Of a stretch of DNA of 34,077 bases, positions 1 through 34,077 are shown in pieces. Location: contig JAIFMS010000193.1 of the NCBI GenBank assembly GCA_020048335.1, positions 1 through 34,077 of the forward strand. Direction: 5' to 3'. Numbering within the stretch: position 1 is the first letter of the stretch; every line of letters begins with the position of its first letter. The stretch comes from Methylococcaceae bacterium (GTDB lineage: Bacteria > Pseudomonadota > Gammaproteobacteria > Methylococcales > Methylomonadaceae). The position numbers were made by a program, and so were the translations under genes. Under the pieces are notes generated by a model that saw only the letters and a list, made by a program, of their open reading frames with translations, had not been told where the DNA came from and ran no database searches.

Positions 1-321
1 ATTGATATAGGGGGAAAAATAATCGCAAATGTTCATCTGGAGTTAGAAGAAGGAACGACTCTAAAAATTGCTGCAACTCAAGAACAATTAGCGCAAGGCG
101 AACAGAATCGGTTATATCGACCTGCTTTACTTCACGTTATGGCGGAAGAAAATTTGCTCACCGGTCAATTACGCAACCATAGGTTACTTGATTTTGTAGA
201 TTATCAGCCTAGTTACAACGAAACGACTTTTAACCAAATGGTGGCACGCGGCACGCAAGCTTGGGCAGACGTTACGGATGCTACGGACTGGCTGCAAACT
301 TTGCGAGGCTATCAAGCATGA
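1..321 (+). CDS. 3' end of unknown gene upstream of PIN toxin
   Basis: An open frame runs from the first base of the window to a TGA at 319-321, so the 5' end lies outside. The visible 106 residues are soluble and acidic, with an ELEEGTTLKIAA stretch near the start and a Trp-containing C terminus. I do not recognise the family. Its stop overlaps the start of the PIN-domain gene in an ATGA arrangement, which suggests translational coupling. By position it could be the antitoxin partner of that PIN protein, but nothing in the residues proves it. Confidence 0.6.
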   Translation: MDIGGKIIANVHLELEEGTTLKIAATQEQLAQGEQNRLYRPALLHVMAEENLLTGQLRNHRLLDFVDYQPSYNETTFNQMVARGTQAWADVTDATDWLQTLRGYQA

Positions 322-815
322 TAGGTTCCGTCTTGTTAGATACCAGCTTTCTTATTTCGCTGGTTGATAGTAACCGCGCCCATCATGCCATTGCAAAACA
401 GTATTACAAATATCTACTTGAACAAAAAATCCCGCTTTATTTTTCTGCCATCGTCGCGTCGGAGTTTGCGATTAAACAACCGATTACCGATTTAGAACTT
501 CACAATTTTATCCCCCTCCCTTTTAATATTCCCCACTCTATGAAAGCGGCAGCTCTATGGAATTTACTCGATGGACGCGACAGCGGTGACAATCGAGCTG
601 TCATTAAAGATGACATGAAAATTATTGCTCAAGCTTTATCTGAAAAAATTCCTTTCATTTTGACAGATGATGCTAAAACTTTTTACAAATATTGTGAGCG
701 ATTGCGACTATCAAATGACTTAAACATCAAAGCGATAAAATTAGAAGATGGTTTTCAATCGGAGGCTATCCTTTCTAAACTTTCGTACTCTGAAAATCAG
801 ACAAATTTATTTTAA
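318..815 (+). CDS. PIN-domain protein, VapC-like toxin
   Basis: This 165-aa protein has the PIN-domain layout of a Mg-dependent ribonuclease: LLDTSFLISLVD at the N terminus with the first Asp (D8), a Glu in AIVASEF (about E49), and later acidic residues in KDDMKII and ILTDDAKTF. The ATG at 318 is preferred over the in-frame ATG at 261, because it places the first PIN strand at the N terminus and overlaps the upstream stop by four bases. Such proteins usually act as toxins that cleave RNA and are neutralised by the gene just upstream. The exact RNA target cannot be read from the sequence. Confidence 0.75.
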   Translation: MIGSVLLDTSFLISLVDSNRAHHAIAKQYYKYLLEQKIPLYFSAIVASEFAIKQPITDLELHNFIPLPFNIPHSMKAAALWNLLDGRDSGDNRAVIKDDMKIIAQALSEKIPFILTDDAKTFYKYCERLRLSNDLNIKAIKLEDGFQSEAILSKLSYSENQTNLF

Positions 816-830
816 CCAGAAGGTGAAAAA

Positions 831-2045
831 ATGGCAGTAGGACACATCAATTTTCCAGAAATGCCGCCTATCGCGGGCATTCGCTTAGGCACAGCCAATG
901 CAGGCATTAAACAAACCGTGCGGGCTGATATTTTAGTGGTCGAAATGGCAGAAAGCGCGAGCTGCGCGGCAGTGTTTACCCAAAATGCGTTTTGCGCCGC
1001 GCCCGTGTTGCTTGCCAGAGCGCATTTACCCCAAGCCCCGCGCTGGTTATTAATCAATTCAGGCAATGCCAATGCAGGAACAGGCAAGCAAGGATTAAAC
1101 GATGCAGCAGCCTGTTGTGAATTAGTAGCCGCCTTAACCAACGGCACGGCAAACCAAGTGTTGCCGTTTTCAACTGGGGTGATTGGCGAACCGCTGGCTG
1201 TCGCTAAAATAGCAGCCGCTTTACCCAACGCAATAGCGGATTTGTCCGAACAGCACTGGCAAGCCGCAGCCCAAGCGATTATGACTACCGACACCTTTGC
1301 AAAAACGGTCACGCGCGAGCTTGATTTAGACGGTCACACGGTGCGCATCAATGGCATTTCCAAAGGTGCGGGGATGATTCAACCGAATATGGCGACCATG
1401 CTGGGATTTATTGCTACCGATGCAAAAATAGAACAACCGTTACTACAATCCCTTTTAAATCAATCGGTTGAGCAATCTTTTAATCGCATTACTGTGGATG
1501 GCGACACCTCCACGAATGATGCCTGCGTATTAATGGCAAGCGGTTGTTCTTCTGCCCCTGAAATTAGCGTAGAAAGTCCACATTACGCGCTTTTTGCCGC
1601 TGCTATTATGGCGGTGTGCAAAGAGTTAGCCGAGTTGATTATTCGTGACGGCGAGGGCGCAACCAAATTAATTCGCATTGTGGTGACAGAAGCGCGTGAT
1701 GAGGCAGAAGCCGTGATGGTTGGAAAAACTATTGCCCATTCGCCGCTAGTGAAAACCGCTTTTTTTGCCAGCGACCCGAATTGGGGACGCATTTTGGCAG
1801 CAGTGGGACGGGCTGGGGTGGAAAATATGGTGTTAGAGAAAGTCGCGCTTTATTTAGGCGATGTGTGCATTGTTGAACAGGGTGGACGGGCGGCAAGTTA
1901 CACAGAAGCCGCAGGGCAAGCGGTGATGAACAACGAAGAAATTACTGTTACAGTGAATTTAGGACGCGGCACGGCAACGCAAGAAGTGCTAACCTGCGAT
2001 TTTTCCTATGATTATGTCAAAATTAATGCCGAATACCGCTCATAA
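831..2045 (+). CDS. argJ: ArgJ, bifunctional ornithine acetyltransferase/N-acetylglutamate synthase
   Basis: ArgJ transfers the acetyl group from N-acetylornithine to glutamate, and may also make N-acetylglutamate from acetyl-CoA, in arginine biosynthesis. The 404-aa length is normal for the family. Visible signatures are NSGNANA (76-82), TTDTFAK (152-158), KGAGMI (178-183) and the self-cleavage junction in MATML, between A188 and T189, where Thr becomes the N-terminal nucleophile of the beta chain. The ATG at 831 has a purine-rich AGAAGGTG ribosome site just upstream. Its 3' end overlaps the earliest start of the Nudix-ThiE gene. Whether it uses acetyl-CoA as well cannot be decided from the sequence. 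Confidence 0.95.
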   Translation: MAVGHINFPEMPPIAGIRLGTANAGIKQTVRADILVVEMAESASCAAVFTQNAFCAAPVLLARAHLPQAPRWLLINSGNANAGTGKQGLNDAAACCELVAALTNGTANQVLPFSTGVIGEPLAVAKIAAALPNAIADLSEQHWQAAAQAIMTTDTFAKTVTRELDLDGHTVRINGISKGAGMIQPNMATMLGFIATDAKIEQPLLQSLLNQSVEQSFNRITVDGDTSTNDACVLMASGCSSAPEISVESPHYALFAAAIMAVCKELAELIIRDGEGATKLIRIVVTEARDEAEAVMVGKTIAHSPLVKTAFFASDPNWGRILAAVGRAGVENMVLEKVALYLGDVCIVEQGGRAASYTEAAGQAVMNNEEITVTVNLGRGTATQEVLTCDFSYDYVKINAEYRS

Positions 2046-2985
2046 TTTTACCCCGTCAGAAACGCCTTTTTTACACGTTGCCGTTGGGGTGATTAAAAAT
2101 ACCCACGGTGACGTACTGATTTCCCAACGCGCCGCTCATGTTCATCAAGGCGGTTTGTGGGAATTTCCAGGCGGCAAAGTTGAAACAGGCGAATCGCCTT
2201 ATCAAGCTTTGCAGCGTGAGTTACTGGAAGAATTAAATTTACAGGTTCTTTGCGCCCAACCGCTGATTCAAGTGCGTCATCATTATCCTGATATTTCGGT
2301 ACTTCTCGATGTTTGGTTAGTGGAAAGTTTCACAGGAAACATTCACGGTTGTGAAGGACAAGCCATCCGCTGGGTTTGTGTGGATAACCTACAACACTAT
2401 GCGTTTCCTGCGGCAAACTTGCCCATTATTCAAGCGGTGTCTGTACCACGTTGTTATGCGATTTTGCAAGAAACCGATTTGCTCACTTTACAAACCCAGT
2501 TACAACATTTATTAAGGCAAGGAATCGGTTTAATTCAAGCCCGTTTCAAAACCTTTTCTGCCAGTCAAGTGCTTGATTTTATGGAATTTGCATTACCGTT
2601 ATGCAAAACTTATCACGCGACATTATTGCTTAATTCAACCACGCATACTCTGACAACGCCTTGTGATGGAGTGCATTTTACCAGTGCGGATTTAATGCGC
2701 TTACAGGAACGCCCGCCTTTTGCAGGTCGATTCGGTGCATCGTGTCATAATTTAGCCCAATTGCAACACGCGCAAAAAATCGGTTTAGATTTTGCGGTGC
2801 TTGCGCCTGTGTTAAAAACCCTGACCCATCCTGACGCACAGCTGTTGGGCTGGGAGAATTTTGCCCACTTAGTTGCACAAGTGAATTTGCCTGTTTACGC
2901 GCTGGGGGGGGTGAATTTAGCCGATAACGAAATGGCTTGGCATTGTGGTGGACAAGGGATTGCGGGAATTCGGGCGTTTTACTAA
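2008..2985 (+). CDS. Nudix hydrolase (MutT-type) fused to a ThiE-like domain
   Basis: Residues about 20-145 form a Nudix domain with a complete box: GGKVETGE, seven residues, then RELLEEL, as in MutT enzymes that clean 8-oxo-dGTP from the nucleotide pool. Residues about 150-325 resemble a thiamine-phosphate synthase TIM barrel, with GASCHN, PVLKTLTHP and PVYALGG. The ThiE half has IQARFKT where active enzymes usually have a QLR-K pattern, so it may not be a working thiamine enzyme. This fusion is common in gammaproteobacteria. Starts at 2008, 2014 or 2026 are all possible and all overlap argJ, so translational coupling is likely. Confidence 0.88.
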   Translation: MIMSKLMPNTAHNFTPSETPFLHVAVGVIKNTHGDVLISQRAAHVHQGGLWEFPGGKVETGESPYQALQRELLEELNLQVLCAQPLIQVRHHYPDISVLLDVWLVESFTGNIHGCEGQAIRWVCVDNLQHYAFPAANLPIIQAVSVPRCYAILQETDLLTLQTQLQHLLRQGIGLIQARFKTFSASQVLDFMEFALPLCKTYHATLLLNSTTHTLTTPCDGVHFTSADLMRLQERPPFAGRFGASCHNLAQLQHAQKIGLDFAVLAPVLKTLTHPDAQLLGWENFAHLVAQVNLPVYALGGVNLADNEMAWHCGGQGIAGIRAFY

Positions 2986-2997
2986 ATAGGAAAAAAT

Positions 2998-3759
2998 ATG
3001 AAACAAGTCGCTTCTTTACGTTATGAGGTTATTTTTAAAAAAGCCTTTTCCAAACCAGATATTTTTACGGCTTTTGTTAACGCTGTTTTAGGCATCGAAT
3101 TGGAAATTACCGCAGTGGAAACGGAAAAAACCTTTGAGCAAAAAATAGGACAGGTCAAATCCCGTTTTGATTTGTATGCGCACGATAGTAAAAATCGGGT
3201 GATTGTGGATATACAACACGTTCAACATGAAGATTATTATGACCGTTTTTTACATTACCATTGTATTGCCTTGTTGGAACAGGTCAAAAATGCAACCAAT
3301 TATCAGCCACAAGCCAAAGTATTTACCATTGTCGTTTTAACTTCTGAAAATAAACAGCAAAAAGATGTCTTGACGATTGATTTTGACCCAAAAGATTTGC
3401 AAGGTAATGGGATTAATAAAATTGCGCATAAAGTGATTTATTTATGTCCGCATTTTGTGAATGAGAATACGCCGAAAGAATATCGGGAATGGTTAGAGGC
3501 CATTGAGGATACCTTGGATGGTAAAGTGGATGAAACGCATTATCAGAATGCGAGTATTCAGAAAATATTTAAATTGATTGAAGAGGATAGTATTACGCCA
3601 GAAGAACGTTATGATTTATTTGAGGAATCACATCGCCGTGAAGAGATCATTAGTGAACGTAAAATTATTGCAAAAAATATGTTGGAAAAAGGTTTTGATT
3701 TAAAAACGATTATGGAATTAACGGGTTTAGCATTGGCTGAAATTGAAAAGATTGGATAA
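2998..3759 (+). CDS. Rpn-family PD-(D/E)XK nuclease/putative transposase
   Basis: The 253-aa protein matches the PDDEXK_2/Rpn family of recombination-promoting nucleases. It opens with MKQVASLRYEVIFKKAF, followed by SRFDLYAHDSKNRVIVDIQ, where the Asp of RFDLY and the DIQ triplet fit the PD-(D/E)XK core. The C-terminal third is charged and helical. It starts 12 bases after the Nudix-ThiE stop with a GGAAAAA ribosome site, and reads as an accessory gene added behind the metabolic genes. Members promote RecA-independent DNA exchange in E. coli. Activity here is inferred only from the fold. Confidence 0.82.
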   Translation: MKQVASLRYEVIFKKAFSKPDIFTAFVNAVLGIELEITAVETEKTFEQKIGQVKSRFDLYAHDSKNRVIVDIQHVQHEDYYDRFLHYHCIALLEQVKNATNYQPQAKVFTIVVLTSENKQQKDVLTIDFDPKDLQGNGINKIAHKVIYLCPHFVNENTPKEYREWLEAIEDTLDGKVDETHYQNASIQKIFKLIEEDSITPEERYDLFEESHRREEIISERKIIAKNMLEKGFDLKTIMELTGLALAEIEKIG

Positions 3760-3789
3760 TAAGAAGAATTTATTTAGAACAAAGTTTAA

Positions 3790-3918
3790 TCAGCGAGGCG
3801 AAGTTCTTTGCTGATTTTACAGTTTGGGACGAAACAAAGTAATGCACAGCGATTGCTACATTCATTAGCGCAAGCGCGGAAAGGTCAGTTTTCAGAAAAA
3901 CAATTGATTAAAGAATAA
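3790..3918 (+). pseudogene. C-terminal remnant of a small antitoxin-like protein
   Basis: No start codon is present, but the frame ending in TAA at 3916-3918 reads as a protein tail, FGTKQSNAQRLLHSLAQARK followed by a short basic end. It is preceded by an in-frame stop at 3787. The composition suggests the C terminus of a small antitoxin-type protein whose front half has been lost. The family is not identified. Confidence 0.4.
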
Positions 3919-3948
3919 ACTTGTTATTTACCGATGACGCATAAATAA

Positions 3949-4281
3949 ATGAAACTAAAAAAACTTGAAGTTGACGGGCGCATTCCTTTTGATGGTCGCA
4001 TGGTTAAAGTTAATGTTGTAGATTATGACCCCGCAGATTATCTGACTACGCCAGAGGCAGTGCGTGAGTATTTACAAGCGGCGTTAGAAGAGGGGGATGT
4101 TAATTATTTCATTCAAGCTCTGTCTGATGCGGCGCGTAGTCAAGGCATGGCACGAAGCATTGAATTGTCTGGGTTAGCCAATAAGCAGATGCTTAAATCG
4201 CTTTGCACGGATAAACATCCGCCTTTTGAAACGGTTTATCAGGCGTTGAAGGTTTTGAATATGCGTTTGCATATAGCGTAG
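3949..4281 (+). CDS. HI1420-like addiction-module antidote, orphan
   Basis: The 110-aa protein matches the putative addiction-module antidote family typified by HI1420 (HigA/XRE-like helix-turn-helix). The typical features are DYLTTPEAVREYLQAALEEGD near residues 27-47, DAARSQGMARSIELSGL in the helix-turn-helix region, and a VYQALKVLNMRLHIA tail. In this family the RelE-like toxin gene normally lies immediately upstream. Here that space holds only antitoxin debris, so the antidote looks orphaned. No good ribosome site precedes the ATG at 3949. A second copy of its C terminus occurs at 5125-5184. Confidence 0.82.
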   Translation: MKLKKLEVDGRIPFDGRMVKVNVVDYDPADYLTTPEAVREYLQAALEEGDVNYFIQALSDAARSQGMARSIELSGLANKQMLKSLCTDKHPPFETVYQALKVLNMRLHIA

Positions 4282-4299
4282 TTTATGAGGAGTTAAAAA

Positions 4300-4523
4300 A
4301 TGAGCGTAACAAAAGAACAGCTTAAACAGGAAATTAACAGCTTAAATGAGCCAGAGTTTGAACAGATTTACCCTTTAATACAGCAAATTATTGAAAAATG
4401 TAAGCGGCAAAAACTATCAATTTGTTTGATGAATTAGCAGAAATTAAACTTGATGCGCCGAAAGATTTTGCTGCAACTTTTGACCAATATTTAAGCCGTG
4501 AAAAAAATTTTATTGTCAGGTAA
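4300..4523 (+). pseudogene. Frameshifted small antitoxin gene
   Basis: An ATG at 4300 preceded by TGAGGAG opens a 45-codon frame that stops at 4435-4437. The other frame continues past it, reading KTINLFDELAEIKLDAPKDF and on to a TAA at 4521-4523. The two parts join naturally near the AAGCGGCAAAAACT stretch at 4402-4415 to give about 74 residues, the size of small antitoxins. A one-base slip there, or a sequencing error in the A run, explains the break. The toxin partner is missing, because the next gene starts a Phd/ParE pair. Confidence 0.6.
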
Positions 4524-4529
4524 AACACT

Positions 4530-4805
4530 ATGATACTTTCTAAAAATATCCAACCTATCAGCTATTTACAAACCAATACGACTGAAATGATTGAAAGTTT
4601 GAATAACACGCATCAGCCAATGATTATTACTCAAAATGGCAAAGCGGCGATGGTGATTCAGTCGGTAACGGATTATGAGCAGACTTTAGCAAGTTTGGCT
4701 TTACTGAAATTATTGGCGCAAAGTCAGCAGGCGGTTAAAGAGGGTAAAGTTGTTAGCAGCACGGAAGCTTTTGCACAGTTGCGACAACGGCGGGGCTTGC
4801 AATGA
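4530..4805 (+). CDS. Phd/YefM-type antitoxin
   Basis: A 91-aa protein with the Phd/YefM fold signature: QPISYLQTNTTEMIESLN followed by PMIITQNGKAAMVIQSV, the usual N-terminal DNA-binding and dimer strand pattern. The C terminus is Gln- and Lys-rich and would wrap the toxin. It overlaps the following ParE/RelE toxin gene by four bases (ATGA), typical of co-translated antitoxin-toxin pairs. It is related to the antitoxin at 18216-18488, sharing the KPISYL/QPISYL start, the ITQNG motif and the LALLKLLA segment. Confidence 0.88.
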   Translation: MILSKNIQPISYLQTNTTEMIESLNNTHQPMIITQNGKAAMVIQSVTDYEQTLASLALLKLLAQSQQAVKEGKVVSSTEAFAQLRQRRGLQ

Positions 4806-5122
4806 GTTTTGAAGTTCTGCTTTCTGAACCCGCTTTAGCTGATTTGTTCAGTATCAATGATTATTTCTTGCTGAATGTTAGCGACAAGATTGCAGCAGAG
4901 ATTATTGATAGTTTGGAAGAGGCGGTAAATAGTTTGACGGATTTTCCTGAACGCGGCAGTTTTCCGAAGGAGTTGCTGGCGTTGGGGATTAAGCAGTATC
5001 GGCAACTTATTGTTACACCTTATCGGATTATTTATGAGGTGTTAGCCGATAAGGTGATTGTTCATGCGGTGCTTGATGGGCGGCGAGATATGGAAACGTT
5101 GTTGATTAGGCGGTTGTTGTGA
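4802..5122 (+). CDS. RelE/ParE-family toxin
   Basis: A 106-aa RelE/ParE superfamily toxin. The order is SEPALADLFSINDYF (helical N-terminal region), FPERGSFPKELL, then the core strands QYRQLIVTPYRIIYEV and VIVHAVLDGRRDMETLL. The HAVLDGRRD end is the common C-terminal signature of ParE-like toxins paired with Phd/YefM antitoxins. The RelE group cleaves ribosome-bound mRNA and the ParE group blocks gyrase, and the sequence does not settle which. It overlaps its antitoxin by four bases and is related to the toxin at 17890-18213. Confidence 0.88.
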   Translation: MSFEVLLSEPALADLFSINDYFLLNVSDKIAAEIIDSLEEAVNSLTDFPERGSFPKELLALGIKQYRQLIVTPYRIIYEVLADKVIVHAVLDGRRDMETLLIRRLL

Positions 5123-5124
5123 AA

Positions 5125-5184
5125 CTGTTTTTTCAGGCGTTAAAGGTTTTGGATATGCGGTTGCATCTGGCGTGTGAGCTTTGA
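5125..5184 (+). pseudogene. C-terminal fragment of a second HI1420-like antidote
   Basis: The frame reads LFFQALKVLDMRLHLACEL and ends at TGA 5182-5184. It closely matches the C terminus of the orphan antidote at 3949-4281 (VYQALKVLNMRLHIA), and the DNA is alike over about 45 bases. No start or N-terminal part is present. The stop codon lies inside the -35 box of the retron promoter, so the retron leader begins exactly at the edge of this fragment. Confidence 0.7.
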
Positions 5185-5209
5185 CACAAACTAAAATCTA
5201 ACGTATATT
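5181..5209 (+). promoter_or_regulatory. Consensus sigma70 promoter of the retron operon
   Basis: TTGACA at 5181-5186 and TATATT at 5204-5209 are separated by exactly 17 bases. This is a perfect -35 box with a near-perfect -10 box, and the strongest promoter-like match noticed in the window. Transcription should start near 5216, giving an untranslated leader of about 270 bases before the first ATG at 5486. Strong constitutive expression of the leader RNA is expected. Confidence 0.85.
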
Positions 5210-5215
5210 GCAATC

Positions 5216-5446
5216 GCGGGTGTTAGTCGCCCGTTTGTTTTTGCTCTTTAAAATTACTACGTTTGTATCCTAACGAGAAAGCGATGCCTTTCGGGGCGAA
5301 CCTTCGGGTTCATGACCGGGCTGCGGGGACTTGCCTAAGCGCGTGTGAATTCATGTGTATATCTAGGCGACCGTTGTCAGGAGTAAAGGTTAAGAGTCGT
5401 CCACAATCAATCCTTATATTCTCGTATTCCTAATTGTTGGTCAGGA
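5216..5446 (+). ncRNA. Candidate retron msr-msd RNA leader
   Basis: The 300-base non-coding stretch between promoter and first gene is highly structured. GCCT-TTCG-GGGC (5286-5297) is followed at once by GAACC-TTCG-GGTTC (5298-5311), two tandem UUCG hairpins like msr stem-loops bound by the reverse transcriptase. An AGCGA at 5280-5284 precedes the first stem, as the branching-G context does in known retrons. A longer imperfect hairpin at 5331-5370 (GCCTA/TAGGC outer stem, GAATTC centre) fits an msd stem. ACGAGAA (5273-5279) can pair with TTCTCGT (5419-5425) as a short a1/a2. The ends are approximate and the a1/a2 assignment is tentative. Confidence 0.7.
5242..5253 (+). promoter_or_regulatory. 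boxA-like antitermination site in retron leader
   Basis: TGCTCTTTAAAA differs at one base from the ribosomal-operon boxA TGCTCTTTAACA that recruits NusB/NusE. It sits about 26 bases after the predicted transcription start, just downstream of a small hairpin (CGGG 5217-5220 with CCCG 5230-5233) followed by a T-rich run. This order resembles an rrn leader. A function in antitermination is inferred from sequence likeness. Confidence 0.45.
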
Positions 5447-5485
5447 GTGGCTTTGCCACAAATAACATCAATCCAAGGAGAAAAC

Positions 5486-5707
5486 ATGCAATTCAAAAAT
5501 AGTATCGTAGTAATTAAAATAAACAACAATTTGCAATCGCCCCACGCGACACAAATTGAAAAGACAAAACAAGTTGATTCGGATCAAGGCAGTAAATTGA
5601 CACGTTTTAGAGGTTTTATTAAAGACCTTAGTGCAATTTCCACCTTGGTTGTTAGCTTAATTGCCATTTCTCATGAAATTTTTGAATTCGTGAGAAAATT
5701 TTTCTAA
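5486..5707 (+). CDS. Small single-pass membrane protein, likely retron effector
   Basis: A 73-aa protein with a polar N-terminal half (lysines, glutamines) and one hydrophobic helix at about residues 44-63, in FIKDLSAISTLVVSLIAISH, followed by FEFVRKFF. The ATG at 5486 is chosen over the GTG at 5447 because AAGGAG lies five bases upstream of it. A small hairpin (GTGGC-TTT-GCCAC, 5447-5459) stands just before the ribosome site. It sits between the structured leader and the reverse transcriptase, where retrons carry their effector. Several retron effectors are membrane proteins that harm the cell envelope when triggered. No homologue is recognised, so the role is inferred from position. Confidence 0.75.
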   Translation: MQFKNSIVVIKINNNLQSPHATQIEKTKQVDSDQGSKLTRFRGFIKDLSAISTLVVSLIAISHEIFEFVRKFF

Positions 5708-5741
5708 CAACTGACTCTTAAACCCATTGCTTCCCTTATTT

Positions 5742-6923
5742 ATGAAGCTAAAACCTTATTACCCCCATAATCCCATTGCCTCTATTGAGGCACTGGCGAC
5801 CACTTTAGGTATTCATCCTAAACTTCTGCAAGACTTAGCAAATAAAGCTGATGATTCTTATACTGATTTCGTGCTTCCACCAAAAAATAACAAAAAAGGC
5901 AGAAATGTTTGCGAACCCAAGCACGAATTAAAAAAACTACAAAAACGTATTAATTCCAGAATCTTTGAATATGTTGAATATCCTGATTATTTGCAGGGCG
6001 GCATTAAAGATGAAGAAAAACCCCGTGATTATGTTGCCAATGCAACACGCCATGCTAATGCTAACCAAATCATCTGCATTGATATTAAGCAATTTTATCC
6101 CAACATAAAAGCTCAATACGTTGCTAAAGTTTTTCAGTATTTCTTCAATTTTCCGCCTGATGTTTCAGAATGGCTCACAAAGCTCGTTACTTATCACGGC
6201 AGAGTTCCCCAAGGTGGCTGTACTTCTTCTTATATTGCCAATCTCATTTTTTACGATACCGAATACCATTTAGTTTCTGAACTGAGAAAACATAATATTC
6301 AATATTCGCGGCTATTGGATGACATAACTTTGTCAACGCAAGATTCTTTTACCAAAGAACAAGAAACGTTTTGGATTAAAGAAATTGCAGCAATGTTCAA
6401 AAAGTACAAACTTAAAATTAATGGCAAAAAAACTAGAAATGAGCATCGGGCTAATCCTAATGTGAGTTTTGCCGTCACTGGACTTTGGATTGGACATAAA
6501 AAACCTAAAGCTCGCAAAGAAGAACGGCGGTTTATTCGACAGTTAGTTTTTAAATGTGAACAAGAATATAAACAAAGCCAATTTTCTGATGAGTACCATA
6601 AACGTTGGAATGAAGCATCAGGAAAAGTAGCTAAATTACAACGATTAGAGCATATCCAAGCTAAAAAATTTCGTGAAAGACTCAGTTTGATATTGCCAGA
6701 ATATAATGAAAATATGCAAAAACAGCTTATCCTTGAAACAAAAAAGTTAATTAGTTTACCAGCTCCACAAAATCAAAGAGTTGGAAATATTAAGCGTGTG
6801 AATATGCTAATTAATAAATTGGGAATTTTAGCTAGAAATAATAAATCATTGGCTAAATCGCTTCGGTTGCAATTAAATACAGTTTATGCCAATAAACCTA
6901 CCATGAAAGAAATTTGGGAGTAA
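5742..6923 (+). CDS. Retron-type reverse transcriptase
   Basis: This 393-aa reverse transcriptase would copy the msd part of its cognate RNA into RNA-linked DNA. Motifs, numbered from the ATG at 5742: NATRH (100-104), matching the retron-specific NAxxH; DIKQFYPNI (114-122) with the first catalytic Asp; VPQGG (155-159); LLDD (191-194) with the two catalytic Asp; KINGKKTR (motif D region); and VTGL (245-248), the retron VTG signature that helps bind the msr hairpins. LLDD replaces the usual YxDD. A TTG at 5727 is an alternative start, and neither has a good ribosome site. The gene follows the membrane-protein stop by 34 bases and is followed after two bases by the cold-shock gene. Confidence 0.92.
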   Translation: MKLKPYYPHNPIASIEALATTLGIHPKLLQDLANKADDSYTDFVLPPKNNKKGRNVCEPKHELKKLQKRINSRIFEYVEYPDYLQGGIKDEEKPRDYVANATRHANANQIICIDIKQFYPNIKAQYVAKVFQYFFNFPPDVSEWLTKLVTYHGRVPQGGCTSSYIANLIFYDTEYHLVSELRKHNIQYSRLLDDITLSTQDSFTKEQETFWIKEIAAMFKKYKLKINGKKTRNEHRANPNVSFAVTGLWIGHKKPKARKEERRFIRQLVFKCEQEYKQSQFSDEYHKRWNEASGKVAKLQRLEHIQAKKFRERLSLILPEYNENMQKQLILETKKLISLPAPQNQRVGNIKRVNMLINKLGILARNNKSLAKSLRLQLNTVYANKPTMKEIWE

Positions 6924-6925
6924 TC

Positions 6926-7135
6926 ATGGAAGAACGTCATTTTGGAATAGTTAAAGTTTTCGATGTTTTTAAAGGCATTGGATTTATTCAAAGAAAAAAA
7001 GGTAAAGATGTTTTCTTTTTTTATCAAGAAATTGAACATGACGATAAGATTTTAGCCGAAGGTGACACTATAAGCTTTACTTTGAAAAAAATGCCAAAAG
7101 GATGGCGGGCTTTTAATATCAGAAAAGAAGCTTAA
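6926..7135 (+). CDS. Cold-shock-domain protein of the retron operon
   Basis: A 69-aa OB-fold cold-shock-domain protein. It shows GIVKVFDVFKGIGFI (RNP1-like, 7-21) and KDVFFFYQEI (RNP2-like, 27-36), followed by EGDTISFTL, the standard order of CspA-type nucleic-acid binders. The ATG at 6926 has GGGAG five bases upstream, and that ribosome site lies in the last codons of the reverse transcriptase, so the two genes are translationally linked. Position and size suggest an accessory protein that binds the retron RNA, the single-stranded DNA or the mRNA. It is shorter in its aromatic patches than housekeeping Csp proteins (HFGI rather than the usual G-x-V-K-W-F) and is probably specialised. Confidence 0.85.
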   Translation: MEERHFGIVKVFDVFKGIGFIQRKKGKDVFFFYQEIEHDDKILAEGDTISFTLKKMPKGWRAFNIRKEA

Positions 7136-7156
7136 TCTGTTCAAAACTTACCCGAT

Positions 7157-7187
7157 GATTTCAAACAACAAATCAAAGACGCGATAA
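7157..7187 (+). repeat. Recurrent coding remnant, copy 1
   Basis: The gap after the retron holds an open stretch reading NLPDDFKQQIKDAINQNY and ending in TAG at about 7199-7201. Related stretches occur at 7858-7889, 8443-8475 and 8966-8998, each 20-50 bases before the next gene. They look like repeated tails of a lost protein carried along by segment duplication. Confidence 0.5.
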
Positions 7188-7211
7188 ACCAAAATTACTA
7201 GGACTTATAAA

Positions 7212-7847
7212 ATGCAAAAAGCCACTTTTAAAGACTGGACACTCACTACATTAGAAGATGCTTTAGGGATAAAGCAAATTTGGAAATCCGAATTATTGGA
7301 GCAATGGGAACACGCGGATATTGAAATCAATGAATTTGAAAAAACCACTTTGTTACATCTGCAAAAATCCCTTATTCGCGGCGGACGGGCTTGGAATGAA
7401 GTGGAATTAGAAAATAAATTCATCAGCCCCTTAATTATGACCGCAGGCATTGATGATGAACAAATCGGTTATTTTTTAGAGCGTCCTTTATCCGGTGTTG
7501 TCGGTGATTATGAATTATCAGGAACTGTGGACGGCATGATTGCGACAGGTTTTCGTGAGCCAAAAATGCCTTATTTCTGTTTTCACGAATATAAACGCAG
7601 CATTGAAAATCAAGGTACACCGGATGCGCAAGTATTAGCCGCTATGTTGGTCGCCAGAGAACAAAATCAAAATAAACACCCTATTTATGGCTTATTTGTA
7701 GTGGGATTGAATTGGAATTTCATTGTTTTAACAGGCAATGATTATTGTATTAGTAAAACTTATCAGGCAGATGATGAAGATATTTTTGCTATTTTTAAAA
7801 TGATTAAACTGTTAAAACAAATTATTCACTCTAAATTAATTGCATAG
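7212..7847 (+). CDS. PD-(D/E)XK nuclease-like protein, paralogue A
   Basis: An unnamed 211-aa family with a PD-(D/E)XK-like core: Glu at 65 or 67 in WNEVELENKF, D107 in SGTVDGMI, and E126-x-K128 in FCFHEYKRS, followed by Q140 in GTPDAQVLAAML. It is the near twin of the gene at 9019-9660, with about four residues in five identical by eye. A related but more distant type lies at 9672 and 14532. Such isolated nuclease folds in accessory regions may act in restriction or defence or may be scaffolds. No partner methylase is present and no function is claimed. A GGAC box precedes the ATG weakly. Confidence 0.7.
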   Translation: MQKATFKDWTLTTLEDALGIKQIWKSELLEQWEHADIEINEFEKTTLLHLQKSLIRGGRAWNEVELENKFISPLIMTAGIDDEQIGYFLERPLSGVVGDYELSGTVDGMIATGFREPKMPYFCFHEYKRSIENQGTPDAQVLAAMLVAREQNQNKHPIYGLFVVGLNWNFIVLTGNDYCISKTYQADDEDIFAIFKMIKLLKQIIHSKLIA

Positions 7848-7857
7848 TGTTTTTTCT

Positions 7858-7889
7858 ATTCAAAACAACAAAATCAAAGCCGCGCTAAA
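7858..7889 (+). repeat. Recurrent coding remnant, copy 2
   Basis: This copy has TTCAAAACAACAAAATCAAA followed by GCCGCGCTAAAATAG, which reads as IQNNKIKAALK and a stop. It matches the remnants at 7157, 8443 and 8966 in DNA and in reading frame, and ends about 20 bases before the next antitoxin gene. Confidence 0.45.
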
Positions 7890-7910
7890 ATAGCCTTAAC
7901 TGGAGAAAAC

Positions 7911-8132
7911 ATGAATACACAAGAATTAATCGCCGAAGCTATTTCTTTGCCCGTTGATGAAAGAGCCATCATGATTGACTGCTTATTAAAAAGCCTAAAT
8001 CCGCCCGAAGTAGAAATAGACAAAAAATGGGCGGCAATTGCTAAACAACGATTAGCCGAATTACGCAACGGAAAAGTAAAAGCCATTTCAGGCGATGAAG
8101 TCTTTGAAAAAATCTGGAATAAGTTTGCATAA
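7911..8132 (+). CDS. Addiction-module antitoxin (RelB-like, Unstab_antitox family)
   Basis: A 73-aa protein typical of the short putative addiction-module components. The N terminus is TQELIAEAISLPVDERAIMI, the middle is SLNPPEVEIDKKWAAIAKQR, and the end is KAISGDEVFEKIWNKFA. The LPVDERA motif and the WAAIAKQRLAEL helix are the family's hallmarks. The toxin gene starts one base after its stop region (ATG 8134), so the pair is co-translated. GGAGAA at 7902-7907 is a clear ribosome site. Confidence 0.88.
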   Translation: MNTQELIAEAISLPVDERAIMIDCLLKSLNPPEVEIDKKWAAIAKQRLAELRNGKVKAISGDEVFEKIWNKFA

Positions 8133-8133
8133 A

Positions 8134-8427
8134 ATGCACTATTTATTTCATCCCGATGCAGAAATTGAGCTAATTCAGGCAATTGATTATTATGAACAAT
8201 GCAGCAAAGGCTTAGGACAGGATTTTGTTTGTGAAGTTTATGCCACTATTGAAAGAATAATAAGTTATCCCCAAGCATGGTCTGTTATTGATGATGAAAT
8301 TAGACGGGCATTAGTTAAACGTTTTCCTTATGGTGTTTTGTATGCTGAAAATGACGCTGAAATATTCATTGTTGCGGTCATGAATCTGCATAGACATCCT
8401 GATTATTGGAAATATAGATACCATTAA
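8134..8427 (+). CDS. RelE/ParE-family toxin
   Basis: A 97-aa toxin beginning MHYLFHPDAEIELIQAIDYY. It continues with LGQDFVCEVYATIERI and YPQAWSVIDDEIRRALVKRF, and ends with PYGVLYAENDAEIFIVAVMNLHRHPDYW. The RRALVKRFPYGVLY strand and the H-R-x-P-xYW tail are characteristic of the ParE/RelE group paired with Unstab_antitox proteins. The ATG at 8134 is chosen because it follows the antitoxin stop by one base and matches family length. The in-frame ATG at 8095 would add 13 residues inside the antitoxin gene. Confidence 0.88.
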   Translation: MHYLFHPDAEIELIQAIDYYEQCSKGLGQDFVCEVYATIERIISYPQAWSVIDDEIRRALVKRFPYGVLYAENDAEIFIVAVMNLHRHPDYWKYRYH

Positions 8428-8442
8428 TGGAAAACTTACCCT

Positions 8443-8475
8443 TGATGTAAAAAAACAAATCAAAGACACAATTAA
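8443..8475 (+). repeat. Recurrent coding remnant, copy 3
   Basis: This stretch reads LDVKKQIKDTIKEQ and is preceded by the same AACTTACCC seen before copy 1. It is more diverged than the other copies. It lies between the toxin stop at 8427 and the next antitoxin start at 8484. Confidence 0.4.
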
Positions 8476-8483
8476 GGAACAAA

Positions 8484-8672
8484 ATGACCACCGCACTATT
8501 AGCCAAAGAATTTGTCCAAAAAACCCTTGATGAAATGCCAGATGATGTCAGCGTTGAAGAAATCATCAGAGAATTAACCTTCAAACGTATGATAGAACGC
8601 GGCTTGCAAGACTCATTAAATAATCGTGTCATTTCTCAACAACAATTAGAACAGCACATTGCCCAATGGTAA
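8484..8672 (+). CDS. Small antitoxin of a RelE/ParE pair
   Basis: A 62-aa acidic helical protein: MTTALLAKEFVQKTLDEMPD, then VSVEEIIRELTFKRMIERGL, ending in Gln-rich helices. The DDVSVEEIIRELTFKRMIERG pattern is shared with short antitoxins placed ahead of ParE-type toxins. Its last seven bases overlap the start of the toxin gene, in CAATGGTAA. AAGGAAC just before the ATG is the ribosome site. Assignment rests on size, pattern and partner. Confidence 0.75.
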   Translation: MTTALLAKEFVQKTLDEMPDDVSVEEIIRELTFKRMIERGLQDSLNNRVISQQQLEQHIAQW

Positions 8673-8962
8673 CAATTTATTGGACAGACGAAGCGATTGA
8701 ATGGCTGCAAAATATTCATGCTTATATCGCTAAAAATAACTCGAAAGCCGCACGAAATACGGTGGATAAAATTCTGGCAAAAGCCAAATTATTAGAGGAC
8801 TTTCCTGAACTCGGCGGAATTTATCCGCTTGATTTTCCTTATTCCATTCGAGTTATTTATTACAGTCATTATCGAATTGCTTATAAAATCGTGAGCGAGA
8901 AGCGTGTAGATATTTTAGGTGTTTTTCATGGGGCTATGGAAATGAAAAACTACCTTAAATAA
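8666..8962 (+). CDS. RelE/ParE-family toxin
   Basis: A 98-aa ParE/RelE toxin. WTDEAIEWLQNIHAYIAKNN opens the fold, followed by KILAKAKLLEDFPELGGIYP, and the core strands IRVIYYSHYRIAYKIV and VDILGVFHGAMEMKNYL close it. The F-P-E-L-G and YRIAYK motifs and the VFHGAME end place it in the ParE branch. It overlaps its antitoxin by seven bases. The target is not deducible. Confidence 0.88.
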   Translation: MVTIYWTDEAIEWLQNIHAYIAKNNSKAARNTVDKILAKAKLLEDFPELGGIYPLDFPYSIRVIYYSHYRIAYKIVSEKRVDILGVFHGAMEMKNYLK

Positions 8963-8965
8963 TAG

Positions 8966-8998
8966 GATTTCAAACAACAAATCAAAGCCGCGATTAAA
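8966..8998 (+). repeat. Recurrent coding remnant, copy 4
   Basis: GATTTCAAACAACAAATCAA and the following AGCCGCGATTAAA nearly repeat copy 1, reading DFKQQIKAAIK. It sits just upstream of the second PD-(D/E)XK paralogue, exactly as copy 1 sits upstream of the first. This supports a duplication of the whole unit. Confidence 0.5.
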
Positions 8999-9018
8999 TT
9001 GATAGGAATCAACATAAA

Positions 9019-9660
9019 ATGAAAAAAGCCACTTTGAAAGACTGGGATTTAGACCAATTAGATAAAGCCTTTGGTTTAAAACAAATTTGGGAATGTGATT
9101 TATTGAAACAGTGGGAAAACAACGATATACCTATTACCGAATTTGAGAGAAATAGTTTATTGAATTTTCAAAAATCACTCATTCGCGGCGGACGCGCTTG
9201 GAATGAAGTTGAATTGGAAAATAAATTTATTAGTCCTGTTATTCTTACCGCCGGAATTGATGATGAAGAAATCGGCTATTTTTTAGAACGCCCCCTATCA
9301 GGGATTGTCGGCGATTATGAATTATCTGGCATTGTCGATGGCATGATTGCTACAGGCATTCGTAATCCGCAAATTCCTTATTTCTGTTTGCACGAATATA
9401 AACGCAGCATTGAAAATCAAGGCACACCGGATGCGCAAGTATTAGCCGCTATGTTGGTTGCAAGAGAACAAAACCAAAATAAACACCCGATTTACGGTTT
9501 GTTCGTCGTGGGAATCGTTTGGAATTTTATTGTATTAAAGGATAATCACTATTGCATTAGCCGAACTTATCATGCAGATAATGAAGAGATTTTTGCTATT
9601 TTCAAACTAATTAAAGCATTAAAACAAATTATCCATGACGAATTAATTACAGAATCCTAA
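9019..9660 (+). CDS. PD-(D/E)XK nuclease-like protein, paralogue B
   Basis: A 213-aa twin of the gene at 7212-7847, with the same residues at the putative metal site: Glu 65/67 in WNEVELENKF, D107 in SGIVDGMI, E126-x-K128 in CLHEYKRS, and Q140 in GTPDAQVLAAML. Both open with the same pattern of AT-K-x-FKDW or LKDW, followed by KQIW. Most differences are conservative and there is no frame damage, so both copies appear to be kept. A third, distant member of the same fold follows after 11 bases. Confidence 0.7.
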   Translation: MKKATLKDWDLDQLDKAFGLKQIWECDLLKQWENNDIPITEFERNSLLNFQKSLIRGGRAWNEVELENKFISPVILTAGIDDEEIGYFLERPLSGIVGDYELSGIVDGMIATGIRNPQIPYFCLHEYKRSIENQGTPDAQVLAAMLVAREQNQNKHPIYGLFVVGIVWNFIVLKDNHYCISRTYHADNEEIFAIFKLIKALKQIIHDELITES

Positions 9661-9671
9661 CAGGAAAAAAG

Positions 9672-10274
9672 ATGTCATACAGTGATTTTGATTTAAAAAA
9701 AATAAAATCTACATTCAATATTGAAATAATGGAAAATGACGACTTATTTTCAAGTGTTCCTGAAATTGAAATCAGTGATTTATTAACACAACTGTTAAGA
9801 CAAAATGTACCTTTAGCTTTAGCCATGGGAACAGAAAAAGCCTGTTCTGAACTCATTATTATCAATATCTTTTTGGAAATAAAAATACAATTAAGGGTAA
9901 GCTTTTTTTCAGGCATCGAATTTACGGTTGACAAAGAATTAGGTTTAAATGGATTTTGTGATTTCATCATCAGCCAATCATCTGAACAATTGTTTTTAGA
10001 ATCACCCATTGTCGTTATCGTAGAAGCAAAAAAGAACGACATTAAAGAAGGCTTAGGGCAATGCGTTGCGCAAATGTTGGGAGCAACTTTATTTAATCAA
10101 AACCAAAATGAAAACAAAGAGTTTCCTGTTATTTACGGTTGTGTAACAACGGGAGAAATCTGGCAATTTTTAAAGTTAAAAGAGAAAACCTTTTATGTCG
10201 ATAGCCAACATTATTATATTAATGAGCTGGCTAAATTGATTGGTATCTTACAAGCGATTCTTGATGAAGAATAA
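9672..10274 (+). CDS. PD-(D/E)XK nuclease-like protein, second type
   Basis: A 200-aa protein with a type I restriction-like PD-(D/E)XK core: E60 in KACSELIIIN, D97 in LNGFCDFIIS, E118-A-K120 in IVVIVEAKKND, and a Gln in EGLGQCVAQML. It is a clear relative of the minus-strand gene at 14532-15125, which shares the opening MS-(Y/F)-SDF, IVVEAKKND, GQC and a W-QF strand. It follows paralogue B by 11 bases with AGGAAAAAAG as ribosome site, so the two may form an operon. I see no partner that fixes its role. Confidence 0.7.
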   Translation: MSYSDFDLKKIKSTFNIEIMENDDLFSSVPEIEISDLLTQLLRQNVPLALAMGTEKACSELIIINIFLEIKIQLRVSFFSGIEFTVDKELGLNGFCDFIISQSSEQLFLESPIVVIVEAKKNDIKEGLGQCVAQMLGATLFNQNQNENKEFPVIYGCVTTGEIWQFLKLKEKTFYVDSQHYYINELAKLIGILQAILDEE

Positions 10275-10412
10275 ATCCTCACTTGTTAAGTTGAAAATGC
10301 TTTCTTTTAAGGCGTAGAATTACAAGGCTTTATTTGTATTTTAACGTTTTTTGCGACACCGCAATCGGTGACAGCATCCATTATGACACTTCAAATCAGA
10401 CAAAGAGACACT

Positions 10413-11054
10413 ATGCGCCGCCTCCCTCTTTATATTGTGATAGACACCTCAGGCTCAATGAATGGCGAACCCATTGCCTCGGTGAATGTTGGTTTACAAG
10501 CAATGGTACACGCCTTGCGCCAAGACCCGCACGCCTTAGATTCTGTGCATTTATCCTTGATTACCTTTGATAATGAAGTCAAAGAAATTTTCCCCCTCAC
10601 CCCGCTAGACCAAGTACAAATTCCTGAAATGGTCTGTCCAAAATCAGGCGCGACCAATTTAGGCGCGGCGTTGGAAAAAGTCATTGCCTCGCTGGATAAA
10701 GAAGTGCAGCGTAGTAGTGCTGACCAAAAAGGCGATTGGCGACCCATGCTATTTATAATGACCGATGGCGCACCGTCTGATACGGCGTGTTTTAATGAAA
10801 TGGTATTAAAAATTCGCCAGCGGCAATTTGGACGCATCATCGCCTGTGCCGCAGGGCCTAAAGCCAAAGAATCCTATTTAAAACAGCTTACCGATACGGT
10901 GGTCAGCTTAGACACCACCGACAGCGCGGCATTTGCCCGTTTCTTTCAATGGGTTTCTGCCAGTGTGGAACAAAGCAGTGGCGCAGCTGGGGCAGGTATG
11001 GATAAAACCACCCCTTTGCCGCCGCCACCCGATGAAATTCAAATTGTGATTTAG
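10413..11054 (+). CDS. TerY-like von Willebrand factor A protein
   Basis: A 213-aa stand-alone vWA domain of the TerY type. The metal-ion site is complete: DTSGSM (D11, S13, S15), T81 in GATNLGAAL and D118 in MTDGAPSD. The ATG at 10413 is preferred over the GTG at 10368 and ATG at 10383, because MRRLP matches the start of the neighbouring paralogue and of the family. A Pro-rich tail (PLPPPPDE) ends it. TerY proteins occur with PP2C phosphatases and kinases in tellurite/stress-response-like clusters and act as cytosolic metal-dependent protein-binding modules. The gene opens a tight operon with 11066 and 12130. Confidence 0.85.
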   Translation: MRRLPLYIVIDTSGSMNGEPIASVNVGLQAMVHALRQDPHALDSVHLSLITFDNEVKEIFPLTPLDQVQIPEMVCPKSGATNLGAALEKVIASLDKEVQRSSADQKGDWRPMLFIMTDGAPSDTACFNEMVLKIRQRQFGRIIACAAGPKAKESYLKQLTDTVVSLDTTDSAAFARFFQWVSASVEQSSGAAGAGMDKTTPLPPPPDEIQIVI

Positions 11055-11065
11055 GAAAACTTATC

Positions 11066-12133
11066 ATGCGTCGCTTACCCGTATTTTTAATTTTAGATGT
11101 TTCAGACTCCATGATAGGCGAGCCACATCGCTATTTAGAGGCAGGCGTGGAGGCTTTAACTAAAAAATTGCGCCAAGACCCGCAAGCTTTGGAAACCGTG
11201 CATTTGTCGATTATTGCCTTTGCGGGGCAAGTTAAAACCATTGTGCCGCTGATTGATTTACCCACGTTTTACGCGCCTAAATTGCCGATTGGGGCTGGGA
11301 CATCACTGGGCGCGGCGTTAGAACATTTAATGGCGGAAATGGATAAAAATGTCATTCCAACCACCCCCACGGCGAAAGGTGATTGGAAACCTGTGATTTA
11401 TTTTCTCACCGATGGCAAGCCAACCGATAAATATCAGGACGCGATAAAAAAATGGCAACAGCATTATGCTAAACGCTGTTTAATGATTGTGATTGGCTTA
11501 GGGCAATATGCTGATTTATCCGCGATGGCTGGCATTTCTGACGAAGCGTTTGTGTATAACGGTGAAAAAGAAGCCGACTTTGCCCGTTTTATTCAATGGA
11601 TGACTTTATCGGTGAAATCACAAAGTGTCGCAGTGGATAAACAAAGCAGTGCGACAGGCTGTGTTTCATTGGAAAAAGCCGGCGGTTTTTTAGAAAAGTT
11701 TGATTTTAACAGCACTTATTCTGACCAAGATTGCGTGGTGTTTGTGGGTCGCTGTCAAAAATTTAAAAAACCGTATTTGATTAAATATGACCGAATGCCC
11801 ACCTTTATGGAAATGGGTTTAGATTTGTCAAAAATGGACGCAGGGCAAAAACTTTATCATGTCACAGGCTGTTATCCAACCGATGAAAGCTATTTTGACT
11901 GGTCGGAGGATAAGGAAAATGTCAATCCTGTGATTAATGTGAAAAATTTAGTTGGCGGGGTGGGTTGTCCGTATTGTGGCAATGCTTATGCGTTAGGGAT
12001 TTGTAAATGCGGGGCGGTGTTTTGTGTGGGGGACGATGAAAACGCGCAATGTCCGTGGTGTGAAGCACAATTGAAAATGCAATCGAGCAGTGCCGATAGT
12101 GAAGGGTTTGAAATAACCCGTTCTAAAGGATGA
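11066..12133 (+). CDS. TerY-like vWA protein with C-terminal cysteine-rich domain
   Basis: A 355-aa protein. Residues about 1-200 form a vWA domain with DVSDSM (D11, S13, S15), T79 and D116 at the metal site, clearly paralogous to the gene just upstream. A linking region of about 100 residues is followed by a zinc-ribbon-like cluster of Cys at 301, 304, 313, 315, 320, 329 and 332 (CPYCG, CKCG, CPWC), as in TerY-C domains. It likely senses or scaffolds proteins controlled by the PP2C phosphatase encoded next. Its stop overlaps the phosphatase start by four bases (ATGA). AGGAAAAC precedes the ATG. Confidence 0.87.
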   Translation: MRRLPVFLILDVSDSMIGEPHRYLEAGVEALTKKLRQDPQALETVHLSIIAFAGQVKTIVPLIDLPTFYAPKLPIGAGTSLGAALEHLMAEMDKNVIPTTPTAKGDWKPVIYFLTDGKPTDKYQDAIKKWQQHYAKRCLMIVIGLGQYADLSAMAGISDEAFVYNGEKEADFARFIQWMTLSVKSQSVAVDKQSSATGCVSLEKAGGFLEKFDFNSTYSDQDCVVFVGRCQKFKKPYLIKYDRMPTFMEMGLDLSKMDAGQKLYHVTGCYPTDESYFDWSEDKENVNPVINVKNLVGGVGCPYCGNAYALGICKCGAVFCVGDDENAQCPWCEAQLKMQSSSADSEGFEITRSKG

Positions 12134-13566
12134 AAATCGTGTTTGAGTTATCGAACCTACGAATTTGTTTAGAGATGCTGGCGCGTTTTCAAATCCCAGC
12201 GGATTTAAACCAAATTAAGCAATTTTTGGCAGTTGAAGCGCAAACACAGTGGCTTGATGAAGAAATGGCGCAGTTAAAACAACGCTGGGATGTTTTTTTT
12301 ACACCTGTTCTTTTAGCAACAGCGACGCTGGACAATACCTCAGCCACGGAACAGGAGCCAGCCCTTGTGTTACCTCAACCGATAACGCCCATTCGCTTTA
12401 AATTGCCTAATGCCACCGTGGGTAAAACCTATCAAGCCGCTTTAGAATGGCACGATGAACGGTCTATTCGGATTGTTTCGCTGACAGGACTTGAAAGCGT
12501 TGGCTTAATCTATCAACCTGAGCAAAATCTGTTAAGTGGTGAGCCTCAGCAGGCAGGTGATTATGTGTTACAAATTACTTATTGTTTGGAAAAAAATTTA
12601 AACCTGCTACAGGTCACGCCATTAAATTTTGTGATTAATAGCGACCCGAAAAGCTTGTGGCAAGCGATTCCCTCACAACCTGCGGACTTATTTTGGAAAC
12701 CCGACTCCGCTTATCAAGGTGCAATAGGACATTATGGTTGGCAACTTGCCGCTGCCAGTAAACGGGGACGTTCTCATGCCCATGTTGGCAGTTGTCGGGA
12801 TGATGATTTTGCTTTTTGTGTTGAGCCAGAAACGCTGTGGCACGTTGTGGCAGTCACTGATGGCGCAGGCAGTAGTCAGTATTCGCGCGAAGGGGCGCGG
12901 GTAATTGCACAACAAAGTGTCGCGCTATTGACCGCACAATTACAACACGCCGATGCACAAATTTCTGCTCTCGTTGTGGAATGGCAAACCACGCAACAAG
13001 CCAGTGAGGAAGCGATTTTAAAAACATTGCTGTGTGATTTATTAAGCCAAACCCTACAACACTGCGTCACAGAACTGGAAGCCTTAGCGCAACAGCAACA
13101 CGGCAGTTATCGTGATTTTTATTCCACGCTACTGATTGCCGCCCATAAAGCGTTTCCCAACGGGGAGTTTATTGTTAGCTATTGGATTGGTGACGGCGGT
13201 TTAGGACTCTATCAAGCAGGACAAAAAATTGACTTATTAGGCACGGGGGATAGTGGCGAATATGCGGGGCAAACCCGTTTTTTAGATGCCAGCGCGGCTC
13301 AACCTGAAGAAGTTTTTAACCGTGTCTATTGTCGGACGGTGAAAAATTTTACCGCCTTAGTGTTAATGAGTGATGGAATTACCGACCCGCTGTTTGAAAC
13401 CGATAATAAATTACAGACATTAGGTTGTTGGGATGATTTTTGGCAGCACATTCAACCGTTACTGGCTGAAAATCCTACTTTGACGGCACAACAATTAACC
13501 GACTGGCTAGACTTTTGGTCAGCAGGCAATCACGATGACCGGACGCTGGCGATGATTTATCGTTAA
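12130..13566 (+). CDS. PP2C-family protein phosphatase with N-terminal Ig-like region
   Basis: A 478-aa protein. Residues about 85-170 resemble a putative Ig-type sandwich (LPNATVGKTYQAAL, then YQPEQNLLSGEPQQAGDYVL). Residues about 200-478 are a PP2C Ser/Thr phosphatase: GRSHAHVGSCRDDDFAF, VTDGAGSS (D244), YWIGDGGLGLY, VLMSDGITDPL and a final GNHDDRTLAMIYR. These Asp residues form the two-metal centre. It is co-translated with the TerY-C gene through an ATGA overlap. In TerY-P triads the phosphatase opposes a kinase, and none is present here. It is cytosolic, with no signal peptide or membrane helix. Confidence 0.85.
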   Translation: MKIVFELSNLRICLEMLARFQIPADLNQIKQFLAVEAQTQWLDEEMAQLKQRWDVFFTPVLLATATLDNTSATEQEPALVLPQPITPIRFKLPNATVGKTYQAALEWHDERSIRIVSLTGLESVGLIYQPEQNLLSGEPQQAGDYVLQITYCLEKNLNLLQVTPLNFVINSDPKSLWQAIPSQPADLFWKPDSAYQGAIGHYGWQLAAASKRGRSHAHVGSCRDDDFAFCVEPETLWHVVAVTDGAGSSQYSREGARVIAQQSVALLTAQLQHADAQISALVVEWQTTQQASEEAILKTLLCDLLSQTLQHCVTELEALAQQQHGSYRDFYSTLLIAAHKAFPNGEFIVSYWIGDGGLGLYQAGQKIDLLGTGDSGEYAGQTRFLDASAAQPEEVFNRVYCRTVKNFTALVLMSDGITDPLFETDNKLQTLGCWDDFWQHIQPLLAENPTLTAQQLTDWLDFWSAGNHDDRTLAMIYR

Positions 13567-13590
13567 ACTTTCTATTTTGAGGAACAAACA

Positions 13591-13938
13591 ATGCCTTATT
13601 TGAAACTAAAGACCAATGTTAAGGTTGCTGCGGTACAAAAACCAACTTTGCTAAAACAGTTTTCCCAACTGATGGCACACCAAACAGGGAAACCCGAACG
13701 TTATGTTTTGGTGGAACTTGCCAGTGAACAAGCCATGCTGTTTGCAGGCACTGACCAGCCATTGGCGTATTTAGAATGCAAAAGCATTGGGTTGAGTGTG
13801 GCGCAGGTAGATGTGTTAGCCGCTGCCCTTTGTCAATTATTACACACGCAATTACAGATTGAACCTGAACGGGTTTATATTGAATTTAGCGACTGCCCCG
13901 CCGCGTATTGGGGTTGGAACGGTTCAACTTTTGGTTAA
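13591..13938 (+). CDS. MIF-like tautomerase
   Basis: A 115-aa member of the macrophage-migration-inhibitory-factor/phenylpyruvate tautomerase family. The family's catalytic Pro follows the initiator Met (MPYLKLKTN), and the typical C-terminal block is present, with ERVYIEF and then AAYWGWNGSTFG. Length and motifs agree with a functional trimeric tautomerase. It follows the PP2C gene by 24 bases with TTTGAGGAACA as ribosome site, so it is probably transcribed with the TerY cluster. A mechanistic link to that cluster is not known to me. Its natural substrate is unclear, as for most bacterial members. Confidence 0.88.
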   Translation: MPYLKLKTNVKVAAVQKPTLLKQFSQLMAHQTGKPERYVLVELASEQAMLFAGTDQPLAYLECKSIGLSVAQVDVLAAALCQLLHTQLQIEPERVYIEFSDCPAAYWGWNGSTFG

Positions 13939-13961
13939 TCTTTTATTTTACAAACAACATC

Positions 13962-14345
13962 ATGGCAAAAATCTCCGAAACACTGCAACATCCTATTTTA
14001 TTGGTACTAATTCCTGCGGCATTAGGGCTGGCAGGCACGCTTTACAGCACTGCTAATAAATCCACCCCAACGGATAAAAACGTATCAGAGGCAGAAAAAA
14101 TTTTTTGGGCAAGTATTCAGCCACCGAACGAGTCTGAGGAAAAATATTGCGCTTATTTAGAGCAGTACCCCAAAGGTGAGTTTGTGAAATTGGCTTTGCC
14201 CAATTGCTCGGCGGCATTAGAAGCCAAACAAGCCGCAGAAGAACAAGCCACAGAACTTGCCCAACAAAAAGCAGAAGCGCAGGCTGCGGCTAAGGAAGCA
14301 GCAGAAGCCGCCGCTGAGGCTGCCAAAGAAGCCGCGCAGCAATAA
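13962..14345 (+). CDS. Small membrane-anchored Ala/Glu-rich protein
   Basis: A 127-aa protein. A hydrophobic helix at about residues 10-27 (PILLVLIPAALGLAGTLY) anchors it. Next come a soluble stretch with a YCAYLEQYPKGEFVKLAL repeat-like motif (a short TPR-like pattern seen in bacterial stress proteins) and a long Ala/Glu/Lys coiled coil to the C terminus. The ATG at 13962 is chosen because it begins just before the helix. The ORF can be extended upstream only into the tautomerase gene. It ends 20 bases before a strong terminator and is likely the last gene of the TerY operon. Function is unknown. Confidence 0.65.
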   Translation: MAKISETLQHPILLVLIPAALGLAGTLYSTANKSTPTDKNVSEAEKIFWASIQPPNESEEKYCAYLEQYPKGEFVKLALPNCSAALEAKQAAEEQATELAQQKAEAQAAAKEAAEAAAEAAKEAAQQ

Positions 14346-14364
14346 TCTTTCCTGTTATTTATCC

Positions 14365-14404
14365 AATCTAATAAGGGAAGCGTTTCCCCTTATTAGATTT
14401 TTGG
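14365..14404 (+). terminator. Strong terminator after the TerY operon
   Basis: AATCTAATAAGGG (14365-14377) pairs perfectly with CCCTTATTAGATT (14387-14399) over 13 base pairs, and is followed by TTTT. The A-rich left arm makes it work in either direction, so it may also insulate the minus-strand gene at 14532. Confidence 0.85.
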
Positions 14405-14426
14405 ATTGTCAATTTCACTCAAATAG

Positions 14427-14490
14427 CTCATTCTTAGATTCAGCTAATGCAAAAAGTTTGCTTTCCAATTCAGCTTCAGCGCAACGTCTA
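14427..14490 (-). pseudogene. Remnant of a small antitoxin
   Basis: Read on the minus strand, this stretch encodes RCAEAELESKLFALAESKNE followed by LFE and a stop. The ELESKLFALAE core resembles ELETKFFALVE near the start of the intact antitoxin at 15299-15508. No start codon or full frame remains. It lies in the gap between the TerY terminator and the 14532 gene. Confidence 0.4.
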
Positions 14491-14531
14491 AGTCATTTTT
14501 AGATTTTATTTAAACGCAGAATTGCAGGTCG

Positions 14532-15125
14532 CTATTGCGCTGATAAAATTAAATAAATCAAAGCTCCACACAATAAATTTAACTTGTCAATGGTAAAGCT
14601 TTCGGTATTTTTATAAAAACAATCTTTTTCTAATTTACCAAATTGCCATAAATTACCATCAGTGACCACACCAAAAACAGGATTTTCTAAATTTTCATTT
14701 ATTTTTTGTGAGGCAATTAACTCAGCTAAACATTGTCCCCATCCTTGTTCAAAATCATTCTTTTTCGCCTCGACCACAATCACAATGGGTTTTTCTAACA
14801 CGGTTTTTCCCAATGCAGATTTTACTGAAAAAATATAATCTGGCGTTCCACACAATAAATCATCGTAAGCAATGCTTTTTTGTACCCAAAAAGACAGTGT
14901 TTTATAACAGTGTTTGTAAATTTCTCGCAAAATTGGAGAGATAATAACTTCGCAGCGAGAGGCTTCTGAGCTAAAAACATCCATATTTTCTCTATAAAAT
15001 AAAAGGTCTGCGACAAAATTTTCAGGTAATGGCATTTCAGAGGCTTCAATAAAGTTTTCTTCTTTATATTTTATGGAATATTTTTTTTGTACTTCGCCAA
15101 TTGTTTTAAAATCGCTAAACGACAT
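14532..15125 (-). CDS. PD-(D/E)XK nuclease-like protein, second type
   Basis: A 197-aa protein related to the gene at 9672-10274. It has the same core layout: E59 in RCEVIISPI, D96 in GTPDYIFS, E119-A-K121 in IVIVVEAKKND, and a Gln in GWGQCLAEL. It then has a WQFGKL strand and ends with a hydrophobic helix, LCGALIYLILSAQ. The ATG at 15125 (minus strand) has GGGAG seven bases upstream, so it is preferred over the TTG at 15146. It is followed on its strand by only a decayed antitoxin tail. Function is not known; a nuclease-fold role in defence is possible. Confidence 0.7.
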   Translation of the reverse strand: MSFSDFKTIGEVQKKYSIKYKEENFIEASEMPLPENFVADLLFYRENMDVFSSEASRCEVIISPILREIYKHCYKTLSFWVQKSIAYDDLLCGTPDYIFSVKSALGKTVLEKPIVIVVEAKKNDFEQGWGQCLAELIASQKINENLENPVFGVVTDGNLWQFGKLEKDCFYKNTESFTIDKLNLLCGALIYLILSAQ

Positions 15126-15157
15126 CGTATTCTCCCGTTGGGTCAACTGCTTTTACG

Positions 15158-15201
15158 TTAAGCTTTTGAATTTTCTAATAATTTTATAATGCGGTTTAAA
15201 T
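15158..15201 (-). repeat. Fragment repeating the XRE gene 3' end
   Basis: This minus-strand stretch reads NLNRIIKLLENSKA and a stop, almost identical to the last residues of the XRE gene at 15527-15943. The DNA match covers about 43 bases with few changes. It lies directly behind the truncated PIN fragment, so the antitoxin/PIN segment is bracketed by two copies of this sequence in the same orientation. Confidence 0.7.
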
Positions 15202-15205
15202 TATT

Positions 15206-15298
15206 TTACGAGTATAAGCGAATATTAGGAATAAAACGAAAGTCTTTTATATTGAGCGTATATAAAGGTAGATTGTGAATAATTGCCGTTGCTGCAAT
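15206..15298 (-). pseudogene. Truncated PIN-domain (VapC) toxin, C terminus only
   Basis: The frame begins directly after the antitoxin stop at 15299-15301 and reads IAATAIIHNLPLYTLNIKDF and then RFIPNIRLYS, ending at TAA (15206-15208). This is the C-terminal end of a VapC-type PIN domain, in the region that carries the last acidic residue (N-I-K-D-F). About 95 N-terminal residues with the catalytic first Asp are missing, so the toxin is dead. Confidence 0.75.
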
Positions 15299-15508
15299 TC
15301 ATTTACGCCACGCTTGTTCACGCAATTGTTGTTGCGTAATATCACGGTCTTTCCATAATCCTGCACTTGAAAAAAAATCTTCTTTTTCGGTGTGAGCAGA
15401 ATATTGATTGACAAGTTTTTGAATAAGCAATTCAGGTGTCGTATGTTCGCGTTCAACTAACGCAAAAAATTTAGTTTCCAATTCATCGTGAAGTTGCAGT
15501 GTGAGCAT
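15299..15508 (-). CDS. VapB-like antitoxin, toxin partner truncated
   Basis: A 69-aa protein. MLTLQLHDELETKFFALVER has the pattern of a ribbon-helix-helix DNA-binding start, and the end, SSAGLWKDRDITQQQLREQA, is the toxin-binding tail seen in many VapB antitoxins of PIN toxins. A second reading frame at 15247-15456 is a shadow. The toxin that should follow survives only as a C-terminal stub. The intact antitoxin could still neutralise related PIN toxins encoded nearby, but that is speculative. GGAAAAC upstream of the ATG gives a weak ribosome site. Confidence 0.75.
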   Translation of the reverse strand: MLTLQLHDELETKFFALVEREHTTPELLIQKLVNQYSAHTEKEDFFSSAGLWKDRDITQQQLREQAWRK

Positions 15509-15526
15509 GATAGTTTTCCAATGAGG

Positions 15527-15943
15527 TTAAGCTTTTGAATTTTCTAACAGTTTTATAATCCTGTTTAAATCACCAATTCTTTCATGCAGCAATTTAATTT
15601 CGCTGTCTTTTTGCAAAACCAACACGGTTTGTTTTTCAAAATCAATTTTGAATTGAAAATAATCGGCAGGGTATGAACTGATAATATAATTTTGATGTTG
15701 TCCTATACCTATATTATTTGAACCTAGCACATTAAATACATTTTTTTCATCTAGCCAAAATAATTGGGATAACGACATTTCAAATAATTGCGCAATTTGT
15801 TTTAAGCGGGATAAATTCACATCCGTTTCGCCACGTTCAATATCGCCATAACCATTCACAGACATATCGAGTTTTTCAGCCACCTCTTCTTGCGTTAAGC
15901 CTTTGGCTTGTCTAACGAAGCGTATTTTTTCATGCTCTAACAT
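15527..15943 (-). CDS. XRE-family helix-turn-helix regulator
   Basis: A 138-aa protein. An HTH_3/XRE domain occupies residues about 7-62 (IRFVRQAKGLTQEEVAEKLD, then GYGDIERGETDV). A middle region of uncertain fold is followed by a coiled coil at about 105-138. It would bind DNA as a dimer. It is divergent from the secreted-protein gene at 16053, and the gap holds an imperfect inverted repeat overlapping that gene's -35 box, so it may repress its own gene and its neighbour. A second copy of its 3' end at 15158-15201 points to local rearrangement. Confidence 0.85.
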   Translation of the reverse strand: MLEHEKIRFVRQAKGLTQEEVAEKLDMSVNGYGDIERGETDVNLSRLKQIAQLFEMSLSQLFWLDEKNVFNVLGSNNIGIGQHQNYIISSYPADYFQFKIDFEKQTVLVLQKDSEIKLLHERIGDLNRIIKLLENSKA

Positions 15944-15997
15944 TAATATGGACTCCTACCGATAAAAAAACAACTGAGGCTTGATTGTAACGCATTC

Positions 15998-16035
15998 GAT
16001 AACTACTTGATAATAGCTATCCTTAAATTTAATTA
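15998..16035 (+). promoter_or_regulatory. Promoter of 16053 gene with overlapping inverted repeat
   Basis: TTGATA (16007-16012) and TAATTA (16030-16035) are 17 bases apart, a good promoter for the gene starting at 16053. GATAACTA (15998-16005) and TAGCTATC (16014-16021) form an imperfect inverted repeat straddling the -35 box, a likely operator for the divergent XRE protein. Confidence 0.5.
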
Positions 16036-16052
16036 TTTCTACAAGGTGGTTT

Positions 16053-16601
16053 ATGAAAAAATCATTGGGTTATTTGACAATTGCGGTAAGTTTGTTTAGT
16101 GGTTCTTTGCTTGCCGAAGAAGTTCCTTCTGTAAAAGAGATAACGAGACAAATTATTGTTGCTACAACTAAATACGCGAATGCTGTTTCCTGTGGTGGAG
16201 TTCAGATTACACCCAAACAAATTGCCGCATTAGCCCCTTATAAGGATTTTTATGCGCGTGATGAAGCAGAATATGCGGTCTTATGGCACGGCGATATTGG
16301 ATGCGCTGGAGGTACAGCCACAACTACTCCAGAAATTGCTATTGTTAAGGTTGGAACTGGAGATTCTTTTATGGTTGATGCCCAGCATTCATCGCCTGCT
16401 ATCAAATTTGATATTCCTGTTCCTTATGTTGAGCGGCTTGTGGGAAATAACCGTGATTCTTTGATATTGGAAGGACTTGAATATGGATCTAACGATAGTC
16501 AATCTAGTCCTTCGATTCGGGTTCGTTTTGTTGTGATGCGTGATAATAAAGGAAATTGGAAGACCGTGAGTAAAGAAGTCAGAGGGTATCAGAGAGACTA
16601 A
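16053..16601 (+). CDS. Secreted protein of unknown function
   Basis: A 182-aa protein with a standard signal peptide: MKKSLGYLTIAVSLFSGSLL, with cleavage likely after LLA (about residue 21). The mature part has two Cys (CGGVQ, GCAGG) that could form a disulfide, and a regular beta-rich pattern ending in RVRFVVMRDNKGNWKTV. I do not recognise the family; it recalls periplasmic pilin-accessory or small lysozyme-inhibitor-like proteins only in general shape. AAGGTGG precedes the ATG, and the lipoprotein gene follows after two bases, so the two form an operon. Confidence 0.75.
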   Translation: MKKSLGYLTIAVSLFSGSLLAEEVPSVKEITRQIIVATTKYANAVSCGGVQITPKQIAALAPYKDFYARDEAEYAVLWHGDIGCAGGTATTTPEIAIVKVGTGDSFMVDAQHSSPAIKFDIPVPYVERLVGNNRDSLILEGLEYGSNDSQSSPSIRVRFVVMRDNKGNWKTVSKEVRGYQRD

Positions 16602-16603
16602 TA

Positions 16604-16858
16604 ATGATAAAACAAACTTATGCAAATTCTGCCAATAAAGCCAAAAAAGGTTTATTTTTTATTGTGCTAGCTTTTTTTCTTGTCAGTTGCGGAGGTGGAC
16701 ACCAATATGCTTGGAGAAAAGCAGGCGTACCAGCCAGTGTTGCAGCTGACGTTGCGTCAGAGTGTAGGTATCAAATAGGTGTGAATAAAATCTCTAATAG
16801 TGAACGGAAGCAATTGTTCGTAGATTGTATGCAAGGGAAGGGATTTCGATGGCGTTAA
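16604..16858 (+). CDS. Small lipoprotein
   Basis: An 84-aa protein. Residues about 16-30 form a hydrophobic signal ending in the lipobox LVSC (modified Cys near residue 29), followed by GGGH. The mature 55 residues contain two further Cys (ECRY, DCMQGKG) that probably form a disulfide, with a conserved-looking DCMQGKGFRW end found in many small outer-membrane-associated lipoproteins. It is translated right behind the secreted protein gene. Role unknown. Confidence 0.75.
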   Translation: MIKQTYANSANKAKKGLFFIVLAFFLVSCGGGHQYAWRKAGVPASVAADVASECRYQIGVNKISNSERKQLFVDCMQGKGFRWR

Positions 16859-16873
16859 CGGCAATCGGTAGAG

Positions 16874-17016
16874 AGCAAGTAGCCCGCATGAAGCTTTGCG
16901 TAATGTGGGAAAAACGCGACAATACCTCGCCACCTTTCCCGTGTTCCGTTACACTTCACACGGGCTACTGATTTAAAGCCTAACAAACAGGCGCGGTTGT
17001 TGGGCTTTTTTGTTTT
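16874..17016. repeat. 143-bp direct repeat, left copy, with terminator hairpin
   Basis: The element opens with GTAGCCCG (16879-16886) and carries its complement CGGGCTAC further in. Each half has its own smaller palindrome, as in REP/BIME-like elements. Its last third is a terminator: AGCCTAACAA pairs with TTGTTGGGCT and is followed by TTTTTT (16977-17012). The same 143 bases recur at 17748-17890 with about a dozen changes. The vapBC pair lies exactly between the two. Confidence 0.85.
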
Positions 17017-17065
17017 ATGGAATGAAAAATAATTCCTAACCCTGCCTACTAAAACACGATAAAAT

Positions 17066-17084
17066 ATAGACCTTAGGTATCTAT
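17066..17084 (+). promoter_or_regulatory. Palindrome upstream of vapB, candidate operator
   Basis: ATAGA (17066-17070) and TCTAT (17080-17084) flank a central near-palindrome ACCTTAGGT. It lies 18 bases before the vapB start and just ahead of its ribosome site TTAGGAG. VapB antitoxins normally autoregulate at such sites. Confidence 0.45.
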
Positions 17085-17102
17085 CTTTTAGGAGAAAATA
17101 GC

Positions 17103-17345
17103 ATGGCAACCGCAAAACTTTTTCAAAATGGGCGTTCACAAGCGGTGCGTTTACCGAAAGAATTTCGATTTTCTGGCAAAGAAGTCAAAATTTCCAAGCA
17201 AGGCGATAAAATTATTTTGGAGGCGATTGAAAACTCATGGGAGCAATGGTTTTCAAGTTTTGGTCAATTTTCGGAGGATTTTATGGCAAACGGAAGAGAG
17301 CAACCAGAACAGCCACAAGAACGCGATTGGGGTGCGATTATATGA
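17103..17345 (+). CDS. vapB: VapB antitoxin (AbrB/SpoVT type)
   Basis: An 80-aa antitoxin with an AbrB-like swapped-hairpin DNA-binding N terminus: MATAKLFQNGRSQAVRLPKE, then KEVKISKQGDKIILE. The SQAVRLPKEFRF motif is the standard VapB signature. The C-terminal 30 residues, rich in Trp, Gln and Arg (SWEQWFSSF, PQERDW), bind the toxin. The ATG at 17103 follows TTAGGAGAAAATAGC. Its stop overlaps the vapC start (ATGA). A palindrome just upstream fits autoregulation. Confidence 0.92.
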   Translation: MATAKLFQNGRSQAVRLPKEFRFSGKEVKISKQGDKIILEAIENSWEQWFSSFGQFSEDFMANGREQPEQPQERDWGAII

Positions 17346-17746
17346 TTCGCTATTTATTGGATACGGATATTTGTATCTATCTGATAAAAAAACATCCGCC
17401 CGAAGTGTTAGCCCGTTTTCAACAAACTCAACTCAAACAGTTGCATATTTCAACAATTACGGTGTTTGAGTTATATTTTGGCATTGAAAAAAATAATTCT
17501 CAGCAACGCAATTTAGTTGCATTGGAGAATTTTATCGCTCCTTTGATGTTGGTTGATTTTAGTGTGGAATCTGCAAAAAAAGCGGCAAAAATTCGTAGCA
17601 TTTTACAGAAACAAGGAACACCCATTGGCGCGTATGATTTACAAATTGCGGCGATTGCCGTTGCAGAAAATATGACTTTATTGACCAATAATGTTCGTGA
17701 ATTTGAACGTGTGAAAGGATTAAAATTGGAAAATTGGGTTAATTAA
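17342..17746 (+). CDS. vapC: VapC toxin, tRNA(fMet)-specific endonuclease type
   Basis: A 134-aa PIN-domain toxin. LLDTDICIYLIK carries the first Asp (D7), the Glu is in TVFELYFGI, the third acidic residue is in GAYDLQIAAIA, and the strand LLTNNVREFERV closes the site. This pattern matches VapC enzymes that cut initiator tRNA in the anticodon stem. The start at 17342 is chosen because of the four-base overlap with vapB; a longer frame from 17237 lies within vapB and is spurious. Both genes are intact, so the module should be active. Confidence 0.92.
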   Translation: MIRYLLDTDICIYLIKKHPPEVLARFQQTQLKQLHISTITVFELYFGIEKNNSQQRNLVALENFIAPLMLVDFSVESAKKAAKIRSILQKQGTPIGAYDLQIAAIAVAENMTLLTNNVREFERVKGLKLENWVN

Positions 17747-17747
17747 A

Positions 17748-17890
17748 AGCAAGTAGCCCGCATGAAGCTTTGCGTAATGCGGGAAAAACGCAACAATACC
17801 TCACCACCTTTCCCGTGTTCCGCTACACTTCACACGGGCTACTGATTTAAAGCCCAACAAATCCGCGTGTTTGTTGGGCTTTTTTGTTTT
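17748..17890. repeat. 143-bp direct repeat, right copy, with terminator hairpin
   Basis: This second copy of the element at 16874-17016 starts one base after the vapC stop. Its terminator part is a perfect pairing of AGCCCAACAAA (17851-17861) with TTTGTTGGGCT (17870-17880), followed by TTTTTTG. It can end transcription of vapBC. The right edge touches the end of the minus-strand ParE gene. Confidence 0.85.
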
Positions 17891-18213
17891 CAAATCACAC
17901 GCAACAAGCGTCTCATCAAAAGCGATTTCAAATCCCGCCGCGCATCAACAATAATATGAATATAAACGGTCTCTGTACGGACTTCATAAATAATTCGATT
18001 CATGCCTGCAATCACTTGCCGATATTGCGTTAAATCTAAACTCTCAAACTCATCAGGAATTGCCCCTGCTAAAGGAAACATCTGTAAATGACGAATCACC
18101 GTTTTTATTTGGCTATAACTACTTTCCCACGTTGCCACTGAAAAATTTTTAATTAAATAAGCCCTCAATTCTTTTAAATCATATTCAGCCGACTCCAGAA
18201 TAACGACTTTCAT
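17890..18213 (-). CDS. RelE/ParE-family toxin
   Basis: A 107-aa toxin related to the one at 4802-5122. ESAEYDLKELRAYLIKNF starts it, FPLAGAIPDEFESL follows, and the core strands are QYRQVIAGMNRIIYEV and VYIHIIVDARRDLKSLLMRR. The YIHIIVDARRD signature is the usual end of ParE toxins with Phd partners. Its ATG is two bases downstream of the antitoxin stop on the minus strand. Target (gyrase or mRNA) not determined. Confidence 0.88.
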   Translation of the reverse strand: MKVVILESAEYDLKELRAYLIKNFSVATWESSYSQIKTVIRHLQMFPLAGAIPDEFESLDLTQYRQVIAGMNRIIYEVRTETVYIHIIVDARRDLKSLLMRRLLRVI

Positions 18214-18215
18214 GC

Positions 18216-18488
18216 TTATACCGTTTCAGTATTGTCCAATTCAGCAAATACCGCTTCGGCATTACGAAATTTCCCTTGCTCAATATCACGATTTCCTAAC
18301 GCTAAAAGTTTCAATAAAGCCAAACTTTCTTCCCAGTTTTCATAGCTTTTGACATCTAAAATAACCAGCTTGGCTTCACCATTTTGCGTAATCAGTAATG
18401 GCTCGCGCGTGGCGGAAATTGTTTTAACAATTTCCGCGGTATGACTTTTAAGATAGCTAATCGGTTTTATTTGAGTGGAGAGTTTCAT
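18216..18488 (-). CDS. Phd/YefM-type antitoxin
   Basis: A 90-aa antitoxin with IKPISYLKSHTAEIVKTISA and then PLLITQNGEAKLVILDV, the Phd/YefM N-terminal fold. LALLKLLALGNRDIE follows as in the 4530-4805 paralogue. It precedes its toxin by two bases. The promoter region to its right holds an inverted repeat, AAGACTGA (18511-18518) with TCAGTCTT (18532-18539), which may be its operator. The two Phd/ParE pairs share organisation but are diverged enough to be old duplicates or separate arrivals. Confidence 0.88.
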   Translation of the reverse strand: MKLSTQIKPISYLKSHTAEIVKTISATREPLLITQNGEAKLVILDVKSYENWEESLALLKLLALGNRDIEQGKFRNAEAVFAELDNTETV

Positions 18489-18510
18489 CGCAAAAATCCA
18501 AAATCAGGCA

Positions 18511-18539
18511 AAGACTGATTTTAGACTTTATTCAGTCTT
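18511..18539. promoter_or_regulatory. Inverted repeat upstream of Phd antitoxin, candidate operator
   Basis: AAGACTGA and TCAGTCTT are perfect complements separated by 13 bases, starting 22 bases upstream of the minus-strand antitoxin start. The position suits autoregulation by the antitoxin-toxin complex. Confidence 0.4.
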
Positions 18540-18648
18540 AAGTAAAGGTCGTCTACCCAGAGAGGACGTGCAAGCTGTTGTTCACACAAAAAATACAATA
18601 AATACAAAATGTTACGGTAATCAAAAAAGCGTGTCTACCCTACGCATC

Positions 18649-18686
18649 AAGCCCAACAAACAGGCACGTTTGTTGGGCTTTTTTGT
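18649..18686 (-). terminator. Palindromic terminator, third copy
   Basis: AAGCCCAACAAAC pairs with GTTTGTTGGGCTT (18668-18680), followed on the plus strand by TTTT. The left flank is not A-rich, so it reads best as a plus-strand terminator, yet it stands at the 3' end of a minus-strand pair. It is the same hairpin as in both 143-bp repeats and at 19366-19400. Strand of action is uncertain. Confidence 0.6.
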
Positions 18687-18688
18687 TT

Positions 18689-18925
18689 CTACAATTCATC
18701 ACCCAAAATAGGCTGACGTTTAGGGACTTTTGCCAAAATCGCTTTAAACGCTTCTTTGTCAGCGCGATTAGCCCGTTGTTGTAAATAATCTTCGGTCGCA
18801 ATCGCAGACACCTTTTCAGCCACTGCACTGGCAATAAACTGATTAATGGAAACCCCTTCTTGTTGGGCAATTTGCTTAATATGTCTATGAATGGAATCGG
18901 GCAATCGTAAACTTAATGCACTCAT
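18689..18925 (-). CDS. Ribbon-helix-helix antitoxin of a PIN toxin
   Basis: A 78-aa protein. SALSLRLPDSIHRHIKQIAQ and GVSINQFIASAVAEKVSAI form a ribbon-helix-helix DNA-binding unit (Arc/HicB-like), and the C-terminal tail, DYLQQRANRADKEAFKAILA and on, would bind the toxin. It lies downstream of the PIN toxin gene and overlaps it by four bases, so the toxin is encoded first, unlike the other pairs in the window. A shortened copy of this gene lies at 19405-19548. Confidence 0.85.
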   Translation of the reverse strand: MSALSLRLPDSIHRHIKQIAQQEGVSINQFIASAVAEKVSAIATEDYLQQRANRADKEAFKAILAKVPKRQPILGDEL

Positions 18926-19335
18926 TTTAAACGCTCCAAAAACTGTTTGGGGGTAATAGCTTCCACGCCGAATTTATTAACACCTGCAAAATCTTTCAGA
19001 TTATGTGTGACGATGATTTGATTATTCGCAGCCACCGCTAATTCCAAAACCATATCATCTTTCGGGTCTGGCAAATAAGGTCGCCATAAAAAATACACTT
19101 TTTGAAAGTGGGCAAGACGACAAAGATTATCCAAAATAATTTCAATTTCCGTAGGTTCTAAATTCAGCAAAACCTGATTGCGCTTTAAAACATCTTCATA
19201 TTCAAACAATAATGGCGTTGATAAAGTGATTTCAAAATCGCTGGAAACGAGTAAGCCCAATAATTTATACGATGCACCGCTTGCTGAATACAAACCTGCA
19301 AACAACACATTGGTATCAATAATAATTTCATTCAT
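18922..19335 (-). CDS. PIN-family toxin of a toxin-antitoxin pair
   Basis: A 137-aa protein of the COG1569/TIGR00305 PIN group. IIIDTNVLFAGLYSASGAS carries the first Asp, ISTPLLFEYEDVLKR-like strands contain the Glu (TPLLFEYEDV), LPDPKDDMVLELAVAA provides the double Asp and Glu typical of this group, and IIVTHNLKDF gives the last. The site is complete. It would cleave RNA when free of the antitoxin encoded just downstream with a four-base overlap. Confidence 0.88.
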   Translation of the reverse strand: MNEIIIDTNVLFAGLYSASGASYKLLGLLVSSDFEITLSTPLLFEYEDVLKRNQVLLNLEPTEIEIILDNLCRLAHFQKVYFLWRPYLPDPKDDMVLELAVAANNQIIVTHNLKDFAGVNKFGVEAITPKQFLERLK

Positions 19336-19365
19336 ACCGTATATAGTATCAAAAGCTACTTAAAA

Positions 19366-19400
19366 ACCCAACAAACAGGCGCGTTTGTTGGGCTTTTTTT
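19366..19400. terminator. Palindromic terminator, fourth copy
   Basis: CCCAACAAAC (19367-19376) pairs with GTTTGTTGGG (19383-19392), with loop AGGCGC, followed by CTTTTTTT. It is nearly identical to the hairpins at 18649 and 16977. It stands upstream of the minus-strand PIN gene and downstream of the decayed antitoxin, on that strand. Confidence 0.6.
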
Positions 19401-19404
19401 GCTT

Positions 19405-19548
19405 TCACAACGCATCACCCAAAATAGCAAGGCGTTTAGAGTCCTTTCTCAAAGCCGTTTTAAATAGCTCTTTATCAGCACGTTGTTGTAAATAATCGTC
19501 GGTAGCCATAAACTGGCTGATAGAAACGCCTTTATTTTTATCCTTCAC
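19405..19548 (-). pseudogene. Shortened copy of the RHH antitoxin
   Basis: Read from a possible GTG at 19548, the frame gives 47 residues: GVSISQFMATDDYLQQRADK, then ELFKTALRKDSKRL, then AILGDAL. It aligns with the intact antitoxin at 18689-18925 but lacks the N-terminal strand and an internal segment (the IASAVAEKVSAI helix). It is therefore a deletion remnant of a second PIN/antitoxin pair. It ends 13 bases before pepN. Confidence 0.7.
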
Positions 19549-19561
19549 ACCTCAAACCACT

Positions 19562-22216
19562 ATGTCACAGCAACCCAATACCATTTATCTGAAAGATTAC
19601 ACTGTCCCTGCGTATTTAATTACGCAAGTGGAATTAAAATTTAGTCTTGCCAGTGAACAGACTCATGTTCACTCACGCTTGACGGTGCAACGCAATCCTA
19701 CCAGTGATGCGGTGGAAACATCGCTAACCCTGTTAGGCGAGCAGATTCAATTGCTGAGTGTGGCATTGAATGATGAACTCTTGCCCGAAACAGCGTATCA
19801 ATGCAACGAGACGTGCTTGGTGATTGCAGACGTGCCGCAGCAAGCCCCTTTTGTTATCACCATTGAAAATACCTTAAGCCCCAAAGCTAACACCGCGTTA
19901 GAAGGGCTGTATTTATCCAATACCATGCTGTGTACCCAATGTGAAGCGCAGGGCTTTCGTCGCATCACTTACTTTTTAGACCGCCCTGATGTGATGAGTC
20001 AATTTACCACCACCTTGGTGGCGGATAAAACTTTGTATCCTGTGCTATTGTCCAACGGCAATAAAATCGCCACTGGGGAATTGGACAATAATCAACATTG
20101 GGTAACGTGGGAAGACCCGTTTCACAAACCGTGCTATTTATTCGCCTTAGTCGCAGGACAATTGGAAGTCATTAAAGACCGTTTTACCACCGCAAGTGGG
20201 CGCGAGATTGCATTAGAAATTTTTGTCGAAGCCCACGACAAAGATAAATGTGACCATGCGATGCAATCGTTAAAACACGCAATGGCGTGGGATGAACAAG
20301 TGTATGGGCGCGAGTATGATTTAGATTTGTATATGATTGTCGCGGTCGGGCATTTTAATATGGGGGCGATGGAAAACAAGGGCTTGAATATTTTTAATAC
20401 CAAGTTTGTGTTAGCCCGTCCTGATACTGCCACCGATAGCGATTATGAAGACATTGAAGGGGTAATTGCGCACGAGTATTTTCACAATTGGACAGGCAAT
20501 CGCATCACCTGTCGGGATTGGTTTCAATTGAGTTTGAAAGAGGGCTTTACCGTATTTCGTGACCAAGAATTTACTGCCGACCGCACTTCACGCGGAGTCA
20601 AACGCATTGAAGATGTGATTTTATTGCGCAGCCGGCAATTTGCCGAAGATGCAGGTCCCTTATCTCATCCGATTCGCCCTGAGTCGTATATTGAAATCAA
20701 TAATTTTTATACCTTAACTGTGTACGAAAAAGGTGCGGAAGTGGTGCGGATGATTCGCACTTTAGTTGGGGAAGCAGGTTTTCGGGAAGGCAGTGATTTG
20801 TATTTCACTCGCCATGATGGACAAGCCGTAACGTGTGAAGATTTTGTGCAAGCGATGGAAGATGCCAATGGCGTGGATTTAAGCCAATTTAAGCAGTGGT
20901 ATTGCCAAGCGGGTACGCCGCTGATTAAAGTACAGCAAGAGTATGATGCTACGACAAAAACCCTGCGTTTGCACATCAGCCAATCCAATGGTACAAGCAC
21001 TGAACAAGCCAATCCGCCGTTGTTGATTCCGATTAAACTCGGCTTGTTACAATCGACTGGACAACCTGCCACGTTGTATTTAAACGGTGCTGAAACTGGC
21101 AGCCTAGAAACGGTGTTGCCACTGAGTGAAAAGGAACAAACCTTTGTATTCAATCACTTACTAGAGCCGCCGATTGTGTCCTTGCTACGCGGTTTTTCAG
21201 CCCCTGTGAAAGTAGAAATGGAACAGCGGGTTGAAGAACTCGCCTTTTTATTGCAACATGACAGCGATTTGTTTAATCGCTGGGAAGCAGGGCAAAAATT
21301 AGCGGCGCAATTGATTTTATCCCTCGCCACCGACAGCCAAAATGCCCAGCCGTTACAGTTAAATCCGATTTTAATCAGCGCGTTTCAAGCCATTCTTGCC
21401 CAATCGTGGGAGGATTTATCCTATCTTTCTTTGTTATTGACCTTGCCATCGGAAACCTATTTAGCTGAATTTATGGCAGTTGTTGATGTGATGGCTTTGC
21501 ATAAGGCGCGTGAATTTGTAAGAAAAACCTTAGCACAACAGTGTCAAACAGAATTTTTCCAACTTTATCAAACCCATCATAAAGAAGAATCTGGTTTGTT
21601 TGATGCAGGAGCGATTGGGCGGCGGCGCGTGAAAAATGTGTGTTTGAATTATTTAACTGCGTTACAAACAACGCAAACGCAAGCAATAAATTTGGCACAA
21701 TTTAAAACGGCTAAAAATATGACTGACCAAATCGCCGCCTTAACTGCCATTGTCAATAGTTGTCATCATGAAAAACAAGCGTGCTTGATAGCTTTTTATC
21801 AGCAATGGCAAGCTGAAGCGTTGGTGATTGATAAATGGTTTACTTTACAAGCCAGTTCAGTGATGCCCGAAACTTTTCATCAGGTGTTGCGTTTAATGGA
21901 ACATCCTGCGTTTGACATGAAAAATCCGAATCGGGTGCGCTCGTTAATTGGAGCATTTACACAGGCAAATCCTGTGCATTATCACGCGAGCAACGGTGAG
22001 GGGTATCAATTTTTAGCCGACCAAGTGCTGGTTTTAAATCAATTAAATCCACAAATTGCCTCACGCATGATTATCCCGTTGACAGGCTGGCACCGATTTG
22101 ATGCGCCACGGCAAGCGTTAATGAAAGCGCAATTGGAACGCATTATGCAAACGGCTGATATTTCACCTGATGTGTATGAAATTGCTAGTAAAAGTTTGCA
22201 TAAAGCAATCAAGTAA
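19562..22216 (+). CDS. pepN: Aminopeptidase N
   Basis: An 884-aa M1-family zinc aminopeptidase. It removes N-terminal residues from peptides late in cytosolic protein turnover. GAMEN (268-272) binds the substrate N terminus, and HEYFHNW (from 304) with the following LKEGFTVF Glu (about 327) makes the HExxH-E zinc site. The catalytic domain is followed by the long helical C-terminal half as in E. coli PepN, and the length is near the normal 870-880. No signal peptide is present. The ATG at 19562 has no strong ribosome site visible. It is not visibly in an operon and is closed by a terminator at 22247. Confidence 0.95.
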   Translation: MSQQPNTIYLKDYTVPAYLITQVELKFSLASEQTHVHSRLTVQRNPTSDAVETSLTLLGEQIQLLSVALNDELLPETAYQCNETCLVIADVPQQAPFVITIENTLSPKANTALEGLYLSNTMLCTQCEAQGFRRITYFLDRPDVMSQFTTTLVADKTLYPVLLSNGNKIATGELDNNQHWVTWEDPFHKPCYLFALVAGQLEVIKDRFTTASGREIALEIFVEAHDKDKCDHAMQSLKHAMAWDEQVYGREYDLDLYMIVAVGHFNMGAMENKGLNIFNTKFVLARPDTATDSDYEDIEGVIAHEYFHNWTGNRITCRDWFQLSLKEGFTVFRDQEFTADRTSRGVKRIEDVILLRSRQFAEDAGPLSHPIRPESYIEINNFYTLTVYEKGAEVVRMIRTLVGEAGFREGSDLYFTRHDGQAVTCEDFVQAMEDANGVDLSQFKQWYCQAGTPLIKVQQEYDATTKTLRLHISQSNGTSTEQANPPLLIPIKLGLLQSTGQPATLYLNGAETGSLETVLPLSEKEQTFVFNHLLEPPIVSLLRGFSAPVKVEMEQRVEELAFLLQHDSDLFNRWEAGQKLAAQLILSLATDSQNAQPLQLNPILISAFQAILAQSWEDLSYLSLLLTLPSETYLAEFMAVVDVMALHKAREFVRKTLAQQCQTEFFQLYQTHHKEESGLFDAGAIGRRRVKNVCLNYLTALQTTQTQAINLAQFKTAKNMTDQIAALTAIVNSCHHEKQACLIAFYQQWQAEALVIDKWFTLQASSVMPETFHQVLRLMEHPAFDMKNPNRVRSLIGAFTQANPVHYHASNGEGYQFLADQVLVLNQLNPQIASRMIIPLTGWHRFDAPRQALMKAQLERIMQTADISPDVYEIASKSLHKAIK

Positions 22217-22246
22217 TCCCCTGGTCTTTTTTTAAATTCACCCCAC

Positions 22247-22274
22247 CCCTCCTTTATGAAAGGAGGGACTTTTT
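22247..22274 (+). terminator. Terminator after pepN
   Basis: CCCTCCTTT (22247-22255) pairs perfectly with AAAGGAGGG (22259-22267) around an ATG loop, and CTTTTT follows. The CTTTTT tail is also the start of the 11-base repeat that flanks the putative MITE. Confidence 0.85.
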
Positions 22275-22279
22275 ACAGG

Positions 22280-22403
22280 CTCTGCCATTAAGTTAAGAAA
22301 ACCGCTAGGCAGGAGTAAAACAGCTTTAGCTGTTTTCTAGTGATTACTCGCCAATAGCTAAAGCTATTGGACTCCTGATAATTGCTTAACTTAATGGCAG
22401 TGG
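22280..22403. mobile_element. Putative IS4-like MITE
   Basis: CTGCCATTAAGTTAAG (22282-22297) is repeated perfectly inverted as CTTAACTTAATGGCAG (22385-22400). The 11-base direct repeat CTTTTTACAGG occurs just outside at 22269-22279 and 22404-22414, as a target-site duplication would. Nested palindromes fill the 124-bp inside: AAAACAGC/GCTGTTTT, CAATAGCT/AGCTATTG and CAGGAGT/ACTCCTG. It encodes nothing. The end sequence resembles IS4-family ends, which also give 10-13-base duplications; that family link is from memory. The rest of the gap to 22566 is AT-rich with no gene seen. Confidence 0.75.
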
Positions 22404-22566
22404 CTTTTTACAGGGCAAGCACCGATAAATTCAGTGTGGCAAAGTAATATTATATTTAAACTTTTTATATGCGCTTGCCCTAGCGAAATTATTTTTTTGC
22501 CCTAACATGACTTATTTCATAGCATAATGGCATTCATTGTAAAATGCTTTTTTTTGAAAATTTAAC

Positions 22567-23571
22567 ATGACAACACTTCCTGCGACACACCGTTTAGCAC
22601 TCACGTCGGGCGAACCTGCGGGTATTGGTCCTGATTTATGCGTACAACTGGCACAAAATCCTTATCCTTGTGAAATTGTGGTGCTGGCTGATCCAGAAAT
22701 TTTGCAGACCCGTGCTGCACAGCTCAAGCTTCCTTTACAGATTAAAAAGTTTGACCCACTCGAACCAGCAACGCCACAGCAAGCCGGTTGTTTAACGGTT
22801 TTTGCCACTCAAGTACAGGAAGCGGTGGTGTGTGGGCAATTAAATAAAGCCAATAGCCCCTATGTTTTAGAAACCTTACGCTTGGCAACCCAAGGCTGTT
22901 TAGATGGTTTATTTAGCGCGATGGTCACAGCCCCTGTGCATAAAGGAATTATTAATGAGGCCGATTTTGAATTTAGTGGGCATACAGAATACATTGCTGA
23001 CATGACAGGGGGGCATCCTGTGATGATGTTGGCAACCAAGGGTTTACGGGTTGCGTTGGCAACGACACATTTACCTTTGTCCCAGGTTGCAAACGAAATT
23101 ACCCATGACCGCTTAACTATCGTGCTTGAAGTTTTGGCGCGAGATTTACGGCAACGTTTTTTTATTCCAGAACCCTGTATCGTGGTCTGTGGACTCAATC
23201 CACACGCAGGGGAAGATGGGTATTTAGGCAGTGAAGAAATTGATATTATCATCCCCGTGCTGAATAAATTGCGCAAACAGGGCTTGCATTTAATCGGCCC
23301 GTTGCCGGCGGATACCGCCTTTACTCGCAAACAATTAGCCAAAGCGGATGTGGTGTTAGCAATGTATCACGACCAAGGCTTGCCCGTGCTGAAATACCAA
23401 GGGTTTGGGCAAGCGGTGAATATCACCTTAGGATTACCCATTATTCGCACCTCGGTTGACCACGGCACGGCACTCGATTTAGCAGGCACTGGCACGGCAG
23501 AATACCGCAGTTTAGAACTGGCTATCCAGATGGCATTAAGTATGAGTGCTTATAATCCGATGGCTTTTTAA
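22567..23571 (+). CDS. pdxA: 4-hydroxythreonine-4-phosphate dehydrogenase
   Basis: A 334-aa PdxA enzyme that oxidises 4-phosphohydroxy-L-threonine in the DXP-dependent pyridoxal-phosphate pathway. Signatures are TSGEPAGIGPDLC near the N terminus, VTAPVHKGII, FSGHTEYIADMTGG with metal-binding His, CGLNPHAGEDGYLGSEE, GPLPADTAF, MYHDQGLPVLKY and RTSVDHGTALDLAGTG. Length is normal. Its 3' end comes 28 bases before rsmA, and pdxA-rsmA is a conserved neighbour pair in gammaproteobacteria. The ATG at 22567 gives a normal N terminus. No clear ribosome site is visible. Confidence 0.95.
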   Translation: MTTLPATHRLALTSGEPAGIGPDLCVQLAQNPYPCEIVVLADPEILQTRAAQLKLPLQIKKFDPLEPATPQQAGCLTVFATQVQEAVVCGQLNKANSPYVLETLRLATQGCLDGLFSAMVTAPVHKGIINEADFEFSGHTEYIADMTGGHPVMMLATKGLRVALATTHLPLSQVANEITHDRLTIVLEVLARDLRQRFFIPEPCIVVCGLNPHAGEDGYLGSEEIDIIIPVLNKLRKQGLHLIGPLPADTAFTRKQLAKADVVLAMYHDQGLPVLKYQGFGQAVNITLGLPIIRTSVDHGTALDLAGTGTAEYRSLELAIQMALSMSAYNPMAF

Positions 23572-23599
23572 TCTCTCTTACCCACACCACAGCATTTTA

Positions 23600-24412
23600 A
23601 TGACACATCAAGCTCGCAAACGTTTTGGTCAAAACTTTTTACACGACTACAGTATTATTGCCAATATTATCAATCATCTACAAGCTGAAAAACAGCAGCA
23701 TTGGGTTGAAATAGGCCCTGGACAAGGGGCTTTAACTGAGCCTTTATTAGCCGCGCAAGTCTGTTTAGATGTCGTGGAATTAGACCGCGATTTAGTTGCG
23801 TTGTTGCAACGCAAATTTGCCCAAGCCGCCGATTTAACCATTCACAGTGCGGATGCCCTGAACTTTGATTTTGCAGGTTTACAAAAAAATAATGAAAAAC
23901 TGCACATTATCGGCAATCTGCCCTATAACATTTCAACGCCGCTGCTGTTTCATTTATTAAGTTTTAGCAATTTGATTGCTGATATGCACTTTATGTTGCA
24001 AAAAGAAGTGGTGGAAAGAATCTGCGCCGCCCCGGGTAGTAAAAAATACGGCAAATTAAGCGTGATGATGCAATATTTTTGTGAAACCGAAGCTTTGTTT
24101 GAAGTGCCGCCTGAAAGTTTTGACCCCATTCCGCAAGTTAAATCGGCGATTATTCGTCTGATACCCCACACAACGCCACCTGTTATGGTCAAAAATGTGA
24201 GTGTATTAAAAAATATTACCAGTGCGGCTTTTTCACAACGGCGCAAAACTTTGCGTAATTCCATGAAAAATTTATTCACCGAAGCACAATTAATCGCCCT
24301 AGAGGTTGAACCCACTGCCCGCGCGGAGACATTGACCTTGGCACAATTTGCGCAATTGAGTAATGCGTGGACAGAAATAGCCGATTATCCCTGCGACAAT
24401 TTGCCTCAGTGA
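23600..24412 (+). CDS. rsmA: 16S rRNA dimethyladenosine transferase RsmA/KsgA
   Basis: A 270-aa enzyme that dimethylates two adjacent adenines (A1518, A1519) in the 3' end of 16S rRNA during 30S assembly. Signatures are ARKRFGQNFLHD at the start, VEIGPGQGALTEPLL (SAM site), VVELDRDL, IGNLPYNISTPLLFHLL (the NLPY catalytic motif), MLQKEVVERI and FSQRRKTLRNSM near the end. The ATG at 23600 is chosen because ARKRFGQNFL is the normal N terminus; the open frame from 23546 would overlap pdxA. Confidence 0.95.
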   Translation: MTHQARKRFGQNFLHDYSIIANIINHLQAEKQQHWVEIGPGQGALTEPLLAAQVCLDVVELDRDLVALLQRKFAQAADLTIHSADALNFDFAGLQKNNEKLHIIGNLPYNISTPLLFHLLSFSNLIADMHFMLQKEVVERICAAPGSKKYGKLSVMMQYFCETEALFEVPPESFDPIPQVKSAIIRLIPHTTPPVMVKNVSVLKNITSAAFSQRRKTLRNSMKNLFTEAQLIALEVEPTARAETLTLAQFAQLSNAWTEIADYPCDNLPQ

Positions 24413-24532
24413 CAATTTGCCACATTTTCAAACGCATTATAACAGGCTAAACTAGCTGCAACTTTTAACACTTCGCAAACCTCCTAAATAGCAAAGCGTT
24501 TTTTGTCACTATCTTCCTAAAATATCCCCTTT

Positions 24533-24560
24533 ATGCGGCCTAATCAGCCGCATTTTTTTT
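24533..24560 (+). terminator. Terminator after rsmA
   Basis: ATGCGGC (24533-24539) pairs with GCCGCAT (24547-24553), followed by TTTTTTT. It closes the pdxA-rsmA unit just before the next start at 24573. Confidence 0.9.
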
Positions 24561-24572
24561 GCCTATTTTTCA

Positions 24573-25181
24573 ATGTTGCCTTCTGCAAAGATGCTTTTAA
24601 ATTTTATCCAAAAAGTCGTTGTCATTATTTTACTGGTAGGGAGCTTTACCCCCCCTGTTTTTGCACATAACGGCTCACACGAAAGCAAAAATTGTTTTAT
24701 CAACATTGGTAACAATCAATTGCGCTTAAGTGGCTTTCAATTTCAAGGGATTCATCCTAATGCGGTCTATTGTCGGGTGTTTCCTTTTTTAGATACCTTG
24801 TTAATTAAACTAGAAGCCCTGAATCCACAGGCAAGTACCCAACAAGTGACGTTGCAGTTAGTTAAAATAGACGATTGGCTCGCTGAAATCAGCGCGAGTA
24901 AAGCGAGTGGCATTGTGGTGCAAACCACGCCACAGCGGTCTTTTAAAGAAGTGATTTTATTACAAACCAAACTCACCGAGCGGGGACTTTACGCGCTGGA
25001 TATACGCTTGCAGGCTGAAAAACAGCCGCCGCTGAAACAGCGTTTTTATTTTCTAGCAGGGATTCCTATCACGCAGATATTGGTGTTATTTTCCTTTGCA
25101 CTTTTATTGTTGCTGGCGGTGTTATTATTTATGCAGCGAACTACCCTTTTTTTATCTAAGAACGGCTGTGTTAAAAAATAG
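24573..25181 (+). CDS. Membrane-anchored periplasmic protein, unknown
   Basis: A 202-aa protein. A hydrophobic stretch (residues about 14-27, VVVIILLVGSFTPP) ending in VFAHNG is a signal peptide or anchor. The middle is a beta-rich domain of about 130 residues with two Cys (NCFINI, YCRVF). A second hydrophobic helix at about 168-190 and a basic tail finish it, so the domain should face the periplasm. Starts at 24573 or 24591 are both possible. The gene begins a small cluster of membrane and metal-binding proteins. No family recognised. Confidence 0.65.
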   Translation: MLPSAKMLLNFIQKVVVIILLVGSFTPPVFAHNGSHESKNCFINIGNNQLRLSGFQFQGIHPNAVYCRVFPFLDTLLIKLEALNPQASTQQVTLQLVKIDDWLAEISASKASGIVVQTTPQRSFKEVILLQTKLTERGLYALDIRLQAEKQPPLKQRFYFLAGIPITQILVLFSFALLLLLAVLLFMQRTTLFLSKNGCVKK

Positions 25182-25327
25182 TTTTTGTGACAAAAAGAGA
25201 TAGTTTACGGACTTGGGTTTGCAATAAATTGACAAATATTCAGATTTTTAAATCACCTATCACATTGGATTTGTTACTTATAAAAATGGATTTTGCTATT
25301 AACCCATGACTGATTTATCCTGTTGTT

Positions 25328-25507
25328 ATGAAACAAACTGAGACAAAAGAAAAACCACTCTGCACACTTTGCAAGCAACCTGTTGAAATTGCAGGATTTT
25401 CTCTGCTTGTCGAAGATAATTTAAAACACTTTTGCTGTGAAGGTTGTTTAAGCATTTACCAATTGCTGCACAAATTCACCGCGCCTAATTCCCATAACTC
25501 TAACTAA
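25328..25507 (+). CDS. Small metal-binding protein, ATPase-N-domain type
   Basis: A 59-aa reading frame. The residues LCTLCKQPVEIAGF followed by HFCCEGCLSIYQLL match the cysteine-rich domain found at the N terminus of heavy-metal P-type ATPases (C-x2-C, then F-C-C-x-G-C-x3-Y). Here it stands alone. The P-type ATPase itself is not in the window. It may deliver or store a metal such as copper. No good ribosome site is visible. It ends 19 bases before the next membrane-protein gene. Confidence 0.75.
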   Translation: MKQTETKEKPLCTLCKQPVEIAGFSLLVEDNLKHFCCEGCLSIYQLLHKFTAPNSHNSN

Positions 25508-25526
25508 AATTTTTTAAGGACTCTCT

Positions 25527-26081
25527 ATGAAAGCCTGTGACTCTTGTTCCCAGCGTGTACAAATCGGTGCTAATCACCAGAAGGTGAATGTGCTACAACG
25601 CGGTATTGGACTTATCTTGGTTTATTTACCGATTTTGACTTTACCGTTTGTTATCACCAGTGCGTATTTAACCTATTTTCATTTACGCATGGTGGGCGGT
25701 AAAAATGTCAAAACTTGGGGCGATTTTATGCCAAAACGAGAAACCCATCGTTATGATTTAAAAAATCAAATCACAATGGATGGCTCGTTTAAACTCAGTT
25801 TAGCCCAGTCAAAACTGTATTGGATTCTTAACTGTACTTGGTATTGTCCTTTAAGTGTCGCGCTGTTTGAATGGCACGCTTATTTAGTGAAAGTGGTTGA
25901 AAATTGGTGGTGTCCCTTTGGGCATAATAAAAAAGAGAATGGCGATTATAATGAAGGTGCGATTGATCAATCGTTTTGGCATATTTATCCTGATGAACAA
26001 GCTAAACTGCATGAGGATGATTTAAAAAATCCATTATGGAATAGCACCGAAGAAACCGATCAATCATCAAACTTAAGATGA
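25527..26081 (+). CDS. Small membrane protein with N-terminal CxxC
   Basis: A 184-aa protein. MKACDSCSQRV gives a C4-x2-C7 pair, then a hydrophobic helix spans about residues 29-49 (GLILVYLPILTLPFVITSAY). A second Trp/Cys/Phe-rich stretch at about 110-135 (LYWILNCTWYCPLSVALFEW) may be membrane-associated. The C terminus is acidic and soluble. AAGGAC precedes the ATG. It is probably transcribed with the metal-binding ORF at 25328, and a shared role in metal or respiratory-complex assembly is possible but unproven. The family is not recognised. Confidence 0.65.
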   Translation: MKACDSCSQRVQIGANHQKVNVLQRGIGLILVYLPILTLPFVITSAYLTYFHLRMVGGKNVKTWGDFMPKRETHRYDLKNQITMDGSFKLSLAQSKLYWILNCTWYCPLSVALFEWHAYLVKVVENWWCPFGHNKKENGDYNEGAIDQSFWHIYPDEQAKLHEDDLKNPLWNSTEETDQSSNLR

Positions 26082-26161
26082 TTGGATATTAAAAAATCCC
26101 CTTAGCTCCAATTCCTTCAGGAGCTGAGGAAGATTTAAGCAAACAGAGGTTTAGAGTTCAA

Positions 26162-26803
26162 TTGGTTGATATAACGCTTAAAAAAAAATACCTGTTATTA
26201 AATTGGATTTTATTCACAAGCTATGGCTGTATTATTTTATTTGCCCTTTACAGCTCTATCTATTGTTGGCCAACGCAAGGCAGTGTGATTTGGTTTTTAC
26301 TTATTTTTTTCTTCCCCCCTTTTTTATATCACGGTATTTTTATCGGCTATGCCCTTGCTAGCGATAAACTATTGCATTGGAAAAAATCGTACCGCTTTGT
26401 TACGCTGATTATCGGTTTTTTAGTAACAGGCGGGTTATTGCAAGTAACGCAACACCTTTCCTTGTCACATTTTAAAACCGCGTATCGTCCTTTTATTGCG
26501 CAGATACAAGCCAATTTGTCGCAACCTTGCAATAAGCATTATTTTGAAATTCCGCAAGTTCAACATTACAACGCTTCTGTTACGCAAAAAATTGTTAAGC
26601 AAGGACAGCCCGCAGGGGCTTTGTTTTATAATAAACAACGGTTTGTGCTGTATTTTCGGGCAGGTTCGGTCGATCCTGGGGGAAGTCATTTAAGTTATGA
26701 TTCTCAGACACGGCAATGGACACTTTTTCATCATAACGATTTTGCAGCAGTTGATAAATTCGCCGCTCAAATTCACAAATTAACCCAATGCCAAAATTTT
26801 TAA
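26162..26803 (+). CDS. Membrane protein of unknown function
   Basis: A 213-aa protein starting at a TTG (26162). The first 90 residues hold three hydrophobic helices (about 10-31, 40-62, 75-95), and the remaining part is a soluble domain with two Cys (QPCNKHYF and the C-terminal TQCQNF). The weak AGAGG site at 26144 supports the TTG; no ATG exists near the beginning of the frame. It may belong to the preceding cluster, separated by an 80-base gap with an imperfect hairpin. I do not recognise the family. Confidence 0.55.
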   Translation: MVDITLKKKYLLLNWILFTSYGCIILFALYSSIYCWPTQGSVIWFLLIFFFPPFLYHGIFIGYALASDKLLHWKKSYRFVTLIIGFLVTGGLLQVTQHLSLSHFKTAYRPFIAQIQANLSQPCNKHYFEIPQVQHYNASVTQKIVKQGQPAGALFYNKQRFVLYFRAGSVDPGGSHLSYDSQTRQWTLFHHNDFAAVDKFAAQIHKLTQCQNF

Positions 26804-26954
26804 GGCGCATCAACTCGCTGTGTGAAGTAAAACGCTATTTTTCTGTTTACTGTTGGACGCAAGAGCTTCACTATTGCTATGATTAAAACAGTATGATTTC
26901 TTTCGCAATCGTGCCATGTTAGTCTGTTTCAAATAATAATAAAGAGGATTTTTT

Positions 26955-28370
26955 ATGGGATTGCAAATTTTTCGTACTAAACAAATTACCCCAGATGACT
27001 TAGGTGATGCTGGATTAAACCGTTGTTTGTCAAAATGGGATTTAACTTTTTTAGGTATAGGCGCGATTATCGGCACGGGCATCTTTGTATTAACAGGGAT
27101 TGCCGCCGCAACCCAATCAGGACCTGCGGTTGTGATTTCATTTATTTTGGCAGGATTGGCGTGTGCTTTTGCCGCCCTTGCCTATGCTGAATTGGCCGCA
27201 TCGGTTGGTGGATGTGGCAGTGCCTATGGTTACAGTTATGCCGCTTTTGGTGAATTAATTGCTTGGATTATTGGTTGGGATTTACTGCTCGAATATGGAA
27301 TGTCGGTTGCGGCGGTGGCAAATGGCTGGTCAGGCTATTTCAATAACGCCTTGACTGCGTTAGGAATGGGATTACCTGAGGCTTTAACCAAAGCTCCGAA
27401 AATGGGTGGATTGATTAATTTGCCCGCCGCAGGGATTATTTTAATCTTAATGGGTTTATTGATTATTGGAGTCAAACAAAGCACTCATACCAACAATGCA
27501 ATGGTGTTTATTAAATTATTGACCATCAGTATTTTTATTGGCATTGCGATGTTTAACGTTAATCCTGATAACTGGCATCCTTTTATGCCTTATGGTTGGT
27601 TTGAAACCTTACCCGATGGCAGCACGCGCGGGGTCTTAGCAGGGGCTTCTATCGTATTTTTTTCTTATGTTGGATTTGATGCGGTTTCCACCGCCGCTGA
27701 AGAGGCAAAAAATCCACAGGCAGATTTACCGTTTGGAATTGTCGCTTCGTTGGGATTTTGTACGCTTATCTATATTATTGTTGCAGGTTTATTAACAGGC
27801 ATTGTGCCATACACGGCATTAAATGTTGCCTCCCCTGTTTCACACGCTTTACAACTGATTGGGTATAACTGGGCATCGGCATTAATTTCAACAGGCGTGA
27901 TTGCAGGTCTGACCACGGTGATGTTGGTGCTTTATTATGGCTTAACACGGATTATTTTTGCGATGTCACGCGATGGATTATTATCCGCATTTTTTAATAA
28001 AATCAATGTCAATACACAAACGCCTGTACGAGTCATTGTGATTTGTGGGATAACAATGGCAATTGTGGCAGGCTTTATTCCCCTCGGTGATTTAGCCGAA
28101 TTAGTTAATATTGGTACCTTAGCCGCATTTGTATTAGTTTGTTTGGGGGTGATGGTTTTGCGGATTAAAAAGCCTGACTTAATTCGCCCTTTTCGCGTTC
28201 CATTTGGGCATTTATTTCCAATTTTAGGAATGCTATCCTGCTCGGCATTAATGGCATTTTTACCTGCCTTAACTTGGTTGCGATTTATTGTGTGGTTAGC
28301 GTTAGGCTTGATTGTTTATTTTGTGTATTCTATTAAGCACAGTAAACTTGCTCAATCGACGCTTAAGTAA
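26955..28370 (+). CDS. Amino-acid permease (APC superfamily, CAT-like)
   Basis: A 471-aa transporter with about 12 hydrophobic helices. The APC signature GAIIGTGIFVLTGIAA lies in helix 1, followed by AALAYAELAASVGGCGSAYGY, FFSYVGFDAVSTAAEEAKNP and LTRIIFAMSRDGLL. The closest recognisable group is the cationic amino-acid transporters (CAT/YfnA type) that move amino acids by proton symport. The N-terminal DDLGDAGLNRCLSKWDL is typical. AAAGAGG precedes the ATG. No amino-acid gene neighbours fix the substrate. Confidence 0.9.
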   Translation: MGLQIFRTKQITPDDLGDAGLNRCLSKWDLTFLGIGAIIGTGIFVLTGIAAATQSGPAVVISFILAGLACAFAALAYAELAASVGGCGSAYGYSYAAFGELIAWIIGWDLLLEYGMSVAAVANGWSGYFNNALTALGMGLPEALTKAPKMGGLINLPAAGIILILMGLLIIGVKQSTHTNNAMVFIKLLTISIFIGIAMFNVNPDNWHPFMPYGWFETLPDGSTRGVLAGASIVFFSYVGFDAVSTAAEEAKNPQADLPFGIVASLGFCTLIYIIVAGLLTGIVPYTALNVASPVSHALQLIGYNWASALISTGVIAGLTTVMLVLYYGLTRIIFAMSRDGLLSAFFNKINVNTQTPVRVIVICGITMAIVAGFIPLGDLAELVNIGTLAAFVLVCLGVMVLRIKKPDLIRPFRVPFGHLFPILGMLSCSALMAFLPALTWLRFIVWLALGLIVYFVYSIKHSKLAQSTLK

Positions 28371-28497
28371 CAATGTGTCGATTTTGTGATAGAAACAAGC
28401 AGAATTTAAGTTGCACAACGACTACAATAAGTGTGTAAAAAAATTAAATTGGAAAAATAATGTTGACTGTAGCGACTTTAAAAAAATGAGGATGTCT

Positions 28498-29100
28498 ATG
28501 AAAACCCCTGAATACGAAAAGCTGCGTGAACATATTTTCAAAAGACTTTCCGTTGAACTAGACCCGCGTCTTTACTATCACGGCGTGCATCATACCCGCG
28601 ATTATGTGTTGCCTGCGGCTGAATATTTGGCGCGTGCCGAAGGGGTTAATGGTGAGCCTTTATTATTGTTGCTCACAGGCGTGGTATTACATGACTTTGG
28701 CTACATCAAGCAATATGAAAACAATGAAATTATTGCCGCATCGATTGCTAATGAGTTGTTGCTGGATTTTGCCTACAGCCCAGAACAAATTGCAGTGGTG
28801 AAAAATATCATCATGGCAACCGCGTTGCCGCAAACAGCAAATAATATTTTAGAGAAAATTATGTGTGATGCTGACTTGTATCACTTAGGCAGCAAGGACT
28901 TTTTTATCTTGTCAGATGATTTGTGGCGAGAATTAATCGCTTTTGGCGCACCTTTATCGAAAAAACAGTGGCATGAAGTCAGTATTAGCTTTGTTGAACA
29001 ACATACTTATTTTACTCAAACCGCCCAAAATGAGCAGAATGACGGTAAAAAGCATAATTTACAAGTGTTACGCGAACAAACCGATGCGTTGTTAGATTAA
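28498..29100 (+). CDS. HD-domain metal-dependent phosphohydrolase
   Basis: A 200-aa HD-superfamily protein. HGVHHTRDYV gives the first His, LTGVVLHDFGYI is the HD doublet, and IMCDADLYHLG supplies the last Asp, so the metal site is complete. HD proteins hydrolyse nucleotides or phosphodiesters in the cytosol, and the substrate is open. The ATG at 28498 is chosen because AGGA lies five bases upstream; the track-length frame from 28411 has no ribosome site and an unlikely N terminus. The end overlaps the convergent nadE by four bases. Confidence 0.85.
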   Translation: MKTPEYEKLREHIFKRLSVELDPRLYYHGVHHTRDYVLPAAEYLARAEGVNGEPLLLLLTGVVLHDFGYIKQYENNEIIAASIANELLLDFAYSPEQIAVVKNIIMATALPQTANNILEKIMCDADLYHLGSKDFFILSDDLWRELIAFGAPLSKKQWHEVSISFVEQHTYFTQTAQNEQNDGKKHNLQVLREQTDALLD

Positions 29101-30707
29101 ACACCACGGTATCCTGAAGTAATTGGATAACGCCTGTCCCGCCCAAACGAACGGGGGGTTATTTTAATACCAGGGGGCGATTGTCGCCGTTTATATTCGT
29201 TTCTATCGACTAAACTAATGGCTCGCTGAACGTGTGCCGGTGAAAAACCTGCTGCAATGATGTCCTGTGCCGTTTGGTCGCGTTCAATATAACGTTCTAA
29301 AATGGCATCCAGCTGGTCATAAGGCGGTAACGAATCCTCATCAACTTGGTCAGGCGCAAGTTCTGCCGATGGCGGACGAGTAATCACTCTTTCAGGTATC
29401 ACCGCTGATAAACTATTGCGATACTGAGCCAATTTATAAACCAATAATTTTGATACATCTTTAATCGGCGCAAAACCACCTGCCATATCACCGTAAAGGG
29501 TCGCATAGCCTACGCTCATTTCACTTTTATTCCCCGTAGTCAGTAAAATTTTTCCTTGTTTATTCGACATTGCCATTAACAACACACCCCGACAACGGGC
29601 TTGAATATTCTCCTCTGTCGCATCTTTTTTTGTCCCTGCAAATACAGCCGCTAGCATTTGTGTAAACGCATTGACCGCAGGCTCAATCGGAATAATGTGA
29701 TAGTTGACACCTAAAGCGTTGGCTTCTAATTCCGCATCTTCAATGCTCATCGCTTGGGTATAACGCGATGGCATTAACACCGCTTCCACTTTATCCGCAC
29801 CGAGCGCGTCTACCGCCAATGCCAGCACTAACGCGGAATCTACCCCCCCTGATAAGCCTAAAATCGCCCCTTGAAAGCCATTTTTAGTGACATAATCTTT
29901 AATCCCTAACACTAAGGCTTGATAATCGCTGGAAATTTCGTTGTACGAAGGGGCAATTTCTGTCAAAACAGGCGCACCGTCAATAAATTCAACCACACTT
30001 AATTGTGAGGCAAATTCTTTTGCCCGAAACACAATCTCACCCTGTTGATTGACGACAAACGAAGAACCATCAAAAACCAGCTCATCTTGCCCACCGATTT
30101 GATTGACATACACAATGGGCAGTTGTGTCATTTTTGCTTGTTCACAGACAATGTGTTCACGCTGCTGCATTTTTCCTGCATGAAACGGGGAGGCATTTAA
30201 GGTCAGTAAAATATCCGCACCTGCTTGCTTGTTCTGAGTGACAATCTGAGTTTGCCACACATCTTCACAGATAGTAATGCCAAACCACGCGCCGTTTAAT
30301 TCAAATAAACAGACTTGTTCACCTGCGGCAAAATAACGTTGCTCATCAAACACCCCATAATTGGGCAAAGCCTGTTTGCGATAATTTGCCACGATTGCGC
30401 CATGATGCAACACCACGGCACTGTTATACAATTTATTACCATCGTGTTCAGGATAACCAATCAAAATGGCAATATCGGTGATCGCTTGGGCAATCTCATA
30501 AATGGCATTATTGGCTTGAGTAATAAAATCAGTGCGCAACAACAAGTCTTCAGCTGGATAACCTGTGACGGTTAATTCAGGAAATACAATTAAGTCAGCG
30601 TGTAACTGCTGTTTAGCATATTGCGCTGTGGCAATAATCTGTTGACTATTAGCGGCAATATCACCAACGATGAAAGGGGTTTGTGCCAGCGCAATTTTAA
30701 GATTCAT
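29097..30707 (-). CDS. nadE: Glutamine-dependent NAD+ synthetase
   Basis: A 536-aa enzyme that converts nicotinate adenine dinucleotide to NAD+ using glutamine nitrogen. The N-terminal nitrilase-type glutaminase has E44 (VFPELTVTG), K111 (NYRKQALPNYG) and C147 (ITICEDVW), a complete Glu-Lys-Cys triad. The C-terminal ATP-binding domain shows LGLSGGVDSALV (about 285-296) and TTGNKSEMSVGYATLYGDMAGG. The ATG at 30707 starts NLKIALAQTPFIVGD, the normal N terminus; the 30761 start would add 18 unlikely residues. It converges on the HD gene with a four-base overlap. Confidence 0.95.
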   Translation of the reverse strand: MNLKIALAQTPFIVGDIAANSQQIIATAQYAKQQLHADLIVFPELTVTGYPAEDLLLRTDFITQANNAIYEIAQAITDIAILIGYPEHDGNKLYNSAVVLHHGAIVANYRKQALPNYGVFDEQRYFAAGEQVCLFELNGAWFGITICEDVWQTQIVTQNKQAGADILLTLNASPFHAGKMQQREHIVCEQAKMTQLPIVYVNQIGGQDELVFDGSSFVVNQQGEIVFRAKEFASQLSVVEFIDGAPVLTEIAPSYNEISSDYQALVLGIKDYVTKNGFQGAILGLSGGVDSALVLALAVDALGADKVEAVLMPSRYTQAMSIEDAELEANALGVNYHIIPIEPAVNAFTQMLAAVFAGTKKDATEENIQARCRGVLLMAMSNKQGKILLTTGNKSEMSVGYATLYGDMAGGFAPIKDVSKLLVYKLAQYRNSLSAVIPERVITRPPSAELAPDQVDEDSLPPYDQLDAILERYIERDQTAQDIIAAGFSPAHVQRAISLVDRNEYKRRQSPPGIKITPRSFGRDRRYPITSGYRGV

Positions 30708-30726
30708 GATGTTAAGCAGGGTGAGT

Positions 30727-31167
30727 TTAATTAACGCGAATGACTTTGAAAACAGTCCCATCTACCGCAACGACTTTAACAGTCGCACCTTGTGGGCAAT
30801 CTTCGCCTTCGACCCGCCAGCGCGAATCATCCACTTTTACACGCCCCTGACCATTCTCAATCGCTTCAATTAAGGTAAAGGTACGTCCGATATATTGCGC
30901 CCCCCGTTGATTAAGATGCGGATGGTCGGTGACAATGGGATGCTTGTTCATATAACGTTTCCACAGCACCACCGATACCATTGACAGAACGGCAAAAATA
31001 AACAACTGCGCGTTTAGAGTTAGAAACGGCATAATCAAAGCAAGAAAACCTGTTAGCACAGCGGCAACCGACATCCAGACAAAGAAAAAACCTGCCGTCA
31101 TAATTTCGATGCCTAACAGCACAATTGCCAATACCCACCAATACCAAAATACAAATTGCACGGTCAT
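30727..31167 (-). CDS. NfeD-family membrane protein
   Basis: A 146-aa short-type NfeD protein. Hydrophobic helices lie at about 7-30, 32-52 and 55-69, followed by a C-terminal OB-fold at about 85-146 with GAQYIGRTFTLIEAI and WRVEGEDCPQGATVKVV. NfeD proteins work with SPFH/stomatin-like proteins in membrane quality control, and the SPFH gene lies four bases upstream on the same strand, the usual pairing. Precise biochemical role is not known. Confidence 0.9.
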   Translation of the reverse strand: MTVQFVFWYWWVLAIVLLGIEIMTAGFFFVWMSVAAVLTGFLALIMPFLTLNAQLFIFAVLSMVSVVLWKRYMNKHPIVTDHPHLNQRGAQYIGRTFTLIEAIENGQGRVKVDDSRWRVEGEDCPQGATVKVVAVDGTVFKVIRVN

Positions 31168-31171
31168 TTAT

Positions 31172-32092
31172 TTAACTCTTTTTGTTGAAGGCTTCTTTTG
31201 CCAATTCACTGATTCCGCCTAATGCGCCAATCACACTGGATGATTCCAGTGGCATCATAATCAGTTTGCTGTTATCAGATTTTGCAATATCTTTCAGTGA
31301 CTCGATATATTTTTGTGCCACGAAATAGTTAAGGGCTTGAATATCCCCCCGTCCAATTGCTTCTGAAACCATCATTGTGGCTTTAGCTTCTGCTTCGGCT
31401 AATCGCTCCCGTGCTTCTGCGTCCCGAAAAGCCGATTCTCTACGCCCTTCGGCTTCTAAAATTTTTGCTTGTTTTTCCCCTTCAGCCCGCAAAACTTCCG
31501 ATTGTCGTGCGCCTTCAGCTTCTAAAATTGCCGCACGTTTTAAACGTTCGGCTTTCATTTGTCGCCCCATGGCTTCGACTAAATCTTTGGGCGGGGCAAT
31601 GTCTTTGATTTCGATACGGGTCACTTTAATCCCCCAAGGGTGTGTGGCATCATCCACCACACTTAGCAATCGGGCGTTAATTTCATCCCGTTTTGATAAT
31701 AATTCATCCAAATCCATTGACCCCATCACGGTACGAATATTGGTCATCACAAGGTTTAAAATAGCATTGGTTAAATTACTGACCTCGTAGGCGGCTTTTG
31801 CCGCATCCATAATTTGAAAAAACACCACGCCATCAACCGTGACCATCGCATTATCTTTGGTGATAATTTCCTGTGACGGCACGTCCATCACCGTTTCCAT
31901 CATATTAAGTTTACGCCCAATGGTATAAACAATCGGGATAATCACCCCAAGACCTGGGGTTAAGGTGTAAGTATATTTGCCAAAACGTTCCACGGTATAT
32001 TCCATCCCTTGTGGCACTGCCTTGACACTTAAAAATAAAATCAGCACGGCGAAAATCACCAGCACTAACACGAATAAGCCAAAACCACCCAT
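31172..32092 (-). CDS. SPFH/Band 7 protein (paraslipin, QmcA-like)
   Basis: A 306-aa stomatin-family protein. An N-terminal membrane helix at about 4-25 ([18 protein letters not shown]) is followed by the SPFH domain ([18 protein letters not shown], then [20 protein letters not shown]) and a long coiled coil with repeated LEAEG/RAEGEKQ motifs. It would form large membrane rings or rafts with the NfeD partner. The ATG at 32092 is chosen because AAAGGAG lies seven bases upstream; the extra residues of the longer frame are untypical. It resembles E. coli QmcA in general organisation. Confidence 0.92.
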
Positions 32093-32211
32093 CACGGACT
32101 CCTTTACACAAAATGTAAAATAGTTGAAAACAAAATTTGTTTGTTGCAAACAGAGGACTATCTAATAATAATGTATATTTGTTTAAATGTATGTTTAATT
32201 GGTAAAAAATA

Positions 32212-32517
32212 ATGATAGCGCAAGCAATAAGTTTATTTATTTTAAGTGTGGCAATTTTGGCAGTGGGGCTGTTTAAACCTAAGTGGATTTTATTCTGGGT
32301 AGAGCATCCGAGTCGGTTGATGATTACTGCCATTAGCATGGTTTTATTTATGTCAGCTGCGGTGATGTTTGGTGAAGGAACAAGACAACGCCAGTTGGCA
32401 AAACAAAAACAAGTTGCTCCTTTAAGTGCAGATAAGCCTGATATTCCCGTGGTTGTAAAACCTGCGCAGCCCCCTGCACAAGCTCCTGCAACCTCAGCAA
32501 ACGATTTGCGACCTTAA
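32212..32517 (+). CDS. Small two-helix membrane protein
   Basis: A 101-aa protein with two hydrophobic helices (about 3-21 and 37-55) joined by a short KPKWILFWVEHPSR loop, then a basic stretch (RQRQLAKQKQ) and a Pro/Ala-rich tail. It is divergent from the SPFH gene, and the 119-base gap probably holds both promoters. It has no obvious relatives known to me. A ribosome site is not evident before the ATG at 32212. Confidence 0.6.
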   Translation: MIAQAISLFILSVAILAVGLFKPKWILFWVEHPSRLMITAISMVLFMSAAVMFGEGTRQRQLAKQKQVAPLSADKPDIPVVVKPAQPPAQAPATSANDLRP

Positions 32518-32523
32518 ATTCTT

Positions 32524-32573
32524 TTTTCTTCCCTAACGCTTTTGCTTTATAAAAAGGGATTAGGGAAGATAAT
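32524..32573 (-). terminator. Terminator for the GlcG/HbpS-like gene
   Basis: CTTCCCTAA (32528-32536) pairs with TTAGGGAAG (32560-32568). On the minus strand the hairpin is followed by AAAAAAG of the plus strand's TTTTTT, i.e. a T-poor tail in the plus and a usable tail in the minus direction. It lies between converging genes and may serve both. Confidence 0.6.
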
Positions 32574-33001
32574 TACACTTCGGCTTTAAAGCCTGCGACC
32601 TCAATCCCTGTAATGGCACATAATTCATCTTGGTCAGACATATCACCACTGACACCGACCGCACCAATAATGGTGTTTTCTTGATTTTTAATCAAAACCC
32701 CACCGACCACAGGCATCACTTTTCCTTCAGAAAGACTGATTAAGGCACTCATAAAATCAGGGCGTTGCTCTGCGACCGTTGCTAAGGCGCGTGAAGAAAT
32801 CCCCATATTCACAGCACCCCACGCTTTTGCAATCGCAATATCTTGCCGCAAACGGGTCGCGCCGTCCTCGCGTTGCATCGCTTTTAAATGACCTGCCTCA
32901 TCTAAAACCACCACTGTAAGAGGAGCAAGTTTTAAACTACGCGCACTTTTTATGGCAACTTGAATGATTTGATTGGCTTTTGCTAGGGTTAAATGATTCA
33001 T
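32573..33001 (-). CDS. GlcG/HbpS-family protein
   Basis: A 142-aa member of the GlcG/HbpS (DUF336) family. The usual pattern is NHLTLAKANQIIQVAI, VVVLDEAGHLKAMQREDGA, IAIAKAWGAVNMGISSRAL, GGVLIKNQENTIIGAVGVSG and a final DELCAITGIE. Members bind haem or cobalamin-like ligands or act as redox-linked accessory proteins; which applies here cannot be read. No signal peptide is visible. The ATG at 33001 has GGAG seven bases upstream; the longer frame from 33019 is not needed. Confidence 0.9.
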   Translation of the reverse strand: MNHLTLAKANQIIQVAIKSARSLKLAPLTVVVLDEAGHLKAMQREDGATRLRQDIAIAKAWGAVNMGISSRALATVAEQRPDFMSALISLSEGKVMPVVGGVLIKNQENTIIGAVGVSGDMSDQDELCAITGIEVAGFKAEV

Positions 33002-33104
33002 ACTCGACTCCAATTCCAATAATGGCTAATAATGAAACAGAAGATGCTAGCAGATTTTGAGTGTTTTTGTGTGCTTGTTTCGTGCTTTTACCCATAAATC
33101 AGCT

Positions 33105-34025
33105 TTAAACAAAAGGGGTGTATTCAATACCGTTGCCAATTAATCCAATGACTGCGGTTTGATTTTCAGCACATTCGCTAAATTGTGCTAATACTGCCGC
33201 TTGTGAGTTTGCACCATTTTTAAGTGAGTCAACCCAATAAGTAAAGCCACCTTGATCGTAAGCACGATGCAAGACATTGTTATAAATTTGTGTAACAAAA
33301 CTTTCATGGCTAGGATTTGTGCCATACAAGGTTTTAAATTCTGTACTGTTGATAAAACTGTTGGCAACCGATTCCAATGAACTGCCGCTGTCCATATTTT
33401 TAATCCAATACCCTAAACCTGTTAAGTCAGGGGTTCTATCAAAAGCGGCTTTATAAATACGGTAAGCCTGCCCTGCAACGCCATTGATGTCATGGCGCAC
33501 AGCAGTAGTGGGTGTTGTTGTGATAGGTGGGGTGGTCACTGTACCTGTGGTATCAGCTTGTTCACCCATCCACAGTACCGCGTATTGTCCATAAATTCCG
33601 ATGCCCATCGCTTGCCAAGGATGTTTTTGCCAAATCCCTAGATTAACCAATAAATCATTATGTGGTGCATCAGCTTTCCACGCGGTTAAAGCCCCCGCCG
33701 CAGTTGCGCCAGCTGATGCTTTGTAAGCATTTTCATAACCGTTACCCGTATAACCTGTTTTAAGGCGTTGGGGCGCAGCCATAGAAGCTGACCAAGTAGC
33801 TGAATTATTAATATCATAAACCGCATCACTCCAGCTATGGGTGAGTGAGCCAATATTATCGGCTAAATCATGGACATGACGATTAGCGACTAAGGTTAGG
33901 GCTTTTGAAAGTGGAATAGCCGCTAATCCATTTTGCGCCCGATATTGATTAATCAAGTCATACAGCACTTGTTCTTCAGGTTCTACTCCATCATCAGGAA
34001 AGGGGTTGTAAATATTGACAGGCAT
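33105..34025 (-). CDS. CAP-domain protein with DUF4214 repeats
   Basis: A 306-aa protein. Residues about 15-155 are a CAP/SCP-like domain (LYDLINQYRAQNGLAAIPLS, RHVHDLADN, LTHSW, GYENAYKAS, WMGEQAD), the fold of cysteine-rich secretory proteins in bacteria. A Thr/Pro linker (about 157-173) joins it to DUF4214 units (AYRIYKAAFDRTPDLTGLGY, then FVTQIYNNVLHRAYDQGG). No classical signal peptide is present; DUF4214 proteins are often exported by type I secretion, which is an inference here. TGGAGAAC precedes the ATG at 34025, so the gene is complete. Confidence 0.88.
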   Translation of the reverse strand: MPVNIYNPFPDDGVEPEEQVLYDLINQYRAQNGLAAIPLSKALTLVANRHVHDLADNIGSLTHSWSDAVYDINNSATWSASMAAPQRLKTGYTGNGYENAYKASAGATAAGALTAWKADAPHNDLLVNLGIWQKHPWQAMGIGIYGQYAVLWMGEQADTTGTVTTPPITTTPTTAVRHDINGVAGQAYRIYKAAFDRTPDLTGLGYWIKNMDSGSSLESVANSFINSTEFKTLYGTNPSHESFVTQIYNNVLHRAYDQGGFTYWVDSLKNGANSQAAVLAQFSECAENQTAVIGLIGNGIEYTPFV

Positions 34026-34077
34026 AACTGTTCTCCATTGAAAAAGAAAAACTGAGCAGGTATTTTTATTTGAGCAG

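Follow-up and report, generated by a model that had tools for sequence, protein, structure and literature searches.

PMC11090510, citing Anantharaman et al. 2012, describes TerY-P triads as a TerY vWA protein, a PP2C phosphatase and a Ser/Thr kinase with a C-terminal zinc ribbon. In the window, by which we mean the whole 34,077-nt stretch analyzed here (contig JAIFMS010000193.1 of the Methylococcaceae assembly GCA_020048335.1), two vWA genes and a PP2C gene are followed by a tautomerase gene and a gene for a membrane-anchored protein, and an initial annotation of the DNA proposed that these two had replaced the kinase. The locus thus raises the question of whether its kinase was lost, replaced or merely relocated.

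Gene content of the cluster

The five genes and the terminal hairpin were all confirmed as real and in the places given by the initial annotation:

10413-11054, plus strand: TerY-type vWA protein 1, 213 aa, with a MIDAS-type DTSGS motif (PF00092)
11066-12133, plus strand: TerY, vWA (DVSDS) plus TerY_C metal-binding domain, 355 aa (PF15616)
12130-13566, plus strand: PP2C phosphatase with N-terminal helical and Ig/cadherin-like regions, 478 aa (PF13672)
13591-13938, plus strand: MIF-type tautomerase, 115 aa (PF01187)
13962-14345, plus strand: short membrane-anchored, Ala-rich, probably coiled-coil protein, 127 aa (one hydrophobic stretch)
14365-14403, plus strand: hairpin followed by a U-run, likely an intrinsic terminator, with a 12-13 bp stem (folding energy)

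Pfam analysis supported the reading of the first three genes as a TerY-P-like vWA pair with a PP2C. Gene 1 matched VWA (PF00092, E 5e-13), gene 2 matched VWA (E 9e-9) and TerY_C (PF15616, E 3e-42), the latter accounting for the Cys-rich tail seen earlier on the second vWA protein, and gene 3 matched PP2C_2 (PF13672, E 7e-37, residues 212-461). NCBIfam returned no model at its cut-off for genes 1-5, and PADLOC no match to them at E 0.01. Both vWA genes carry the MIDAS-like DxSxS motif (DTSGS and DVSDS), with D11, S13 and S15 invariant in the five aligned rows of each. Gene 1 shares 86, 79 and 76% identity with the first operon gene of the relatives G002, G058 and G010, respectively, and TerY shares 86, 78, 75 and 46% identity with its counterparts in G002, G058, G010 and G294.

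In a 30-row PP2C alignment (the window and 29 of 77 PP2C-bearing loci, the interrupted G010 gene being omitted from alignments), D224, D225, D244 and D355 are invariant and D415 and D470 are conserved in at least 90% of the rows; these Asp residues are the metal ligands. The AlphaFold2 model built on this alignment (mean pLDDT 91) displays helices at residues 2-57, a loop at 59-80 with pLDDT under 50, and strands from about 101 to 170 ahead of the phosphatase domain. PP2C phosphatases lead among the Foldseek matches listed (TM 0.36-0.62 by target length), and the PP2C profile weakly matches phosphatase 5d2u and, in its Ig-like part, the serine-rich adhesin for platelets (4m00, 4m02, 4m03). The Ig-like N-terminal region assigned to this PP2C is real, but it is not the extra feature it was taken for, since 74 of the 78 PP2C ORFs in 77 loci (from the best 80 of 86 TerY loci) carry such a segment, ruling out a special fusion; of the four exceptions, two are incomplete ORFs (L097, L109) and two come from planctomycetes (L163, L164). 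Both the vWA pair and the Ig-like PP2C N-terminus are common in the family.

The PP2C gene of G010 (L017 7738-9153) contains one in-frame stop, though the adjoining kinase and vWA genes are open, and a lone TerY-like vWA gene in the same genome (L018 8405-9712) lies apart from the TerY-P operon, directly 3' of a gene labeled TerD-like from its translation. The window's genome holds a second, distant vWA-PP2C pair on contig 146 (L019 8124-9634), with no Pkinase match listed there.

The five genes lie on one strand, separated in gene order by 11 bp, a 4-bp overlap, 24 bp and 23 bp. The hairpin at the end of the cluster (-19.6 kcal/mol, z -4.93; 0 of 200 shuffles equally stable) agrees with the terminator assigned there and is likely an intrinsic one, and the regions around both tautomerase junctions contain no comparable hairpin (z -0.22 and 1.23). 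The terminator scan was limited to loops of 8, and the end hairpin, with a loop of 9, is therefore absent from its output; its 13 sites (5.3 expected) all lie within or at the start of genes 1-3 and were discounted as evidence. The promoter scan gave 8 sites against 7.7 expected. Given the tight same-strand spacing and the single end hairpin, co-transcription of the tautomerase is possible, and both downstream genes may share the module transcript; the single five-gene operon of the initial annotation stands to this extent, as one possible transcript.

Each side of the operon is flanked by a PD-(D/E)XK-type protein (9672-10274 and 14532-15146), the two being encoded on opposite strands and both matching the PADLOC model PDLC01472 (E <1e-45). 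Small gene pairs resembling toxin-antitoxin modules (judged by eye as ParE-like and VapBC-like) also occur on both sides (7911-8962 and 17103-17746).

Location and evolution of the kinase gene

Among 101 genomes, namely the window's own (G000) and 100 relatives, TerY was detected in four: G000 and its congener G002, plus G010 and G058, which represent another genus in the family. In G010 and G058, PP2C is directly followed by a protein kinase of 505 or 511 aa (33.9 and 32.9 bits vs a Pfam Pkinase cut-off of 31.7), while in G002 the next two genes are a 194-aa ORF that matches no Pfam family and an M48 peptidase. When the G010 kinase was used as query, open orthologues were found in G000 at C180:800-2293 (76% identity; PF00069, 35.8 bits vs 31.7) and in G002 at C76:11608-13110 (75% identity), besides weaker kinases (32-34%) in G000, G001 and G002. 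In both genomes the kinase contig differs from the TerY contig, and the kinase neighbors differ between the two: from their translations we would call those in G000 ispF- and tilS-like, whereas G002 has a dacB-like gene and glycosyltransferase genes there. Given the orthologue at C180, the kinase is present but unlinked in the assembly, and its loss is ruled out. Absence of a kinase, as first annotated, is thus true of the cluster but not of the genome, and the search elsewhere in the genome that the annotation had suggested recovered the co-occurring gene.

Four kinases, including both detached ones, could be aligned along their length; the HxD..N catalytic loop and four cysteines (Cys356, Cys361, Cys376 and Cys379) are invariant in them, and we read the C-terminal four-cysteine motif as zinc-ribbon-like. 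PADLOC matched both kinases only weakly (E 3e-5 or worse) and to models of other systems.

Co-occurrence of the two genes holds across the family. At a limit of E at most 1e-60 for each, 7 of 237 family genomes (own included) contain the kinase and 6 contain TerY, those 6 lying within the 7 (Fisher 3e-11, relatedness not corrected), and G001, of the same genus as the window's, contains neither. The kinase is adjacent to TerY and PP2C in G010, G058, G523 and G639 but not in G000 and G002. The seventh kinase genome, G509, also has its kinase next to PP2C; the contig starts partway through PP2C, and TerY may therefore have been lost in assembly. A TerD-like ORF (by reading its translation) precedes the vWA gene in G523.

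A scan of genome contigs placed these loci in a wider setting. In the best 80 of 86 TerY loci, which are not independent since several enterobacterial ones look like near-copies, a same-strand kinase is found in 77, PP2C in 77 and an ORF best matching vWA1 in 75, and 54 read vWA-vWA-TerY-PP2C-kinase by best-match labels. Among these 80, no kinase accompanies TerY in L090 (corresponding to G002), L150 and L156, and of the 77 with PP2C only G002 is without a kinase, the window being a second case from the same genus. The PP2C-to-kinase gap, with starts taken from first-start ORFs, ranges from -196 to 218 bp and was measurable in 73 of the other 76 loci. In L168 TerY is preceded by a kinase fragment at the end of the contig, and no PP2C was matched. 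The Prevotellaceae loci L150 and L156 read vWA-vWA-TerY, and neither PP2C nor a kinase was matched in the 8 kb downstream. L113, from a record titled Chryseobacterium, is the same in layout and identities as Citrobacter L111 from a similarly named isolate, perhaps reflecting contamination.

Separate trees for the kinase and for TerY, each with 30 rows (26 of the 80 loci and four more), recovered the same five family rows as a clade, namely G000, G002, G010, L091 and L092 (100/99 for the kinase and 100/100 for TerY; L090, L091, L092 and L099 correspond to G002, G058, G639 and G294), lending no support to a different origin of the kinase. Within the clade the TerY tree pairs G000 with G002 (92/81) and the kinase tree does not (fork 89/58), so the separation may have happened once or twice. 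Between G000 and G002 the kinase shows 82% identity and dN/dS 0.07, TerY and vWA1 dN/dS 0.05, and PP2C, far less conserved than its partners, 51% identity and dN/dS 0.14, the NG86 values being only roughly comparable because dS is saturated.

We consider it highly probable that genes 1-3 are a TerY-P module, that the kinase gene elsewhere in the genome acts with it in trans, and that the tautomerase and membrane genes are independent neighbors. The two vWA proteins, the second with its TerY_C zinc domain, and PP2C would work with a dedicated Ser/Thr kinase bearing the putative zinc-ribbon-like motif, whose gene would have left the operon in the genus of G000 and G002 while staying conserved and still acting in trans. 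Between them, the kinase and PP2C would control how far a target is phosphorylated, the MIDAS vWA and zinc domains might serve as a metal-dependent scaffold or sensor, and the output could be a stress or anti-phage response. The six TerD matches on six contigs of the window's genome, together with the TerD-like ORF of G523, fit a Ter-type stress role.

Could the module instead have lost its dependence on this kinase, the solo kinase serving another pathway and the vWA-PP2C operon working alone or with another kinase? The position of the kinase apart from the operon, with different neighbors in G000 and G002, would be consistent with this, as would PP2C being the most diverged of the four module genes between them, and with seven Pkinase matches in all in the window's genome, other kinases could serve. 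However, all six family TerY genomes retain the kinase, G001 has neither gene at the E limit, and in the detached kinases the conserved motifs are intact and identity to the linked G010 kinase is still 75-76%, making such independence very unlikely.

The separation might also be an assembly or binning artefact concealing a kinase that truly follows PP2C, as both genomes are fragmented drafts, the window's with 204 contigs (90.5% complete) and that of G002 with about 270, and the G000 kinase lies 797 bp from a contig end. We find this hardly credible, since the same pattern appears in two separate assemblies, the junctions of PP2C with its neighbors lie inside contigs (at 13.6 of 34 kb in the window and about 4 of 19 kb in G002 C22), and a divergent gene stands upstream of each detached kinase, where PP2C would sit.

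The tautomerase and the membrane-anchored protein

Gene 4 matches MIF over its full length (PF01187, E 9e-26), its best PDB match is 2xcz_A (E 2e-21), and its sequence starts with MPYLKL. A Pro after the start Met is expected of the MIF family, and in both this residue and the full-length PF01187 match the protein resembles other family members; it differs in lying beside a TerY module, an arrangement that none of the other loci examined shares. With the ATG at 13962 taken as its start, gene 5 encodes a single hydrophobic stretch (residues 12-30), and no Pfam family passes a cut-off for it. Its best non-self match in the 101 genomes reaches E 1e-11 at 39%, and it is a lineage-specific neighbor.

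The same strand, the gaps of 24 and 23 bp and the junctions free of terminator-like hairpins would suit the proposal that the two proteins are functional parts of the module replacing the kinase, but the kinase is present in the genome and adjoins PP2C in G010 and G058, and the distribution of the tautomerase given below renders that proposal scarcely tenable. In none of the 80 TerY loci (best 80 of 86) does the tautomerase or the membrane gene occur, which answers in the negative whether the tautomerase is conserved with TerY-PP2C in other genomes. The tautomerase was found in 56 of the 101 genomes (own included), with one match each, and showed no association with TerY (2 of 4 TerY genomes vs 54 of 97 others; Fisher P 1.0, weak alone with four TerY genomes only). 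G002 carries it on contig 86 and TerY on contig 22, G001 carries it on contig 41 and has no TerY match, and the TerY-bearing G010, G058 and 58%-complete G294 gave no PF01187 match. Across 30 tautomerase loci (the window's included), covered up to about 1.5 kb on each side, PP2C appears only at the window's own and no module gene at the other 29; five longer stretches (L084-L088, 7.8-14 kb) likewise contain no module gene. In related genomes the tautomerase is thus not linked to TerY, an outcome that the initial annotation had named as refuting its proposal, and the tautomerase as part of a conserved TerY-P system is refuted. It looks like an incidental downstream neighbor rather than a kinase replacement, and it and the membrane-anchored protein would be independent genes that came downstream in this lineage. 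In the literature library searched, no paper joined TerY with a kinase, PP2C and a tautomerase, and none joined at least two of bacterial MIF, the tautomerase superfamily and Methylococcales.

We offer only tentatively, as a rather doubtful idea, that uncoupling of the kinase in this genus, in location and perhaps in regulation, lets the activating and resetting arms be expressed independently and leaves the operon free to take on further genes downstream, the tautomerase being one.

Comparison with known TerY-P systems

TerY-P triads have been connected with tellurite resistance and with restriction systems (PMC11090510; also PMC4978471, PMC7699616 and PMC10889362), and passages of PMC11090510 put forward TerY-P as a hypothetical metal-sensing phosphorylation switch and describe a duplicated TerY-like vWA for type III-A CoCoNuTs. 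TerY-P anti-phage systems were reported by Gao et al. 2020 (via PMC7699616 and PMC11090510), with a variant from P. aeruginosa (PMC10889362); according to PMC11090510, it is OB-fold versions that act against phages, and the kinase of the Gao type carries an OB-fold at its end rather than a zinc ribbon. The system described here shares the three activities with these anti-phage systems but differs from them, as far as those accounts describe them, by their OB-fold kinase end, and its vWA, TerY and PP2C have no PADLOC match (E 0.01).

The system search described in PMC10889362 allowed fewer than three intervening genes. Adjacency-based searches would call the split module incomplete although all its parts are present. 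The idea of a tautomerase standing in for the kinase was probably a false lead and is corrected here. The locus also provides an example of a signaling or defense module split across a genome. It is a known kind of module, with novelty confined to gene arrangement: as in the TerY-P triad, a TerY vWA with TerY_C, a PP2C and a kinase with a zinc-ribbon-like motif are all encoded in one genome, but in G000 and G002 the kinase is not adjacent to TerY and PP2C.
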